A stretch of 64,000 nucleotides of DNA from assembly GCA_030849465.1 (NCBI GenBank), contig JARVLF010000022.1, positions 434,001-498,000 on the forward strand, given 5' to 3'. This document shows, piece after piece, positions 1 through 64,000 of this stretch. Each line of letters opens with the position of its first letter. Within the stretch, counting starts at the first letter, position 1. A program made the translations under genes and the position numbers. The notes beneath the pieces are model-generated. The model did no database searches. It saw only the letters and a program-made list of their open reading frames with translations, and had not been told where the DNA came from. The stretch comes from Moesziomyces globuligerus. Taxonomy: Eukaryota; Basidiomycota; Ustilaginomycetes; Ustilaginales; Ustilaginaceae.

Positions 1-289
1 CTGTACAGCACGGCCTCGTCCTCGTCGGCCAGCTCGAGCTCCATGCTCAGATCATCGAGAGCCTCGCGTTCCTCGCGCTTGATGCGCAGCTCCTCCTCGA
101 TGTCCGAGTAGGTCGAGTTGAGTCGCGAAAACGCATTGATCGCCTGCTGGTCCTCCCACGTCACCTCGATCTCGTTCGCCTCTTGCTCCGAAAGCTAGAC
201 CCCGCACAGAGAGGCGCAACGATCGCACGTCAGTAGCAGCGACGAGGACTGCGAGCTTGCGATCGGGGACGGGGACTTACCATGCGCAT
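1..289 (-). CDS. GIM3: Prefoldin subunit 4 (5' part, runs off the window)
   Basis: This is a subunit of the hexameric prefoldin chaperone, which delivers nascent actin and tubulin to the CCT chaperonin in the cytosol. Exon 1 is 289-281 (Met-Arg-Met), the intron is 280-195 (GTAAGT donor, CTACTGACG branch-like site, CTAG acceptor), and exon 2 runs from 194 past position 1. The spliced start carries the family signature VTWEDQQAINAF followed by the first coiled-coil helix and an LADEDE motif, matching the N-terminal half of PFDN4. The second helix is outside the window. It is divergent from ALG1, with a shared upstream region of about 250 bp. The assignment rests on about 67 visible residues. 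Confidence 0.85.
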
Positions 290-538
290 TGTGAATGTAT
301 GCAAGGGGGTCGGGTGGAAGTGATGGTGTGTGCCGTGTTGCAGTGTTGGATTCGGCAGTGTTGGATTTGACAAGGCGTGCTCTTCCGGCTTCCGACTTTC
401 GGCCAAATTGCGCAGCGGCGCGTGCAGAGACCAACACCTGCCACCTCGCTCCTCCTCCTCCTCCTCCTCCTCCTCCTCCTCCTCCTTCTTTTCCTCCACC
501 GCACACACCATGACCGGCTGAACGTCCGAGGTCCGAAG
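290..538. promoter_or_regulatory. Divergent promoter of prefoldin-4 and ALG1 with CTC-rich tract
   Basis: This 249-bp region separates the divergent prefoldin-4 and ALG1 starts. It contains a long (TCC)n pyrimidine tract at about 448-494 on the ALG1 sense strand. A four-codon upstream ORF (ATG ACC GGC TGA, 510-521) ends 17 bases before the ALG1 start. No TATA box is seen. Confidence 0.5.
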
Positions 539-2746
539 ATGCTTCTCTGGCTCGTGCTGCTTGCGTTCTGCGCAGGGCTCGTCCCCGCCATCGGCGCCCT
601 CTGCCTGTGCATCTACGTCGCAGCCTACCACTCGTCGCCATCGGCATCGCGGGCTCGCTCCGCCGGCTGCCTCGGTCGCTCCGCCGCCGTGGTGGTGCTC
701 GGCGACATCGGTCGGAGCCCACGCATGTGTTTCCACGTCGAATCGCTTGCCAACGAAGGCTGGAAGGTCGCCATCGTCGGCTACCCTGGCTCTGCCCTGC
801 CACCGGCGCTGCGTCGTCCTTCGGTCCGACAACACCATCTGCGCACCCCGCCCAGCTGGATCGCACGCCTCCCCCGCGCAGCCTTCATCGCCGTCGCCCC
901 CTTCAAGCTCGCACTTCAAGCCGTATCCCTGTTCACGGAGCTCACGACGCAGGTTCGTCCGCCGCCTGAGCTGATCCTGGTCCAGACGCCGCCGGCCCTG
1001 CCGACACTGCTCGTCGTCAAGGCGGCCGCCATGCTCGTCAACGCACGCGTGGTGATCGACTGGCACAACCTCGCCTACACCATCCTGGCGCTTCGCCTCG
1101 GCGCCGAGTCGAGGCTGGTAAAGCTTGCCGAGAGGCTCGAGAGGTGGAGCGGGCGGACAGCGTTTGCGCACCTCTTTGTCACGCATGCGATGCGCAACCA
1201 TCTCGACCTCAACTGGAAGCTGCAGGGCGACAAAGTCGTACTGCACGATCGGCCACCGGCGCATTTCAGACGCGCAACGATCGCAGAGACGCATCGGCTC
1301 ATGACCAAGCTCGTGCCGCAGCTCACACCGCCGATGGGCGACGACTTTACGCCCAGGTACAGCGTGCCGGACTCGACGCCGTTCACGCACCAACCGGCGG
1401 GCAGCGATGGAGCCGAGGTGCAGTGGAGGCAGGATCGACCTGCGCTGGTGGTGAGCAGCACGTCGTGGACCGCGGATGAGGATTTCGGACTGCTGCTGCG
1501 CGCGGCGCGGCTGTACGAGTACCGCGCGCGCGCGCTGGCGGACCCGGCGAGCGCGCACGGCTCGCCTGCGCACTCGCGCAGCAGTACGGGCGACAACACG
1601 ACGCTCTCGCCCGTCTCTCCGGGCTCGACGTCTTCGCATCTGTCGCACGATGGCGATGCGGTGCGCATGTCCAAGGAACGTCGTCGGCCGTCGTTGGGAG
1701 CGCTGCGCAGCGCCACGCTGCCCTACGAGCCCGCCGCCGCGCTGCCCAAGCTGGTCATCATCGTCACGGGCAAGGGCGAGCTGCGCGCGCGCTACCTCGC
1801 CGAGATCGCGCGGCTCGAGGCGCAGGAGCGCTGGCAGTGGGTGCGTATCCGTACGGCGTGGCTGGAGACCGAGGACTATCCGACGCTCCTGGGCTCGGCC
1901 GACGTAGGCGTGTCGCTGCACACCTCGAGCTCCGGGTTGGATCTGCCGATGAAGGTGGTCGATATGCTCGGATGCGGTCTGCCCGTGTGCGCGCTCGACT
2001 TTGCGTGTCTGGATGAGCTCGTACGCGATCGCGTCAACGGGTTGATCTTTCGCGATGCCGAGGGACTGGCGAGGCAGTGGGAGTCGTTGCTCGCCAACCA
2101 TCCTCAGCCGAACTGGCTCGCGACGGGCGCGGGCATGCAAGAGCCGTTCGAGCTGCTTGCCTCGACGCCATCGCCGATCCACACCTCGGGCCTGCTGGCG
2201 GAACCGAGGATAGGAGCGGTGCCCATGTCGCCGAATCCGAGCATGACGCTCCTTCATAGTCCCGGCCTGCCTCCGCCGCACAACGGAGCGACGAGCAGAG
2301 CCGCGAGGTCGACGTGGGCCGGAAACTGGAAACATGTCATGCGGCCCTTACTCGACCCCGAGGAGGGTGTCGACGGGAGCGACACGGATAGAGAGCAGTC
2401 CGTCTCCTCGGCGCTCAAGTTCTCCACGCCCGGAGCAGGCATCTTGCAGCGAAGGGCCAAGGGGGCCGGATATGCGCGTGCGCCGACGGTCGACCCGGCT
2501 CACATGAGGAAGCTCAGCGACGAGGAGCAGGTGGCGCACATCACTGCGTTCGGCTTCGTCAGCCAGGCAGCCGCACTCGGCCACGAGAGCCAGAAGGGCC
2601 TCCGGCTGCGCAAATCGGTCAGCAATCGCACCCACGACGAGCCCCATCCGCTCCGCAACGGCACGAGCCCCGCACATGCAGCAACGGACGAGCGCTCCGA
2701 CGCCATCCCCGCCATCCAGGTGTCGAAACCCCACACTCCGCCCTAG
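539..2746 (+). CDS. ALG1: Chitobiosyldiphosphodolichol beta-mannosyltransferase (ALG1)
   Basis: ALG1 adds the first mannose from GDP-mannose to GlcNAc2-PP-dolichol on the cytosolic face of the ER, an early step of N-glycosylation. The 735-residue protein starts with an N-terminal membrane anchor (MLLWLVLLAFCAGLVPAIGA). It is followed by the GT33 signature VVVLGDIGRSPRM, the VIDWHNLAYTIL segment, and the acceptor-side SSSGLDLPMKVVDMLGCGLP motif. The ATG at 539 was chosen because it opens directly into the anchor; the open frame further upstream has no ATG. Family members are usually about 450 residues. The extra length here is a Ser-rich loop (about residues 330-380) inside the second Rossmann domain and a C-terminal tail of about 150 residues. 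Identity is secure; the role of the extra segments is unknown. Confidence 0.95.
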   Translation: MLLWLVLLAFCAGLVPAIGALCLCIYVAAYHSSPSASRARSAGCLGRSAAVVVLGDIGRSPRMCFHVESLANEGWKVAIVGYPGSALPPALRRPSVRQHHLRTPPSWIARLPRAAFIAVAPFKLALQAVSLFTELTTQVRPPPELILVQTPPALPTLLVVKAAAMLVNARVVIDWHNLAYTILALRLGAESRLVKLAERLERWSGRTAFAHLFVTHAMRNHLDLNWKLQGDKVVLHDRPPAHFRRATIAETHRLMTKLVPQLTPPMGDDFTPRYSVPDSTPFTHQPAGSDGAEVQWRQDRPALVVSSTSWTADEDFGLLLRAARLYEYRARALADPASAHGSPAHSRSSTGDNTTLSPVSPGSTSSHLSHDGDAVRMSKERRRPSLGALRSATLPYEPAAALPKLVIIVTGKGELRARYLAEIARLEAQERWQWVRIRTAWLETEDYPTLLGSADVGVSLHTSSSGLDLPMKVVDMLGCGLPVCALDFACLDELVRDRVNGLIFRDAEGLARQWESLLANHPQPNWLATGAGMQEPFELLASTPSPIHTSGLLAEPRIGAVPMSPNPSMTLLHSPGLPPPHNGATSRAARSTWAGNWKHVMRPLLDPEEGVDGSDTDREQSVSSALKFSTPGAGILQRRAKGAGYARAPTVDPAHMRKLSDEEQVAHITAFGFVSQAAALGHESQKGLRLRKSVSNRTHDEPHPLRNGTSPAHAATDERSDAIPAIQVSKPHTPP

Positions 2747-2829
2747 TCGCGCCCCTGCTCCACGAACAATGCATGCAATACAGACGCTTGCTCAGACCGT
2801 CACAGCGAGAGCGACATCGATTCGCCGGA

Positions 2830-2835
2830 AATAAA
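2830..2835 (+). promoter_or_regulatory. Putative polyadenylation signal of ALG1
   Basis: A consensus AATAAA hexamer lies 84 bp after the ALG1 stop codon, ahead of the tRNA gene. Position and sequence fit a poly(A) signal, but no transcript evidence is available. Confidence 0.45.
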
Positions 2836-2900
2836 CTAGTGTGAATGACAGAACACAACACGTATCATGGATGCAATGTTCTGGTCACGTGAACATGGAG

Positions 2901-3019
2901 GGCACGATGGCGGAGTGGTTATCGCGTGGCACTAGAACCTCTTGGATTCTAGAGCAAATCCTGCTCAACAATCAATGCCATTCCCTCTGGGAGCACAGGT
3001 TCAAATCCTGTTCGTGTCG
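2901..3019 (+). tRNA. tRNA-Ser(AGA) with a 37-nt intron
   Basis: Acceptor arms GGCACGA (2901-2907) and TCGTGTC (3012-3018) pair with one G-U, and G3019 is the discriminator. The anticodon stem is TGGCA/TGCCA and the loop CTAGAA+A carries anticodon AGA. A long variable arm (TCCC-TCT-GGGA) and the T arm ACAGG-TTCAAAT-CCTGT identify a class II serine tRNA. The intron (2938-2974) sits in the canonical place after position 37. It contains TTCTAG, the exact complement of the loop sequence CTAGAA, as expected for a pre-tRNA anticodon-intron helix. A T6 run at 3021-3026 is the RNA polymerase III terminator. Confidence 0.95.
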
Positions 3020-3419
3020 GTTTTTTGCGTGGCAGAGCTGCATTTCTTTTTGACGTTTGTTTCCTTTTCCCCAATGCAGAAACGGCTCAGCTGAGCATGG
3101 GGCAAGGCGGCGGAGACTTGGGAGGTTAGGGATCTGCGGTGATTTTCCGGGCGGGCTTGGATAAGGAAAGCAAGGGTTGGTTGGTTGGACCCTGGGCGGC
3201 GCGAAGAAGTGCAAGTGGGAATTAATTGAAAGCCGAAGCTGCGCGATTTCGAGCCGACGCCTCCACTCGCTCAGCCTCAGCTGCGGAGAGAGGCCAGGAG
3301 CGAGGTCGAGTGGCGAACGACTTGCCAGCCCATTCGCACTTCACCTCTGCCTGTCACAGCCATATGGCGAAACGCACCGAGCAAGCTCGTGCGGAGGCGC
3401 CTTGCACTGAGCTACAATC
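3020..3419. other. Intergenic region upstream of the DNAJC28-domain gene
   Basis: This 400-bp stretch holds the Pol III T6 terminator of the tRNA at its start and the presumed promoter of the next gene. I see no ORF with coding character and no TATA box. Confidence 0.4.
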
Positions 3420-5165
3420 ATGACGCTTGCCATGCTCGCCACGAGCTTGCGCGTAGCTCGGACTGCGGAGCTTCGAGGGTTGGCCACGAGTTGCCGCTGC
3501 GCCACCGAGCGCGCTTCGGACGACGAGGGCTTGACGGGGGCGGATAAGCTGCTGCACGATGCGCTGCGGCTCGAGGCCGAGGAGAAGCGCACGTTGGCGC
3601 GGCAGTCGAACCAGCCCGATCCAAACGATCCGGCGTGGACGGGCGAGGAGCGCGTGCAGGACACGGTGCTGCGCATGGTCATGGACAAGTACAAGCCGCT
3701 GCGCATCCGGCTCGGCGACGACGCCAAAGACCCCGCCGACGAAAAGATCAAGGCGGGCATCCAACAACCCTCCTCCCCCGGCACTCCCCCCGTCGTTCCC
3801 GTCGGTGCCAACCGAAGTCTTGTCAATCCTTCGCTGCGCGGCGAGGGCGAGTACGAAGAGGGTCGCAAGTTGCCCAAGACTCCCGACGCTAAACCTTGGC
3901 GTGCGGTATACGTCCGTCCGGCGCATCTAGGATCCGCAGCTCAAGACGTACCCAGCGTCTACTACGGTCAGTTCCTCAAGTCTGCCTCCACCACCCCCGT
4001 CGGTGCGGGAGCGAGCTCCGAGATGCGCTCCAAGCTCAAGGCCGCCGGCATGAACGCATCCGCACTGCCCGTCGACGACACCAAGCGCATGACGCAGCTG
4101 CGTCAGGGCATCAAGACGGCCGAACGACGCGGAAAGCTCCTCCGCGCGCGCGACAGCGTCTTGGACTACCAACTCTCCAAACCCCCTCCGCACTCGGTCT
4201 TTGCGGCCTCTGCGACCGAGGGCGAGATGAGGGGAGACGAGGTTTCGGATACGACGAGCAACCTGCAGCTGCAGCTCGGGCACGCGCAGGGATGGGACAG
4301 CGTCGTGGAGAAACGCATCAAGGCAGCTCAGGAAGCAGGCTTGTTTAGGGAGAACAAGCTGCGCGGTCGACCGATCCAGCGCGATATGGAGGAGAAGAAT
4401 CCGTTCCTCGCGCGCGAAGAGTACTTTATGAACCGCATCGTCAAGCGCCAAGGCGCCGCGCCGCCGTGGGTGGAACTCAACCTCGAACTCGAGACGGAGC
4501 TCACGAGCTGGCGGCAGCGATGTGCCGAGAGCTGGATCCGACGCGCGAGCCGAATGATCACCACCTCCCCGCACCTCTCGGCCGGTCTGGAACCCGTGTC
4601 TGCGCGGGTCGGTGCGCAGGAGGCGGAGATGGTGGCGACGACCGACGGCGAGAGGGCGTTGGTGGATACGGCGAAACGGTATAGGGATCCCGAATGGGAG
4701 CAGCGCGAACACGCCTATCACACGCACGAGCTCACGCGGCTCAACCAACTCATCCGCAAGCACAACCACCTCGCGCCCTTTACCGCGCGCAAGGGGCTGA
4801 TGCAGTTGGAGCTCGAACTCGCCGCCATGTATACGCGTGCGCTGCCGCGCCTCGTGCGCGAGATCTCGACCATCCTCACTCAGAATGCCGGCGGCTCGCC
4901 CAGCCACGCCCTAGATCGTGCCCTCCAGCACGGCGATCAGCCGGTGAGCTACGATATGTGGGGCCGCGAACTGCGCGCGCCCACCACCACCAGACCAAGC
5001 ATGCTCGACGCATGGTGGGGCTCCGCCGTCGCTGAACGCAAGCAGACCGACACCGCGCAGACACCTGCCCACGCCGCAGCCGAGCACGAGCGTGCGCCGT
5101 CGCTCGGAATCGTGGCTGCGATCCAGCGCAGCCTGCAGTGGGCGCGCCAACGCATCGGCGCCTAG
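3420..5165 (+). CDS. DNAJC28-conserved-domain protein (DUF1992), likely mitochondrial
   Basis: This 581-residue protein carries the DNAJC28-type domain (DUF1992) at about residues 291-370. The domain includes [19 protein letters not shown], the GRPI turn, [14 protein letters not shown] and [11 protein letters not shown], the standard landmarks of the family. There is no J-domain, so the name comes only from the shared C-terminal domain of human DNAJC28. The N-terminus ([20 protein letters not shown]) is basic, Ser/Thr-rich and acid-poor, which suggests mitochondrial import. The ATG at 3420 is the first in frame. The biochemical function of the domain is not established. The gene is convergent with the dynein light chain gene, and the stop codons are about 110 bp apart. 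Confidence 0.8.
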
Positions 5166-5272
5166 GGACGTTTCCTCCTTCCAGCCCGTAGATGCAAGAC
5201 ACGGCTGTTTCTCCAGCCAGCTTTGCGTGTGTGACTTTTGGAATTGCAATGAGAGACGTGCTTGAGGTTCTT

Positions 5273-5687
5273 TCACGCTCTCCAGAGCAGGAACGCCATC
5301 TGACCCAGATCTACCAAGACAACGCGGCACCGGTGAGCAAGTAGAGGTCAGCAAGTAGACAAGGGGCAAAGGTTGGTGCTTTGGAGTGTGGGGCTTACAA
5401 AAGTAGATAAAGTGTTTTGTCTCGTGGGTGACGTAGGAGCCGTAGCGTTGGCCGACGACGGCATGCCAGGTGGGGCCGAACTTGAGGTCCATGGAGCGCT
5501 TGACGTGGCCTGCCATGTCCTTTTCCACGGCGAACTTTTCGAGCGCGTCGTAGGCGATCTCGATGGTCTGCGCCTGCATGTCTTCGGCCATGTCGACGTT
5601 CTTGATCACGGGCTTGAGCTCGCGCACGTTGGACGTGGTGGCTGCTGCGGCGGCGCCGTGCGCAGTGGGAGGGGCTTCGGACGTCAT
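5273..5687 (-). CDS. DYN2: Dynein light chain, LC8 type (two exons)
   Basis: LC8 is a small homodimeric hub that binds dynein intermediate chain and many other partners. Exon 1 is 5687-5399, the intron is 5398-5311 (GTAAGC donor, TGCTGACC branch-like site, TAG acceptor), and exon 2 is 5310-5273. The spliced product is 108 residues. It contains the family core [20 protein letters not shown], then ETKHFIYF, joined across the intron to [12 protein letters not shown]. The start at MTSEAPP leaves a short Ala-rich leader before the conserved VIKNVDM. An in-frame ATG 21 codons upstream (5750) would add a basic leader and cannot be excluded. The gene is divergent from the next gene. Confidence 0.93.
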
Positions 5688-6040
5688 GGCGCGCGCGCGG
5701 AGAGGGCGAGGCGATGGATGGTGTCGAGACGACAAGCTGCGCAAAGCCATCGCATCCCCAGACCAACACTCGCCTTCAAAATCAGCTTGGCGCGCTCCAA
5801 CCCCGAGGCGCACTCCGTCCGTACAGTCTAACATGAGAATTTAATCTCTCGGGTTATCGGACGAGAAGGTTGAGATAAGGGTTCGGCACTGCCCAGATGC
5901 ACGCGCTGCATGCGCTTGCAGGACCCTGGACGGCCAAGCCGAGTTGGCTGAGTTGGGTTTTGCCACTCAACCCCACACGCAAGGCTCATCACGTTCATCC
6001 CCGCTCCTTATCCATCATCTCGAAGAGCCGAGGTATCATC
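5688..6040. promoter_or_regulatory. Divergent promoter between LC8 and the orphan mitochondrial gene
   Basis: This 353-bp region lies between divergent starts. It contains no recognised TATA box, tRNA or repeat. Its LC8-proximal part is the possible upstream coding extension mentioned for that gene. Confidence 0.35.
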
Positions 6041-7552
6041 ATGCTGCTAAGGCCTTCGCCGGGACGTCTGCGCACCGTGCTGCGCTCGGTGGGCCAGGCG
6101 CGCGTGCGCCCTCGTCCACCCTCCGCCATCGTCCCCTCGCCGCGCGCCATCGTCCATCCCCGGCTGCGCCCCGCCTCGTCCACCGCCTACCTCAGCCACC
6201 CGGCCGCGCTGCGCGCAGTTTCCCGACGATGCTTCTCCTCGTCCTCCCGCTCTTCGGCTCGCAGCGCCGCATTCAGGCCGATCGCTTCGCCCTCCGCGCT
6301 GCTTCGATCCGCGCTGCGCGCAGCACGCGCTCTGCGCGCTGGCTTCGCTCGCACCTCCGCCCAGCTCCGCGCCTGGAGTCCGCGGCGCCTGCTCGTGGCG
6401 ATCAGGATCGCGCCGTACGAGCTGCGCTCGTCGCTGCTGCGCGGGGCGCTGGATGTGTTCCGTGCTCCGGGCGCGCAGCCCTCCGCCGCGCGCGCCGCGT
6501 ACGCACGCATGACCTCGCCCTCGGTCGCCTTTGCTCGTGGCGGCCTCTCCGGCCTCGGCGCCCGACCCGTCGGCGGCCAGCTCGCGCTCTCGCCGCTTCG
6601 GGGCGGCGTGGGGATGCAGACGGCGCGCAAGTTCTCGTCCGGCGGCGCATGCGTCTTTGACCATCTCGTCGTCAACGCGCCGCTGGCGCTGCGCCTCGCT
6701 GCCGATGAGCTCGACGACAAGGCCAAGCTCGCCCTCCGCCGTCCCGCGGCCTCCGCTGCCCGCCCCAATCCCAGGCGTACGGGTGCGACGTTCAGCGCCG
6801 CAAAGCTCGCGCGCAATGCGGCTGCCTTTGCCTCGGCGCCGCGCGCCGAGCCGACCGAGCGCAGCAAGGTCGACGTCGATGTCCATGTCGAGGCGTCGAG
6901 CGTCGTGTCGAGCTGTGTCGATGTGGAGGCGCAGCTGTCGACGTACTTCGAGCTTCCTGCGCCCAGTGTCGGGTTGGGTGGGGAGGCGACGGTGGTGACG
7001 ATGCGGCTCATCGATCCGCTCTTTGACGTGCTCGGTGGGCGCGAGCCTGCGTCGGGCGACGAGGGCAGGTTGTTCGATGCCGCGTTGCTGCGCGATGCGT
7101 CTACGGCGCTCGCGTACGAACACGCACGCTATCTGCGCGCCAAGAGCGTGCTGCGCGTGCTGTGGGATGCGGGCCTGCTTGCTGACGATGCGCAGATGGA
7201 TCTAGAGTCCGATCCGGCGCTCTGGACCGTCACGCTGCCGCGCGTGCGTGCGGAGCGTGTCAGCCGATTGCTCGAGCACCAGCTGGAGTTCGAGTTCGAT
7301 CAGTGGTGTTCCGTCCACGCCGCAGCAGAGCAGGGCGCGGTCGGGTTGGACCTCTCCCAGGTCTGGCCTCTCACGCCGCCCGTGCTCTCGAGCAGTGGTT
7401 GGCATAGCACCGACGAGGATAGCCAGAGTTGGGAGCAGAGCGAGGAGCAGGCGGAGGGGTTTGAGATGCTGTCTCTGCCCGATTCGCCTCCGCTCTCGAG
7501 CGGCCAGAGCGAAAGCGTAGGCAGCCTCTTTGACTCGCGCACCCAGTGGTGA
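6041..7552 (+). CDS. Uncharacterised protein, probable mitochondrial presequence
   Basis: This 503-residue protein was not recognised. The first ~75 residues are rich in Arg, Ser and Ala and nearly free of acid. They include RRCFSSSSRSSARSA, which resembles a matrix-protease cleavage site (R-x-F/Y-S). Further on there is a low-complexity Ala/Arg region. A better-behaved acidic and hydrophobic domain follows in the C-terminal half, including a FELPAPSVGLGGEATVV segment and a predicted helical stretch with AYEHARYLRAKSVLRVLWDA. The ATG at 6041 opens the presequence. Third-position GC bias agrees with neighbouring genes and supports real coding. No enzymatic motif is visible. It converges on the LipA fusion gene. 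Confidence 0.65.
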   Translation: MLLRPSPGRLRTVLRSVGQARVRPRPPSAIVPSPRAIVHPRLRPASSTAYLSHPAALRAVSRRCFSSSSRSSARSAAFRPIASPSALLRSALRAARALRAGFARTSAQLRAWSPRRLLVAIRIAPYELRSSLLRGALDVFRAPGAQPSAARAAYARMTSPSVAFARGGLSGLGARPVGGQLALSPLRGGVGMQTARKFSSGGACVFDHLVVNAPLALRLAADELDDKAKLALRRPAASAARPNPRRTGATFSAAKLARNAAAFASAPRAEPTERSKVDVDVHVEASSVVSSCVDVEAQLSTYFELPAPSVGLGGEATVVTMRLIDPLFDVLGGREPASGDEGRLFDAALLRDASTALAYEHARYLRAKSVLRVLWDAGLLADDAQMDLESDPALWTVTLPRVRAERVSRLLEHQLEFEFDQWCSVHAAAEQGAVGLDLSQVWPLTPPVLSSSGWHSTDEDSQSWEQSEEQAEGFEMLSLPDSPPLSSGQSESVGSLFDSRTQW

Positions 7553-7940
7553 CCCTTCTTCCTTCTCTTCGGCTACACTGCACCTTTCAGGGGTCTTGCC
7601 TATCGCAATGCCCGCTCCATGTTTCGTCCCGTTTGCGTGGCCTCACGATCCTGTGCCTTGCGTATCAATGTTGGTGATTTCTCTCTGCTGGGTCCGTAGT
7701 CCTGTCCGTGTGGGTGCGAGAGCTTCAAGGCTTCGAGCTGGTCAAGTTGGGCTGGAATGGGCACCGCCTCAACGTCGCCAGGGAGGGGGAAGATGGGCAT
7801 GCGGCTTGTCTTTTGCGGGCGATTAGGCTACCGAGCCAGAAGCGGGGCCGCATCTGTTCTCAGAGGACACAAAGCTTACGTCGATGCAGCTTGGCACACT
7901 CTGATGGTTTAACGTCTGACGGAAAGGTAGAGATCGGGAA

Positions 7941-8229
7941 TTGCAAAGTACGAAACCTATGAACCCTATAAACCCTGTGAACCCTATGAGTCCTATGAAC
8001 CCTATGAGTCCTATGAGTCCTATGAGACATCTAAGACCTGTGAGATCTATGGGATCTATGAGAGCTATGAGAGCTATGAGAGCTATGAGAGCTATGAGAG
8101 CTATGAGAGCTATGAGAGCTATGAGAGCTATGAGAGCTATGAGATCTATGAGATCTATGGGATCTATGAGAGCTATGAGAGCTATGAGAGCTATGAGAGC
8201 TAAGGGAGCTAAGGGAGCTAAGGGAGCTA
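7941..8229. repeat. 9-bp minisatellite array (ATGAGAGCT units)
   Basis: The array begins with degenerate units (ATGAACCCT, ATGAGTCCT at about 7957-8026). It continues with near-perfect ATGAGAGCT copies from about 8059 to 8200, interrupted by ATGAGATCT and ATGGGATCT variants, and ends with four AAGGGAGCT units at about 8201-8229. The period is 9 bp throughout. It fills the convergent spacer between the orphan mitochondrial gene and the LipA fusion gene and overlaps the stop codon of the latter. All units stay open on the + strand, giving a spurious Met-Arg-Ala repeat ORF. Confidence 0.9.
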
Positions 8230-10584
8230 AGGGTGAGGGGGGAGTTGTTGGAGGGAGACATTATGCGCGGGGGATGAGTTTGCTTTTCGTTGTTTGAGGA
8301 CGTTTTGGATGAAGAACTCTCCGGCCTTGTAGCTTGATCTGACCAAGGGACCGGAAGCGACATAGAGAAAACCCAACTGTTGAGCTCTGTTTTGCCAGTG
8401 TTGGAACATTTCGGGTTTGACGTAGTCGTGGACCTTCATGTGACGCTTGGTCGGACGCATGTACTGTCCAAACGTCACCACATCCACCTCCGCTTCCCTC
8501 AAATCCCTAAGCGTTTGTTCCACCTCCCCATCCTGCTCTCCACAACCCAACATGATGGATGTCTTGGTAATCAGGTCGGGCTTGACCATCTTGGCATGAC
8601 GAAGCACCGCCAGACTTTGCCTATACTTCGCCCTCCGATCTCGAACCGCAGGAGTTGTACGTTCAACAGTCTCCACGTTGTGCGCAAAGACATCCAACCC
8701 CGACGTCGCAACCTGTCGAATACACGACTCGTCCCCACTAAAATCAGGCACGAGAGCCTCGACCAAGATCTTGGGCGACTTGTGTTTGATCTTGCTGATC
8801 GTACTCGCAATATGCGCTGCACCCCCATCCACCAAATCATCCCGATCCACCGAAGTCAACACGATATACCCCAAACCCCAGCGCGAGATCGCTTCGGCCG
8901 TGTTCTCGGGTTCGTGAGGATCCAACGGCGCAGGAGCACGCGAAGTCTTGACGGCACAAAATCGACAGCCGCGCGTACACGTATCGCCCATGATCATAAT
9001 CGTCGCCGTCGCCGTATCCTTACCACCCGACCCACCCCAGCACTCGCCGATATTCGGACATCGCGCCTCCTCGCATACGGTCGACAATCCCAACCCACGC
9101 AGGTCCGACTTGATGCGCGTGTAGTTGGCGCCCGTGGGGATCTTGGTCTTGAGATGCTTGGGCAACCTCGCTTCGCCCACGCGGCCCATCTGAACACGAC
9201 CGCCCGAGGCGCTCGAGGCGAGGATCGAATCCACCTCGCCCGCTGCAAAGTCATCGATCGACAGATCCGCCGCGAGCTTCTGCCTAAACGCGGCCATGCG
9301 CGCCGAAGGCACCTTGGCCTCCCCTGCGGGCTTGTCGCTCGCATCCGTCGCATACGTCCTCACGCCCACCGAGCCCGCAGCAGCAGCAGGCGGTGGCGAG
9401 ACGCGCGGACGCGAAGCACCCGCCAGACCGCGCGTGCGCGGCGTGAGGTGCGCCGTATTCACCGTCGGCGGGCCCCACTCGGCATAGTGATCGCGCTGAG
9501 CCGCCTTGCTCAGACCGAGACGTCCGCGCCAGCGTGGCCAGTGGACGAGACGCTCGCGCAGATCGTCGAGGTCATGCACCGAGCTCGCCGGCGCGAGCGC
9601 CGCGCGCAGCACGAGCTTGGCGTCGGTGCTGCGCAGGTTGCCGTACCAGTCGCCGTGCGGATAGACGAGCGCGTTGGCCGCCCACGCGTGGCCGCCCACG
9701 TGGCTCACCGCAAAGACGCGCACGTTCTTGGGCGTCTGCTTGCCCGCAGCGATGGCGCCGGCCTGGTGCGCGCGCACCTCGTCCTTGAGCGCCTGGAGCA
9801 CCGCGGTGCCTGCGACGCCGCAGCGGCAGTCTCGTGCGCCGTGCGTGCAGACGTAGACGTGCGTCTCGTCGTCGGCCTTGGGTCGCCCGGTCTGCGGCTG
9901 TGCGGCGGCGAGCGCCTCGTCGACGCGCTGGCGGAAGGCACCGCCTTGGTCGAGCGTCTTGAGCGAGACGGGGCCGAGCTTGGCCATGGTGCCGTTGGTG
10001 GTGTAGGCGTAGACGAGGAAGCGCTCGTCCTCCTGCGCCGAGTTGGGCACGGCGCGCATCATGCGCGACGTGGTCGGATCCCACTGCTTGAGCGGCGTGG
10101 CTGCGGCCTCAGTCGAGGCGGTGTTGCGAGGCTCGCCGGAGGAGAACGAGATGCCGTATCCCTCGAGGCTGGCGCCCTTTTTGGTGCGGCTCTCGAGCTC
10201 CGAGAGAAGAGGCGAGACGGACTCGAGATGCGAGGGCCAGGTGTCGTCGGATCGAGGCTGGTCGAACGGGTGGACGACGAGGTGGACGTTGTAGGAGGGC
10301 GAGGTGCCTGCGAGTGGCAAATGCGAGTAGGGTGCTGCGGGGATGTTGCCGTTGTCGTCGAGGGCCATCGCGAGGTCCTGGCCCGAGACGGATGTGTTGG
10401 CGTGCGCACGTGCGGTGGCGGAGAAGAGCCTCGCCGACGAGGCGGTCGCAGGCGCAGCGGCGACGAAAAGCCGGGCGGCAGGCCGAGCCGAGAGGGAGTG
10501 GGAGGCAATGGTGGCGGTGGCCCGCGAGCGCGCCAGACGCGGGGCCGCGGCTCGCAGCGAGGCAGAAGACGCCCAGCAGCTCAT
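8227..10584 (-). CDS. LIP5: Lipoyl synthase fused to an Apd1/sucrase-ferredoxin-like [2Fe-2S] domain
   Basis: One 785-residue ORF joins two proteins. Residues 1-60 are an Arg/Ser/Ala presequence ending [11 protein letters not shown]. Residues about 80-370 form an Apd1/Aim32-type thioredoxin-like ferredoxin domain with CxC (Cys253, Cys255) and HVGGH (His295, His299), the ligand set of the bis-histidinyl [2Fe-2S] cluster described for yeast Apd1. A second presequence-like stretch (around Arg409, RTYATDAS) precedes a complete lipoyl synthase. That part has the auxiliary-cluster cysteines 504, 509 and 515, the radical-SAM CxxxCxxC (536, 540, 543), and the RSSY motif (749-752). Lipoyl synthase inserts two sulfurs into octanoyl groups of mitochondrial dehydrogenases and glycine cleavage H protein. 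The start was chosen at the ATG that opens the presequence. The stop lies at the edge of the minisatellite. Confidence 0.92.
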
Positions 10585-11081
10585 GTTGGGTAGACGCTCG
10601 ATCGTTGGCTGGTGTTTCCAAACGAGCGCGGTTGAGTCTGGACGAGGATGGTGGATGTGAGGCGAGCAAGAAGCAACGAAGCCAGGGTCTGGTTTGCTCA
10701 CGCCACCAAATCCGCCAAAGCCAAAGCCAAGCTGAGCCCAACTCGCCCAATTCGCCCAATTCGCCCAATCATTTCGCCGCCAAAGCTCAGCTTGAGCAAG
10801 CTCAGCTTGCCCAAAAAATTCCTTTGCCTCACGCGCTGTGGCCAAGAATCCAAGAATCCACCGAACAAACGCCGGAGCGTTCCGCAATCTTCCTCCATGT
10901 TAGGTCGACGGTCATCGGTCCTGCTTGCCACCTGCCTCGGCTCTTTCCGCTCAGTCGAGATGCACACGCAGTCGCAGACGAGCAAGCTCCAAGGCAAAGT
11001 GATACGATACTAATACAGATGGCGAGACGCATTGCTGCCATGAGCGACGGTCCAAACATCATCGCTAGAGGCTACAAGGCT
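10585..11081. promoter_or_regulatory. Upstream region of the LipA fusion gene with short repeats
   Basis: This 497-bp spacer lies between the U2A' stop and the LipA fusion start, both on the minus strand. It contains three AATTCGCCC-like copies (about 10743-10772) and overlapping AGCTCAGCTTG copies (about 10785-10810). No TATA box or RNA gene was recognised. Confidence 0.4.
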
Positions 11082-11825
11082 TTAGCTGGACGCGACAAAC
11101 GAGTGTCCGAGTTTGAGCTGTTGCTCGAGGCGGCGGATCTCTTCGAGGCTCTGGCTGTTTTCGATCGCCTCTTCGATCGCCTGTCTCTCCTCGGGCGTAA
11201 GCAGGCGACGCGTGGATCCGTTGATCCTGCCCGGTTCGAACGTACGCTGCTTGACCACACCCACCGATGCGTCTACCTCGATGTTGCTCGTTGTTTGCAG
11301 GATGCTGGCTGCGAGCTTGGTCGGCGAGCCATCGTCGTCCTGCATGAGCTGGGTGGCGAGCTGACGCTCCTGCTGGCGGATGCGCTGGTAGTCGAGCACG
11401 CGCACCTGGGGCAGCTTCCAGATGACAAACTCGCGGTAGTGCGCATGCCTGCTGACCGGGTTGCCCATCAGACACAGCAACTCGAGGCGTGCGCACTTGG
11501 CCAGCGGCAGAAGATCGGCGAGCTCGGCGATCGCGTTGTTCGTCAGCGTCAACGAGCGAAGTGCGGGCAAGGACGAGGAAAGACGCGGGTCGATGCGGGA
11601 TATCAAGTTGTTGCCCAGCTGCACATGCTTGAGCTGCTGCAGCAGCGGCAAGTTGCCGAGGAAGCGCACGTCGTTGTCCGTCAGGTCGATCGCATCGTTC
11701 TGGTCGCGCGTCACGCCCAGGTTCTCGATCGCGGCGATCTTGAGCCCGCGCAGATCCAGCTCCCGGTCCTGCAGCGCGTTGATCGACGTCCGACTCCGCG
11801 CGATCAGCTCCGGCGTCAGCTTCAT
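11082..11825 (-). CDS. LEA1: U2 small nuclear ribonucleoprotein A' (LEA1)
   Basis: U2A' pairs with U2B'' and binds stem-loop IV of U2 snRNA in the spliceosome. The 247-residue protein begins MKLTPELIARS, as in the family. It then shows leucine-rich repeats (LDLRGLKIAAIENLG, IDLTDNDVRFLGNLP, VQLGNNLISRI, LTLTNNAIAELADL). The typical LRR cap with LLCLMGNPV and YREFVIWKLPQVRVLDYQ follows. Length is normal (human 255). The C-terminal part holds the usual charged helix. Single exon; the ATG at 11825 gives the conserved N-terminus. Confidence 0.95.
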   Translation of the reverse strand: MKLTPELIARSRTSINALQDRELDLRGLKIAAIENLGVTRDQNDAIDLTDNDVRFLGNLPLLQQLKHVQLGNNLISRIDPRLSSSLPALRSLTLTNNAIAELADLLPLAKCARLELLCLMGNPVSRHAHYREFVIWKLPQVRVLDYQRIRQQERQLATQLMQDDDGSPTKLAASILQTTSNIEVDASVGVVKQRTFEPGRINGSTRRLLTPEERQAIEEAIENSQSLEEIRRLEQQLKLGHSFVASS

Positions 11826-13505
11826 CCTGCACCCAAGCTCGAGCCCACGCTCTGTGTCGATGCTAGCCCTCTAGTCGTCCGCCGAGTGGCAGATGACCTG
11901 CGTGCGGGTTTACGCTGTATGAAGCGGAGGTGCGTGCGACGAGAGGCAGTCCCGGTCGAGGTCAGGAGGCGGTGGTAGCTTGGCGGTGCCTGAACGCCCA
12001 GAGTGGCTCGTTGGACTGTGATCAGCTGTCCGCGGGTATCCAGTGTTTGGCAGCCAGCGCTTCGGGTTCGTCCGGCCAGATTCGGTCGCAATGCCAGTGC
12101 GTGCGTGATTGCGATGTGCTTGTAGTGTCTGTAGGGCTGCAATGCAGACGAAGGGGAATGGAAGATGTGAGCGATCGAGATGGGCGTCCCAAGTGGAGAA
12201 GTGCGAATCCAACACGCTGCATTTCGCCTCCTGGCCGCAGCTTTAGGCGTCACGTGAGCCGCAGTCGCAGCCAAACAGAAAAAAAAGCGCCGGCGAGGCG
12301 AAGAAATCTTCAAACGCTTAAAGTGCCCCCATCCCCAGCGGCCTCTCCCGTCCCTTTCCCCACCACCACATTCTCCATCTCCGGAATCTCCTGCTCACCG
12401 TCTTTGTCTGCACAGCGCGTGTCACCCTCGGCCTCGACCTCTGCTCCTGCTCGTGAGGATTGCCTGACATCCACCGACATCAGCTTCGCCTTCGCCATCC
12501 CTTCTCCTGAGCCCCTTGCCCAATCCTCTCTCAAACTTCCCAACTCCCCCTCGTCCTACCCAGTCTCACCTTCCGACTCCTTCTCTCCCTTTCTATCGCT
12601 CTCCTTGCTTCCTTCTGGACCTAATTCTGCCCGCTCTGTGCTCCTCTAAGCCGTAGCGGTTCCTGGTGAGGGTCCCACAGTAAACCCCGGTCGGGCGACG
12701 TTTCTTTTGTGGAATGTCGCATCGGCCGCGGGGGTGTGTGTGGTGGTTATGGCGTTCTACACATTCGCTACGCTGCTGCACATGCTAGCCACGTCTGATC
12801 GCATCCGCGCCTCTTGTTCGGCTTGGAGTCGCGGTGGGTCCCCTGTCAGTTACTGTAACAGGTGCTGGCATTTGAGGGGGATCTGCTCTTCCCTGTCGCT
12901 AGGCCGCGGGTCAGGCTGGCAACATCATCTCCTCCCCCTCCTTGGTCTTTCTGAGTTACACTGGGTTCCGGATTTGCTGGACCCTTTGACATGCGTGGCG
13001 AGAATGCAATCGATTGCGCTTGAAACATTTCTCCGAGAGGCGGGTGTGTGAACATTGTACCAGTGACTCATGCGGGGCAAGGTGAAGGTCAAGCGAGGGC
13101 CGTTTCGTGGCGAGGCAAACGGAAGCATGTTGGTGAAAGCAATGCGAGGGCGAGGTTGAGCTGGTTGGTGGTTGAGCCGGCTTGTGGCTTCTCGTGGCAA
13201 GACGCGTCGGATGGCCGCGTTGGTTTGGGCTTTTCCCCCGCGGATATGGGCTTTGCAGCCCCGCGGACATGCTTGCGAGCCGCCCTTGCGCATCGCATGC
13301 ACGGGGATGCACGCCACCAAGTGGCTCATCCTGGCTTGCTCAGCCATCACTCGGTGACAGCAGCAACAACACAGCCTCCCTCCTCCATCTTGATGTCGAG
13401 GTCCTTCCACCTTGACTCGCATCCGCATCAGGGTTGTATGTCTCGACGATCAAAAAGTGACGAGGCTAGACTTGCACTCCAACGGCCGAGGCACGCGGAC
13501 ACGAT
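11826..13505. other. Long gene-poor divergent spacer between U2A' and the MFS transporter
   Basis: This stretch of about 1.7 kb separates two divergent genes. The part from about 12310 to 12650 is C/T-rich on the + strand and looks like an untranslated leader. A CACGTGA (E-box like) element lies at 12252-12258. An imperfect CCTGT...ACAGG inverted repeat is at about 12842-12862. ORFs here are short, overlap in all frames and lack family signatures. I found no tRNA or snRNA, but a divergent non-coding RNA would not be visible to me. Confidence 0.35.
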
Positions 13506-15056
13506 ATGATACCAGACGGCAAGATGGATTCGAACCGCACTCGAGCGGCAGCCGGCGGGATCGATGTCAAGACGAGTCAAGCACTCGTTGCACCCAACGT
13601 ACCGCGCGTGGGCTCGGTCGAGCTAGCTCCTCCTGCGGTCGACACTACGGCGATAATCGCGCTGTCAGCTGTAGGGGTGGGTGCGGACCACGTGCCGGCT
13701 CTTTCGCAGAGCGGGGTGGTGTTGCTGCTCAACCTGCTTCTCAACATGACGTTTTTCATCATCGTCCCCACATCGGCCGCCTACGCCGACGCACTCGGCG
13801 CTTCGACATGGTTCTCGGGCCTGACGATCGGCATCTCGACGCTGATTGCCGGGCTGGTGCTCGTACCGTTCTCGCAACGCTATCCGCACACCTACCGCAC
13901 TCCGATGCTCTTCAGTGCAGTCTGCATCACCGTCGGCGAAGTCGTCTACGCGCTAGCAGGAGTGGCGGACACGGCATGGCTCATGTTCACGGGCCGCGTC
14001 ATCCTCGGCGCAGGATTCGTATCGTGGATGTACGTGAAGCGATACATGACCGACGCAAACGTCGTCGGCGCGCAAAGGAGGACCATGATGTCAGCCTGCC
14101 TCGTCATGACCCAAGTGGCCGGCATGGCCGTAGGTCCGTACATCGGCGGCGTCCTCGCAAAGCAGATCCGACCAATGTCGGAGGAGAACAGGCTCTGGAA
14201 CGGGTTCACCGCCTCAGGGTGGCTCATGGCGGGCGTGTTTGCTGCCTTCTTTGCTCTCGCTTGGTTCGTCTTTCGCGATCCAGTGCCAGTGTCGCCCGTG
14301 GGCGCAGTTGACACAGCGGCACAGGTCGAGCTACAACCCTTGCCCGTCGACGCTGTCGACGAAGCGCAGTCACGCGGGAGCAAGCGAGGTGGGGTGGGGG
14401 AGGAGGCTACGCTGCGGAGGATGGTGCGGGAGCTGAGCGCGGCGCAGAAGTTCTCGGTGGTGACCATGTGTTGGTTCAGCATGGTCAACTTCCTGGTGCT
14501 TGGAGCGTGGGAGGCCAACATCCCGGTGTTTGGCTCGCTGCGGTTCGGATGGGACGAGTACGATGCGGGCAATGTGATCGCGCTCGGCGGGCTGGCGACG
14601 ATGCCGATCCTCTTTGCGCTCGTCTTTGCCGCGCGCCACATCCAAGACCGACTGATCCTGGCGACGGGTCTGCTGCTCGGGCTGCTAGGACTCTCACTCC
14701 ACCTGGGCTCGTTGGGGAGTGCGGCGCGGTCTGCGGTGGCGAGACTGGGCGGGCTGGGCTCGGTGAGCTTTGGACGGTTCTTCACGAGCTGGTTCCTGGT
14801 GGCGCTGGGCTACAACATGCTGACGACCGTGACGCTCTCGATGGTCTCGAAGCAGGTGCCGGCGAGGTACAACGGGCTGTGCTCGACGCTGATCCAGCTG
14901 AGCAACTACTCGGGGCGCATCGCAGGCGCACTGTGGGGATCGACCATCTACCAGGTGGGCCAGTTTAGCATCGTGGCGCTCGAACTCGCCGTGACGCTGC
15001 TAGGCACCTTGCTCGTCGGCCTCATGTGGCGCAACATGCACGTCGAGCGTGGATAG
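13506..15056 (+). CDS. Major facilitator superfamily transporter
   Basis: This 516-residue membrane protein has about 12 predicted transmembrane helices in the 6+6 MFS pattern. A central hydrophilic loop (about residues 255-310) carries charged residues. After a ~65-residue hydrophilic N-terminus, TM1 (VVLLLNLLLNMTFFIIVPTS) leads into a family-typical first half. The first half includes WFSGLTIGISTLIAGLVLVPF and TGRVILGAGFVSWMY, which resemble the SPX-MFS/CLN7-like branch. No SPX domain is present. The substrate cannot be inferred. The ATG at 13506 is followed by a second in-frame ATG at 13524, either of which could start. Expected location is plasma or vacuolar membrane. Confidence 0.85.
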   Translation: MIPDGKMDSNRTRAAAGGIDVKTSQALVAPNVPRVGSVELAPPAVDTTAIIALSAVGVGADHVPALSQSGVVLLLNLLLNMTFFIIVPTSAAYADALGASTWFSGLTIGISTLIAGLVLVPFSQRYPHTYRTPMLFSAVCITVGEVVYALAGVADTAWLMFTGRVILGAGFVSWMYVKRYMTDANVVGAQRRTMMSACLVMTQVAGMAVGPYIGGVLAKQIRPMSEENRLWNGFTASGWLMAGVFAAFFALAWFVFRDPVPVSPVGAVDTAAQVELQPLPVDAVDEAQSRGSKRGGVGEEATLRRMVRELSAAQKFSVVTMCWFSMVNFLVLGAWEANIPVFGSLRFGWDEYDAGNVIALGGLATMPILFALVFAARHIQDRLILATGLLLGLLGLSLHLGSLGSAARSAVARLGGLGSVSFGRFFTSWFLVALGYNMLTTVTLSMVSKQVPARYNGLCSTLIQLSNYSGRIAGALWGSTIYQVGQFSIVALELAVTLLGTLLVGLMWRNMHVERG

Positions 15057-15775
15057 ACATGTCATGCTCGACAATTAAAGGATCTTTGTGAATGTGAATG
15101 TTTTTTCCGAGCGCCCTGGCTGAGCTCAAGCGAGCAAAGCGTAGCTCACGTGGGGAGCGTGGGGAGCAGTCGAGGCTCGCATGCAGCATCGGAGCTGCCC
15201 CGCCTTTGCCTTTTGCCTTTGCCTTTTGCCTTGAGCTTTGCCCCAACAAAGCGTACGCTCGCAGTGTGACTACTCTGACTGACGTCCATGGTCGGGCGAG
15301 TGCCGAAGCGACATGAGCCCGTGCGGCCCCTATCCTGGCCAAAGCTGGGGGTTGAATTTCAATGTCTGGACCCTGACGAGCGTCGATGAAAAATCCAAAC
15401 GCATCGTCGATGGCACGCGCGCGTCTGCTCGCTCTCGCTCTTTGCCTCTCAGACAAACACAAGCCTACGCGTCTCACCTCTGGCCACGCTCAAGACGCCG
15501 CTAAGTTGGCCTCGAGTCTGCGTCCGAGAGCCCAAAGTGCGTCGGTCTCAAGATAGAGAGAGGCCCCGATGCCAACATGGCCTGGCCGCCCTCACCATCA
15601 CCATCACCATCACCATCGCCGTCACGACCCCACCTGCATGTCATGCTGAACGCCCCGTCACGATTTCACTGAGCGCAAACTGAGCGCAAACTGAGCGCAA
15701 ACTGAGCGCAAACTGAGCGCAACTCTGCGGCTCGCGCTCCTCCCACACCTCCCACACGCACACACACATACACAC
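15057..15775. promoter_or_regulatory. Spacer and promoter of the RhoGAP gene, with three simple-repeat patches
   Basis: After the MFS stop an AATTAAAG element (15074-15081) may serve 3'-end formation. TTTGCC/TTTTGCC repeats occupy about 15205-15235. CACCAT hexamers occupy about 15592-15620. Five 11-bp units follow at 15669-15722. A short CA-rich leader precedes the ATG. No other gene was recognised. Confidence 0.5.
15669..15722. repeat. Five tandem 11-bp repeats close to the RhoGAP start
   Basis: Four exact CTGAGCGCAAA units and a fifth ending in CT form a head-to-tail array ending 53 bp before the RhoGAP ATG. The 11-bp period is close to one helical turn. The array is either core promoter or 5' leader. 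Confidence 0.85.
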
Positions 15776-18571
15776 ATGTCCGTCCTCGTCTCCAACATGC
15801 CGTCGCCACCACACCGCAACCACATCCACCCCGACCCCGAGTCTCCCTCCACCTCGGGCTTCAACACGCCCGACTCGACGCCCAGCGGTCACCACACCCC
15901 TGCCGCCGGATACCGCACCGCCGCAGGTACCCTCTCCAACGTCTTCGCCTCGCTCTGGGCGAGCTACAACCAGCAGCCGCAACCCGCAAAACCACAGCAC
16001 GAGCCTGGCCCGTCGCGCTCGAGACCGGACTTGCCCTCGAGCACCGACGCTTCGCCCAACATCTCGGTCCCCGGCGGATGGGGCAACCTCCTCAGTTGGG
16101 GCCCCGCTGCCGGTCGTCACAACACGGCCGCACACACGCTCCGAAAGTCGGCATCCCCCTCGCGCACCGGAAGGCCAAAAACGGGCCGTGCAAGGGGCGC
16201 CATCCCGTTCGACATCTCGCCTCCCCTCGAATCCGCCGCTGGCATCGAAAAGAAGGACAGTGCAGACCACGCCGATCCCAGCAGTGCCGCCCCCGCAGCC
16301 ACTCGCATCGCCCGCCAAGCCGGATCGGTTCCGAGCCCGCGTCGCTCGCCCACCAGCTCGCCGCGACGCCGACCGCTCGCAGGCATCTTTGAAGACGTGC
16401 CCACGTCGCCGTCGTCGCCCTCGTCGCCGCCGACGCCCGCGTCCCAGTCACCCGACTCGCTGCGTGGCAGCCACCTGCGCGATCTGCCCCCAACCTCGCC
16501 CTCGCTCGCGCACGAATCGCCGAGCGGCGCGTACGCAACGCTCTCCCGGCTGCAGTCCAAGTCGTCGAGCTCCAAGCTGCGTTCCGGCTCGGGCTTCCTC
16601 TGGCCCTCGGCGGCCGCGTCCGAGCCGCCGATCGCATCGCCCTCGGCGCCCGCTCGGCCCGCGGCCAGCTGGTCCGACGCCCTCGCACGCGCCGAGAAGC
16701 TCGACGCGCACGTGCGGCGCATCGTCTTCCAGGCCGGGCTCGACTACGAGACGCGGCCGATGGTCGTGCTCGCCGCATGCTGCCTCCCCGACCCGCGCGA
16801 GGTCGACTACGACGCGCTCCTCGACCGCATCATGGACACGCTCGACCTCTTTGTCGAAAACGACTACACGGTCATCTACTTTGCCGGCGGCGGCCACCAC
16901 CGTCCCGCGTGGAACTGGATCTGGCGCGCCTACCGTCGCCTCGATCGTCGCTTCCGCAAGAACCTCAAGAAGCTCTACATTGTCCATCCCACGCTCTTCA
17001 CCCGCTCGCTCCTCCAGTTCGTCAGCACGGGCGCCTACTTTGTCTCGCCCAAGTTTGCGCGCAAGGTCGTTCAGCTCGCCACGCTCACCAGCCTCGCGGA
17101 GCACGTGCCGCTCACGCAGATCGACATCCCCCCCGAAGTGCTCCAGTGGAACGCGCGCTTCGAGGCGCACGTCCATCTGCCTGCCGCCACCGCCCAAGGC
17201 GCGCACGGCCCGGGCGAGGAGGGTGCGGCCGAGGAGCGCGTGTTTGGCGTCGACCTCGTGAGGCTCATGGGCGAGTACGGCGAGGGCGGCGGCGTGCCGC
17301 GCGTGGTGCGCGACTGCGTCGAGGCGATCCTCGGCGAGGTGGATGGCGTGCGCCCTGCCGAGGTCGAGGGCATCTTTCGACGCTCGCCCTCGTCGGCGCT
17401 GCTGCGCGCCGCGCAGGAGAGCTACGATCGCGGCCATCCGGTCAGCCTCGCGCAGTACCGCGATCCGCACATCCCCGCCGTGCTCCTCAAGCTCTTCCTC
17501 CGCTCGCTCCCGCGGCCTGTGTTTCCGGCCAGCTCCTATGCGCTCATCCGCGCGTGCCCTTCTCCGCCGCTCCCCGGCGCAGGCGCGGAGGCCGAGGCGC
17601 AGGCGCAGGAGACCATCGCCTATCTGCGCACGCGCTTGCTGCCGGCGATCGAACCCGCTTGTGCGGGCGTGCTGCTCGCGTATGTGCTCGAGATGCTCCA
17701 CAAGGTCTCGCTGCACAGCGCGGTGAATCAGATGGATGCGGCCAACCTGGCGACCGTCGTCGCGCCCAACCTCGTCTCGAGCGGAAATGCGATTCGCGAC
17801 GTCATGATGTGTCGCGTCGAGGGGGTGGCGTCCATGTCGCAGCCCGCGCAGCCCGCGCAGCCCGCGCAGCCCGCGCCGGGCGTGGCGGGCGGGAGGTCGC
17901 CACAGCTGCGCAAGGCATCGCTCTCGGGCGGCAGCGAGCCGAGCACGACGCTGGGTACGCTCGTGCGCTTCTGCATCGAGCGCTACTACGACGTCTTTGA
18001 CGAGGTCGTCGTGGGTGCGCCGGTGGAGACGGTGCAGGGGCTTGTGGACGATCTCGCGAGTCGGTCGCCTTCGATCGCAAGTCGGAGGTTGGCGAGTCTC
18101 TACGATACGCCTGGCTCGCATCGTCGGGTTGCCTCGACGCAATCGTCCGTCTCTGGTTTCGACACGGTCGGGATGGATGGGGATGAGGTGGGGGAGGGGT
18201 GGGATGGGGTTTCGGCGACGACGGGTCGGAGCATCGCGTCGTACAGAGCACCCGTGGGCGTGCAGCGTACGACGATCCGCAACTCGTCTGGCTCGCTCCG
18301 ACTCACAAAGGGCAGGTTGGGTTCCAACACCAATCTGCGCGCGAGCTTCACCCCCGTCAGGCCACCAACTGCAGGTGAGGTCGAGGGGGTCGAGGGGTTG
18401 ACGGCGCAGCTGAGTGGGGTGGCCTTGACGGGCGCGAGTGCCATGGCGACCTTCAGCTCGCCTGCGCGCTCGCCGGCTGAGCACGACGAACCGCCTTCGC
18501 CCATCGGCCGCAGGAGGCCGGAACAGCGCAGAGAGCTGTCCGAAGTCGTAGAGGCAGACGACGATGCGTAG
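15776..18571 (+). CDS. CRAL-TRIO (Sec14-like) plus RhoGAP protein
   Basis: This 931-residue protein combines a Sec14-like/BCH lipid-binding domain (about residues 328-450) with a RhoGAP domain (about 489-745). The first has VVLAACCLPDP, VIYFAGGG and KKLYIVHPTLFTRSLL. This arrangement is that of ARHGAP1/p50RhoGAP and yeast Ecm25, which stimulate GTP hydrolysis by Rho/Cdc42 GTPases. The arginine finger is present in EGIFRRS (Arg535), and NLATVVAPNL is the conserved RhoGAP helix. A long Ser/Pro-rich N-terminus (1-320) and a Ser-rich C-terminal tail flank the domains. A QPA repeat interrupts the GAP domain near residue 690. The likely role is control of polarity or cytokinesis; the target GTPase is unknown. 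Confidence 0.9.
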   Translation: MSVLVSNMPSPPHRNHIHPDPESPSTSGFNTPDSTPSGHHTPAAGYRTAAGTLSNVFASLWASYNQQPQPAKPQHEPGPSRSRPDLPSSTDASPNISVPGGWGNLLSWGPAAGRHNTAAHTLRKSASPSRTGRPKTGRARGAIPFDISPPLESAAGIEKKDSADHADPSSAAPAATRIARQAGSVPSPRRSPTSSPRRRPLAGIFEDVPTSPSSPSSPPTPASQSPDSLRGSHLRDLPPTSPSLAHESPSGAYATLSRLQSKSSSSKLRSGSGFLWPSAAASEPPIASPSAPARPAASWSDALARAEKLDAHVRRIVFQAGLDYETRPMVVLAACCLPDPREVDYDALLDRIMDTLDLFVENDYTVIYFAGGGHHRPAWNWIWRAYRRLDRRFRKNLKKLYIVHPTLFTRSLLQFVSTGAYFVSPKFARKVVQLATLTSLAEHVPLTQIDIPPEVLQWNARFEAHVHLPAATAQGAHGPGEEGAAEERVFGVDLVRLMGEYGEGGGVPRVVRDCVEAILGEVDGVRPAEVEGIFRRSPSSALLRAAQESYDRGHPVSLAQYRDPHIPAVLLKLFLRSLPRPVFPASSYALIRACPSPPLPGAGAEAEAQAQETIAYLRTRLLPAIEPACAGVLLAYVLEMLHKVSLHSAVNQMDAANLATVVAPNLVSSGNAIRDVMMCRVEGVASMSQPAQPAQPAQPAPGVAGGRSPQLRKASLSGGSEPSTTLGTLVRFCIERYYDVFDEVVVGAPVETVQGLVDDLASRSPSIASRRLASLYDTPGSHRRVASTQSSVSGFDTVGMDGDEVGEGWDGVSATTGRSIASYRAPVGVQRTTIRNSSGSLRLTKGRLGSNTNLRASFTPVRPPTAGEVEGVEGLTAQLSGVALTGASAMATFSSPARSPAEHDEPPSPIGRRRPEQRRELSEVVEADDDA

Positions 18572-19429
18572 CACGTGGGAAATGTAATGGGTCTTGTGTT
18601 GAGCTTTCAAACGTTGCAGGGGGGGGGGGGGGGGTTGTTTAAGGGTGTTTGGAAGAGTTGGATGACTGTTGATGGAGGATGTGGGCAGTGCGAAGCAGCG
18701 AGGCTTGAGGTGAGCTCTGAAGCGCCAAAGTCGTCCACGAAAGGCTCCAAGCCAACCGGCCAAGCGATGCTCAGACCGAGCCGATGGTTCGAGTCGCGAG
18801 CAAGATCATGCCACACTGCACCCACACCCAGCCCTTCGTCCTCGTCCACCTTGTGAACCTTGTAAACCTCGTGCACCTCGTGCACCTCGTGCACCTCGTG
18901 CACCTCGTGCACCTTGTGTACCTTGTGTACCTTGTGAACCTCGTGCACCTCGTGCACCTCGTGCACCTTGTGAACCTTGTGAACCTTGTGGAGCTTGTGG
19001 AGTTTGTGGAGCTTGTGGAGTTTGTGGGGCTCGTGGCGTTTGTGGAGTTTGTGGAGTTTGTGGAGTTTGTGGTTGGGGAGCGAGCAGAGTTGGCCCACGA
19101 TGCACACGATGCACACGATGCACACGATGTGTGGGGTACGGCGCCTCTCGCACGCGCAGCCCACGTTTGAATCTCTGGGCACACTCACACATCGCACCTC
19201 CCACCCCCATCCACCTCATCCAACCTCATCCAACCTCATCCAACCTCATCCACCTCATCCACCTTGTGTAGCTTGTGTAGCTTGTGAAGCTTGTGTGTCT
19301 TGTGCAGCTGGGCGCTTGGTCGGACTATGCACTCCTCACGCAGTAGTGATTCCTTGCAAAGACCATCATTGCTCCCTACCAAACCGAGTCTACACGTTGG
19401 CGCCATCTGCGGGGGGGGGGGCTAGCGTG
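18572..19429. repeat. Convergent spacer packed with G-runs and 9-10-bp tandem repeats
   Basis: This spacer between the RhoGAP and YTA7 3' ends contains a G16 run (18619-18634). A 9-bp array follows (about 18850-19075) that changes from GTGAACCTT and GTGCACCTC units to GTGGAGTTT units. Next come ATGCACACG units (about 19098-19130), 10-bp CCAACCTCAT units (about 19210-19255), TTGTGTAGC-type units (about 19264-19300), and a G11 run (19411-19421). The 9-bp units leave open frames on both strands, giving spurious His-Leu-Val type ORFs. No gene is supported here. Confidence 0.85.
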
Positions 19430-22400
19430 CTAGCGTTCGCGCTGGACGGCTTTGGCTGATTTGGCGGCGATCTCGATGAGGCGACCGACGAGTTCGTCGC
19501 GGTTCCAGTCGGACCTGTGCTGCCAGATGGCGTTGAAGGCGGCGGCGCGGAGGCGAGCGAGCTGGTCGACGTTGTACGCCGCGGTGCTGGCGATGATGTG
19601 CTGCTTGAGCGCAGCGTACGACGAAGCGGTATACTCCAACGGCGCATGCGAGATCCTCGGCGACTCAACACGTGCCCGCTTGCGCATCTCCCCATCCCCA
19701 CCCCCACCCTCCCTCACCTCGACTGCGTCCGACGCTTCATCACCACCACCCCCGCCAACACCCTCAACTTCCCCAACTTGCCCGTCTGCCCCATCTGCCC
19801 CATCTTGCCCAGCATTGGAAGCTTTGGAAGCGTTGGGATCGTTGGCATCGTTGGAAGCCTCGGAGGGGTTGGAGGCGTTGCGAGAGTCGGGACTGATACT
19901 ACGCTGACGCTTCGCGCCTCGTTCTGGCGCGACGTCGTCGGTGGGCTCGGGTTCGATACCCGCAATGCGCTTGCTGGCCCGCTCGCCCTTTGCGCCGTCT
20001 GCGGCCTTTTTAGCCGCCTCCTCTGCGCTGTGCTTTGCCTTTTCGGTCGCCTCTCTCGCCTCCTGCTCGCGCGCCATCTGGCGCAGCGCCATGCGATCGC
20101 ACTCCTCGCGGAAGCCCGCATCGATGTACTGGTCCATGAGCACGATGGCGAGGTTGCGCATCTGGTGCGCGCGGAAGACACGCTCCTGATCCACCTCGGC
20201 CGCCTCCTCGGCATTCGCCACCATCTTCTGGATGTCGTCGAGGAACGCAGAGCACGAGAGGTAGCCGTTGTAGTACAGCCGCTTCTGCATCTTTTCCAGG
20301 TTGGTCGTCCAGATCGGCATGCTCCGCGTCACGTACTCGCTCGCACCCGCCGTCGCCGTCGCCGTAGCCGTGCTCGCATCCCCGGCTTCGGCAGCGCCCA
20401 CACCGTCGTCTGCAGAGGTCGCGGCGTCCGCAGCGCGCGTGCCGTCGACGCCGTTCGGTTGCGATGACGGCGGCGGCACCACGTCGGTCGACGTAGCCTC
20501 GTGCGCGTCGGGGCCGATGCCGTTAGTGCCGTTGGTGGTGGGACCAGCGCCGTCGCCATTGGCCATCTCGACGTCACCGCTCTCGGGCATCGACTCGACC
20601 ACCGCAGCCGGCACCTCGGCAGAGTCGTCCGCAGCAGCACCCTCTGCGGCCGGTGCAGACTGCACCTCTGGCTCGCCGTGGGCCGTACCGGGTGCGGGGC
20701 CCATGAACTGCGCGGCGGTGATGCCGCGCTTGGCGGCCACATCGGCCTCGGTCTCGAGCATGCCGGTCATGTCGTCGGCTTCCTCGACCGCAGCCCCGTT
20801 CGGGCGGTAGTAGCGTAATTCGACGGTGATCTTGCCCTTTTCGCGCGTCCATGCAAACTGCTGCGTGAGCTCGCGCAGGTTGTACTCGTCCCACACGTCG
20901 CGGGTGAACTTTTTGAACTTTTTGCGCAGCTCGGCGAGCACGGGACCGAGCCTGTACTTGAGATGTTCGAGCAGCTTGGCGTCGTTCTCGGCCTGCTGCT
21001 GGAGCTCGGCCTGGGTGAGCTTCCTCGGCGGGCGCGGAGGCGCCTTGGGGAGCTCCTCGAGCACGCGCTTCCTGCGCGGGAGCGCATCGGGGAACTCGGT
21101 GGGCGGCCGGACGACGTGCTCAAAGATCTCGCGGAAGAAGGCGCGGCGGCTCTCCTCGTCTGGCCTGGGGATCTCGACGAGATCGTCGTCGAGGAAGTTG
21201 AACCACGAGTGCACCTCGTCGTCGAGCTCGTCGAGCGGCGCCTCGGCGATGCCGAGCAGCATCACCGGATCGGCGTCGGTGAGCCCGTCGAGCAGCGCCT
21301 TGAACGTCGTCTTGACGCTCTCCGAGACCGAGCGCGCCCAGTGCACCAGACCGGGGATGTAGAGCACGCTGGGCTTGTGGCGCTTGGCCTCGACAAAGAG
21401 CTGGATGATGGCCGCCTCGGGCGTGCGCGCACTGTCGCCGAGCAGCGTGCCGATATCGAGCGACTGCACGTGGTAGCCTTCGAGATGCTGGAGCAGCGCC
21501 GCACCCACCGCGCCCTGGCCCATGCCCACATCGCCGTGCACGAGCATGCGCGGGCGGTACACGCGCTGCGCCTCAAACGACTGCAGCAGCATCTCGCGGC
21601 CGAAGCCGCGGTCTCCGGCCAGCATGTCCGCCGCCGACATGCCCGAGGCGAGGCCTGTGGGCGCAAACGTGTCGTCCTCCCAGAGCGCCTCCTCGAGCGG
21701 GTTGCGCTTGCTCACGGGCGGCAGGATGCGGTCGAGCACCGAGATGGCCTCCTGCACCACGTTGCCCAGCAGCGGCGCAAGCCGCTCGGGCAGCGGCGAG
21801 GCGACCGACGCGCTTGCCCTCGCGGACGACGGCACGATCTTGTTGACGGACATCATAAAGTCTTTTGCGTCCACCTGGATCGATGCCGGGTCGAGCAGCA
21901 GTCGGTCGGTCGTCGAGTAGATCTGCGGGTACCTGCGCTGGATGGCGTTGAGCGCCGCCTCGGTGCAGAGCGCACGCAGGTCGGCGCCTCCGTATCCCTT
22001 GGTGACCTCGGCGAGCCTCGCCTTGAAGTCATCGTCCAGCGGCGGCTCCCACTTGCGCGTGTGGATGTCGATGATGCTCTTGCGCGCCTCGAGCGAGGGG
22101 AGCGGGAAGTAGAACTCGCGGTCGAAGCGTCCGGGACGTCGCAACGCCGGATCGACGCTGTCCGGCCGGTTGGTCGCGCCGATGACCACGACCTGACCGC
22201 GTCCGTCCATGCCGTCCATGAGGGCGAGCATGGTGCTGACGATGCTCGCGTGGATCTGGTCCTGCTTGCTGGAGCGCACGGGCGCGAGGCCGTCGATCTC
22301 GTCGAAAAAGATGATGCTCGGCTGCGAGTTGCGTGCCTCCTCGAAGAGCAGCCTGAGCTGCCTCTCGGCCTCACCCACCCACTTGGAGAGGCAGTCGGCG

Positions 22401-25090
22401 CCCTTGCGCATGAAGAAGCTCACCTGCTGGCCTTCGGTGCTGCAGCTGGCTGCCAGTGCGCGCGCGACGAGCGTCTTACCCGTGCCGGGCGGGCCGTGGA
22501 AGAGCACACCGCGCGGCGGGGTCACCTTGAAGCGCTGGAAGACCTCGGGATAGAGCAGCGGGAGCATGACCATCTCCTTGAGCTGCTGGATGTGGCCGTC
22601 GAGACCGCCGACGCTGTCAAAGTCGATGTTCATGTCGACGCCGAGCGGGTCGACGTCGGCAAGCGGATCGCCGCTCTTCTTGATGCGGCCGAAGCTGTCG
22701 GTGCCGCCCGAGCCCGTCAGGCCGCCCGGCGGGCCGCCCGCACCTCCAGCGCCACCGGCTCCCAGCAGGCCGCCTGCGCCTCCGCCGAGTGCGGCGGGTG
22801 CGCCTGGTTTGCGGAGCGCGTTGTTCTGCAGCTCGTCGTCGGAGCTGTCGACGGGGTCGCCAAAGATGCGAGCGTAGTCCTTGCCGGTCATGGAAGAGGG
22901 GAGCGCATCCCAACCCTCCTTGCCCTTCTTGCCACGAGCCGGGAAGGGCATAGGCAGGGCGGCGCCAGTGCCCGGTCCAGAGTCAGCGCCGCCGGGAGGG
23001 TCGATCTCGTAGGCGCCGTTGCCGCCGCGGCCACGATTGTTGCGGATGGTGCGACCGAAACCGTCTCGTGGCGGCGAGGGGGGCGGCGGGACGAGCGAGT
23101 AGTTGACCTTCTTGCGCTGGCGGAGCGAGTACGACTTGCCCTGGCTGCCTTCGGGCTCGTCGCTGTGGAGGTCGAGCGGGTCGTCCTCGGCGCCCGAAAG
23201 CTGCTCTTCCTCGGGCGTCTCGTCTCCGTCCATCTCGAACTCGTCGTCGACGATGCGCTTCTGCTTGGCGGGGCGGCCGCGGCCGTTGGCGGCGCGCTTC
23301 TTGGCGGCCATCTCCTGGAGACGGTTGCTGCTGTTGCTGTTGCCGCGACGCAGGGTGCGGGACCGCGTCGAGGGTTTGGAACCGTAATCGCCCTCGTCGT
23401 CCACGTCGTCGTCGTCGTCGTCCTTGGCGACAAAGCCGTCGAGCGAGTTGCCAGGGATGCGACGGGAGGAGCGGCGCGAGGAGCGCACGACGCCTTCGTC
23501 GTCGTCCTCGTCGTCGTCGCCGTCGGATTCGTAGTCGGACTCGGCCATGCTCTGCTTTACCATGCGGCGGACGCGGCCGCTGCGGCTGCGAGACATGACG
23601 GGCTCAGGCTCTGGGTCCTCGTCGTCGGCAACCTTGACCGCGGGTTCTTGCTCGCCCTCTGCGTCCTCGTCGCCATCGGCGTCTTCATCGTCCTCGTCCG
23701 GCTCGTTTGCATCCTGTTGATCGTACGGCAGATGAAACAAACGGCAGAAAGCGTCAGTCCATATTCATGTCGTTGATGCGGGTCAGTGTGGCGACTCGAT
23801 TCCCGGTCCAGGTGGTTCTGCTCCGTCCCAGCACGAACGCAACCCCCTCCGCCCTCACTCCGGGCCTGCAAAAATCATTGCTTGCGGAAGGGAGATCCCG
23901 ACGCTTACCCTTGTCCTGCGACTCTGCCTCGTCGACCGCGTGCTCCTCTGTGGTCCGCGAGACTGGGATGCGGAAGAGGACTGTCGGCTGACGACCTCCT
24001 GACTGGATGGCGGAATGGATTCGCCCGAGCGCCTGGCACTGCGTCTCAGCTGATACGACTGGGGCTCGGGCTCTGGTGCGGGCTGCTGCGCCTCTGGAGG
24101 TGTCACTCTGCTGGTGCTGCGCCTTGCACGTCTGCCGTAGCTATGCAAGTTGACCCTTGCCCTTCTGGTCCTCTCCATCTCCTCGTCTGACTGATCTGAC
24201 TGATCTGGCTGGTCTGGCTGGTCTGGCTGGCGTCTAGGCCGGCTGCCTCTGTCGTCGGGCGTATGGCGGTCACTTACATCTTGGTACTCCTCTTCGCTGC
24301 CCGGGGCGTGCTTGACTTCCCGGGAGCGAAGGGAGCGGCCAGAGGGGCTGTCGTGGATGGCGCTGATGCTGGCGGAGGCGCTTAAAGCGGCAGCCCTGCT
24401 GGGTCGCGGGGTGGGCATGTTGGGGTTGGGCTCGAGTTGGAGCTGAGCCTGTGCTTGTTGGCCACCTGCGGCGGATTCGTTGAGCTTGGTGACGCGCTTG
24501 AGCTTGACGCGGAAGGTGGGTTTCTGGGGCGAAGGGGTGGCGGCTAGTTGGAGCGGGGGAGTGGCGATGCCGTCCAGATCCGTAGGACCAGATGTGGCGG
24601 TGACGGGCTCGGGCAGACTGGCGTGTTGCGGGTGCGATTCGCTTTGTGGGGTGCGGTGGTCTGCGTAAGCTGGCGCGTGCGGCTGCTGTTGTGCGGGGTG
24701 CGGCACAAAGTTCTGCTGGTGGTTCCACAGGTCCGGCTGCAGCTGATGCGCGTAGTTCTGGGCGTAGTGGGGGTTGAGTGGCAGCTGGTTGGCGTTGTCG
24801 GCGTAGCTTTGACCGGAAGCGTCAAAGGTAGGTTCGAGGTTGGCAAAGCTGTTGTGTGGCTGAGTCGGCTGGTTGTGGTACGCGTTGTTATGAGAATGGA
24901 AGCCGTGCGAGCCGTGCGGGAGGTTGTAGATGTCTGGCGTAGGCTGAGGTGCGGCGGGATAGCCGTAGCCTGGTTGGTGTCCGGGCTGGTGGTGCGGCAA
25001 GGGCGGCTGGTCGGTGGGCTGGTAGTTGGGATGGAGGGAGTGAGGGTTGTGCTGCAGGTCGAAAGGATGGTTGTGGGGACCACGGGACAT
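19430..25090 (-). CDS. YTA7: YTA7/ATAD2-type AAA ATPase with degenerate bromodomain (two exons)
   Basis: This nuclear AAA protein family remodels histone H3-H4 or nucleosomes and marks chromatin boundaries. Exon 1 is 25090-23909 (394 codons, phase 0), the intron is 23908-23714 (GTAAGC donor, ACTGACGCTTTC branch region, CAACAG acceptor), and exon 2 is 23713-19430. The total is 1821 residues. The acidic, Arg-rich N-terminus has RSLRSR, YQLRRS and YSLRQRKK motifs typical of the family. AAA1 has GPPGTGKT (about 801) and FFDEID (about 863), followed by NRPDSVDPALRRPGRFDREF. AAA2 is degenerate (GDVGMGQGA, about 1122). The bromodomain region near the C-terminus lacks the acetyl-lysine-binding Asn and contains a long insertion. 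Exon 1 was joined on matching phase and the branch motif. Confidence 0.88.
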
Positions 25091-25685
25091 GGAAGCTGAC
25101 CCGGGCTGGGTGGAGGTGGGACGCTGCGAGCGGCGTCTGCAGTCGTTGTTGGGTGTGGGTGCGGGGGTGATTGGTGATTGGTGCGAGTCAGAGAGAGCGC
25201 CGCGCCTATGTGCGCATTTGCGAACGTACGAGACAAGGCTTTGGTCGATGCTGAGCCAGACGCGTAGGCAAGCGCGAGCGGACCAACAGCACGCGTTGGA
25301 TGGTGCGAAGTCTGAAGAGGGAGATGAATGCGGAGGAAAGGCAAGGCTTGGAAGGATGGAAGGATGGAGTGACGGTCGCAAGGAGAGCGGGGCGTGTCTC
25401 CAGGCGGCACGAGCGCAGTCGAACAGCGGCGCTCCAACAGTGTGAGACGCGCGCGCCCTCGCCGCCCAAAAAGCCTCAGCTCAGTCGCACTCACACTTGA
25501 GCTTCGCGTCTCTCTCTCTCTCTCTTTTTATAATCGGGAGATCGCAAACCAACACTCTTCGACCGCACCCACGACCCGCGTTCGGCGCCGCGATTTCAAT
25601 CAACCATGAATGTGAGCTGAGCTTGCATTAACGGGAACGGCAGTGTCGCTTCTATTCGAGTGGTTGCATCTCGTGCAACGCCCGC
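25091..25685. promoter_or_regulatory. YTA7 upstream region with GA tract and TATAAA
   Basis: Read on the minus strand, this spacer has TATAAAA (25534-25528) beside a GAGAGA tract (25525-25509), about 420 bp before the YTA7 ATG. The frame stays open upstream of the chosen ATG, but without a better start codon. The rest is the 3' flank of CIA1. Confidence 0.4.
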
Positions 25686-27020
25686 TCACGATGCTGCAAA
25701 GGGCGAGGTGGGGAGCGTCCAGACCTTGACGCTGCCGTCGTCGCCGGCGCTGGCAAGCAGATCCGACATGTGCGGATGCGTCAGCGCCGCGCCGCGCCTG
25801 GGCGTCACGCCGTCGTCGAGGAGCTCCTCGATCTTGGCCTCGGAGCCTGCGCTGCGCTTGTTGAGGCTTTCGGGTGCCCAGGCGACGCAGTTGACGTCGG
25901 CGCTGCCATGCGCGCGCTCCATCTTGGCGACGAGCTCCACCTGGGGCGCGAGCTGCTTGGCGTCGTCCCCCGGCGCGGTGACCTGGTAGATGCAGATGCG
26001 GCCATCGCCGCCTCCACTCGCGATTCGTCCGAGGTTGCCGTTGCGCGAGGACGTGTCGACGCCCCACGAGACGCTGTAGACGGTGCGGTCGTGGTCGCCA
26101 CGCAGCACGACCACCTGCACCCACCTGTCGCCCTTGCGGCCGGGCATCTTGCCCTCGGGCTTGACGCCGCGCGCCTCGCACTCGTCGGCGCTGAGCCGTC
26201 GCCAGATGCGCACCGTCAGATCGTCCGACGCCGAAGCGAGGTAGGTGCCGCATGGCGAGAAGGAGAGGCTCCATACGGTCGACTCGTGGCCCGTGAGTGT
26301 GGTGTAGCAGAACCAGTCGTCCGAGGGATCGTCGATGTACAGCTTGATCGCATCGTCGTACGAGGCCGAGGCGAGCACCTCGTCGTGTGGATGCCACGCC
26401 ACCGCCTTGACATCCTGCGAGTGCTCCATCAGCACCGAGAGACACTCGAACTCGGCATCCGGCTGCACCTCCCACAGCCACACCGACTTGTCCCGGCTGC
26501 ACGACGCCAGCACGCCGCCCGTGTGCGAAAAGGCGACCGACTTGCACTCGCTCTCGTGGCCCTCGAGCGTGCCCACACAGTCCCACTCGGGCTCGTCCAC
26601 ATGCTTGCCCGCCTGGCTCAGCGCCCTCGGTCCGTCTGCATCTGCACCATCGTCGTCGTCGGCGTCGGCATCGTCTACGTCCTGTATCCTCTCCCAGATG
26701 CCCACGGTCGAGTCGAACGAGGCGGTGGCAAGGATCTTGCCATCCGGCGACCATGCCACCTGCCTCACCGTCCGCTGGTGGCCCGTAGGGATCACCTCGC
26801 GCAGGTTGAATTCGGGCCGTCTCGATGTCGAGGGTCCCTGGGCTGTCGTCGTCGAGACCCACGAATACGCATGCAGACGGACGTCCTTGTCGCCCGAGCA
26901 CGACGCCAGCAGCGGCATGCGAGGATTCCATGCGAGGTGCCAGGCGCGCGAAGAGTGTCCTTCGAGGTTGGCGACGAGATGCATCCGCGCGACAGCAGCG
27001 CTACTCTGCTTGCCCTCCAT
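25686..27020 (-). CDS. CIA1: Cytosolic iron-sulfur assembly protein CIA1 (WD40)
   Basis: CIA1/CIAO1 is a seven-bladed WD40 propeller that, with Met18 and Cia2, forms the CIA targeting complex for inserting Fe-S clusters into cytosolic and nuclear proteins. The 444-residue protein shows seven WD repeats. Examples are LEGHSSRAWHLAWNP, GHQRTVRQVAWSPDGKILAT, LEGHESECKSVAFSHTG, HSQDVKAVAWHPHDEVLAS and LTGHESTVWSLSFSPCG. Blade order and wording match CIAO1 orthologues. An acidic Asp/Ala loop (after IWERIQDV) is inserted in blade 2, and a charged loop lies in the sixth blade. The start MEGKQSSA was chosen; MHLVAN, 12 codons later, is possible. Confidence 0.93.
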   Translation of the reverse strand: MEGKQSSAAVARMHLVANLEGHSSRAWHLAWNPRMPLLASCSGDKDVRLHAYSWVSTTTAQGPSTSRRPEFNLREVIPTGHQRTVRQVAWSPDGKILATASFDSTVGIWERIQDVDDADADDDDGADADGPRALSQAGKHVDEPEWDCVGTLEGHESECKSVAFSHTGGVLASCSRDKSVWLWEVQPDAEFECLSVLMEHSQDVKAVAWHPHDEVLASASYDDAIKLYIDDPSDDWFCYTTLTGHESTVWSLSFSPCGTYLASASDDLTVRIWRRLSADECEARGVKPEGKMPGRKGDRWVQVVVLRGDHDRTVYSVSWGVDTSSRNGNLGRIASGGGDGRICIYQVTAPGDDAKQLAPQVELVAKMERAHGSADVNCVAWAPESLNKRSAGSEAKIEELLDDGVTPRRGAALTHPHMSDLLASAGDDGSVKVWTLPTSPFAAS

Positions 27021-27419
27021 CTTTGACGTTGGCCACAGGCTCGAGCGTTGGCGCTTGGTGGTGGTCGGGTATAGCTGGTGGCCAGGAGTGCCAATGCACG
27101 GATGCCGAAATGAGAGTTGAATCATGCACGGCTGAAAAAGCAAAAGCCATCCGAAAGGCATCTTCGGATTTAATCTTGGTTGACAGCAGTTTGGCCGTCT
27201 GTCTCTCTCTCCCTCTCTCTCTCGCTTTCTCTTTCGGCTCCACTTTTTCCACTCAATCCACACATGTTAAGTCACAGTGTACTCTCGACTCGACCCAGCC
27301 GCGCACACTCTGCTCGAGTCTCTGAATCCAATCGAGGGCTTTCCTTTCCATCGGCGGGTGCATTTTGATACAAGCATTCAGTGTTGGCAACGGGAGCGTC
27401 GTAGGCGTGCTGGCTGCTC
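27021..27419. promoter_or_regulatory. CIA1 promoter with GA-rich tract and glycerol kinase 3' flank
   Basis: A CT-repeat patch at about 27203-27232 (GA on the CIA1 sense strand) lies about 180 bp upstream of the CIA1 ATG. No TATA box is evident. Confidence 0.35.
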
Positions 27420-28952
27420 TCAGGGGTTCTCGTTCCAACCCTTGGCGCGCTCGACTGCCCTCTCCCAGCCGTGGATGAGCTGGCTGCGCTTTGCGTCGTC
27501 GATCTTTGGCGAAAAGACCTGCTTGCCGGCGGTGTTGACCTTGCTGAGCGTCTCGGGGCGGTTGATGTCCCAGCCAAAGAGGCCGATTGCGGAGCCGGCG
27601 AGGAGCGCCGAGCCGAGCGCGGTGCTCTCGCGCATCTCGGGGCGCTCGACGTCGATGCCGAGGATGTCGGCCTGGATCTGCATGGCGACGTCCGAGTTGG
27701 TGAGGCCGCCGTCGACCTGAAGCGCCTTGAGCGCGACGCCCGAGTCCTTGGCCATGGCGTCGAGGATGGCCTTGGTCTGATAACACGTCGACTCGAGCGT
27801 GGCGCGGCAGAAGTGGCGCTTGTCGGTGTACGCGGTGATGCCGACGACGGTGCCCGCGGCCGTGTCGTCCCAGTAGGGGCAGAAGAGACCGTTGAAGGCC
27901 GTGACAAAGTAGACGCCGCCGGTGGTGTCGACCTCGCCGGCGAGGTCGCCGATCTCGCTCGCCTCCTTGATGAGGCCGAGGCTGTCGCGCACCCACTTGA
28001 CCGCCGAGCCGGCGACGGCGATGGAGCCCTCGAGCGCATAGTAGACGGGCGCCTCGGGCCCGGCCTTGTAGGCGATGGTGGAGAGGAGGCCGTTCTTGGA
28101 CGAGACGACCTTGTCGCCCGTGTTGTAGAGGAGGAAGGCGCCGGTGCCGTAGGTGTTTTTGGCCTCGCCGGGCTGGAAGCACTTGTTGCCGACGAGCGCG
28201 GCCATCTGGTCGCCGACGATGCCGGCGATCTGGACGCCCTCGAGCGCGCCGTGTGCGATGGTGCCGTAGACCTCGGAGGAGCTCCTGATTTCGGGGAGGA
28301 TGTCCATGTCGATGCCGAAAAAGTCGCAGAGCTTCTTGTCCCACTTTTGCGCGCGGAGGTCCATGAACATGGTGCGCGAGGCGTTGGAGGCGTCGGTGAT
28401 GTGGACGGCGCGGTCGGTGAGGTTGTAGAGGATCCAGGAGTCGATGGTGCCAAAGAGCATCTGCTTGTCGTCGTGCGCCTTGCGCACCTCGGGGAGGTTG
28501 TCGAGCATCCAGCGAAGCTTGACCGAGGCAAAGTAGGTGGAGAGGGGCAGGCCGGTCTCCTCCTTGACGGCGTCGACGCCCTTGTCGCTCTTTGCCTCGA
28601 GCTCGCGAATGGTATGGGTGGTGCGTGCGTCGGGCCAGGCGATGGCGCGAGTGAGCGCCTTGCCCGTGTTCTTGTCCCAGACGACGGTGGTCTCGCGCTG
28701 GTTGGTGACGCCGATGACCTTGACGTCGCTCTTGGAGTACTTGCCGTCGGATTCGAGCTTGGCGATGGTCTTGTCGATGCACTCGTGCACGCAGTCGATG
28801 ATCTCGTGCGCATCCTGCTCGTGCCATCCCGGGTGCGGATAGTACTGGGTGAACTCCATCTGGTGCGAGGCGATGACCTTTGCGAACTCGTCAAAGACCA
28901 TGAAGCGCACGCTCGTGGTGCCCGCGTCGACGGAACCAACCAGCTCCGGCAT
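27420..28952 (-). CDS. GUT1: Glycerol kinase
   Basis: Glycerol kinase phosphorylates glycerol with ATP to glycerol-3-phosphate, the entry step of glycerol use, in the cytosol. The 510-residue protein is full length for the FGGY family. It has the N-terminal phosphate loop SVDAGTTSVRF, the substrate site NQRETTVVWDKNTG and IAWPDART, the FGGY signature around KNTYGTGAFLLYNTG, and the C-terminal LQVDGGLTNSDVAMQIQADI. The ATG at 28952 gives a start (MPELVGSVDAG) directly before the first beta strand. All key residues appear intact. Single exon. Confidence 0.97.
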   Translation of the reverse strand: MPELVGSVDAGTTSVRFMVFDEFAKVIASHQMEFTQYYPHPGWHEQDAHEIIDCVHECIDKTIAKLESDGKYSKSDVKVIGVTNQRETTVVWDKNTGKALTRAIAWPDARTTHTIRELEAKSDKGVDAVKEETGLPLSTYFASVKLRWMLDNLPEVRKAHDDKQMLFGTIDSWILYNLTDRAVHITDASNASRTMFMDLRAQKWDKKLCDFFGIDMDILPEIRSSSEVYGTIAHGALEGVQIAGIVGDQMAALVGNKCFQPGEAKNTYGTGAFLLYNTGDKVVSSKNGLLSTIAYKAGPEAPVYYALEGSIAVAGSAVKWVRDSLGLIKEASEIGDLAGEVDTTGGVYFVTAFNGLFCPYWDDTAAGTVVGITAYTDKRHFCRATLESTCYQTKAILDAMAKDSGVALKALQVDGGLTNSDVAMQIQADILGIDVERPEMRESTALGSALLAGSAIGLFGWDINRPETLSKVNTAGKQVFSPKIDDAKRSQLIHGWERAVERAKGWNENP

Positions 28953-30208
28953 TGTGATTTCGTGTTCGCCGTCCGAGGGTGGGAGGAGGAAGGGGGGATT
29001 TAGAGGGGATGGGGGTCGGGGTCCGGGGTTGGCGTGCGATGGGGAGAAGCTACGCTGTCAGAGATGGAGGGGGAGGCAAGGCGGGCTCAAGCCGGGTCTG
29101 GTTGGTTGATTCATTCATTCACGTTGACGAGGGATCGGGCCGGTGCAGCGTTGGACGGCCGAAGTCACAGTCTGGTTTCGAGTGCGGAGCGGCGATTCCG
29201 GTAGAATTGCGAGTCGAGTCGAGTCGAGTCGAGTCGGGGCGGAGCGAATGGGCGAGCCGCTCTGATACCGCCTGCAGCTCGAGCGGGTGCGCCATGCGAG
29301 CTGCTCGCCGTCCTCCTCGCATCCGCACGGCGACACTGCGAGAGTGCCGTGGTTGGGTGGACCGTGGGTGCCGCGAGGGGCGGCGATGAAGAGCGATCAA
29401 GTGCGATGCGATCCGTGCATTCTGCAAGCCGACTGCTGCAGCCAACCAACGCGCCTCTGGGCACTCGGCCCGCTTCCGAGCCGTCTGGTCGGAGCGGCGC
29501 TAGGCGAGCCAGCTACCCAAAGCCACATGCTCACGCGCCCACCCATCACATCGCCTCGCTTGGCGGCGATTTTCCGGCCAGCCAGGAGTTGCTGCTCGGA
29601 TCCCCGCCGAAGCTGGCTCTTGGCTGGCGAGTGTCGAGTGACGAGTCAACGAGTGAGCGCTGGCGGCAACGAGCGTCCAAGCTGCGGGGCCGTGCCTGGA
29701 CATCCAATGGCGTCAGCGCGGAGCGCTCGCCTTCTCTTGGCCTCGAATGCCGAGCGCTGAAAAACGAGGGTGAGCAAGCCAAGCCGGCGCCGAAAAAAAA
29801 GGGCCAAGAAGGCCGCAGTCGACAGATGACGCTCGCCTGCAGACTGCGCTTGCTCTCCCGGCCCGCCCGTCTGAGCCGCCTCGCAAACTCCGGTCCGACT
29901 TCGCAGCCCCCGATCCGATCCCAGTCTCGAGCTCTAACACGCTTTCCCGCGCCGCTTTTTTGACTCAGGGTCTACCATCCGCCGTGCTCTCGGAACTCGG
30001 ACTGGGGAGCTGGCAATTTTCTTGCCCGCTTCCGCCAACCCGCTTCTTCTCCTCGCCTTTGCTGCCCAAACGCCATCCGCCATCCCTAGCCCTCGAGCTA
30101 CTTGATCGCACGTGTCAAGCATACCCAGCGCACCGGATCATATCACACACAGCCTTCAACACGAGTCTTGCTCCAGAGCGCCACCAGAGCCACCAGGCGA
30201 GGTGCAAG
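28953..30208. other. Divergent spacer between glycerol kinase and RPC11
   Basis: About 1.26 kb without a supported gene. It contains four GAGTC pentamers (29214-29234) and an A9-like run near 29794-29803. Short ORFs overlap on both strands without family signatures. It must hold the promoters of both flanking genes. Confidence 0.4.
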
Positions 30209-30709
30209 ATGCTCTTCTGTCCCACGTGCGCCAACTGCCTCATCATCCAGCTCGACGACCAGGGCCACAACAAGTGGTCGTGCCACACGTGCCCCTACGA
30301 GTTCCCCATCGTGCGCCAGATGACCACGCGCCTCCATCTCACCCGCAAGCAGGTCGACGACGTCATGGGCGGCGAAGAGAGCTGGAAGAACGTCGACTCC
30401 ACAGACGGTACGTTTTTCCCTGGTCCATTATTGATCAAAGTGGCAAGAGGAACTGACGAAGAATGCTGTGTCTATCCGGCTCTGTGTAGCGCCGTGTCCG
30501 AAGTGCGAGAATCCCAAGGCGTTCTTCATGCAGCTCCAGATCAGGTCCGCCGACGAACCAAGTAAGTTGCCCTCCGCTCAAGCGGGGAACGAGGAACAGA
30601 TGCGAGGAATGTTGTGGCTGACTAGGTGATGTGTTGTTGGATGGTGGTAGTGACGACGTTCTACAGGTGTACCAACGGCCAGTGCGCGTACCAGTGGAAG
30701 GAGAACTAG
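30209..30709 (+). CDS. RPC11: RNA polymerase III subunit RPC11 (three exons)
   Basis: RPC11/POLR3K is the TFIIS/Rpb9-like subunit of RNA polymerase III needed for RNA cleavage and termination-reinitiation. Exons are 30209-30407, 30490-30561 and 30651-30709. Introns are 82 and 89 nt, with GTACGT and GTAAGT donors, CTGAC branch sites and TAG acceptors. The product is 109 residues. It has the N-terminal zinc ribbon (FCPTCANCLII, WSCHTCPYEF), the conserved WKNVDST, and the C-terminal ribbon CPKCENPKAFFMQLQ with the catalytic hairpin RSADEPMTTFYRC. All landmark residues align with the human and yeast proteins across both splice junctions. Confidence 0.96.
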
Positions 30710-31095
30710 GCCCGGAGTGCGTCGCATGGCATCTATATACCCCGCACCCGCGTTGAAAAGCCTCGCTTTGTGCATAGGCATTGACTGTACGTCTCATCAC
30801 TGTATCACTAGCAATCGCATCTCTGCATCTCCCGTTGCGTGCACATGAGCCTCGGTGCGATGGGCAAGAGCCCTTTGGCAAGCTCGACGCGAGTTGGACA
30901 AGCGGGTTGGTATTTACTCGGCCGCAAGCCGAGTCGAGGCGATCCTGGGCGGGTGCCTCCACACGGTGACACCCACGGCTGGCGAACCGGCAAGCGGCAA
31001 GGATATCCGGATCCACCATCGCCTCTGGCTCGCCTTGTCTTTTTGGTTTGTGCCGACGACGCTTTCAAGGGTTTGGTCAGTGGTTACGGGTGACG
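30710..31095. promoter_or_regulatory. Spacer between RPC11 and the TANGO2-like gene
   Basis: This 386-bp stretch contains a TATATA element (30734-30739), about 360 bp before the next ATG and just after the RPC11 stop. No gene is visible. Confidence 0.35.
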
Positions 31096-32043
31096 ATGTG
31101 CGTTATCTTCTGGACGGTCAACGATGCGCAGTACGACTTGGTGATCGCTTCGAACCGCGACGAGTTCCTTGCGCGTCCAACCCTCCCGGCCTCGTGGCAC
31201 GACTTTGACACTTCCGACGACCCCGACTCGCATCGTATCCTCAGTGCACGAGATGCCACTGGCGGTGGAACCTGGCTAGGCGTTACGAGGAACGGCGCCT
31301 TTGCGACCCTGACCAACTTCACCGAGCCACCTCCGAGGTTACCGGCAGGTCTCGAGGCGTTCGAGTCAAGAGGCCGATTGGTGCGCGATTGGCTATCCCA
31401 GGCTACAGCCATGCGTGGCAAGCAAGACGTCGAGGAGCTGAGTAGGCGGATCGAAAAGTATCTAGCCGAGGTGCAAGGTAAGCTTGATCGGTTCCCTGGA
31501 TTTAACCTTCTCGTGGGAGGTGTTTCGGACCAGGGAACGGTGGTCGGTTACATCACCAACCGCACTCCAGAGGGCAAGTTGGCAACGCAGGGCGGGGAGA
31601 TTTTCCTACCACAGAGCGAGGGTGGGGTGGGAGCATGTCGGGGGATGTCCAATTCGGTCTTGAGTCATCCATGGCCCAAGGTGCATACAGGCACCCACGC
31701 TTTTGCTTCGGCTCTGCAACGTGCTTCTTCCTCTCCCGATCGACACGAAACGCAGGATCAGTTGGTGGAGGATCTGTACGAGGTGTTGGCTACATCGCCA
31801 TCCGCAGCGCTCAAGCAACGATCCGAAATGCGCAGCTCAATCCTCATCCCCCCCGTCCAACTCCCCACATCCGCAGGGAGCGAATGGTACGCAACCCGAA
31901 CCGCCACCATCATCCTCATCTCCAAAGCCGGCTCGGCCACCCTGGTCGAACGCGACATCCACACCCTCTCGAACTCACAACCCACTCGCCTCACCACCCC
32001 AACCCCATCCGCCCAACGCTCCTTCTCATGGACCCTAGACTAA
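31096..32043 (+). CDS. TANGO2/NRDE family protein
   Basis: This 315-residue protein belongs to the TANGO2 (transport and Golgi organisation 2, NRDE) family. It begins MCVIFWTVNDAQYDLVIASN followed by RDEFLARPT, which gives the Cys2 and NRDE signatures at the expected N-terminal position. GGTWLGVTRNGAFATLTNFTE and a GFNLLVGG segment follow. Human TANGO2 is 276 residues and functions in mitochondria/cytosol, with proposed roles in heme or acyl-CoA handling; the molecular role is unsettled. The ATG at 31096 produces the conserved start, since Cys2 must follow Met. Single exon, downstream of RPC11 in the same direction. Confidence 0.88.
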   Translation: MCVIFWTVNDAQYDLVIASNRDEFLARPTLPASWHDFDTSDDPDSHRILSARDATGGGTWLGVTRNGAFATLTNFTEPPPRLPAGLEAFESRGRLVRDWLSQATAMRGKQDVEELSRRIEKYLAEVQGKLDRFPGFNLLVGGVSDQGTVVGYITNRTPEGKLATQGGEIFLPQSEGGVGACRGMSNSVLSHPWPKVHTGTHAFASALQRASSSPDRHETQDQLVEDLYEVLATSPSAALKQRSEMRSSILIPPVQLPTSAGSEWYATRTATIILISKAGSATLVERDIHTLSNSQPTRLTTPTPSAQRSFSWTLD

Positions 32044-32531
32044 AAACTTAGACGCGCTCACCTGCACCCGCACCCGCACCCGCACCCGCACCCGGCCAGT
32101 CTGCAAACGCCAAACTCGCAAAGCTGTGGAGAAAGATTCGTTTTTGATCTGTGCGGCGTCGGCGAGAGAGATGTAAGATGATACAAGGGGGGTGATACTA
32201 CGCTTCTCGCAGTCGTAAGGGTGGGATTTTGAAAAAAGAAGAGAGGGCGAGAATGCAAAAGATAGAGTGTGCGTACGACCATGGCACACCTGAACAACGG
32301 CCTTGCCACTGGGTCAAAGGGCCAGATGCCCTTCTTTTTTTGAGGGGGAGGGGGGGGGAGGAGGGAAAGGAGCATAGTGCAGCAAGACGTCACAGGTGAC
32401 CGATGCGCATACGGTCTACCGCAGCCGAGGCCAAGGTCACTTGAAGAAGCTCGCCTCTGACCTCGGCCTCTGCTGCAGCATCACGTGTGGAAGATGTCGG
32501 GAAAAGGGGATGGCAAGGGAGAGGGACGGAT
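32044..32531. other. Convergent spacer with GCACCC repeats and G-rich patch
   Basis: Directly after the TANGO2-like stop, five to six GCACCC hexamers lie at about 32060-32093. A G5-A-G9 patch follows at 32344-32358. No coding region is supported. This is the shared 3' space of the TANGO2-like and RPS19 genes. Confidence 0.6.
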
Positions 32532-34165
32532 TTACTCGTCGTCCTCCTCCTCGTCCTCCTCCTCGGACTCGCTCTCCTCCTCCTCGCGGGCAGCCTCGAG
32601 GCAGGCGACAGCGATGCGGTCAAGGTCACGCATGCCATCCTGCGAGATGCGGCGGCCACCCTTGGGGTCCTTCTCGAGAACACCGATGCCCTCAAGGCCC
32701 TGGACGACCTTGCGCTGCACCGAGCCCGAGGCGTCGGCGTGGTGCGAGGGGCGGAAGCCGCGGTTCGAGGCACCACCGTGGAACTTTCGCAGGTGGCCGA
32801 TACCGACAGCCTTGCGCAGGTAGATGTGACGAGCGAGCGCAGCGGCGCGGACGTAGAACCAGTCGGGGTTGTAAGGGGCCTGCTCCTTGAAGTGACCGGT
32901 CTTGACAATGTCGACCCAGACGGGCACCTCGATCTTGCCTGTGAGACGGTGCGGAACGCGCGGAGTGTGAGATGTGGTCAGTGAGTCGCTCCAGTGCGCA
33001 AGAGCAGCAAGTCGCGCAGTCTGGCAGAACGGCGGCGTGGGTGCTTGCAATGTGGTTGTCGATGTTTCTCAGCCTCGTGCAGTCGGTATTGATAGAGCGA
33101 GGCTCCGCTGTCATCACGACCTGACTGTCATGATGATGGTACGCAGATGCCTGGAACCCAACCTTGGCGCATGCTCTAGCGCATCAATGCTGTTCTTTGC
33201 CTCCTCCTCCTCCTCCTCCTCCTCCTTTGCCTCCCATCCTCCGCATCGGCGCTCTGGTCCGTGGCATCATACGTCGCCCGATATGCCCCAATTGTGTCGG
33301 ACCATTTCCGTCGATGCCGTGCGCGGTCGTTCTGCTAGTCGTGCTGTGCGAGATGTCGATGACTTACCAGATCGCTTGAGGTGCTGCGCGTAAGCGTCAA
33401 TGAAGGTAGCGGCGTCGACGTCACGAACGCTGTGGTGGGAAGCGAGATGTGGTGTGAAAGTCAGTATGCGTGAACAAGGGGCGCTGAGAAGAATCGGCTG
33501 CAGTCGAGCAGCACCGTCGCACGAAAGTTGTTGTCGGGCACGGTCATGATGCGTCGGAAATGTCTGCCGTGGTCGAGCATGTCGGACTGGCGGCATCGCC
33601 TCGACTACCTCGATTGCGAGTCGTCCAGACTCGCTGATCAGGATGGCGATGGACATATTTTGCGTGTGGTTGAGTCGAGACAGCGCAGTGCGTCGTGATG
33701 ATCGGGCAGCGTTCGTGCTTCGCAAGAGCACGAGCTGAGCATGGCGCCATGAGGTCTGCGACGGTGATCAGATGCGCCTGCGACGCTACGAGTACTGATG
33801 CTGTCGCGATCGCGATTCCGCGTCGAATGCATGCAACGATATCTGAGCTGATGAGGCCAGTCGCATGCTACACTGCCAACTAGACCAAACTGCGATGCGT
33901 ATGCGGTGGTGTTGCTAGCGCGGCGTTTTCGATACTTCCTACGGCCCAACATGATTCCACCCCTCTCGTATGGGAGTCTGCCATCCTGATGCTATCGTCG
34001 GTATGATGCTGTCACTTGGTCGGTTGTGGGACATGCTTCGGCGGGGCTGCATGGTTGTTCCTAGGCTCTGTCTCCAAGTCGATGCTGGATGCCGTGCGAG
34101 TGCTGACGTGTGCGTGCGACGTATGCTGCTGAGGGTGCCGATGGCGCTGATACCTACTTCGGCAT
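32532..34165 (-). CDS. RPS19: 40S ribosomal protein S19 (three exons, first exon tentative)
   Basis: RPS19 is needed for 40S maturation. Exon 3 is 32938-32532 (GKIEVPVWVDIVKTG, DWFYVRAAALARHIYLRK, RPSHHADASGSVQRKV, GGRRISQDGMRDLDRIA). Exon 2 is 33429-33368 (VRDVDAATFIDAYAQHLKRSG). Both borders have good splice sites and CTGAC branches. The best exon 1 I can find is 34165-34158 (ATG CCG AA, donor GTAGGT). It restores phase and gives MPNVRDVDAAT, close to the MPGVSVRDV start of yeast S19. The first intron is then 728 nt. The predicted product is 158 residues. The C-terminus ends in an acidic tail (REEEESESEEEDEEEDDE) that known S19 proteins lack or have only as a few residues. Exons 2-3 are secure; exon 1 is moderate. 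Confidence 0.88.
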
Positions 34166-34994
34166 GATGGGCGATGTATGTGTCTTGAGGGGAGATGATG
34201 AAAGGTGACGGTGAGATCGATGAAGCCAGATGGTCTGGACGCGGTGCCGCTGCCGCCAGGCCTGCCCACGCAGTCTCACTCGCCAAACTGCGCGGTCTCC
34301 TGTTGCTTTCTCGCCGCCTCGGTCTCCTCACCTCGAAATTCGCACTTCAAGCCAGCGAGTCCCGGCTCCGCACACCACGCACGGCATTCTCGAGAGCCTT
34401 GGCTTCGCAGGTCTCTCTCCCTTCCCTGTGGCTGCCACAGCTGGCTTGAAAAAGTAGAAGAACCGGCAGCACAGCACTCTCGCCAACCTCGAATTCAAAC
34501 CAGCCCAGACTTGGACTCGAATTGGGCGCAGCGCGCGCGTTGGCGGTGAATTTCGGGAGCATTCTCGCGGCCAAAAGAGGAGACATCGTGGGAATTTTTT
34601 CAAATCGTCTGGTTCTTTCCTCGGCTCCGAATATCTAGGCCGCATCCTTTTTCCTCCCACAGAACAGTCTTCGGCCTAACACTCAGCTTTTCAGAATTTC
34701 ATAGTATCCGAATTCGACATCGCCAATCGGGCGAACGCAATAGCCGGATCCAGATTCAAGGCGATGCCACGTGGAGCGGAGGTGGGAGCTCTCAGAAGCG
34801 GGCGCATCGTTCCCTAATCACAAGTGCCGCCGAGATCACTCCGGCAACACGATGAAGGCATACTTGTACAGATTACCAGAGTACATGACCGTCGCAAAGC
34901 AACCCATGGTTCGTCAACACGACATCCAGCAAGCTGTTTGCAGTCCTAGCGTGGCTGCGTGCCGTGGTAGGTGGTAAGGTGGCTGCGCCGCGTG
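34166..34994. other. Spacer upstream of RPS19 and downstream of the coiled-coil gene
   Basis: About 830 bp with no supported gene. It should contain the RPS19 promoter; no TATA box or ribosomal-protein element was recognised with confidence. Confidence 0.35.
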
Positions 34995-37508
34995 CTATGG
35001 GTGCAGCTGGTGCATGTTCGGCGGCGCAAAACCCCCGACCATGTGCGCTGCCGACAATGCGGCCACGTCGGCGGCCGATTGGTGGCCCGCGAGTACGCTC
35101 CGTGCCACATGCTGCTGCTGCTGCTGCGGCTGCTGCGGATGTTGATGTTGCTGTGGGTGTTGCTGTAGGTGTTGCTGTTGATGTTGCTGTTGATGTTGAT
35201 GTGATGGTGGCTGTTGCTGTTGCAGCTGCGGCGGCGGCGGCGGTGGCACGGCACGAGGCGTCGGAGGCACCAGCGAGCGCGTAGCTGCTGAGTTCCTCGC
35301 ATCCGGCGCAGATTGACGGCGCGGGTTGGCGTGTTCGGCAAGCTTGATGAGCAGGGCGCCTTGGAGCGACGACTGGTCGTCGAGCAGCTCGTGCTGGCGC
35401 TGAAGCCAGTCGGTCCGGGTGGTGAAGAAGGCCACAAAGTCGGTCTTCCAAAGCTCCAGCGCCTGAATGCGCTCCACTAAGCTCTTCTGCACGTCGCGCA
35501 GGCTCGAAACCTCGTTGCTCGCGAAGGCGCTCGAGGCTGCAGGCAGGGCTGGTGGCGCGGCTGCGTCGAGGCCCTCGTGCTTGAGCGCCGAGACGAGCTG
35601 CTTGAGCTGCTCGGGCGACTTGAGGAGATCTCCAAAGACCTTGGGCTCGAGCGAGCGAAGCGCATCGACCTCTTTCTTGATCATGCGGATCTGCTCCTTG
35701 TGGGCTTCCAGCACGGAATGGAGAGTCTGAAGCAAGGATGCTGGCAGGCCGTTGGACTGCGTCTTGGCGTCCGACGGCACCGATGGTGCGGGTGGACTGG
35801 CGAGATTTGACGTAGGCGATGAGATCGTCCTGGTCGTGACTGGTGCTGGCGCAGCCGCTGCCGTCGAATCTGGCTGCGGCGTTGGCGTCGCGACGGCATC
35901 GGAGGATGCGCGTTGGTCCGCAGCTGGTCGGGCGGTTGTGGATGGCGCAGTTGCCGCCGATCCCGTTTCGTTGGCCTCGGCTGGATTTGGCGATTGAGCC
36001 GATGTGGAGGCTGCTGGTGGTTGAACGGACGATGTTTCCACCACAGCGACAACCTCTGGGGACGAGGTTGGATTCCGTGTGGCGGTGGAGTCGACATCCA
36101 TCGGCGCGATACCAGATGCAGCTATGGCAGCGTCGGAGTCGGCTGGAGGCTGCTGGGCTGGGTCAGATTCGGATTGCTTGCCAGCCGAGTCTGCAAGGTG
36201 GCGTCTGTGTTTGCGTACGAGGGAGCGGAGTCGATCCTCCATACAAGCTTGGTTTTCGAAGGTGGCCTCCTGCACGGCCAGATCCTTGACTTCTTCGAGT
36301 CGGAGTTCGAGGTCGCTCTGGAAGTTGCCGATCCATTTGCGGAATTGGGCTCTCGTAACGGGCGCAGCCTCGGGTTTCGGGGCCGTCGGCGCAGAAGCGG
36401 GCTCGGCGGTGGCAGGCGTGACCTCCGATGTGCCGGAAGTGGCAGCGGCAGCGTCTGCAGCGTCAGCCGTCGACGGTGCTTTGGGAGTTGAGGGCAGGCG
36501 AGGATCTCGAGTAGGCGAGGCGGCGCGAGCGAACGAGGCTTGGGGCGCTCTGGGGCTTGTAGGAGCGTCGGACGTGGAGCGGGATGCGCTGGCGACGTTG
36601 GAGCGAAGGGAAGAGACATCCTTTTCGAGACGTCGAATGCGGCTCTGATTGTCGGCGATCTGCGCCACGTCCTTGTCGACATCCTTGCGAAGCTTGTCGC
36701 GAGTCTCGTACAGCTCCTGGCGAAAGCGATCGGTGTCCTTGCCCTGCGCGACGATATCGGCTTTGACCTTGTTGAAGTCGCTCTGGAACCTGCCGATCTG
36801 GCCGGTGGCGGTGCGGAGCTTGGTGTCGAAGTCGCGCTGGTCGGCGCGTACTTCTGAACGCAGATCCTCGAGGCGCGGATCGGGCGGAAGGGTGGCCGAG
36901 GCGACCAGGTCAGGGAAGAGGAACTCGGCGATGGAGAGCTGCGATTCGAACTGCATGCGATGGAGCTCCTCGGAGGAGACGGCGATCTTCTGCTCGAGGG
37001 CGGCGTGGGCCTGCTGATGCTCGCGAAGCTTTGCGACGATGCGTTGATCGGTGGAAGCGCTTGACTTTGCGAGATGGTCTTGCAGCTGCTTGACCTTCTT
37101 GAGCTGTACGTTGAGCTCGGTGCGGTCCTCGGAGATCGAGTCGCGCTTTGCCTCTATGCGGGTAAGGAGAGAGCGATCTTGTACCGAGGCCATGAGACGG
37201 GAGATGAGCTCCGCGCGCGACGAGCTGGAGGAAGAGACTCGGCGGGTGCCGGAGGAGTCGGTGCGGATGGGTGGGCCAGGTGCGGGATTTTGGCTGACTT
37301 GAGCGACGGCCGCCTTTGGCTTTCGAGGCAAGACGGCGGGCGGCGCGTCCCAGTCGCGGTCGGTAGGGTGCGGGACGAGGTGGTCCGGCATGCGGTCGCG
37401 TTGAATCCGCGTCGGAGACCGAGACCTACGACGTTGGGCGGACGACCAGGTGCTGGTGCGATCGCGACCCGATGTATCGCCGCGAGCGCCCGCAACGTAG
37501 GGATCCAT
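34995..37508 (-). CDS. Uncharacterised coiled-coil protein with His/Gln-rich tail
   Basis: This 837-residue protein was not recognised. A basic Ser-rich N-terminus (1-100) with an RSRSPTR motif precedes long heptad-like helices (about 105-300). Those include LMASVQDRSLLTRIEAKRDS and DRFRQELYETRDKLRKDVDK. A Pro/Ala/Ser/Thr-rich linker follows, then a helical segment around 390-440 and another around 630-740. The tail (about 760-815) is dominated by Gln, His and Pro, encoded by a GTT/GCT/CAG-type repeat region at about 35105-35245. It may be a structural or RNA-associated scaffold, but that is only a guess. The ATG at 37508 is the first in frame. Confidence 0.65.
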   Translation of the reverse strand: MDPYVAGARGDTSGRDRTSTWSSAQRRRSRSPTRIQRDRMPDHLVPHPTDRDWDAPPAVLPRKPKAAVAQVSQNPAPGPPIRTDSSGTRRVSSSSSSRAELISRLMASVQDRSLLTRIEAKRDSISEDRTELNVQLKKVKQLQDHLAKSSASTDQRIVAKLREHQQAHAALEQKIAVSSEELHRMQFESQLSIAEFLFPDLVASATLPPDPRLEDLRSEVRADQRDFDTKLRTATGQIGRFQSDFNKVKADIVAQGKDTDRFRQELYETRDKLRKDVDKDVAQIADNQSRIRRLEKDVSSLRSNVASASRSTSDAPTSPRAPQASFARAASPTRDPRLPSTPKAPSTADAADAAAATSGTSEVTPATAEPASAPTAPKPEAAPVTRAQFRKWIGNFQSDLELRLEEVKDLAVQEATFENQACMEDRLRSLVRKHRRHLADSAGKQSESDPAQQPPADSDAAIAASGIAPMDVDSTATRNPTSSPEVVAVVETSSVQPPAASTSAQSPNPAEANETGSAATAPSTTARPAADQRASSDAVATPTPQPDSTAAAAPAPVTTRTISSPTSNLASPPAPSVPSDAKTQSNGLPASLLQTLHSVLEAHKEQIRMIKKEVDALRSLEPKVFGDLLKSPEQLKQLVSALKHEGLDAAAPPALPAASSAFASNEVSSLRDVQKSLVERIQALELWKTDFVAFFTTRTDWLQRQHELLDDQSSLQGALLIKLAEHANPRRQSAPDARNSAATRSLVPPTPRAVPPPPPPQLQQQQPPSHQHQQQHQQQHLQQHPQQHQHPQQPQQQQQHVARSVLAGHQSAADVAALSAAHMVGGFAPPNMHQLHP

Positions 37509-38524
37509 ATTCGTATGGGTAGGATCAATGCCTCGCGTGGCCGCGAAGCTGGGAAGGCCGGGCTATGATGACGTAGAAGCCGGCAGACGTAGAAGCCGGC
37601 GACGCGGACCGAGATGGGGTTGCTTCGAGGGTGATGGAGCCGCAGCCGAACTACAAAGACACAGACAGGGATGGTCCCTCAGTCTTTCGCCCGGGCTCGA
37701 CGCAGTAGCAGACGGTGGCTGAGGTGGTCAAGGCGACAGTGAGTAGGTAGCAAGGAAAGGAGGAGAGGAAAGAGGATGCCTGAATAGGGATCTGATGGAA
37801 GATGGGAGCGTCGAGATACTGCGACTGAATGCACGTCGGTTGCCTCGAGCGCAAACCCGTCGATTTCTCGGCGGCGCTTCGGCTCGGGCGCTTCGGCTCG
37901 GAATCGTGAATGGCGCTGCTGCTGGCCCGCTGCTTTATCTGCTGCTGCTTCTTCCGCTGCTGCCTGCTGTCTGTTGGCTTTGCTTTGCGGATGCGCCTCC
38001 ACACCAACACCGCACGCGCGCCTCTTCCGCACTCACATGCCGCACCCTTGGAAGCGCGCTCGAGCTGATAGACTCACGCAACAGCACGAACCGCTGCCAG
38101 CTGTCACATTTGCAGCTTGCTCTTGCTTTCCTTAGTCAGGTGACCCCGTCCGTATCGATGTGATGCGTACCTCTTCCAGTCACTGACGGAGAGATGTCGT
38201 CGTCGGCCCTTCCGCATGGTTAAAGTGCACGCTTTTTTCTACTGCGTTTTCTTTGCCTGATTTTGGTATCATTATTTTGAGACTTTGGAGGCTCCAACTG
38301 TTGCTCAGCCCAGACTTTTTTTTTGGACCCGAGTTCGGAATTCGGCCAGGAAGGAGTGGGTCGTGGCGTGGGGGAAAACCGAGTCTTGGTGGCTTCCAAA
38401 ATTTTTGGCGAAAGCGCGGTGGAGCAGCTGCAGCCAAGGGAGCCAGGTGGAGTAGCACACGGCTCGCACTCGACCCTACAGTAGCATCTCTCTCTCTCTC
38501 ACCACCGTCTGCTCACACCACACA
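37509..38524. promoter_or_regulatory. Divergent promoter of the coiled-coil gene and ECM16/DHX37
   Basis: About 1 kb between divergent starts. A TCTCTCTCTCTC tract (38488-38500) lies about 25 bp before the DHX37 ATG, probably in its leader. A T10 run is at about 38315-38324. No gene is supported. Confidence 0.45.
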
Positions 38525-41500
38525 ATGAAGAAGCCGGTCAGGGAGCGCTACAACGCCAAGGCGCGCGGGTCGACCGTCGGCGGCTCCTCGCACAAGAACA
38601 AGCGCTCTCTCCGCCAGCGCGAGGCCGATGCCTTTGACTCCAACTCCCAGCTCATCGTCCCCGGCAGCGAGCATGACCTCCGACGCAAGCAGGCCGAACA
38701 GCAGCGCAGGCAGCTGCTCGAGTCCTCTGGCCAGGATGCAGATGCACCCATGTCCTCCAAAAAGCGCAAGCGCCTCGACGCCTACATCGCCTCGCGCCTC
38801 AAGAAGGAGGAGCGCGTCCGCGTCATGTCCAAGCTCGCCCAGACCTCGGCAGAGATCGACCGAACCGCGCTCAAGTCCGCCGCGACGCTCGGTACCGGTC
38901 GTGCCAAGACGATGGAGGAGAGGATCGATACGGCAGGACAGAAGACAGACCGCGGCGGCAAGCGACGTAGGCGCACCATGAACGGTGCGGTCATGAACAT
39001 CGAGGAGGACGACGACGATGCTGATCTCGACAACATGCAGCATGATGAAGAGGATGAGGGCAACTTCACCCCGCCCGAGGATGTCGAGGAAGAGGGCAAC
39101 GACTACGCCCCAGAGGGCGAGGTGGAGGAAGACCCCGAGCGCAGGGCAAGGATTATCGCCGCTGCCAGCGTCTTCGATAAGTCCAAGCAGACCGCATCGG
39201 CTCCGGCGCCAGGATCCGCGCTGGCTGCTGCGAGCTTCGGATCGGCTCTGGCAAAGGACGCGAGTGGCAACGCAATCATGCCTACCATGCGCAAGCGCAC
39301 CAAGAAGCCCAAGGTCGCCCGCGTCAACGCCGCAACCCGCCTCCAGCAAGCGCGCGACAGCGACTCGAGTTTCGACAGCTCCGAGTCCGAGTCCGAATCG
39401 CATGCCTCGGCTTCCCGTCTCGCAGCCACGGCTGACCACATCGGCCCCGCTCCCCGTGCCTCGCTCTCCCGCAAGAACCAGGAGAAGCGCGAGAGGCTCG
39501 CCGCCCAGGCCGCACACGCTGCCTCCCAGACCACTGACGTCAAGGGCAAGGGCAAAGCCAAGGCCACCTTCTCCGGCCCCGGCTGGAATCAGGATGATTC
39601 CGACGACGACGGCGCAAATGCCGAGCCGAAAGCTGCCAGGGGCCAAGACGACGACGATGATGAGGATGACGACGATGATGACGAGGATCTGCAGTCGGAG
39701 GAGCCTGACACGGACGAAGACGAGGAGGCCATCTTCCTCGAGGCGATGCGCCGCAGGGGCTTGCTCGCTTCCGGCGCTTCTGCAGACGCCTCGTCCTCCC
39801 CATCCTCTTCGAAGAACGTCAAGCCGGCAGAAGTGGACAGCGGCGACGAGGATGACGATGAAGCTATGGACGAACAAGCGCAAAATCACGACTCTGACGA
39901 CGGCGACGAAGCCGCAGACGACGACGACGACGACGACGACGAAGGTGAAGACGAGGCCGAGGAGAACGAGGACGACGACGAGTACCGTTCGCGTCGACGC
40001 GGAATCGGCACAACGAAGCGCAGTTCAGGCTTCAAAGACTGGGCGCGCGCTGCGCTCGGCATCGGTGGCTCTGCCTCGGCTCCCAAGGACGAGACTGCCG
40101 CCCCCGGCGCTGATGCCGGCGCCGAAGCCGAGGACGACACGGCGTACAACCTCGAGCCGGTCGGCGGCTTCAAAGTCAAGGTCGGTGATCTGATGCCCTC
40201 AGACGGCGTGGCGCGCGGTCCCCTCGGTCGAGATGAGGAGAACGTGCGCGAGCGCTCTGCCTTCGCCGCTAAGCACTACGCCGAGCTCGAAGCTGCTCTC
40301 GGCTCGGACGAGTCTGCCTCGCCCGCTGCCAAGGTGGTGACGCATGTCGAGGTGGAGCGATCGGACAAGCTGACTGCGGCTCGGCTGAAGCTGCCCGTGG
40401 TGGCGGAAGAGGACACGATCGTGCGCACGATCATGGAGAATCCGGTGACCGTCATCTGTGGCGAGACCGGCTCGGGCAAGACGACGCAGGTGCCGCAGTT
40501 CTTGTACGAGGCGGGCTTCGGCAGCCGCGGCAGTCTCAATCCGGGCATGATCGGCGTCACGCAGCCGAGGCGAGTCGCTGCGGTCAGCATGGCGCAGCGC
40601 GTCGCTTCGGAGCTGAGCCTGCCGGCAGATCGCGTCTCGCACCAGATCCGATACGATGCGACGGTCAGCGCCAACACGGCGGTCAAGTTCATGACCGACG
40701 GTGTGCTGCTGCGCGAGCTGGCGACCGACTTTCTGCTGAGCAGGTACAGCGCGATCATGGTCGACGAGGCGCACGAGCGCAGCATCAACACCGACGTGCT
40801 CATCGGCGTGCTCAGCCGCATCGTCCGTCTGCGCGAAAAGCGCTGGCTGGACGGCGACAAGGACGCGCGTCCGCTGCGCCTCATCATCATGAGTGCGACG
40901 CTGCGCGTGGCCGACTTTACGGAAAACACCACGCTCTTCGCCCACCCGCCGCCGGTGATCAACATCGACGCGCGCCAGCACGAGGTGACGGTGCACTTCA
41001 ACCGCAAGACGGTGCAGGACTACATCACCGAGTCGGTGAGCAAGGCGACCAAGATCCATGCGCGGCTGCCGCCCGGCGGCATCCTCATCTTCCTCACGGG
41101 CCAGCAGGAGATCACGAGCGTGTGCAAGAAGCTCGAGGCGCGGTTCGGCAAGAGGGCCATCGAACGCAAAATGCAAGAGCGCGAACGGGTGCAGGGCCGC
41201 TCGAGCCGGCGCCAGCGGGCCGCCGACGACGACGAAACGGTGGACGCCGAGGCGAGCGTCAAGATCAGCGCGCGCGACGGCGATGTCGAGGCGGAAGAGG
41301 TGGATCTTGGCTTGGACCGTGATCTGGCGGCGGATGTGGACGACGGTGCGCCGGACGAGGACGCCGATGCGCTGGACACGGACGATGAGGAGCAGGAGGA
41401 CGATGGGGTGCCCGAAGAGCTCAAGGACGACAGCGAGGTGCCGATGCACATCCTGCCGCTGTACTCGCTGCTGCCTACGGAGAAGCAGATGCGGATCTTT

Positions 41501-43207
41501 GAGGCGCCGCCGGCGGACACGCGGCTGGTGGTGGTCTCGACCAACGTGGCCGAGACGTCGCTGACGATCCCCAACATCCGGTACGTGATCGACTGCGGCC
41601 GGAGCAAGGAGCGCAAGTACGAGCTGTCGAGCGGCGTGCAGTCGTACGAGGTCTCGTGGATCAGCAAGGCGTCTGCGTCTCAGCGTGCGGGACGAGCGGG
41701 TCGAACGGGACCGGGACACTGCTACCGCCTCTACTCGAGCGCGGTGTACGAGGAGCACTTTGCGCAGTTTTCGCGGCCCGAAATCCTGCGCACGCCCGTC
41801 GACGGGCTGGTGCTCTCGATGAAGGCGATGAACATCGACAACGTGGCCAACTTTCCGTTCCCAACGCCGCCGGACCGCGGAGCGCTGCGCAAGGCCGAGC
41901 AGGTGCTGATGCATCTCGGAGCGCTGGCGGCGCCGGCGGCGGCGTCGGTGAGCGTAGGCAAGGGTCTGCGCAAGCTGCAGCATGCGCAGGTGACCGAGTT
42001 GGGCCGGACCATGACGCTCTTCCCCGTCGCGCCGCGGTACGCCAAGATGCTGGCGCAGGGCGAGCAGCACGGCTGCCTGGCGTACGTGGTGGCCATGGTG
42101 GCGGCGCTGAGCATCGGCGATCCGTTCGTGCGCGAGCAGCTGCTGGAGGAGGAGTATGCGGATCGTCGTGCGGGCGGTGGCGATGCAGACGGAGGCGATG
42201 ACTACGATCGGGCGTTTGGATCGATGGAGGGGGACGAGGCGTTGGGGGCCGAGTTGGAGCATGTGACGAGCGCCGAGCTGCTCGAGCGCGAGCGACGCAA
42301 GGCGCGCCGGGCGCAGTACTTTGCGACGATGCGCAAGTTCGAGGCGCTCGGCGCGGGGTTGTCCGACACGTTCCGGCTGCTGAGCGTGGTGGGAGCGTAC
42401 GAGTACTCTGGAGGCAGCAGTGCGTTTTGCGACAAGAACTTCGTGCGACCCAAGGCGATGGAGGAGATCCACAAGCTGCGCGCGCAGCTGGGGAGTCTGA
42501 TCAGCTCGACGTTTCCGAACCTCGCGAGCGGCTTGGCGGATCCGAAGCTGCGGCCGCCGAGCGAGGTGCAGCTCAAGGTGATCCGGCAGCTGATCGCTGC
42601 GGCGTACATCGACCAGGTGGCGGTGCGGGCGGATCTGATCTCGAACGAGAGCGTCGTCGCCGCCTCGACGCAGAACGACGCGCGGACCAACGAGATGCTG
42701 TTCAAGCTCAGGACCAAGGGCGGTGGCGATCGGATGCAGTCGACGCGCGGCGTGCCGTACAAGGCGATGGGTGTGCCTGGATTTGCGTTTGTGCATCCGA
42801 CGTCGGCGTTCTTCCACGCGGCGCCGCCGGCGTGGGTGGTGTTCGGCGAGGTGCTCCGCTCGCAGCCGCGCGTGGCGAGGAGCGCCGAGCACGACGACGC
42901 CCAGCCGGGCACTGTGTGGCTCAAGACGCTCACCAAGATCAATCCCGCGTGGCTCACCAGCTTGGGCCGCGCGCTGTGTACGTTTGGCAAGCCGGCGCCC
43001 GTCGAGGGTGGAGTCGAGGCGCTGCGCGCCGGGCTGCAAGCGGTCAAGGGTGGGCAGGGCGAGGCGAGGCGCGAGGTGGTTGTCACGCCCACCTACGCCG
43101 TCGGTAGCGAGAACGACGGCTTGGCCGGCGGCTTGGGTTGGCAACTGCCCTCGCTGCGTGCGCAGCAAAAGCTGGTCGATGGACGATGGATTCTTCTCCT
43201 CCCCTAG
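38525..43207 (+). CDS. ECM16: DEAH-box RNA helicase of the Ecm16/Dhr1 (DHX37) family
   Basis: Dhr1/DHX37 is a nucleolar helicase that releases U3 snoRNA from pre-18S rRNA during small-subunit assembly. The 1560-residue protein has a family-specific basic N-terminus (RYNAKARGS, KKRKRLDAYIASRLKKEER) and a long acidic region with Asp/Glu runs (about 160-480). Helicase motifs are GETGSGKT (about 646), TQPRRVAA, DEAH (747-750), SAT, and QRAGRAGRTGPG (about 1056). An acidic insertion of about 100 residues separates the two RecA domains, as in other Dhr1 proteins. It is followed by the winged-helix, ratchet and OB-fold regions. Single exon. The stop lies 49 bp from the stop of the convergent thioesterase gene. 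Confidence 0.96.
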   Translation: MKKPVRERYNAKARGSTVGGSSHKNKRSLRQREADAFDSNSQLIVPGSEHDLRRKQAEQQRRQLLESSGQDADAPMSSKKRKRLDAYIASRLKKEERVRVMSKLAQTSAEIDRTALKSAATLGTGRAKTMEERIDTAGQKTDRGGKRRRRTMNGAVMNIEEDDDDADLDNMQHDEEDEGNFTPPEDVEEEGNDYAPEGEVEEDPERRARIIAAASVFDKSKQTASAPAPGSALAAASFGSALAKDASGNAIMPTMRKRTKKPKVARVNAATRLQQARDSDSSFDSSESESESHASASRLAATADHIGPAPRASLSRKNQEKRERLAAQAAHAASQTTDVKGKGKAKATFSGPGWNQDDSDDDGANAEPKAARGQDDDDDEDDDDDDEDLQSEEPDTDEDEEAIFLEAMRRRGLLASGASADASSSPSSSKNVKPAEVDSGDEDDDEAMDEQAQNHDSDDGDEAADDDDDDDDEGEDEAEENEDDDEYRSRRRGIGTTKRSSGFKDWARAALGIGGSASAPKDETAAPGADAGAEAEDDTAYNLEPVGGFKVKVGDLMPSDGVARGPLGRDEENVRERSAFAAKHYAELEAALGSDESASPAAKVVTHVEVERSDKLTAARLKLPVVAEEDTIVRTIMENPVTVICGETGSGKTTQVPQFLYEAGFGSRGSLNPGMIGVTQPRRVAAVSMAQRVASELSLPADRVSHQIRYDATVSANTAVKFMTDGVLLRELATDFLLSRYSAIMVDEAHERSINTDVLIGVLSRIVRLREKRWLDGDKDARPLRLIIMSATLRVADFTENTTLFAHPPPVINIDARQHEVTVHFNRKTVQDYITESVSKATKIHARLPPGGILIFLTGQQEITSVCKKLEARFGKRAIERKMQERERVQGRSSRRQRAADDDETVDAEASVKISARDGDVEAEEVDLGLDRDLAADVDDGAPDEDADALDTDDEEQEDDGVPEELKDDSEVPMHILPLYSLLPTEKQMRIFEAPPADTRLVVVSTNVAETSLTIPNIRYVIDCGRSKERKYELSSGVQSYEVSWISKASASQRAGRAGRTGPGHCYRLYSSAVYEEHFAQFSRPEILRTPVDGLVLSMKAMNIDNVANFPFPTPPDRGALRKAEQVLMHLGALAAPAAASVSVGKGLRKLQHAQVTELGRTMTLFPVAPRYAKMLAQGEQHGCLAYVVAMVAALSIGDPFVREQLLEEEYADRRAGGGDADGGDDYDRAFGSMEGDEALGAELEHVTSAELLERERRKARRAQYFATMRKFEALGAGLSDTFRLLSVVGAYEYSGGSSAFCDKNFVRPKAMEEIHKLRAQLGSLISSTFPNLASGLADPKLRPPSEVQLKVIRQLIAAAYIDQVAVRADLISNESVVAASTQNDARTNEMLFKLRTKGGGDRMQSTRGVPYKAMGVPGFAFVHPTSAFFHAAPPAWVVFGEVLRSQPRVARSAEHDDAQPGTVWLKTLTKINPAWLTSLGRALCTFGKPAPVEGGVEALRAGLQAVKGGQGEARREVVVTPTYAVGSENDGLAGGLGWQLPSLRAQQKLVDGRWILLLP

Positions 43208-43256
43208 CTCACACGCACACGCACACGCACACCACTGTCAGGGAGAAGCGCATTTT
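43208..43256. other. 49-bp convergent spacer with ACACGC repeat
   Basis: The gap between the two facing stop codons contains ACACGC hexamers (about 43210-43232). Each gene's 3' untranslated region must extend into the opposite gene. Confidence 0.6.
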
Positions 43257-43781
43257 TCATTTCCACTCTTCCGGTTGTTTGCCCTCTAGAACGGTTTCGC
43301 CGTTGGTGTCGAAGACGACATTTTCGGGGTCTGCGCGGGCGGAGCGGATGTACTTTGTGTGGGAGCCGTAGGCGAGGAGTTGGTGGGAGTCTTTGTGGAG
43401 GAGTTCGATGCGGGTAAAGGCGAGGGTTTTGCCGATGCTGACGAGATGCGCCTGGACGTTGATGGTGGTGCCTGGTGTGCCGGCCGACTTGACGTAGGTG
43501 GTGTTGATGTCTGTGCTGACGCCGGTGGAGTAGAGGCCGTGGGAAGCGATGGCTAGGGAGCCCATGGTATCGGTGAGCGTGGCGATGCAGCCGCCGTGCA
43601 ACGAGCCGAGACGATTGACATTGTGCTTGCCAATGGTGAACGAGCCGGCGACAAAGCCGGGCCGAGCGTGGTGGATCGCGAGCTGCGGAATCGTCACTGC
43701 ATCGTGACCCGAGAGCGACTGGAACGAAGCGCAGATCCGCTGCACGAACCGCAAGCACGCCGAACGAGATCCCGCCGTCAT
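43257..43781 (-). CDS. Hotdog-fold acyl-CoA thioesterase (ACOT13/PaaI type)
   Basis: This 174-residue protein has the PaaI/ACOT13 hotdog signature. LGSLHGGCIATLTDTMGSLA holds the oxyanion-hole HGG (His62-Gly64) and the catalytic Asp71. VSTDINTTYVKSA, the central beta strand, follows. Family members hydrolyse medium- or long-chain acyl-CoA, mostly in mitochondria, as dimers or tetramers. The start MTAGSRSACLRFVQRI is the first ATG in frame; the leader is basic and could aid mitochondrial import. An open frame upstream lacks a downstream-consistent ATG. Substrate chain length cannot be read from sequence. Confidence 0.9.
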   Translation of the reverse strand: MTAGSRSACLRFVQRICASFQSLSGHDAVTIPQLAIHHARPGFVAGSFTIGKHNVNRLGSLHGGCIATLTDTMGSLAIASHGLYSTGVSTDINTTYVKSAGTPGTTINVQAHLVSIGKTLAFTRIELLHKDSHQLLAYGSHTKYIRSARADPENVVFDTNGETVLEGKQPEEWK

Positions 43782-44445
43782 CGTTGCTTCGAGGATGGTG
43801 GACGTTGCGCACAGACGAGAGAGACGAGAGCGGGGGAAGCACAGATCGGGAGATGCAAGAATAAAAGGCAAGCCGCACCGCACCGCAAATCGCCGAAAAG
43901 AGCGGCTTCAATTCGGCTTCGGTCCGTCTTTGCTTGGTTGGCTCAAGCGCAACTTTACCGCCCCGGACGCGTCGACGTGGGGGGAAAAACAATCCATCAA
44001 CCCCACCCAGCCCGCAGCCACAGCCAGCCTCGCTGCTTTCCATTCATTTCCAGGCTGCCAACGCCAGGCTGGATTATGCTATCGCTGCTGGATGTGGCGC
44101 AAGAGACAACAAGTGCAAAGGCGATGCACATGTGGAGTGGGTCGGGGGCAGGCTTTCATTCTGTGATTGCCGCCACGCTAGCGCGCCCACGTCTTTGTGC
44201 GCTGTTGGTAGGACCGAGTGGGCTAGTGCAACGCGGGCTCTGGTCTAATGCCGCCCTCGCACTCGCTTCAACGCCTTGATGCACAATTTCCCCCACCCTT
44301 TTCACCCCCGCGCGCAACCCCACTTTGGAGCGGCGCCTCGCCCCGCTTCGGCTACTTATATACCCCAGCCCCCCCCCCCCCCTTCGAGGTCGTAACTTCC
44401 ATAACCGCATCAGCTATTCTTTGGCACTACCGACCGCTGAGGAAA
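43782..44445. promoter_or_regulatory. Divergent promoter with TATATA box and C14 run before the aldolase gene
   Basis: This 664-bp region lies between the thioesterase and aldolase starts. TATATA at 44357-44362 lies about 85 bp before the aldolase ATG. It is followed at once by a C14 run (44369-44382), in the expected initiation zone. No other feature was recognised. Confidence 0.6.
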
Positions 44446-45447
44446 ATGACGCAGACGATCAACGGATACGAGGCTAGGCCGCTGCAGGCGGGCGTGTGGA
44501 CGCCGCTGGCTACGCCGTTCCATGCGGACGAGGAGATCGACTATGCGGCGTGGAAGACGCATGTGCTCCGCATCGCGCGTGCGGGCTCGGGCCTCGTGGT
44601 GATGGGTACCAACGGAGAGGCGATCCATCTCTCGACTCCCGAGCGCTTCGAACTCGTCCGCTCCGCACGCGAGTATCTGGTCGAAGCCGGTCTGGGTCAC
44701 ACGCAGATCCTCGCAGGTACAGGCTCGGGCTCGGTGAGGGAGACGGTGGCCAACTGTCGCGAGGCGGCGCGCGCAGGCGCGGATGCTGCCATCGTCATCC
44801 TCCCCGGCTACTTTGCCGGCGCCATGGCCAAGGACCGCGCTGCGGTCACGCAGTTCTTCACCACCGTCGCAGAACGTTCGCCCATCCCCGTCATGGTGTA
44901 CAACTTCCCCGCCTGCGTCGGTGGCGTCGACCTCGACTCGGACATCATCATCGACATTGCTCAACATGCCAACATCTGCGGCGCAAAACTCACCTGCGCT
45001 TCCATCGGCAAGGCAAACCGAATCGCTAACGCCATCAAGCGTCCCGACTTCCACGTCTGGTCCGGTTTCGCAGATATCATCCTCCCCGGAATCACCGCTG
45101 GCATGAACGGCGTCATCGCCGGCTCGGCAAACATCATCCCGCGCACCATCGTCCACCTCTACCAACTCACCTGCCAGGCCATCAAAGAAAAAGACTTTGC
45201 CAAACTTCAAGACGCACAGCAACTCCAGAACCTCGTCTCGCACGCAGACTGGGTCCTCTTCAAGGCCGGAATCGCAGGCACAAAGACCGCCCTCGACAGA
45301 TGGTACTACCCCGTAGGCGTGTGCAGGATGCCCCTCCAGCCCGCTAGCAACGAGACAAGGGCCATGCTCGAAAAGCAACTCAAGCAGGCCCTCGACTTTG
45401 AACGCCAGCTCGAGATCCAGGCCAACGTCACCCCGGCAAAAGCCTGA
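44446..45447 (+). CDS. DapA/HOGA family class I aldolase (dihydrodipicolinate synthase-like)
   Basis: This 333-residue TIM-barrel protein of the DHDPS/N-acetylneuraminate lyase superfamily has the pyruvate-binding loop GTNGE (54-58), the catalytic Tyr152 in VMVYNFP, and the Schiff-base Lys181 in CGAKLTC. Fungi do not use the bacterial diaminopimelate route to lysine. A 4-hydroxy-2-oxoglutarate aldolase, 2-keto-3-deoxy sugar acid aldolase or related lyase is therefore more likely than true DHDPS. The exact substrate cannot be fixed. The ATG at 44446 lies 84 bp after a TATATA box, and no presequence is evident. It converges on IND1. Confidence 0.88.
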   Translation: MTQTINGYEARPLQAGVWTPLATPFHADEEIDYAAWKTHVLRIARAGSGLVVMGTNGEAIHLSTPERFELVRSAREYLVEAGLGHTQILAGTGSGSVRETVANCREAARAGADAAIVILPGYFAGAMAKDRAAVTQFFTTVAERSPIPVMVYNFPACVGGVDLDSDIIIDIAQHANICGAKLTCASIGKANRIANAIKRPDFHVWSGFADIILPGITAGMNGVIAGSANIIPRTIVHLYQLTCQAIKEKDFAKLQDAQQLQNLVSHADWVLFKAGIAGTKTALDRWYYPVGVCRMPLQPASNETRAMLEKQLKQALDFERQLEIQANVTPAKA

Positions 45448-45573
45448 TCCCGCCCCATCCATCCCTCTCTTGTCACCTCTCACATCCGCCTGTTTGGCCC
45501 GGAAACTGATCTCCCCCACATACATCCGCCTGGCAGTGTATTTCGCAAGCTTCTCTGCATTGAACAGCGTCGG

Positions 45574-46701
45574 CTAGGTGCCAAGACGCGTCCGTACGCG
45601 CTGGGCGAGGTCGAGGAAGGCAGTGCGGATGTGGTTTGGCTGTGTCTGAGTGGCGCCCTCTGCATCCGTCGTCTCGAGCGTCTCTCTGAGCGTCACGGGC
45701 ACGCCGCGATCGCCGCCCGTACTCACGTGTGGCTGGAGCGGGATCCTGGCGAGCACGTCGATCTTGTTCCTCTCCGCGTAGCGCTCCACGGGCTTGGCGT
45801 CGCCAAACAGCTCGAAGCTGCGTCCCGTGTCCGGGCTGACAAAGTGGCTCATGTTGAGCACGAGACCGGCGACGGGCACGCGCGTCTTGCGAAACATGGC
45901 GACGCCCTTGCGCGCGTCGAGCAGCGCGACCTCCTGCGGCGTCGTCACGACGAGCGCCGCATCCACTTCGACCAGCTGCGCCAGCGACAGCGCCACATCG
46001 CCCGTACCCGGCGGCATATCGATCACCAACACGTCCAACCCGCCGTTGCCCTCGCTCGCGCTCGGCGACGCGTGCGGATCCTGCCGCCAATCCACGTCGA
46101 ACAGCAGCTGCTGCGTCGCCTTCATCACCATCATCCCCCTCCACGCCACTACCCTCTCCTCCTCCTCCTCGGAGCCCTCGGACGAGCGCGCGTTGCCCAG
46201 CAGAAAGCCCATCGACATGCAGCTCACGCCGTGGTTCGTCAGCGGGATCAGCGCACCCGACGACGTCAGCTCCGCTTCGCCCATCCCCTCTAGCCCCATC
46301 AGCTTGGGTACGCTCGGCCCAAAGATATCCAGGTCCAGCAGGCCCACACGTGGACGCCGCCCGTGCGGCTCGCCGAGCGCCAGCGCCACCGCCAGGTTCG
46401 AAGAGATCGTCGACTTGCCCACTCCGCCCTTGCCCGACGACACGCACACCACGTGCTTCACGTTCGGAATGCGCCGCGGCTGCGGCGGCCCGCCCCGTCG
46501 CGGCATCGTCGGTGGTAGTCGTTGGTTGTTGCGCGGCAGCCCGAGCGGATTCTCGTGCGAGCACGCGACAGTCGTCGTGGACAGCCCCCGCTTGGTCGAC
46601 GCACCGACGTGCGCAGCCGTCATTCGCGGCAGTGTGGTCGAGGTCGGACGAATCGAGGAGAGCACGCGCGAAGCGCCACTCCTCGTTGTGTGGACCAGCA
46701 T
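45574..46701 (-). CDS. IND1: IND1/NUBPL-type P-loop protein (Mrp family) without CxxC
   Basis: Ind1/NUBPL is a mitochondrial Mrp-family P-loop protein needed for Fe-S assembly of respiratory complex I. The 375-residue protein begins with a presequence (MLVHTTRSGASRVLSSIRP, up to about residue 45). It then carries the deviant Walker A GKGGVGKS (90-97), GLLDLDIFGPSVPKLMG, the DMPPGTGD motif and VTTPQEVALLDARKG. An acidic loop SSEGSEEEEE is inserted in the middle. At the place where Ind1 proteins have the Fe-S-binding CxxC, the sequence is FVSPDTG (Ser289-Thr292), so both cysteines are missing. Divergent from DNA ligase I; the ATGs are 308 bp apart. Confidence 0.9.
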   Translation of the reverse strand: MLVHTTRSGASRVLSSIRPTSTTLPRMTAAHVGASTKRGLSTTTVACSHENPLGLPRNNQRLPPTMPRRGGPPQPRRIPNVKHVVCVSSGKGGVGKSTISSNLAVALALGEPHGRRPRVGLLDLDIFGPSVPKLMGLEGMGEAELTSSGALIPLTNHGVSCMSMGFLLGNARSSEGSEEEEERVVAWRGMMVMKATQQLLFDVDWRQDPHASPSASEGNGGLDVLVIDMPPGTGDVALSLAQLVEVDAALVVTTPQEVALLDARKGVAMFRKTRVPVAGLVLNMSHFVSPDTGRSFELFGDAKPVERYAERNKIDVLARIPLQPHVSTGGDRGVPVTLRETLETTDAEGATQTQPNHIRTAFLDLAQRVRTRLGT

Positions 46702-47009
46702 GTCGAGGTTGCAGGGTCGTGATGCGAGGCAGGCAGGTCCAGGTAGGAATGAAGAGTCAACGAGAAGAGCCGGCTGAGAAAGTCGGAACCTGGCTGGACA
46801 GACTCCCGAGTGCCGGATTTTGCGGATGGCAGCTCAGCCTCCACATGAAAGTTACGACTCTGGCTCGTGCTTCGAGAACGCATTCCTGTCAACCCCCACC
46901 ATGCCAACCACATAGATCGCCCATCGCCCAGCATCGTCGTACGCCCATCTCAGAGGGACATCGGACCCATGGCTCCCAAAAGCCCTCAAGACAACGATAC
47001 AACGTCATA
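46702..47009. promoter_or_regulatory. IND1/DNA ligase I divergent promoter with in-frame upstream ATGs for the ligase
   Basis: This 308-bp region contains in-frame ATGs for the ligase at 46722 and 46845. Translation from 46845 would add 55 residues that are rich in Arg, Ser, Thr and Pro. No TATA box is seen. Confidence 0.5.
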
Positions 47010-50000
47010 ATGGCGCCTCAGAAGCGCTCGAGCGCCGTGCTGTCCAACCCGGCTACTCCCACCAAGAAGCTCAAGGCGCCTCACCAGTCCGCGCTCACCT
47101 CGTTCTTCACCAGTCCATCCGGATCGGTCAAGTCCAGAATCCATCAGGAGCCCACCTCTCCCACCTCCTCCACGGCGAGAGGCAAGCAAAAGCAAAAGAT
47201 AGACGAAATCGACGTGCGCTCCAGCTTGCCAACGTCGCAGGAGGAGAAGGACGCGCAATTCGCGGCCGAGCTCGCAGCCGAGGACGCGGGCGTTTCGGTG
47301 GACGAGTATCGCACGCGCATGCAGGCGGATGAGGATCTTGCCCGCCGCCTGCATATCGAGTGGTCTGGAGATCCTGCACCTCCCGACGGGGCTGTCGCCA
47401 GTGCTTCGAAATTATACCCGGAATCCGAGGCGGTAGACAGCGCAGCGCCAAAGTCGCCACCTTCTCCCTCCAAGACGCAGGCCAAGCATTCCAAAGCGGT
47501 GGATCTTGCTGCACTGGATGCGGCGATACAGGCCATCCCGCTGGGCGATGACATCTTTGTGTTCGATCCGTCGGCAGTGGATACCTCGTCGTGGCCGCAC
47601 GTTGCGAGCAAGAGCGGCGAGCTGGTGCCGACGACGCCGTATGCGCTGCTGACGCACGCCTTCGTGCTCATCTCGGCCACGCGCTCGCGGCTGGCCATCA
47701 CGACGCTGCTGACCAACCTGCTGCGGACGGTGCGTGCGCACGATCCCGAAGCGCTGCTGCCGACGGTGTATCTGGTGAGCAACCACATCGCGCCCGCGTA
47801 CGACGGCATCGAGCTCGGCCTCGGCGGCTCGATTGTCAACAAGGCCATCAAGTCGGTCACGGGCAAGTCGGCGCGCTTCCTCAAACAGGTGTGGGACAAG
47901 ACGGGCGATCCGGGCGACGTCGCCTACGAAGCCAAGAAGGACGTCAAGGCGCTCGTACGGCCCTCGCCCATCACCGTCCAAAGGCTCTTTCAGAATCTGC
48001 ACAGCATCGCCCGCCTCAGCGGAACGGGTAGCGCGAACCAGAAGCTCGGCTACGTGACCAAGCTGCTCGTGGCAAGCCGCGGCGAGGAGACGCGCTTTCT
48101 GGTGCGCACTTTCATCAGCCACCTACGCATCCAGGCCGTGCGCACCACCATCGCCACCGCACTCGCGCGCACGTTCGCCCTGATCGAGCTCTCGACATCC
48201 TCCTCGCCTCCGGGTAACGGCAAGGAGAGAGAGCGAGCAGCCATGCTCGAGGTGCTTCCGAGCGAGCGCAAAGGCATCCTGGCCAATGCGACCAAGCCCA
48301 AGGAACGCCAGGATCCGCAACGCCTCGTGCTGATGGAGCGCCTCGCTAGGGCCGAGAAGCTGGTGCGCGAAGTGCGTGCACGCCATCCGAACTTTGGCGT
48401 CATCGTCCCGTCGTTGCTGCAGTACGGGCTGGCAGGGCTGTCGGAGCACGTGCCGCTGCGGATCGGCACGCCGATCTCGCCCATGCTCGGCTCGATCACG
48501 CGCTCGCTCGGCGCGATGCACGCCAAGCTCGGCACGCGCGCGTTTGTCTCCGAGTTCAAGTACGACGGCCAGCGCTGTCAGATCCATGCGATCTACGTGC
48601 CGAGGAGTGCCGGGCCCGAGGCGCGGCGGAGCGTCCGCGACGAAACGGCGGGCAGCAACGGCGCCGCCAAGTGCGGCAAATGGGTGGGCAAAGATGGCGA
48701 GGTCTACGTGCGGCTCTTCTCGCGCCATCTGGAAGAGATGACAGAAAAGTACCCGGATATCACCGATATGGTGCCTCTGCTCATGGGCCAGGAGCAGGAG
48801 GCCGAGGCTCAGACCCGAGTCACCGTGCCGGAGAAGGTGACTTCGTTCATCATGGACGCCGAGGTGGTGGCGATGGATCTCGACGGGCGTCTGCTGCCGT
48901 TCCAGACGCTGGCGAATCGAAGCCGCAAGGACGTCAACCTGCACGAGATCAAGGTCAAGGTGGGCGTGTTTGCGTTTGACCTCATGTACCTGGACGGCGA
49001 GTCGCTGCTCAAGTCGTCGTTCCGCACGCGGCGTCGACTGCTGCATACGCGCTTTCCGCCGCTGGCGCCGCAGAGCCCGCTGATCGCGCGCTTCGCGCAC
49101 GTGCGCTCGTGCGAGAGCACGGATCCGGACGAGGTGGCGCGCTTCTTTGCGCAGGCGCAGGAGTTCAAGTGCGAGGGCATCATGGTCAAATCGCTCGATC
49201 ACCACTGGGAAGCACCGCGTCCAGCCAGCCGCGACGACAGCGGCGCGAATGAAGAGCGTGACGGCCAGCATGCGGAGGAGGAAGAGGACGAAGAAGAAGG
49301 CGACGAGGACGACGACGATGCAGATGCGAACGCACGTGCAGCTGCGCGGCTGCACAAGCTCGCGGACGTGGTGGATGACGAGCTGGCGATGGACAACGAG
49401 GACGAAGCGGTGGCGACGCTGGACACGGCACGGAGCAGCGGTGACGGATCGGCAGGGACGGCATCGGCGGTGACTTTGGCGGGCGCGATGGGCAAGGGCG
49501 TCAACGGCCGCGGCAAGGCGCTGCTGTCGACGTACGAGCCGGACAAGCGGTGCGAGTCGTGGCTCAAGGTAAAGAAGGACTATGTGGACGGGCTGGGCGA
49601 TTCGCTGGACGTGGTGCCGATCGGGGCGTGGCACGGGATGGGGCGAAAAGCGACGTGGTGGTCGCCGATCCTGCTGGCGCTGTACGATCCGAGCACGGGG
49701 GTGCTGCAGGCGGTGTGCAAGTGCATCTCTGGCTTCACGGATGCGTTCTACAAGGATCTCAACGTGCGCTATGCCGAGGGGAGCGAGACGTGCGTGCGGG
49801 CGCGGTACGGCGAAGCGCCGCCGTGGGGCTACGAAGTGGAGACGGGCAATCTTTGGCCGGACGTGTGGTGGCGACCGAGCGAGGTGTGGGAGATCCGTGG
49901 CGCCGATGTGACGGTGAGCCCGAACTACACGGCAGCGATCGGACTGGTCAACGAGGAGCGCGGGCTGTCGATCCGCTTTCCGCGCTTCATCAAGCGGCGA

Positions 50001-50138
50001 GAGGACAAGAGGGTGGAGCAGGCGAGCACGCCCGCGAGCCTGGCCAAGATGTACGTTGAACAGCAGAAGGCTGCACCGGCGCCCGAGGACGACGAGGGCG
50101 CTCGCCAACCGTCGACGGATGACGCTTTCGAGTTCTGA
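47010..50138 (+). CDS. CDC9: ATP-dependent DNA ligase I
   Basis: DNA ligase I seals Okazaki fragments and repair nicks. The 1042-residue form starting at 47010 has a PIP box QSALTSFF (26-33) for PCNA binding, then a Ser/acidic N-terminal region. The DNA-binding domain (about 175-490) and adenylation domain with the active-site KYDG (Lys517) follow. Motif IV EGIMVK is at about 722, motif V SWLKVKKDY at about 850, and an OB-fold follows. Between motifs IV and V there is an insertion of about 100 residues, very rich in Glu/Asp, where human and yeast enzymes have about 20. The nuclear start at 47010 was chosen because the PIP box normally lies near the N-terminus. Confidence 0.95.
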   Translation: MAPQKRSSAVLSNPATPTKKLKAPHQSALTSFFTSPSGSVKSRIHQEPTSPTSSTARGKQKQKIDEIDVRSSLPTSQEEKDAQFAAELAAEDAGVSVDEYRTRMQADEDLARRLHIEWSGDPAPPDGAVASASKLYPESEAVDSAAPKSPPSPSKTQAKHSKAVDLAALDAAIQAIPLGDDIFVFDPSAVDTSSWPHVASKSGELVPTTPYALLTHAFVLISATRSRLAITTLLTNLLRTVRAHDPEALLPTVYLVSNHIAPAYDGIELGLGGSIVNKAIKSVTGKSARFLKQVWDKTGDPGDVAYEAKKDVKALVRPSPITVQRLFQNLHSIARLSGTGSANQKLGYVTKLLVASRGEETRFLVRTFISHLRIQAVRTTIATALARTFALIELSTSSSPPGNGKERERAAMLEVLPSERKGILANATKPKERQDPQRLVLMERLARAEKLVREVRARHPNFGVIVPSLLQYGLAGLSEHVPLRIGTPISPMLGSITRSLGAMHAKLGTRAFVSEFKYDGQRCQIHAIYVPRSAGPEARRSVRDETAGSNGAAKCGKWVGKDGEVYVRLFSRHLEEMTEKYPDITDMVPLLMGQEQEAEAQTRVTVPEKVTSFIMDAEVVAMDLDGRLLPFQTLANRSRKDVNLHEIKVKVGVFAFDLMYLDGESLLKSSFRTRRRLLHTRFPPLAPQSPLIARFAHVRSCESTDPDEVARFFAQAQEFKCEGIMVKSLDHHWEAPRPASRDDSGANEERDGQHAEEEEDEEEGDEDDDDADANARAAARLHKLADVVDDELAMDNEDEAVATLDTARSSGDGSAGTASAVTLAGAMGKGVNGRGKALLSTYEPDKRCESWLKVKKDYVDGLGDSLDVVPIGAWHGMGRKATWWSPILLALYDPSTGVLQAVCKCISGFTDAFYKDLNVRYAEGSETCVRARYGEAPPWGYEVETGNLWPDVWWRPSEVWEIRGADVTVSPNYTAAIGLVNEERGLSIRFPRFIKRREDKRVEQASTPASLAKMYVEQQKAAPAPEDDEGARQPSTDDAFEF

Positions 50139-52071
50139 AGCCCGGTTCGCATCGGTCTTGCGGCCGTGTCGCTATCCGTCGCAATACGAAGATGCGCAAG
50201 GGAGGTGCCTGAGTGATACTGTGTGTGTGGGATGAGCGTGGGCGAGTGGGGAGAGCGAATGGGGCCGCGGCACGCCTCGAATGCATGTGCAGCGCAGAGC
50301 AGCGCAGAGCAGCGCAGAGCAGCGCGCAAGGCCAATCACAGAGGAGGAGGCGCGTGAAGTGAGAATTCGGGATTTGGGATATTTTGGCAGGTCGGCAGGT
50401 GGCGTCGGGAATTCGCCGGTGCTGGCCTGGAGCTGGACCCTGCCATGGGCACTCGAAGACAATGAGAGAGCACACCGCTGCGTCCGAGCCGAAGAAGCAG
50501 CAGTAGCAGTAGCAGCAGCAGCAGCAGCAGCAGCAGCAGGCGGAGACCTGACATGCTCGGCACATGTGACGTTTCGATGATGACTCGATGCAGCCAGAAG
50601 AGTAAATATATCTCTGTGCTGAATCGGCCCATCCGAACCACACGCGGGAGCTTTGCCGAGCGCGAGAGCGAGCAAGGATCGGGAACGCGCCGAATCACTC
50701 GAGAGGCGTGCGATGCGGAATTTTGGCACAGCGGCTCGAGCACAAGTGGCAGACTGCGAGGCGCGTGCATGTGCTTGCATGTCGCATCAGCTGTAGCAGC
50801 CCAAACGCCTGTTGGCTGCCGACTGCGAGTACAGTACTGTGGCGCAGGGCATCGGGAGCTGCAGACGCGGTGCGCCCCGCCGATCCTGCAGATGCGACTC
50901 GCAAGGGCCTCGGCAAGTTTGCTTCCAAGGCGCTTTCGAAATCACAACACGGCACATGGCAGCTAGAGGACAGTACCGCACAGCAGCTTGTGCATTCCCG
51001 TGCAGCAGAGGTGTGCATTGTGCCCATTGTTTGCAAAGGCGGTGGCGGATGTGGCATGGCTTCGGACGAACTTGATCAAGCCTCGAAGCCGTCAAGAGCG
51101 AAACTGTCGGCGCTGCCAATTCGCAGGATCAAGGTGTGGCCGCGGCGCTCCTATGCAATCGACTCCGCCTTATCTTTCGGTTAACCTCAAGTGTGAGTGA
51201 GCCAGGCCCAACGAGCGGTCGGAGCTGAATTCGGATCGAGAGCGCCTCCAACCAGGTAATTTTTTGAAGCATTCCGAGAGACCAACACACACAGGCACAG
51301 GGGACAAGGCCAGGGCCAGGGTCAGGGTCAGGGCAAGCAGATCGCGCGTAGGCTTGCCGTGGCAATCGAGCCAAATCAATTTGGCCGATTTCAAACCCGT
51401 AGCGTCGCGCCCACGCCTAATCGTGAATTTAGCTAGCAGCTGCTCCACTGCGCTCCAACTGAGCCGCTCCGGCTGTCCCGATTGGCGAGGCGGCACTCGC
51501 TATCTCTATCTCTCGACCCCGCCCTCATCATCACATCGCACCGCCTGCAACAAGGGGCCTCGCCCTGGAACCAGCTCTTCTTCGCTCTCGAAGCAGAAGC
51601 ATCTTGCCCCGCCCTCCGACCGTCCCGTCATCCGGCTTGGGCGCTTATCACGCACGCGCACACACACACACACACACACACACAGTTCTCACAATCTACG
51701 CCGCCTCGTTGCCCGAATCATACTCAAGCTCAGACCAACACACGCGGTCGCCCATCACCTCTCACCCAGCTGCGGCCACGCGCGCCCAGTTTTTGGAAGC
51801 TTGCGCCTATCTCGACGACGCCAGCAAAGTCAGCCTTCACCAAGCTCCGATCCGCCATTGTTTCCACCCCTTTGTCCCGCCCACACACGCTCTGCCTCCG
51901 CCCATTAGAGCTCGCTCGTGGCCCCCTGGCATCGCACGCGCCCTTGCCTACCAGCCATACGCAATTCCACACACACGCACTCATGCCTCCGTCAGCATAG
52001 CCTCTGCCGCTGCCGTCACCTTGGGCTCTCCTCGTGCTCGCCTGGCGCTCCTCCTTCCGTGACTCAGCGCC
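50139..52071. other. Long spacer upstream of the kinase gene with several simple repeats
   Basis: About 1.9 kb without a supported gene. It holds 10-bp AGCGCAGAGC units (50291-50325), a CAG/GCA tract (50497-50539), GGTCAG/GGCCAG units (about 51308-51335), and a (CA)12 tract (about 51660-51684). The kinase promoter is expected in the last few hundred bases. ORFs here are short and without signatures. Confidence 0.5.
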
Positions 52072-55000
52072 ATGAATCCGGAGTCTTCCGGCCATGACCG
52101 GCCGGTCGCTCCTGCAGTCCAACTTCCAGTCCTGCCGCCTGCATCGCCGCCACCACCACCGCTTCTTCCACCCAGCGATCCAACTGCCTCTGCCTCTTCT
52201 TCTTCTTCTTCTTCCGTGTCGTCTACATCATCGCAGCTCGCACCCGCCGCGGCGCCCTTGGAATCAACCCCATCGCCTTCTTCTGCAGCCAGGATCACCA
52301 ACTCCGCTTCCGTCGCTACCATCGCCTTCCCCACCGCTCCTTCGACTTGCGCAGCTTCCCCCTTCGCCTCGCACAAGTCTCTACGAAGCGCTCCCGGCTC
52401 CGCAACTTCTTCAGCAAGACAGAGCCGCTCCTCGTCTCCTGCGCCTGCGCCACCGCTTCGCACCATCTCTCAAGGTCACGCAACCAGCATTGCCAGCCCT
52501 CCCTCGGCCACCGCCAACGTCAATGCTACCGGATCAGCAATCTCCACCGTAACCCTCAGCGAGCGTCGACAGATCACCGAAAGCCTCAGAGCACACAAGC
52601 GCTCCAGCTCGCTCGCCACCCTCAAGTCTTTCGCTTCCGTTTCCAATCCTTCTTTACCCACCAACCGCTCTTCCCAACCACCACCAAACAGCACTCCCTC
52701 TGCTCAGATGCCCGCACCAACGCAGCCTCCATATCGGCGCGCCAACACGCATCGCGTCAATCGAACCCACTCGGCTGCCCCTCCATACACGCGTCCATCA
52801 GACGCCCAAGCACCGCACAGCAACGCTCCCTCGCCTCGCGATCCCTCCGATCCAGCTCATCCGGCATCTCTCGACGAGATCGAACGCGAGCGACAGCGCT
52901 TAAACGCCGTCGCCGCCGCCAAGCTCGCCGAACAGGAGGCATGGGAGAAGACTAGGGGCGCAGGAAGCGCCGTACTCGACTTGCTCAAGCTCCCTGACCT
53001 CAGCGATGACGAACACGATCCAAAGACTTCCCCACGCGCCCACGACGCCCCCTCTTCTCGCAGTCGCGCCAATACCCCCGGTTCCGCCTCTGGATCCGGT
53101 ACCAGCGGACTCAGCATCTCCGGAAGCGGCGGCAGCACCACCACCACCACCAACGACAACGCGCTCGCTCCGCCATCCAAGTCTTCCACGTCGTCGTCCT
53201 CCTCCTCCTCACGCTCAGATCGTCGCACCCCGGACAAGCTTCCACGCCCATGGGCTGCCACACGCGTACTCCCCTCACTCGAAGAGGTTCAGTCTCGTCG
53301 CCACGACCCTGCCATCGTCTCCTCCGCCGACAAGCTCCTCACCAGAGGCATCTCGGAATATACCCTTCTCCCCAAGATCCTCGGTCGAGGCAAGTTCTCC
53401 AGCGTCTTCCTCGCCTCCAAGCCCTACGGACCCACAGGAGACCCCCAGCTCTTTGCCATCAAACATACCCCGCTCTTCCCCCACCACCCTCTGATTGCAA
53501 CTCGCCTCCTCCGCGAACCCACGCTGCTCGCAGAACTCCCTCCGCATCCCAACCTCGTCAACGTCTACGAGACCATCCGCACCCCCGGTCACTTTTATCT
53601 CGTCGAAGAGTACCTCGACGGTTACGTCACCCTCGAGGCTCTCCTTCACATGCGCTCCGAGCAGTCGCCGCCCCACTACCCCGTCCTGCCAACCGGCGTC
53701 GCCAACTGCGTGCTCGACCAGCTCCTCTCCGCCGTGCACGCCATCCACCATCCGCTTCAGATCTGCCACCGCGACATCAAACCCGAGAACATCCTCGTCC
53801 ATCCCGATACCCTCCAGCTCAAGCTGCTCGATTTCGGCCTCGCCACCCACTTCAGTCGCAGCGAGGCCAAGCTCTCCACCTGCTGCGGCAGCCCTGCCTT
53901 CCACTGCCCCGAGATCGTCACTGCCCTGCGCAATCCCGTCGGATCCGTGCACTATTGGGGGCCCGAAGTCGATGCCTGGACCTGCGGAATCACCATGCTA
54001 CGCCTTCTCACCGGCGTCCGCTATCCTATCGGCGCCTCCCACACCAGCGTACGCTCCATGGCCATCCGTGCTCAGCGTGCCGTAGCTACCATCAAGGATC
54101 CCGAACTCCGCGATCGCATCGCCAAGCTTCTCGAGATCAACGGCGAACGTCGCATGCGCAATTTCGACGACTTGGTCAAGGCACTCGACTCGTCCACCGA
54201 CGAGCCTCAACGCGGAATCAAGGAGTTCAAGAGCACCACCTACATCCCAGTCGAGCCACAGCATACGATGAATCTGCCGCTCGTCGTCGGTCCTGCTGCC
54301 GACGCCGCGCTCACCGCGCCCCTCCTCCCCACCGGCGCAACTCCCACAGCTTCCAGCCGCACCACGCCCATTAACTCGCGGCCCACTTCGCCCGTTTTCG
54401 GAAGCGCTGACGTCTCGGACGCCCATCTGTCGCCCGCACCGACACTGCTGCTGAGCAACCCAAGCTACCAGCCGCCGCAGCGCGTGCTTTCTTACATCAA
54501 GTACTGCTTGCGCTGTGCCGGAATCCTCTATCACTGTTGGCCAGACACGAGCTCCAGCGCCAGTCTCCCGCCAACGCCCGGTCCCTTCGAGGCGGCCTTC
54601 CAGGATTTCAACAACGCAGATGCCAGCGCTGGTGGTGCCGCTGCCTCTTCACGCTCTGGCGAGACGCCCGTGTCTGCCACCTCGGAAGGCGGCATCGTGC
54701 CTGCTTCGCTCTCGCCAAGCACGCCGTTCCCGCTCCAGGCTGCCCGTTCGGAGCGCGATCCGTATTCGCACATTCACGTCTTTGAGTGCGTGCTCGAGAT
54801 CGTCGATCCGCCCCCTAGCGAAGCCGACAACGAGCCTCAAGGCCTGGTCCAGTCCATCTTCAGCGCGCTCAGCTTCGGAAGGCGTCCCGCCAATCGACGC
54901 TCCCTTTCGACGCCTCCAAAACCAGAGAACTTGCGCGCGGCTGGTACTCCGAGACCACCAGGTACCCCGGCCGAGGCACCTGTCTCGGGGTCCGCCAGCA

Positions 55001-58000
55001 CTACGGGCAAGGCTGGCGACGTCAAGTGCCTCACCTTCTATCTCGTTCTGCGCTTCCCTCGTCGCCCGTCTGGACAAGTCAGCTTCCTCGCCTCACGTCC
55101 GCCCTACAGTCGTTCCTCGAGCGTGGCTGGCCGCTCACAACGAGCTCGATCACGAGCCTCGTCTGCCGTTGGAGCAGATCGAGACAATGGCGGTCTCCAT
55201 CGTGATGCAAGCACGGACAGCCTTGCGCGACTCGCCAAGCTGCACCCCACTCACAGCGATTACGCTGCGGCCATTCATCCGTCTCGCAAAGCGATGATCG
55301 ACTCGAATCACACAACCCCCCGCGCCAGCCGCACGTCGAGCCCGGCCGTCTCGCACGGCAATCTCAAGAAGCGCGATGGCAGTCAGGCACGTCACCGAGA
55401 GGTGGAACATCGTCGACGCGATCCGGGCGAGCTGGAACGCAGCAGCCTCGGACTCACCATCGAGACGTCACCCGAGCTGCTCCGAATCGCCGCAAAGCAG
55501 GGCTCGGCGCAGAACAGTCCCTCACCGCAGTCGGCTCCCAATTCGAGAGCCACGAGCCGAGCACGGTCCCGCAAATCAAGCCGAGCGCGCGGTCAAAGCA
55601 CCTCGCACCGCGGAAACGGATCCAACAAGGTCTTCGTGCATGTCACGGATACGCGCGCTCTCGACGCTGTTCGCAAAGCGCTCAGCATCGGCGGCACCAC
55701 CACTGACTACAATCCGGACATCGAGCCCGACTACGACGACTCCAGCGCGGTCTGGGCAAGCCCGGACCTTCGTATGCGTGAAGCAATGCTGGGTGCGGAT
55801 TCGGACACAGGCTTCAGCGGCGGCGCTGTCGACCTCAAGCTGCATCGTCCCGGCTCGAGCCGGCGCAGGCACGCCTCGCATCGTCTTGCTTCGGGACTCA
55901 CTGTTGCGTCGACCGGAGACGACGCGGACGCAGAGACCGGCGATGCATCCGACAATCGCTTCCGCCCGACGTGGTCCGAGGTGCCATCAGGCACTGGTAA
56001 GCCGCGCAACACCATCTCGCACGGTAGCGACGATCACGAACAGTACTCCCGAGGCCGCTCGCTCGGCCCTGCCGGAAGTCTCGGAGTGTCAGGGGCGAGC
56101 ATTCCGTTTCCGGCAAATACCACGCGTCTGCGAGCCTCGTCGAATCTCGCTTTCGACGTCGTGCAGGAGGAGTCGTCGCCTTCCACCACAGAGCAGTCGG
56201 CTTCCCTCTCTCGTACCGCGGTGGACTTGCGCGAGAGAGCAAGTACCAACGAGTCCGCGTTGCACCCGGCTCACAAGATGACCGCGGCCGAGACCAACGA
56301 GCTTGATCTGGTCGAGACGGTTCGAGCCCTGGCGGTCCTGACTGAGGCTATCGGGAAGGACGATGAACCGCCCAGCTGGGACGAGCTTACCAAGTTGCTT
56401 TCAGCGGTATCATTGCACTTGCTACGCCTGCGAAGCGACGACCTCGGGCGCCTCGCACAGGAGCTTGACACGCTCTCCTTCGACCTTTTCAAGGCCCTGG
56501 CGCCGCTAGCTGGTGTGATGGAACCATCTTCAGGCGTTGCAGCCCAGGCTGCACTCACTGCCCAGCACCTGCTGGACCTGCTCGGAGAGCACGCTTCCTC
56601 TCGCGAAGTATACATGGCTGTCGACACGCGCTGCGGCGAGCTGCTCGAGGCACATCCTCTCTACGTCGAGCTGGCGACCCCAGAAGGCGATGTGGCCTGG
56701 AGTTCTGCAGCCGAGTCGGTCTATCTGATGCGTCTGCTAAACACGGTGCTTCCACGCATCCGCACCAAGAAACCGCAGGGATTCTCGGGCGTCTTTGAAC
56801 GCCTTCCGCAATGCCTGATGCTGGGTCTCGGCGCGCTGTCAGAGGTGGCTGAGCCGGCATGCAAGAAGCTCGCGGAAGAGGCGGTCAAGACGTGCTGTGC
56901 GACTGCGCTCGTCGTGGCTGACTGGGAGACTCACTGCATGGGTAGCTGCGAGAGGGAGCCGGTGCGCAAGGCGTCGCGCGAGGTGCTCGGCCGCTTTCTC
57001 CAGGGCGTTACCGTGTGTCTGCCGCATCTCGATGGAGCCAAGCGTGCGCTGGCCGAGGAATACTTCTTCTCGCAGAACCCGCGGTACGCCCTCGCGTCGC
57101 CAGCCGCGGAGAGCTCGGTGAAGCGCAACGAGTCGCTGTTCGCCGAGATCTCCAAAACGCTCGCGTCGCTCGAGGTGGACTTGGGCTCGATCTGGGCGAG
57201 TGCGCTTGCGAGCATGGCACGCGCTCCGGCCGACGACGACACGCGCGAGACGCTGGCGGCGCTGGGCGTGGCGGGCTTTGTGTTGCACGTGCATCTGCTG
57301 TACTCGGGATATGCGCGCGATTGGCCGGCCGAGTGGAAGGGCGTACGTGCGCAGACGCAGCTCGAAGCCGCGCTGCCCGTGGCGCTGCTCGCGCTCAGCG
57401 ACCAGACCAAAGCAGCGGCCTCGCCCGAGCTCGACGAAGGCAACGAGCACGCGCTGGCGGACACCAGCCTGCTGTGGATGCAGTGGTGTTTGCGCGGCCT
57501 CGAGCGCGACGCTTCTGCGAGCCGGTACGTCTTGTCGGCCGAGCTGGCGGCAGGATTGGCGCAGACGCTCGCGACGCAGAGCGTCATCTCGCCCAGCCCG
57601 GCGGCTCGACTGATTCGCTTCAAGCTGCTCACCGAGCTGCTGGTGCATCGGTGCGACAAAGCGGTCGCCGTCCAGGTGCTCGGCCAGCTCGTTGGTGAGT
57701 CGCCCTTCACGCAGCTCCGAGCGGCAGCCATCTCGATGCTGCGTACGGCGCTGGCGGCGTGGATGGCTCCTATTGACGTAAGCGAGCTGGGCGACGAGGT
57801 GCCCGTGCAGAGCATTCTGGCTCTGCTCGATCAGATCACCGTCCTGCCGCCGCGACTGCAGCCAGTGGAGGGCGGAGTGGCGAATGGACAGGCCAAGGCG
57901 CAGCTCGCGGCGCTGGTCGAGGAAAGCGCGAGCTTGATCGAGACGCTCTCGCTGCTGTTCTGGCTCGAGACGCAGCGGAAGGCGGGCAACATTGGCGCGA

Positions 58001-58185
58001 CCTGCGAGCCGATCGCACGCGCGCTCGACGGATACAGGATGGCGTACGTCGACCCGCTCGCTGCGGTCTTGGCCGCAGTGCGATCCGAAGAGCAGGATGG
58101 CACGCACGAAGGAGCGGCGCAGCAACGCATGCAGCTCGACTTGGTGCACAGTGCGTTGCAGCGCTTGTTGGCTCTCGACTCGTAG
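52072..58185 (+). CDS. Large serine/threonine protein kinase (2037 residues)
   Basis: A Ser/Pro/Ala-rich N-terminus (1-425) precedes a complete kinase domain (about 432-705). It has the glycine loop GRGKFSSV (about 437), FAIK lysine, HRDIKPEN (His566), DFG (587), GSPAFHCPE in place of the usual APE motif, and DAWTCGITM. All catalytic residues are present, so activity is likely. A disordered Ser/Arg/Pro-rich middle (about 740-1400) follows. The last ~630 residues form a helix-rich, leucine-rich region that resembles an Armadillo/HEAT-like fold but matches no family I know. The kinase domain resembles the CAMK-like group loosely. The pathway is unknown. Single exon; the ATG at 52072 is the first in frame. 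Confidence 0.88.
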   Translation: MNPESSGHDRPVAPAVQLPVLPPASPPPPPLLPPSDPTASASSSSSSSVSSTSSQLAPAAAPLESTPSPSSAARITNSASVATIAFPTAPSTCAASPFASHKSLRSAPGSATSSARQSRSSSPAPAPPLRTISQGHATSIASPPSATANVNATGSAISTVTLSERRQITESLRAHKRSSSLATLKSFASVSNPSLPTNRSSQPPPNSTPSAQMPAPTQPPYRRANTHRVNRTHSAAPPYTRPSDAQAPHSNAPSPRDPSDPAHPASLDEIERERQRLNAVAAAKLAEQEAWEKTRGAGSAVLDLLKLPDLSDDEHDPKTSPRAHDAPSSRSRANTPGSASGSGTSGLSISGSGGSTTTTTNDNALAPPSKSSTSSSSSSSRSDRRTPDKLPRPWAATRVLPSLEEVQSRRHDPAIVSSADKLLTRGISEYTLLPKILGRGKFSSVFLASKPYGPTGDPQLFAIKHTPLFPHHPLIATRLLREPTLLAELPPHPNLVNVYETIRTPGHFYLVEEYLDGYVTLEALLHMRSEQSPPHYPVLPTGVANCVLDQLLSAVHAIHHPLQICHRDIKPENILVHPDTLQLKLLDFGLATHFSRSEAKLSTCCGSPAFHCPEIVTALRNPVGSVHYWGPEVDAWTCGITMLRLLTGVRYPIGASHTSVRSMAIRAQRAVATIKDPELRDRIAKLLEINGERRMRNFDDLVKALDSSTDEPQRGIKEFKSTTYIPVEPQHTMNLPLVVGPAADAALTAPLLPTGATPTASSRTTPINSRPTSPVFGSADVSDAHLSPAPTLLLSNPSYQPPQRVLSYIKYCLRCAGILYHCWPDTSSSASLPPTPGPFEAAFQDFNNADASAGGAAASSRSGETPVSATSEGGIVPASLSPSTPFPLQAARSERDPYSHIHVFECVLEIVDPPPSEADNEPQGLVQSIFSALSFGRRPANRRSLSTPPKPENLRAAGTPRPPGTPAEAPVSGSASTTGKAGDVKCLTFYLVLRFPRRPSGQVSFLASRPPYSRSSSVAGRSQRARSRASSAVGADRDNGGLHRDASTDSLARLAKLHPTHSDYAAAIHPSRKAMIDSNHTTPRASRTSSPAVSHGNLKKRDGSQARHREVEHRRRDPGELERSSLGLTIETSPELLRIAAKQGSAQNSPSPQSAPNSRATSRARSRKSSRARGQSTSHRGNGSNKVFVHVTDTRALDAVRKALSIGGTTTDYNPDIEPDYDDSSAVWASPDLRMREAMLGADSDTGFSGGAVDLKLHRPGSSRRRHASHRLASGLTVASTGDDADAETGDASDNRFRPTWSEVPSGTGKPRNTISHGSDDHEQYSRGRSLGPAGSLGVSGASIPFPANTTRLRASSNLAFDVVQEESSPSTTEQSASLSRTAVDLRERASTNESALHPAHKMTAAETNELDLVETVRALAVLTEAIGKDDEPPSWDELTKLLSAVSLHLLRLRSDDLGRLAQELDTLSFDLFKALAPLAGVMEPSSGVAAQAALTAQHLLDLLGEHASSREVYMAVDTRCGELLEAHPLYVELATPEGDVAWSSAAESVYLMRLLNTVLPRIRTKKPQGFSGVFERLPQCLMLGLGALSEVAEPACKKLAEEAVKTCCATALVVADWETHCMGSCEREPVRKASREVLGRFLQGVTVCLPHLDGAKRALAEEYFFSQNPRYALASPAAESSVKRNESLFAEISKTLASLEVDLGSIWASALASMARAPADDDTRETLAALGVAGFVLHVHLLYSGYARDWPAEWKGVRAQTQLEAALPVALLALSDQTKAAASPELDEGNEHALADTSLLWMQWCLRGLERDASASRYVLSAELAAGLAQTLATQSVISPSPAARLIRFKLLTELLVHRCDKAVAVQVLGQLVGESPFTQLRAAAISMLRTALAAWMAPIDVSELGDEVPVQSILALLDQITVLPPRLQPVEGGVANGQAKAQLAALVEESASLIETLSLLFWLETQRKAGNIGATCEPIARALDGYRMAYVDPLAAVLAAVRSEEQDGTHEGAAQQRMQLDLVHSALQRLLALDS

Positions 58186-59375
58186 CACGCCTGGCTTTTC
58201 GCGGAATCATGATATCATGTCACCCATGCACGTTGCCTCAGGCCAGTTGTGTTTCGTGAGTGAGGTCCGGAGTGATGGGTTGTTGGGTGGCAAAGGGCAC
58301 GGAGACGCCAACGCCGACCAACTTCGCCGCTGACAAGTGTCGGTCACCGGGCCAGCGGACCTGCTTCGCCTGTCTCTCGGCGTGCGCGTTCCCAGAGATG
58401 TGGACGCATTCGAGCCTCGCACGCGACTTGCTGCGGTACTGTGGCTGTGTTTCCCCTCGACACATATGGCCTGTACTTTGACGATCCAGAAGGCCAGCGT
58501 GGTCGATCTGGGATTTGTCTGCTGGGCTAGTCAAACAAAGCAAGGTGACACCCCGCGTTCACTCCGTCAACATCTGTTCTGGCTCGACGCTGAAAGAACG
58601 ACTGAGCGAGTTCGACTGTTGTTGAGCTCTGTGTGCTGTAGTCCAGAGCAAAGCGACTAGCATGGTCCTAAGATAGTGCGTACGTCGACGTCTGGACCGA
58701 TAGCATCAGGTGTTCGTTGCTGTTTCCGTGGGCGCTGTGCGTGATCGTCGTTTCGCAGTGGCGCGCAACCCAAAAGGAGCAACTTTGATGAGTGCCTCGC
58801 TGCCAACGCCCGGTGTGGGGGCAAACACACGCCATATCAAAGATCTCGTGAGCTCCTCATTGTGCTCGCTGATCGAACAGAATTCAGTTCGGCTCGATGA
58901 TCGACGCCAAAATCAGGGAGAAGAGGGTCTTCATATGAACGACATCGTTTGGCGTTCGCGAGATGAATCTACAGCCCTCTTGATGGGCAAGAGGGAGGTT
59001 CGCGGCACGACCGACTGCCAGCGTGGTGGTGGGGGTTCGGCGCCGAGCGCCCAAGCGCCAAGCATGAAGTCAGAGTGGGTCCGAGCCGTGCACACGCCAC
59101 CAACGACCTTTCGCAGGTGAGCAGCACCACGCCGTATCCAAAGCCGGACTCGCAGTCGGTCTCGATGTCAGAACCCAGATGAAAGCGTGCACTTTCGCCG
59201 CTCACTGCGACCAAATGCGTTATTGCTTGATCGCACACCAGACTATCCCGGATCCTTGAGACGTATAAAGCCAGCTCGAAATGGACCTCCTCCGTCCCCG
59301 TTGGTCAAATCACTGCAAGGGTTCTCGTCTCCAGCCCTGCATCTGCTTCGCTTCCTCTCAACGCCGCTGTCAACG
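58186..59375. promoter_or_regulatory. Spacer and TATA-containing promoter of the secreted-protein gene
   Basis: About 1.2 kb. TATAAA at 59264-59269 lies 106 bp before the ATG of the secreted-protein gene. No ORF with coding character or RNA gene was recognised in the rest. Confidence 0.5.
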
Positions 59376-60581
59376 ATGGTCATGAACAGATCGCTGCTGA
59401 TCGCGGTCCTGGCGACCGCGGTCACCGCTGTCAGGTCGGCCGAGGTGCCGTGTAGGCTCCACTGGGACTCATGGGGCGAGATCAAGATCAGCGGACAGAC
59501 GCTCGGCGTCTCTGACACGGGCAGCGTCGTCGTCGGTGGCGCTCCACGCCTCTTCGCATACGGATCTTGCAAGCTCCCCATCGAGGCCGAGACCAAAGAC
59601 TCGTCAGTGGAGGGATACATTGTCGACGCCTACGACACGTCAAAGTGCATCAGCCTCGCGAAGGATGATGAGCAAGTGGCCTTTGCGCTCAAGCCGTGCA
59701 AGTTCCAGGACAACGGCCGCATCTCGGCTCTCCAGACCTTTGCCATCATCCCGGACCAGGGCGACAAGCAGACGGCTACGGCCTACTACAAGTCGCATCA
59801 AACCGCGCCGATTTCCAAAAGCCAGCCGCCGTTCTTCACGCTCCACGCCGAGCTCAACCGTCCTGGTATCGATGGCGACCTCGGTAGGCTTCTCGTCAGC
59901 CACGAGGCTCCTGGAGCCAAAGTCGCGGGACCGCTGACCCTGTCTCTCAAGAGGCAGGCCGATAAGCTGCCGGCCCAGCAGCCGGTTCTCAAGTGCACAG
60001 AAATCTCCGAGGGTCAGCTGATCTTCAACAACCAATCCTCCAGCGGGATCAAGTACGATGGTCCCATCAACGCCAATTGGGAGGCGGATGCCATGACCAG
60101 CGACAAGTTCCTCTTCCAAAAGTGCGACTACTCGCTCGTCGACTTCAAGGATTCGGAGAAGTACGCGTTCGGACGTCTGCGTCCTGTCAGCGACAAGGCC
60201 AACGGTGGATTCAGCTGCTACAGCGTCGTGGGCAGGTATGGCGGGTACGGACCTACCGCTGTCCCTGCGCGTCGCCCCGAAATCACGTCGATCGAGACCA
60301 GGCCCTGCTCGCACAACGTCGTCGCCGGCCGCGACCTCGTTAGGTACAACAAGAAGACCGGCACCGTCAAGTTCATCCCCTATCCGCACCTCCGCCGCCC
60401 TGGCACCCTCTACTGGTACACGCGTGCCGACTACGTCAAGAGGTTCCGCGTCGAACAGGATCTCAAGCACCCTAGCGCCATCGGTCAGGCCTACCTCGAC
60501 CCCGAGAACCCCCTCGTCACCAAGTTCCCTCCCGGCAAGCTCACCTTCAAGGCCGATGCCGGTGCTGCCGATCACGCTTAG
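59376..60581 (+). CDS. Secreted protein with two four-cysteine halves
   Basis: This 401-residue protein has a clear signal peptide (RSLLIAVLATAVTAVRSA, cleavage expected near residue 22). No further membrane segment is present. Eight cysteines follow in two sets: 26, 65, 91, 108 and 207, 250, 281, 311. Wording around them is similar between halves (YGSCKL/FQKCDY, SKCISL/FSCYSV, LKPCKF/TRPCSH), which suggests an internal duplication. The pattern loosely recalls ricin-B-type beta-trefoil lectin repeats. It may be a cell-wall or secreted lectin-like protein, or a plant-interaction effector if the host is a pathogen; both are inference. The gene has a TATAAA box, unlike most neighbours, which suggests regulated expression. 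Confidence 0.8.
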   Translation: MVMNRSLLIAVLATAVTAVRSAEVPCRLHWDSWGEIKISGQTLGVSDTGSVVVGGAPRLFAYGSCKLPIEAETKDSSVEGYIVDAYDTSKCISLAKDDEQVAFALKPCKFQDNGRISALQTFAIIPDQGDKQTATAYYKSHQTAPISKSQPPFFTLHAELNRPGIDGDLGRLLVSHEAPGAKVAGPLTLSLKRQADKLPAQQPVLKCTEISEGQLIFNNQSSSGIKYDGPINANWEADAMTSDKFLFQKCDYSLVDFKDSEKYAFGRLRPVSDKANGGFSCYSVVGRYGGYGPTAVPARRPEITSIETRPCSHNVVAGRDLVRYNKKTGTVKFIPYPHLRRPGTLYWYTRADYVKRFRVEQDLKHPSAIGQAYLDPENPLVTKFPPGKLTFKADAGAADHA

Positions 60582-61416
60582 ATCTTGGACATGACAACAT
60601 TCGCATCCAGCCTTTCTAGGCCTTGACTAAATTCAGCTTTGCAACGCCTCACTTTGCTTCCGTCGCGATGTGTGAGAGCTCTGATGAAGGAACCGTGGCT
60701 CAAGGCTGTCGCCAGACACGCACTTTCCGGTCTTTTGTCCTGACACTGATGACAGGTCCGCTGCTGTTGCTCAGCTGCCATCTGAGCTGAGACAACATTG
60801 CGTTGGTGTGACGTTGCCGGATCCTCATGCCACATCGACGTGCCTCACAAACCCTGGACAAAGCTCACGATCGTTGAAATGTGGACCCGATCCCGATTCT
60901 GAAGTGGATGCCCAAATATTGATGAAGCCTTCGGCATAACAAATTACGACTTTGGATTTCAATCGAGCGAGCAAGAGGCGCCGAGAATTCCTGCATGCGT
61001 CGCCCGGTTTGAGGAGAAACTGGCGTTGGCAGGCGGAGTGCAAATCGGCCTTTGCTCCGCCTGAACCTTCCGCCTCTACGCCCACACATGTGCACTCCGC
61101 TGCGTGCTGCCTCTGGGGTAGCAGCCGTCTAACAATGCCAGATGCGTCGATGCAAGCATCGACAGTCGCAGTTGCCCGTCGGATCGTCGACACCCCAATC
61201 GACGCTTCAGACTCAGCCCGATTGTGCCAGCCATCAAACTGTGCGCCATCCACTGACACCGAGCTGTTCCCTCCGTATGACAAACTGAGTCCGTCAAGCT
61301 GCACACACGATGGTACGAAGAAAATGTGATAGGACTGTGGTATATTGATGGACCATGCGAGTGACCAGGACATGCGAAGATCTACAGACAGAAGCAAACA
61401 TTTACAGAGGAAAGAT
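60582..61416. other. Convergent spacer between the secreted-protein and SSUH2-like genes
   Basis: About 835 bp. I see no ORF with coding character, no tandem repeat array and no RNA gene. Facing 3' ends must terminate here. Confidence 0.4.
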
Positions 61417-63456
61417 CTAGATGGGGATGCCAGGCGCAGTGAGGGGGCGAGAAAAGTTGGCACGCGAGAGGCTGGACGAGTGGCGAAGCATCTTGATCCT
61501 CAGCTCGTCCGAGTTGAACTGGGCAGGAGGAGCACGCATGGGGCTGAGGGGACGGACGCTGCTTGGCCTGAGGTGAGGCGAAGAGACGGGCGAGCCACCG
61601 ACAGGGGTGACAGGGACCGAAACCACAGCGCCGACTGCACCGGCCACGTCTCCGAAGTAGTCGGAGGAAGCCTTGGGCGACGACGAGGCTGAAGGGAGCT
61701 GCGGAGTCGATGGTGCCGACATCTCGCCGAGGAGCATGACCGAGAGGCGACGAGAGACGTTGTGGACGCCCGTAGAGGGACCGACCTCGACAACCTGCTT
61801 CTCAGGGATGTTCTGCTTGACGAACTGGTCCAGGGTGAGCTCAGCAACAGAAAGAGCTGGGTCGGTGGGGAGCGAGAAGTATCGCGTCTTGGTGGGCACG
61901 GTTCGAGCGAGGCCTTCGGGACGGAAGGGCTGCTTGGATCCGGCCTTGAACTTGGCGGCTTGAAGGGCGGTGACCTGGGCGAGGTACGAGACGCTCTTCT
62001 CCCACGTGCACACAGCCGAGACCGGCAGGTAGGGACGCTTGGCCTTGACACTAGCCTTGGTGGCGAGCATCTTGACGAGCTCCCAAAGCATGTCGACGGC
62101 GGCGGCCTTGATAATGTCGGGACGAGCGATGGCAGCGGCAGCCTGCGAAGAACCGAGGAGGTCGGCGACCGAGACGGCAGGAACCTCGATGCGGCGCATC
62201 TTGACCTCGACAAACGCCGTGTACTCGCCACATCCGGCACCCTCGCAAGCGCGGCAGGTGGAGGCCTTCTTGCCCTCACAAGCCATGCAGCTCAGCTTGC
62301 CCTGACCCTGGCAGCGACCGCAGCGGCGACGACCCTTCTGCATACCGGAGCCGGAACACCAGAAGCACTCGTTGCCCGCCTCACCGCGGCAGGTGCGGCA
62401 AGTCTCGTTGCCGGAACCAGAGCACTTGCGGCAGGCGCCCACAGTGTTGCTGCGGGGAAGCTCGAGGAACTTGCGCGTCTTGCTCTTGATGGTGCTGATG
62501 TCGAGACCCTCGTGGGTGATCTCAAGCTCCCAGGGGTTGGGCAGTTCGGGCAGCAGAGGGAGGGGGGTGGCGTCCGTGGCCCTCTTGGGGAGGCAGGCGA
62601 CCTTCTTCCACACGGTCGATCGGCTCTCGAGTACGACGACGGCCTTGACGAGCGAGTGGACCTTGCTACCCTTGAGCTCGATCTTCAGGGCATCTTGTCG
62701 GGCCTGGCGCTCAGCAGGAGTGATCTCCTCCTTCTTGGTCGGAGGCAGCGGTGTGCCATCCTCGCCAAACATGCGTGCCGGAGGCTCGACCAGCGAGGCG
62801 AAATTCTGAGCAAGGGTGGTCTGGGCCTCCACACGGGAAGGGGGATCCTTGGTAAGAGTGGAGACACGGAAGACAATGTCATCGCGAGTCAGACCGGACG
62901 AGGGCAGAGGGCAGGCACCGCCAGAGAGACTGCTAGTCTCCGAAGAGGACTTCGGCGAGCTTGAATACTGCTGGTCCGAGTCAACCGACTCGACAGACTT
63001 TCCCTTCTCGGCGCGAGTGTAGCGGGGCTGCTCGTGAACGATCTCGACGTCGTCCTCTTCACCGATGGAGTCGACCTTGGCAGCACGCACAGAAGGGTGC
63101 ATGGGGCCGCGCTGAGTTGCCACCAGGTTGGTCTGGTAGAGGTCAATGAGCTCGTCCAGTGCAGATTCATCGCGCTGGGTACGATTGAAGGTGTCGAGCT
63201 TAAGAGCGTCCTGGAGGTAGTCGATGTTGGAGAAGAGGAGGGAGTTGGGCTCGTCGGAAGCTCCTCGAGAAATCGAAAGAGGACGGGTAGCTTGAGGGGC
63301 GAGGATGTGGATCACAGGCTCCTCATCATCGGAGCACGCGCTGTGGGTCGAAACCGAGCGTTCCGATTCGGTGTAGAACGAGTTGGGGCTAGAGAAGATC
63401 GACTCGTTGAAGGCCACCGAGCGGGGCGAGACAGATCCGTATGAGTAGCCCGACAT
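61417..63456 (-). CDS. SSUH2-like protein with DnaJ-type cysteine-rich zinc finger
   Basis: This 679-residue protein resembles the SSUH2 family. The core has a cysteine-rich region (about 342-410) of CxxCxGxG-like repeats: CRKCSGSG, CRTCRGEAG, CFWCSGSG, CGRCQGQG, CMACEGK and CRACEGAG. It is followed by a beta-rich segment (YTAFVEVKMRRIEVPAVSV). The repeat type is that of the DnaJ zinc-binding domain, but no J-domain is present, as in SSUH2. Long Ser-rich tails flank the core. Function in fungi is unknown; SSUH2 in vertebrates is linked to tooth development. The ATG at 63456 is the first in frame, about 100 bp downstream of a TATATA box. Confidence 0.82.
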   Translation of the reverse strand: MSGYSYGSVSPRSVAFNESIFSSPNSFYTESERSVSTHSACSDDEEPVIHILAPQATRPLSISRGASDEPNSLLFSNIDYLQDALKLDTFNRTQRDESALDELIDLYQTNLVATQRGPMHPSVRAAKVDSIGEEDDVEIVHEQPRYTRAEKGKSVESVDSDQQYSSSPKSSSETSSLSGGACPLPSSGLTRDDIVFRVSTLTKDPPSRVEAQTTLAQNFASLVEPPARMFGEDGTPLPPTKKEEITPAERQARQDALKIELKGSKVHSLVKAVVVLESRSTVWKKVACLPKRATDATPLPLLPELPNPWELEITHEGLDISTIKSKTRKFLELPRSNTVGACRKCSGSGNETCRTCRGEAGNECFWCSGSGMQKGRRRCGRCQGQGKLSCMACEGKKASTCRACEGAGCGEYTAFVEVKMRRIEVPAVSVADLLGSSQAAAAIARPDIIKAAAVDMLWELVKMLATKASVKAKRPYLPVSAVCTWEKSVSYLAQVTALQAAKFKAGSKQPFRPEGLARTVPTKTRYFSLPTDPALSVAELTLDQFVKQNIPEKQVVEVGPSTGVHNVSRRLSVMLLGEMSAPSTPQLPSASSSPKASSDYFGDVAGAVGAVVSVPVTPVGGSPVSSPHLRPSSVRPLSPMRAPPAQFNSDELRIKMLRHSSSLSRANFSRPLTAPGIPI

Positions 63457-64000
63457 GTTGCAACGAAGTAGAAGGAAGGCTGGTAGCAGGGCAGAAAAAG
63501 AAGGTCGGTGATGTCACAGCAAATGCGAGGAACCGCCCGCGGTACCGGAGCTATATATGTTGGGGAGAAGGAGGTGGGAAGGTGCACAGAAAGCTTCAGG
63601 TGGAGCAGGTAAGCGAGTTGGCTTGAGAAAGGGAGAGAGCGGGACGTTTGAGCGCTGATGGGATATGATGGCGAAGAAGACGTGGATGGGCTTGACATTA
63701 TATGCAAGCTTCAAGTCGGCTACGGTCATAGCTGGCGTTGGGATAGCAGAGCACCCATACTCGAGACATGGCGGCTCGTTGCTGACTGTGCCAGAAAACG
63801 CGAGACCGGAAGCCTTCAAGGGCGTGGGATAGCTGTGTCGGTCAGGGCATGAGTGGCAGCGTGCGGTCAAGTGCGAGAGTCTCAGTGAGGGAGGCAAGAG
63901 AGTTAGAGACCGCAGAGGCGAAACGCAGTTTCGGAAGAGGCATCGTGGAACCCCGACTAAGCGCGACGGCCGGGTGTCAGAGAGCGCCGCGGGCCTGGCT
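63457..64000. promoter_or_regulatory. Upstream region of the SSUH2-like gene with TATA box
   Basis: On the minus strand TATATA (63558-63553) lies about 97 bp before the ATG of the SSUH2-like gene. The remaining sequence to the window end shows no supported gene. Confidence 0.5.

Follow-up and report, generated by a model that had tools for sequence, protein, structure and literature searches.

The tandem precursor Arg5,6 of yeast is cut internally by MPP, and Etp1 and Rsm22-Cox11 of fission yeast have similar internal signals, according to the available portions of one source (PMC8847149), which also describe an Icp55-type motif, RX(F/Y/I/L)↓(S/A), seen in MPP-processed presequences. For the thioredoxin-like ferredoxins (TLFs), the accessible text of another source gives the ligand motif C-X8-C-X24-75-HXGGH (PMC11138216). 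Yeast Aim32 is processed by MPP, is located partly in the matrix and depends on its terminal tryptophan; general redox functions and the degradation of allelochemicals are the roles proposed for it in the sections available to us (PMC8482512). A redox potential of Apd1/Aim32 was looked for and not found in the portions of the literature consulted.

In this study, we analyzed an open reading frame (ORF) that joins a TLF module to lipoyl synthase (LipA) in a 64,000-nucleotide stretch of Moesziomyces globuligerus DNA (the window). The first-pass annotation knew of no described enzyme of this build, and we likewise found no TLF-LipA fusion described in the title or abstract start of the papers that the literature searches listed, in most cases a part of those matched; mention elsewhere is possible, and subscription papers were mostly outside the scope. 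The three-domain architecture itself is already present in public records, where it goes by 'Lipoyl synthase, mitochondrial' or 'related to LIP5'. Considering the sequence, structure models and analogy together, we think it probable that the fused gene encodes a composite mitochondrial precursor, predicted to be cut by MPP/Icp55 into TLF and LipA.

Results

Fused Open Reading Frame

The frame reads from 10584 to 8227 on the minus strand, and its 785 codons are uninterrupted in the DNA, as the first-pass annotation had stated without giving the strand. Its parts, in window coordinates, are as follows.

8227..10584, minus strand: fused ORF, TLF - linker - LipA, 785 codons plus stop (Pfam, 20 records of the same build, alignment)
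10402..10584, minus strand: N-terminal presequence-like stretch, residues 1-61 (rich in R, A and S; pLDDT <50 throughout)
10420..10431, minus strand: candidate N-terminal cleavage motif R-L-F-S, residues 52-55 (from the sequence and the Icp55 motif in the available text of PMC8847149)
9469..10317, minus strand: TLF (Suc_Fer-like) module, residues 90-372
9820..9849, minus strand: C-X8-C ligand pair, C246 and C255 (20/21 fusions; stretch absent in P0016)
9688..9702, minus strand: HVGGH ligand pair, H295 and H299 (invariant in the alignment of fusions)
9313..9468, minus strand: variable disordered linker, residues 373-424 (pLDDT <50 at 373-396 and 398-424; column counts)
9346..9360, minus strand: predicted conserved internal cleavage motif R-T-Y-A-T, residues 409-413 (motif conservation)
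8230..9351, minus strand: predicted mature lipoyl synthase, residues 412-785 (Pfam; Foldseek to human LIAS)
9040..9075, minus strand: auxiliary [4Fe-4S] cluster motif C504-X4-C509-X5-C515 (21/21 fusions)
8956..8979, minus strand: radical-SAM cluster motif CTRGCRFC, C536/C540/C543 (21/21 fusions)
8329..8340, minus strand: RSSY motif, residues 749-752 (19/21 fusions)

Three Pfam domains exceeded the cut-off: Suc_Fer-like (residues 91-333; 4e-26; 92.6 bits, the cut-off being 34.9), LIAS_N (residues 428-509; 3e-20) and Radical_SAM (residues 530-695; 2e-20). The TLF and LipA domains that the first-pass annotation had read in this frame were thereby borne out. The antisense strand of the ORF is likewise open, for 737 codons, so the long frame alone is weak proof; we accepted it as real because the same build is conserved in 20 of the 120 listed relatives and can be aligned with the window. 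A simple scan of the ORF for GT...branch...AG found no intron across the TLF/LipA junction, and its 14 candidates all lay within the LipA part. Pfam and the alignment of relatives show two complete proteins inside one conserved frame.

The TLF module fits the family motif, with C246-X8-C255-X39-H295VGGH299. C253, C255, H295, H299, RSSY and the other lipoyl synthase motifs listed in the first-pass annotation are all present; of the bis-histidinyl ligand set that it had proposed, the motif, C255, H295 and H299 stood, whereas C253 gave way to C246 under the family motif in the accessible text of PMC11138216. C253 is common among TLF relatives yet dispensable: among the 109 relatives having both motifs, its position is occupied by Q, A or E in three, two of which are bacterial-looking. 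All 50 matches listed from a fold search with the whole chain were LipA or other radical-SAM entries; the TLF module was therefore modelled separately, and this model has the TLF fold. The LipA part matched human LIAS (8tsk_B; Foldseek E 4.4e-35, identity 66%) and has LIAS_N, Radical_SAM, CX4CX5C, CX3CX2C and RSSY, as expected of a lipoyl synthase. Among the fusions, RSSY was missed in P0020, a truncated model, and in the frame-broken P0021.

The base composition shifts within the gene, GC being 0.70 (GC3 0.88) in the TLF half and 0.55 (GC3 0.65) in the LipA half. A 9-base tandem array, CTATGAGAG, of about 27 copies (window 7984-8229) reaches the stop codon. The neighbouring gene, at 11082-11825, encodes a leucine-rich-repeat protein (PF14580); a similar repeat part is joined to a TLF part, ending at the linker, on the 2396-base contig of P0030, in an order unlike that of the window, and this contig is probably chimeric.

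Distribution and Phylogeny of the Fusion

The first-pass annotation had suggested searching proteomes for proteins with both domains. Relatives of the whole fused protein numbered 1146 matches, and 20 of the 120 listed had all three Pfam domains. Together with the protein of the window these make up the 21 fusions of our alignment, in which P0021 has broken frames and P0016 is missing part of the TLF module. The 20 records cover 11 named fungal species, plus one filed under the plant Cichorium endivia; the latter (P0021) is a frame-broken TLF-LipA fusion near Moesziomyces and probably a contamination. The carriers include Violaceomyces (Violaceomycetales) and Thecaphora (Urocystidales), and we take the other named species to be Ustilaginales. 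LipA proteins with no TLF domain occur in Tilletia and Parajaminaea and, according to an additional search, in Malassezia.

The TLF tree comprised 69 modules, from 52 of the 119 TLF relatives examined and 17 fusions, with a midpoint root. The 17 TLF-LipA rows formed one clade (100/99), nested in a clade of Ustilaginomycotina TLF-ferredoxin proteins (100/100). In the LipA tree (46 rows), the 18 fused rows formed one group with moderate support (84/85; 81% of bootstrap trees), which sits within the Ustilaginomycotina LipA (100/99). From the two trees, both halves look vertically inherited, with one apparent replacement of the ferredoxin by LipA. Within the 18.5-Mb genome, no PF06999 or LIAS_N match was found other than the fused frame. 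No second TLF or TLF-type ferredoxin turned up in six-frame searches, in which intron-split genes can be overlooked, and the Fer2 matches were a Yah1-type ferredoxin and, as identified by eye, xanthine dehydrogenase and a complex I subunit.

In the LipA records, some gene models have probably been merged (e.g., P0077 and P0029), and an assembly or gene model might have joined two genes here too. Against this stand the single uninterrupted frame in the DNA, the 20 listed records sharing the build, its presence also in Violaceomycetales and Urocystidales, and the grouping of fused TLF and fused LipA in each tree; we regard such an artefact as extremely improbable. The assembly error that the first-pass annotation had named as its refuter is excluded by these 20 further records, and the fusion is genuine.

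In three Rhodotorula records (P0085, P0104 and P0105), LipA follows an MT-A70 domain (PF05063), and each has R-x-L-A some 90 residues ahead of the LipA auxiliary motif; a separate R. toruloides LipA model (P0082) starts later. The three records represent a second composite gene or, alternatively, merged gene models.

Linker and Predicted Internal Cleavage Motif

Linker columns were counted over 20 fusions, with the frame-broken P0021 left out. At columns 387-408 and 414-426, 27 of 35 score 11 or less. R409, A412 and T413 are each found in 20/20 and Y411 in 19/20 (the other has F), with position 410 scoring 13; A415 (19/20) and S427 (20/20) are also kept in or near the linker. R-x-[YF]-A-T is present in 20 of the 21 aligned fusions, P0021 being the sole miss, and R-x-[FYL]-A-T occurred in 1% of shuffled segments. 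Unfused LipAs have R-x-[FYL]-A in the same interval before the auxiliary motif in 86 of 97 cases (shuffled, 12%), and in 154 of 196 when a larger set including truncated models is taken (shuffled, 11.5%). The median distance from this motif to the auxiliary motif is 96 residues in the fusions vs. 103 in the unfused LipAs. The stretch upstream of the site holds two to four K/R in each of the 20 fusions, and 16 of them have no acidic residue there. By its conservation and charge, the segment is presequence-like, and its R-T-Y-A fits the Icp55-type motif. The permanently fused enzyme of the first-pass annotation is thus not supported as stated; since the linker keeps an apparent LipA presequence with an MPP/Icp55 motif, the mature TLF and LipA are probably separate.

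An intact bifunctional chain, the idea of the first-pass annotation, in which the TLF cluster supplies the radical-SAM cluster of LipA with electrons or helps to rebuild the auxiliary cluster, would agree with the ligand motifs kept in both modules (C-X8-C in 20/21 and both LipA cluster motifs in 21/21 fusions) and with the ferredoxin that takes LipA's place in many TLF relatives. For the electron-donor role that the first-pass annotation had put forward, these ferredoxin-bearing relatives are indirect support of which it was unaware. It would also agree with the requirement for FDX1 in lipoylation in human cells (PMC10470009) and in LIAS activity in vitro (PMC12855868), as given in the available text of these papers. 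However, the two domains are separated by the conserved, presequence-like cleavage motif, and LipA could be served by the standard Yah1-type ferredoxin that the genome retains. The disordered linker likewise speaks against domain packing, and with a whole-chain pTM of 0.49 no fixed domain arrangement is predicted. We consider the bifunctional chain unlikely.

Two expression units are another explanation, with a second, shorter transcript or an internal start giving LipA alone and the long frame only partly used. P0242, a 416-residue model of 86% identity, starts at a Met inside the linker and retains the site, so LipA may also be made alone in some species; a linker Met occurs in 5 of the 20 fusions, and codon 387 of the window reads CTG, which might act as a weak start (this column holds I in 9, L in 5, G in 3, M in 2 and T in 1 of 20). 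However, in the window the stretch between codons 333 and 430 is free of in-frame ATGs, and 15 of the 20 fusions lack a Met from the end of the TLF up to the site. An ATG start in the linker of the window therefore cannot yield LipA with a presequence, and a start at codon 430, the next in-frame ATG, would leave LipA with no presequence. Scanning ribosomes on the long messenger would have 7 ATGs to get past, counting that of the gene's start, and a separate transcript would therefore be needed for LipA alone. We judge this arrangement to be quite improbable. Going by the frame itself, and barring a non-ATG start, the window LipA plus its presequence can only be obtained from the long frame. 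Of the apparently unfused LipAs in Ustilaginomycetes (P0241, P0242 and P0243), P0241 and P0243 look like truncated models.

Some observations also weigh against the favored composite precursor. R-x-[YF]-A could persist by descent without being cut, though most of the surrounding linker has drifted. Among the nearest unfused LipAs, those of Malassezia mostly have R-x-[LI]-H at the motif (four of the five named proteins shown; the fifth has neither). The freed TLF of the window would end in a linker tail without the terminal tryptophan that, in the accessible text on yeast Aim32, that protein needs.

TLF-Ferredoxin Relatives

A search with the TLF part gave 124 relatives, of which 120 were listed and 119 (P0122-P0240) examined. 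C-X8-C and HxGGH are both present in 109 of the 119, and 57 have a C-terminal adrenodoxin-type ferredoxin motif, C-X5-C-X2-C...CQ, where the fusions have LipA; the remainder include fragments and short Agaricomycetes TLF proteins without a ferredoxin motif. Pfam called Fer2 in 6 of 10 TLF-ferredoxin proteins tested, and the C-terminal module of P0122, which Pfam missed, matches adrenodoxin-type ferredoxins in the PDB. The carriers belong to Exobasidiomycetes, Malassezia, Pucciniomycotina, Tremellomycetes, Ceratobasidiaceae and chytrids. In 36 of the 57 proteins, 47 to 73 residues separate the third from the fourth ferredoxin cysteine; for adrenodoxin-type ferredoxins, the available text of PMC11138216 gives 35-37 residues in this stretch.

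Five Malassezia TLF-ferredoxins (P0132, P0136, P0141, P0148 and P0161) are called 'lipoyl synthase' in NCBI/UniRef. Their precomputed Pfam lists contain no LipA domain, in agreement with our hmmscan of P0132, and the name may stem from TLF-LipA fusions. Caution is needed, as databases apply 'lipoyl synthase' to proteins without a LipA domain.

Discussion

According to the model that we favor, the frame would consist of a presequence, an Aim32-type [2Fe-2S] TLF, and a LipA headed by its own old presequence, which is now internal. The chain would be imported into the matrix, where MPP and then Icp55 would cut two similar sites, one being R-L-F↓S around residue 54 and the other R-T-Y↓A (411/412). 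TLF and a LipA of the ordinary kind would be released as separate proteins. An ancestral C-terminal adrenodoxin-type ferredoxin would have been swapped for LipA once, at or near the base of the Ustilaginomycetes. While the fusion, its conservation, the linker motif, the missing start codon and the differing C-terminal modules of the TLF relatives are read directly from the records, we infer from them the single swap, import, cleavage and independence of the mature proteins.

Human LIAS needs FDX1 and LipA here appears to replace a ferredoxin, which hints that TLF proteins may serve lipoylation. Aim32-type TLFs might tentatively be viewed as lipoylation factors that act together with an adrenodoxin-type ferredoxin, or else with LipA itself, in electron supply or in cluster protection or rebuilding, a possibility to which we give limited credence. 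If so, two fusions would reveal the role, TLF-ferredoxin in many Basidiomycota and some chytrids, and TLF-LipA in Ustilaginomycetes, where the ferredoxin was lost. Six prokaryote TLF loci were available from one contig scan; for two of these, the contig is no longer than 3-4 kb. A LipA profile run against 394 frames from all six found LipA at none, and Pfam recognized no lipoylation gene among 7 frames around one of them (L010); these loci therefore give no support for an old TLF-LipA link. In yeast, lip5 mutants are unable to respire. Aim32 cysteine mutants, like the aim32 deletion, show respiratory growth at 30°C and arrest at 37°C in the available text of PMC8482512. Because aim32 mutants respire at 30°C and lip5 mutants cannot, Aim32 is not a strict requirement for lipoylation in yeast. 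The TLF-LipA fusion in the ferredoxin's place raises a specific question, namely whether loss of Aim32/TLF lowers protein lipoylation.

Several described systems resemble parts of this locus. Arg5,6, Etp1 and Rsm22-Cox11, as portrayed in the accessible text, are like the fused gene of the window in encoding two mitochondrial proteins per frame, led by a presequence and with an internal presequence-like stretch that bears an MPP motif; in contrast, the Arg5,6 type joins other proteins, and cleavage in the window is a prediction. If the prediction holds, a housekeeping enzyme joins the short list of mitochondrial precursors having an internal cleavage signal. Aim32/Apd1 (PF06999) and the window protein have in common the C-X8-C...HxGGH motif and the TLF fold; Aim32 is a mitochondrial, MPP-processed protein, whereas the window TLF is followed by LipA and has no C-terminal tryptophan. 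The TLF-ferredoxin proteins of other Basidiomycota and chytrids (e.g., P0122, P0140 and P0225) have a homologous TLF, with 54% identity in Tilletiaria, but end in an adrenodoxin-type ferredoxin instead of LipA. Mitochondrial lipoyl synthases (human LIAS and yeast LIP5) have the same LIAS_N and Radical_SAM domains, cluster motifs and RSSY; in the window, by comparison, the apparent LipA presequence lies inside a longer chain, behind the TLF module.
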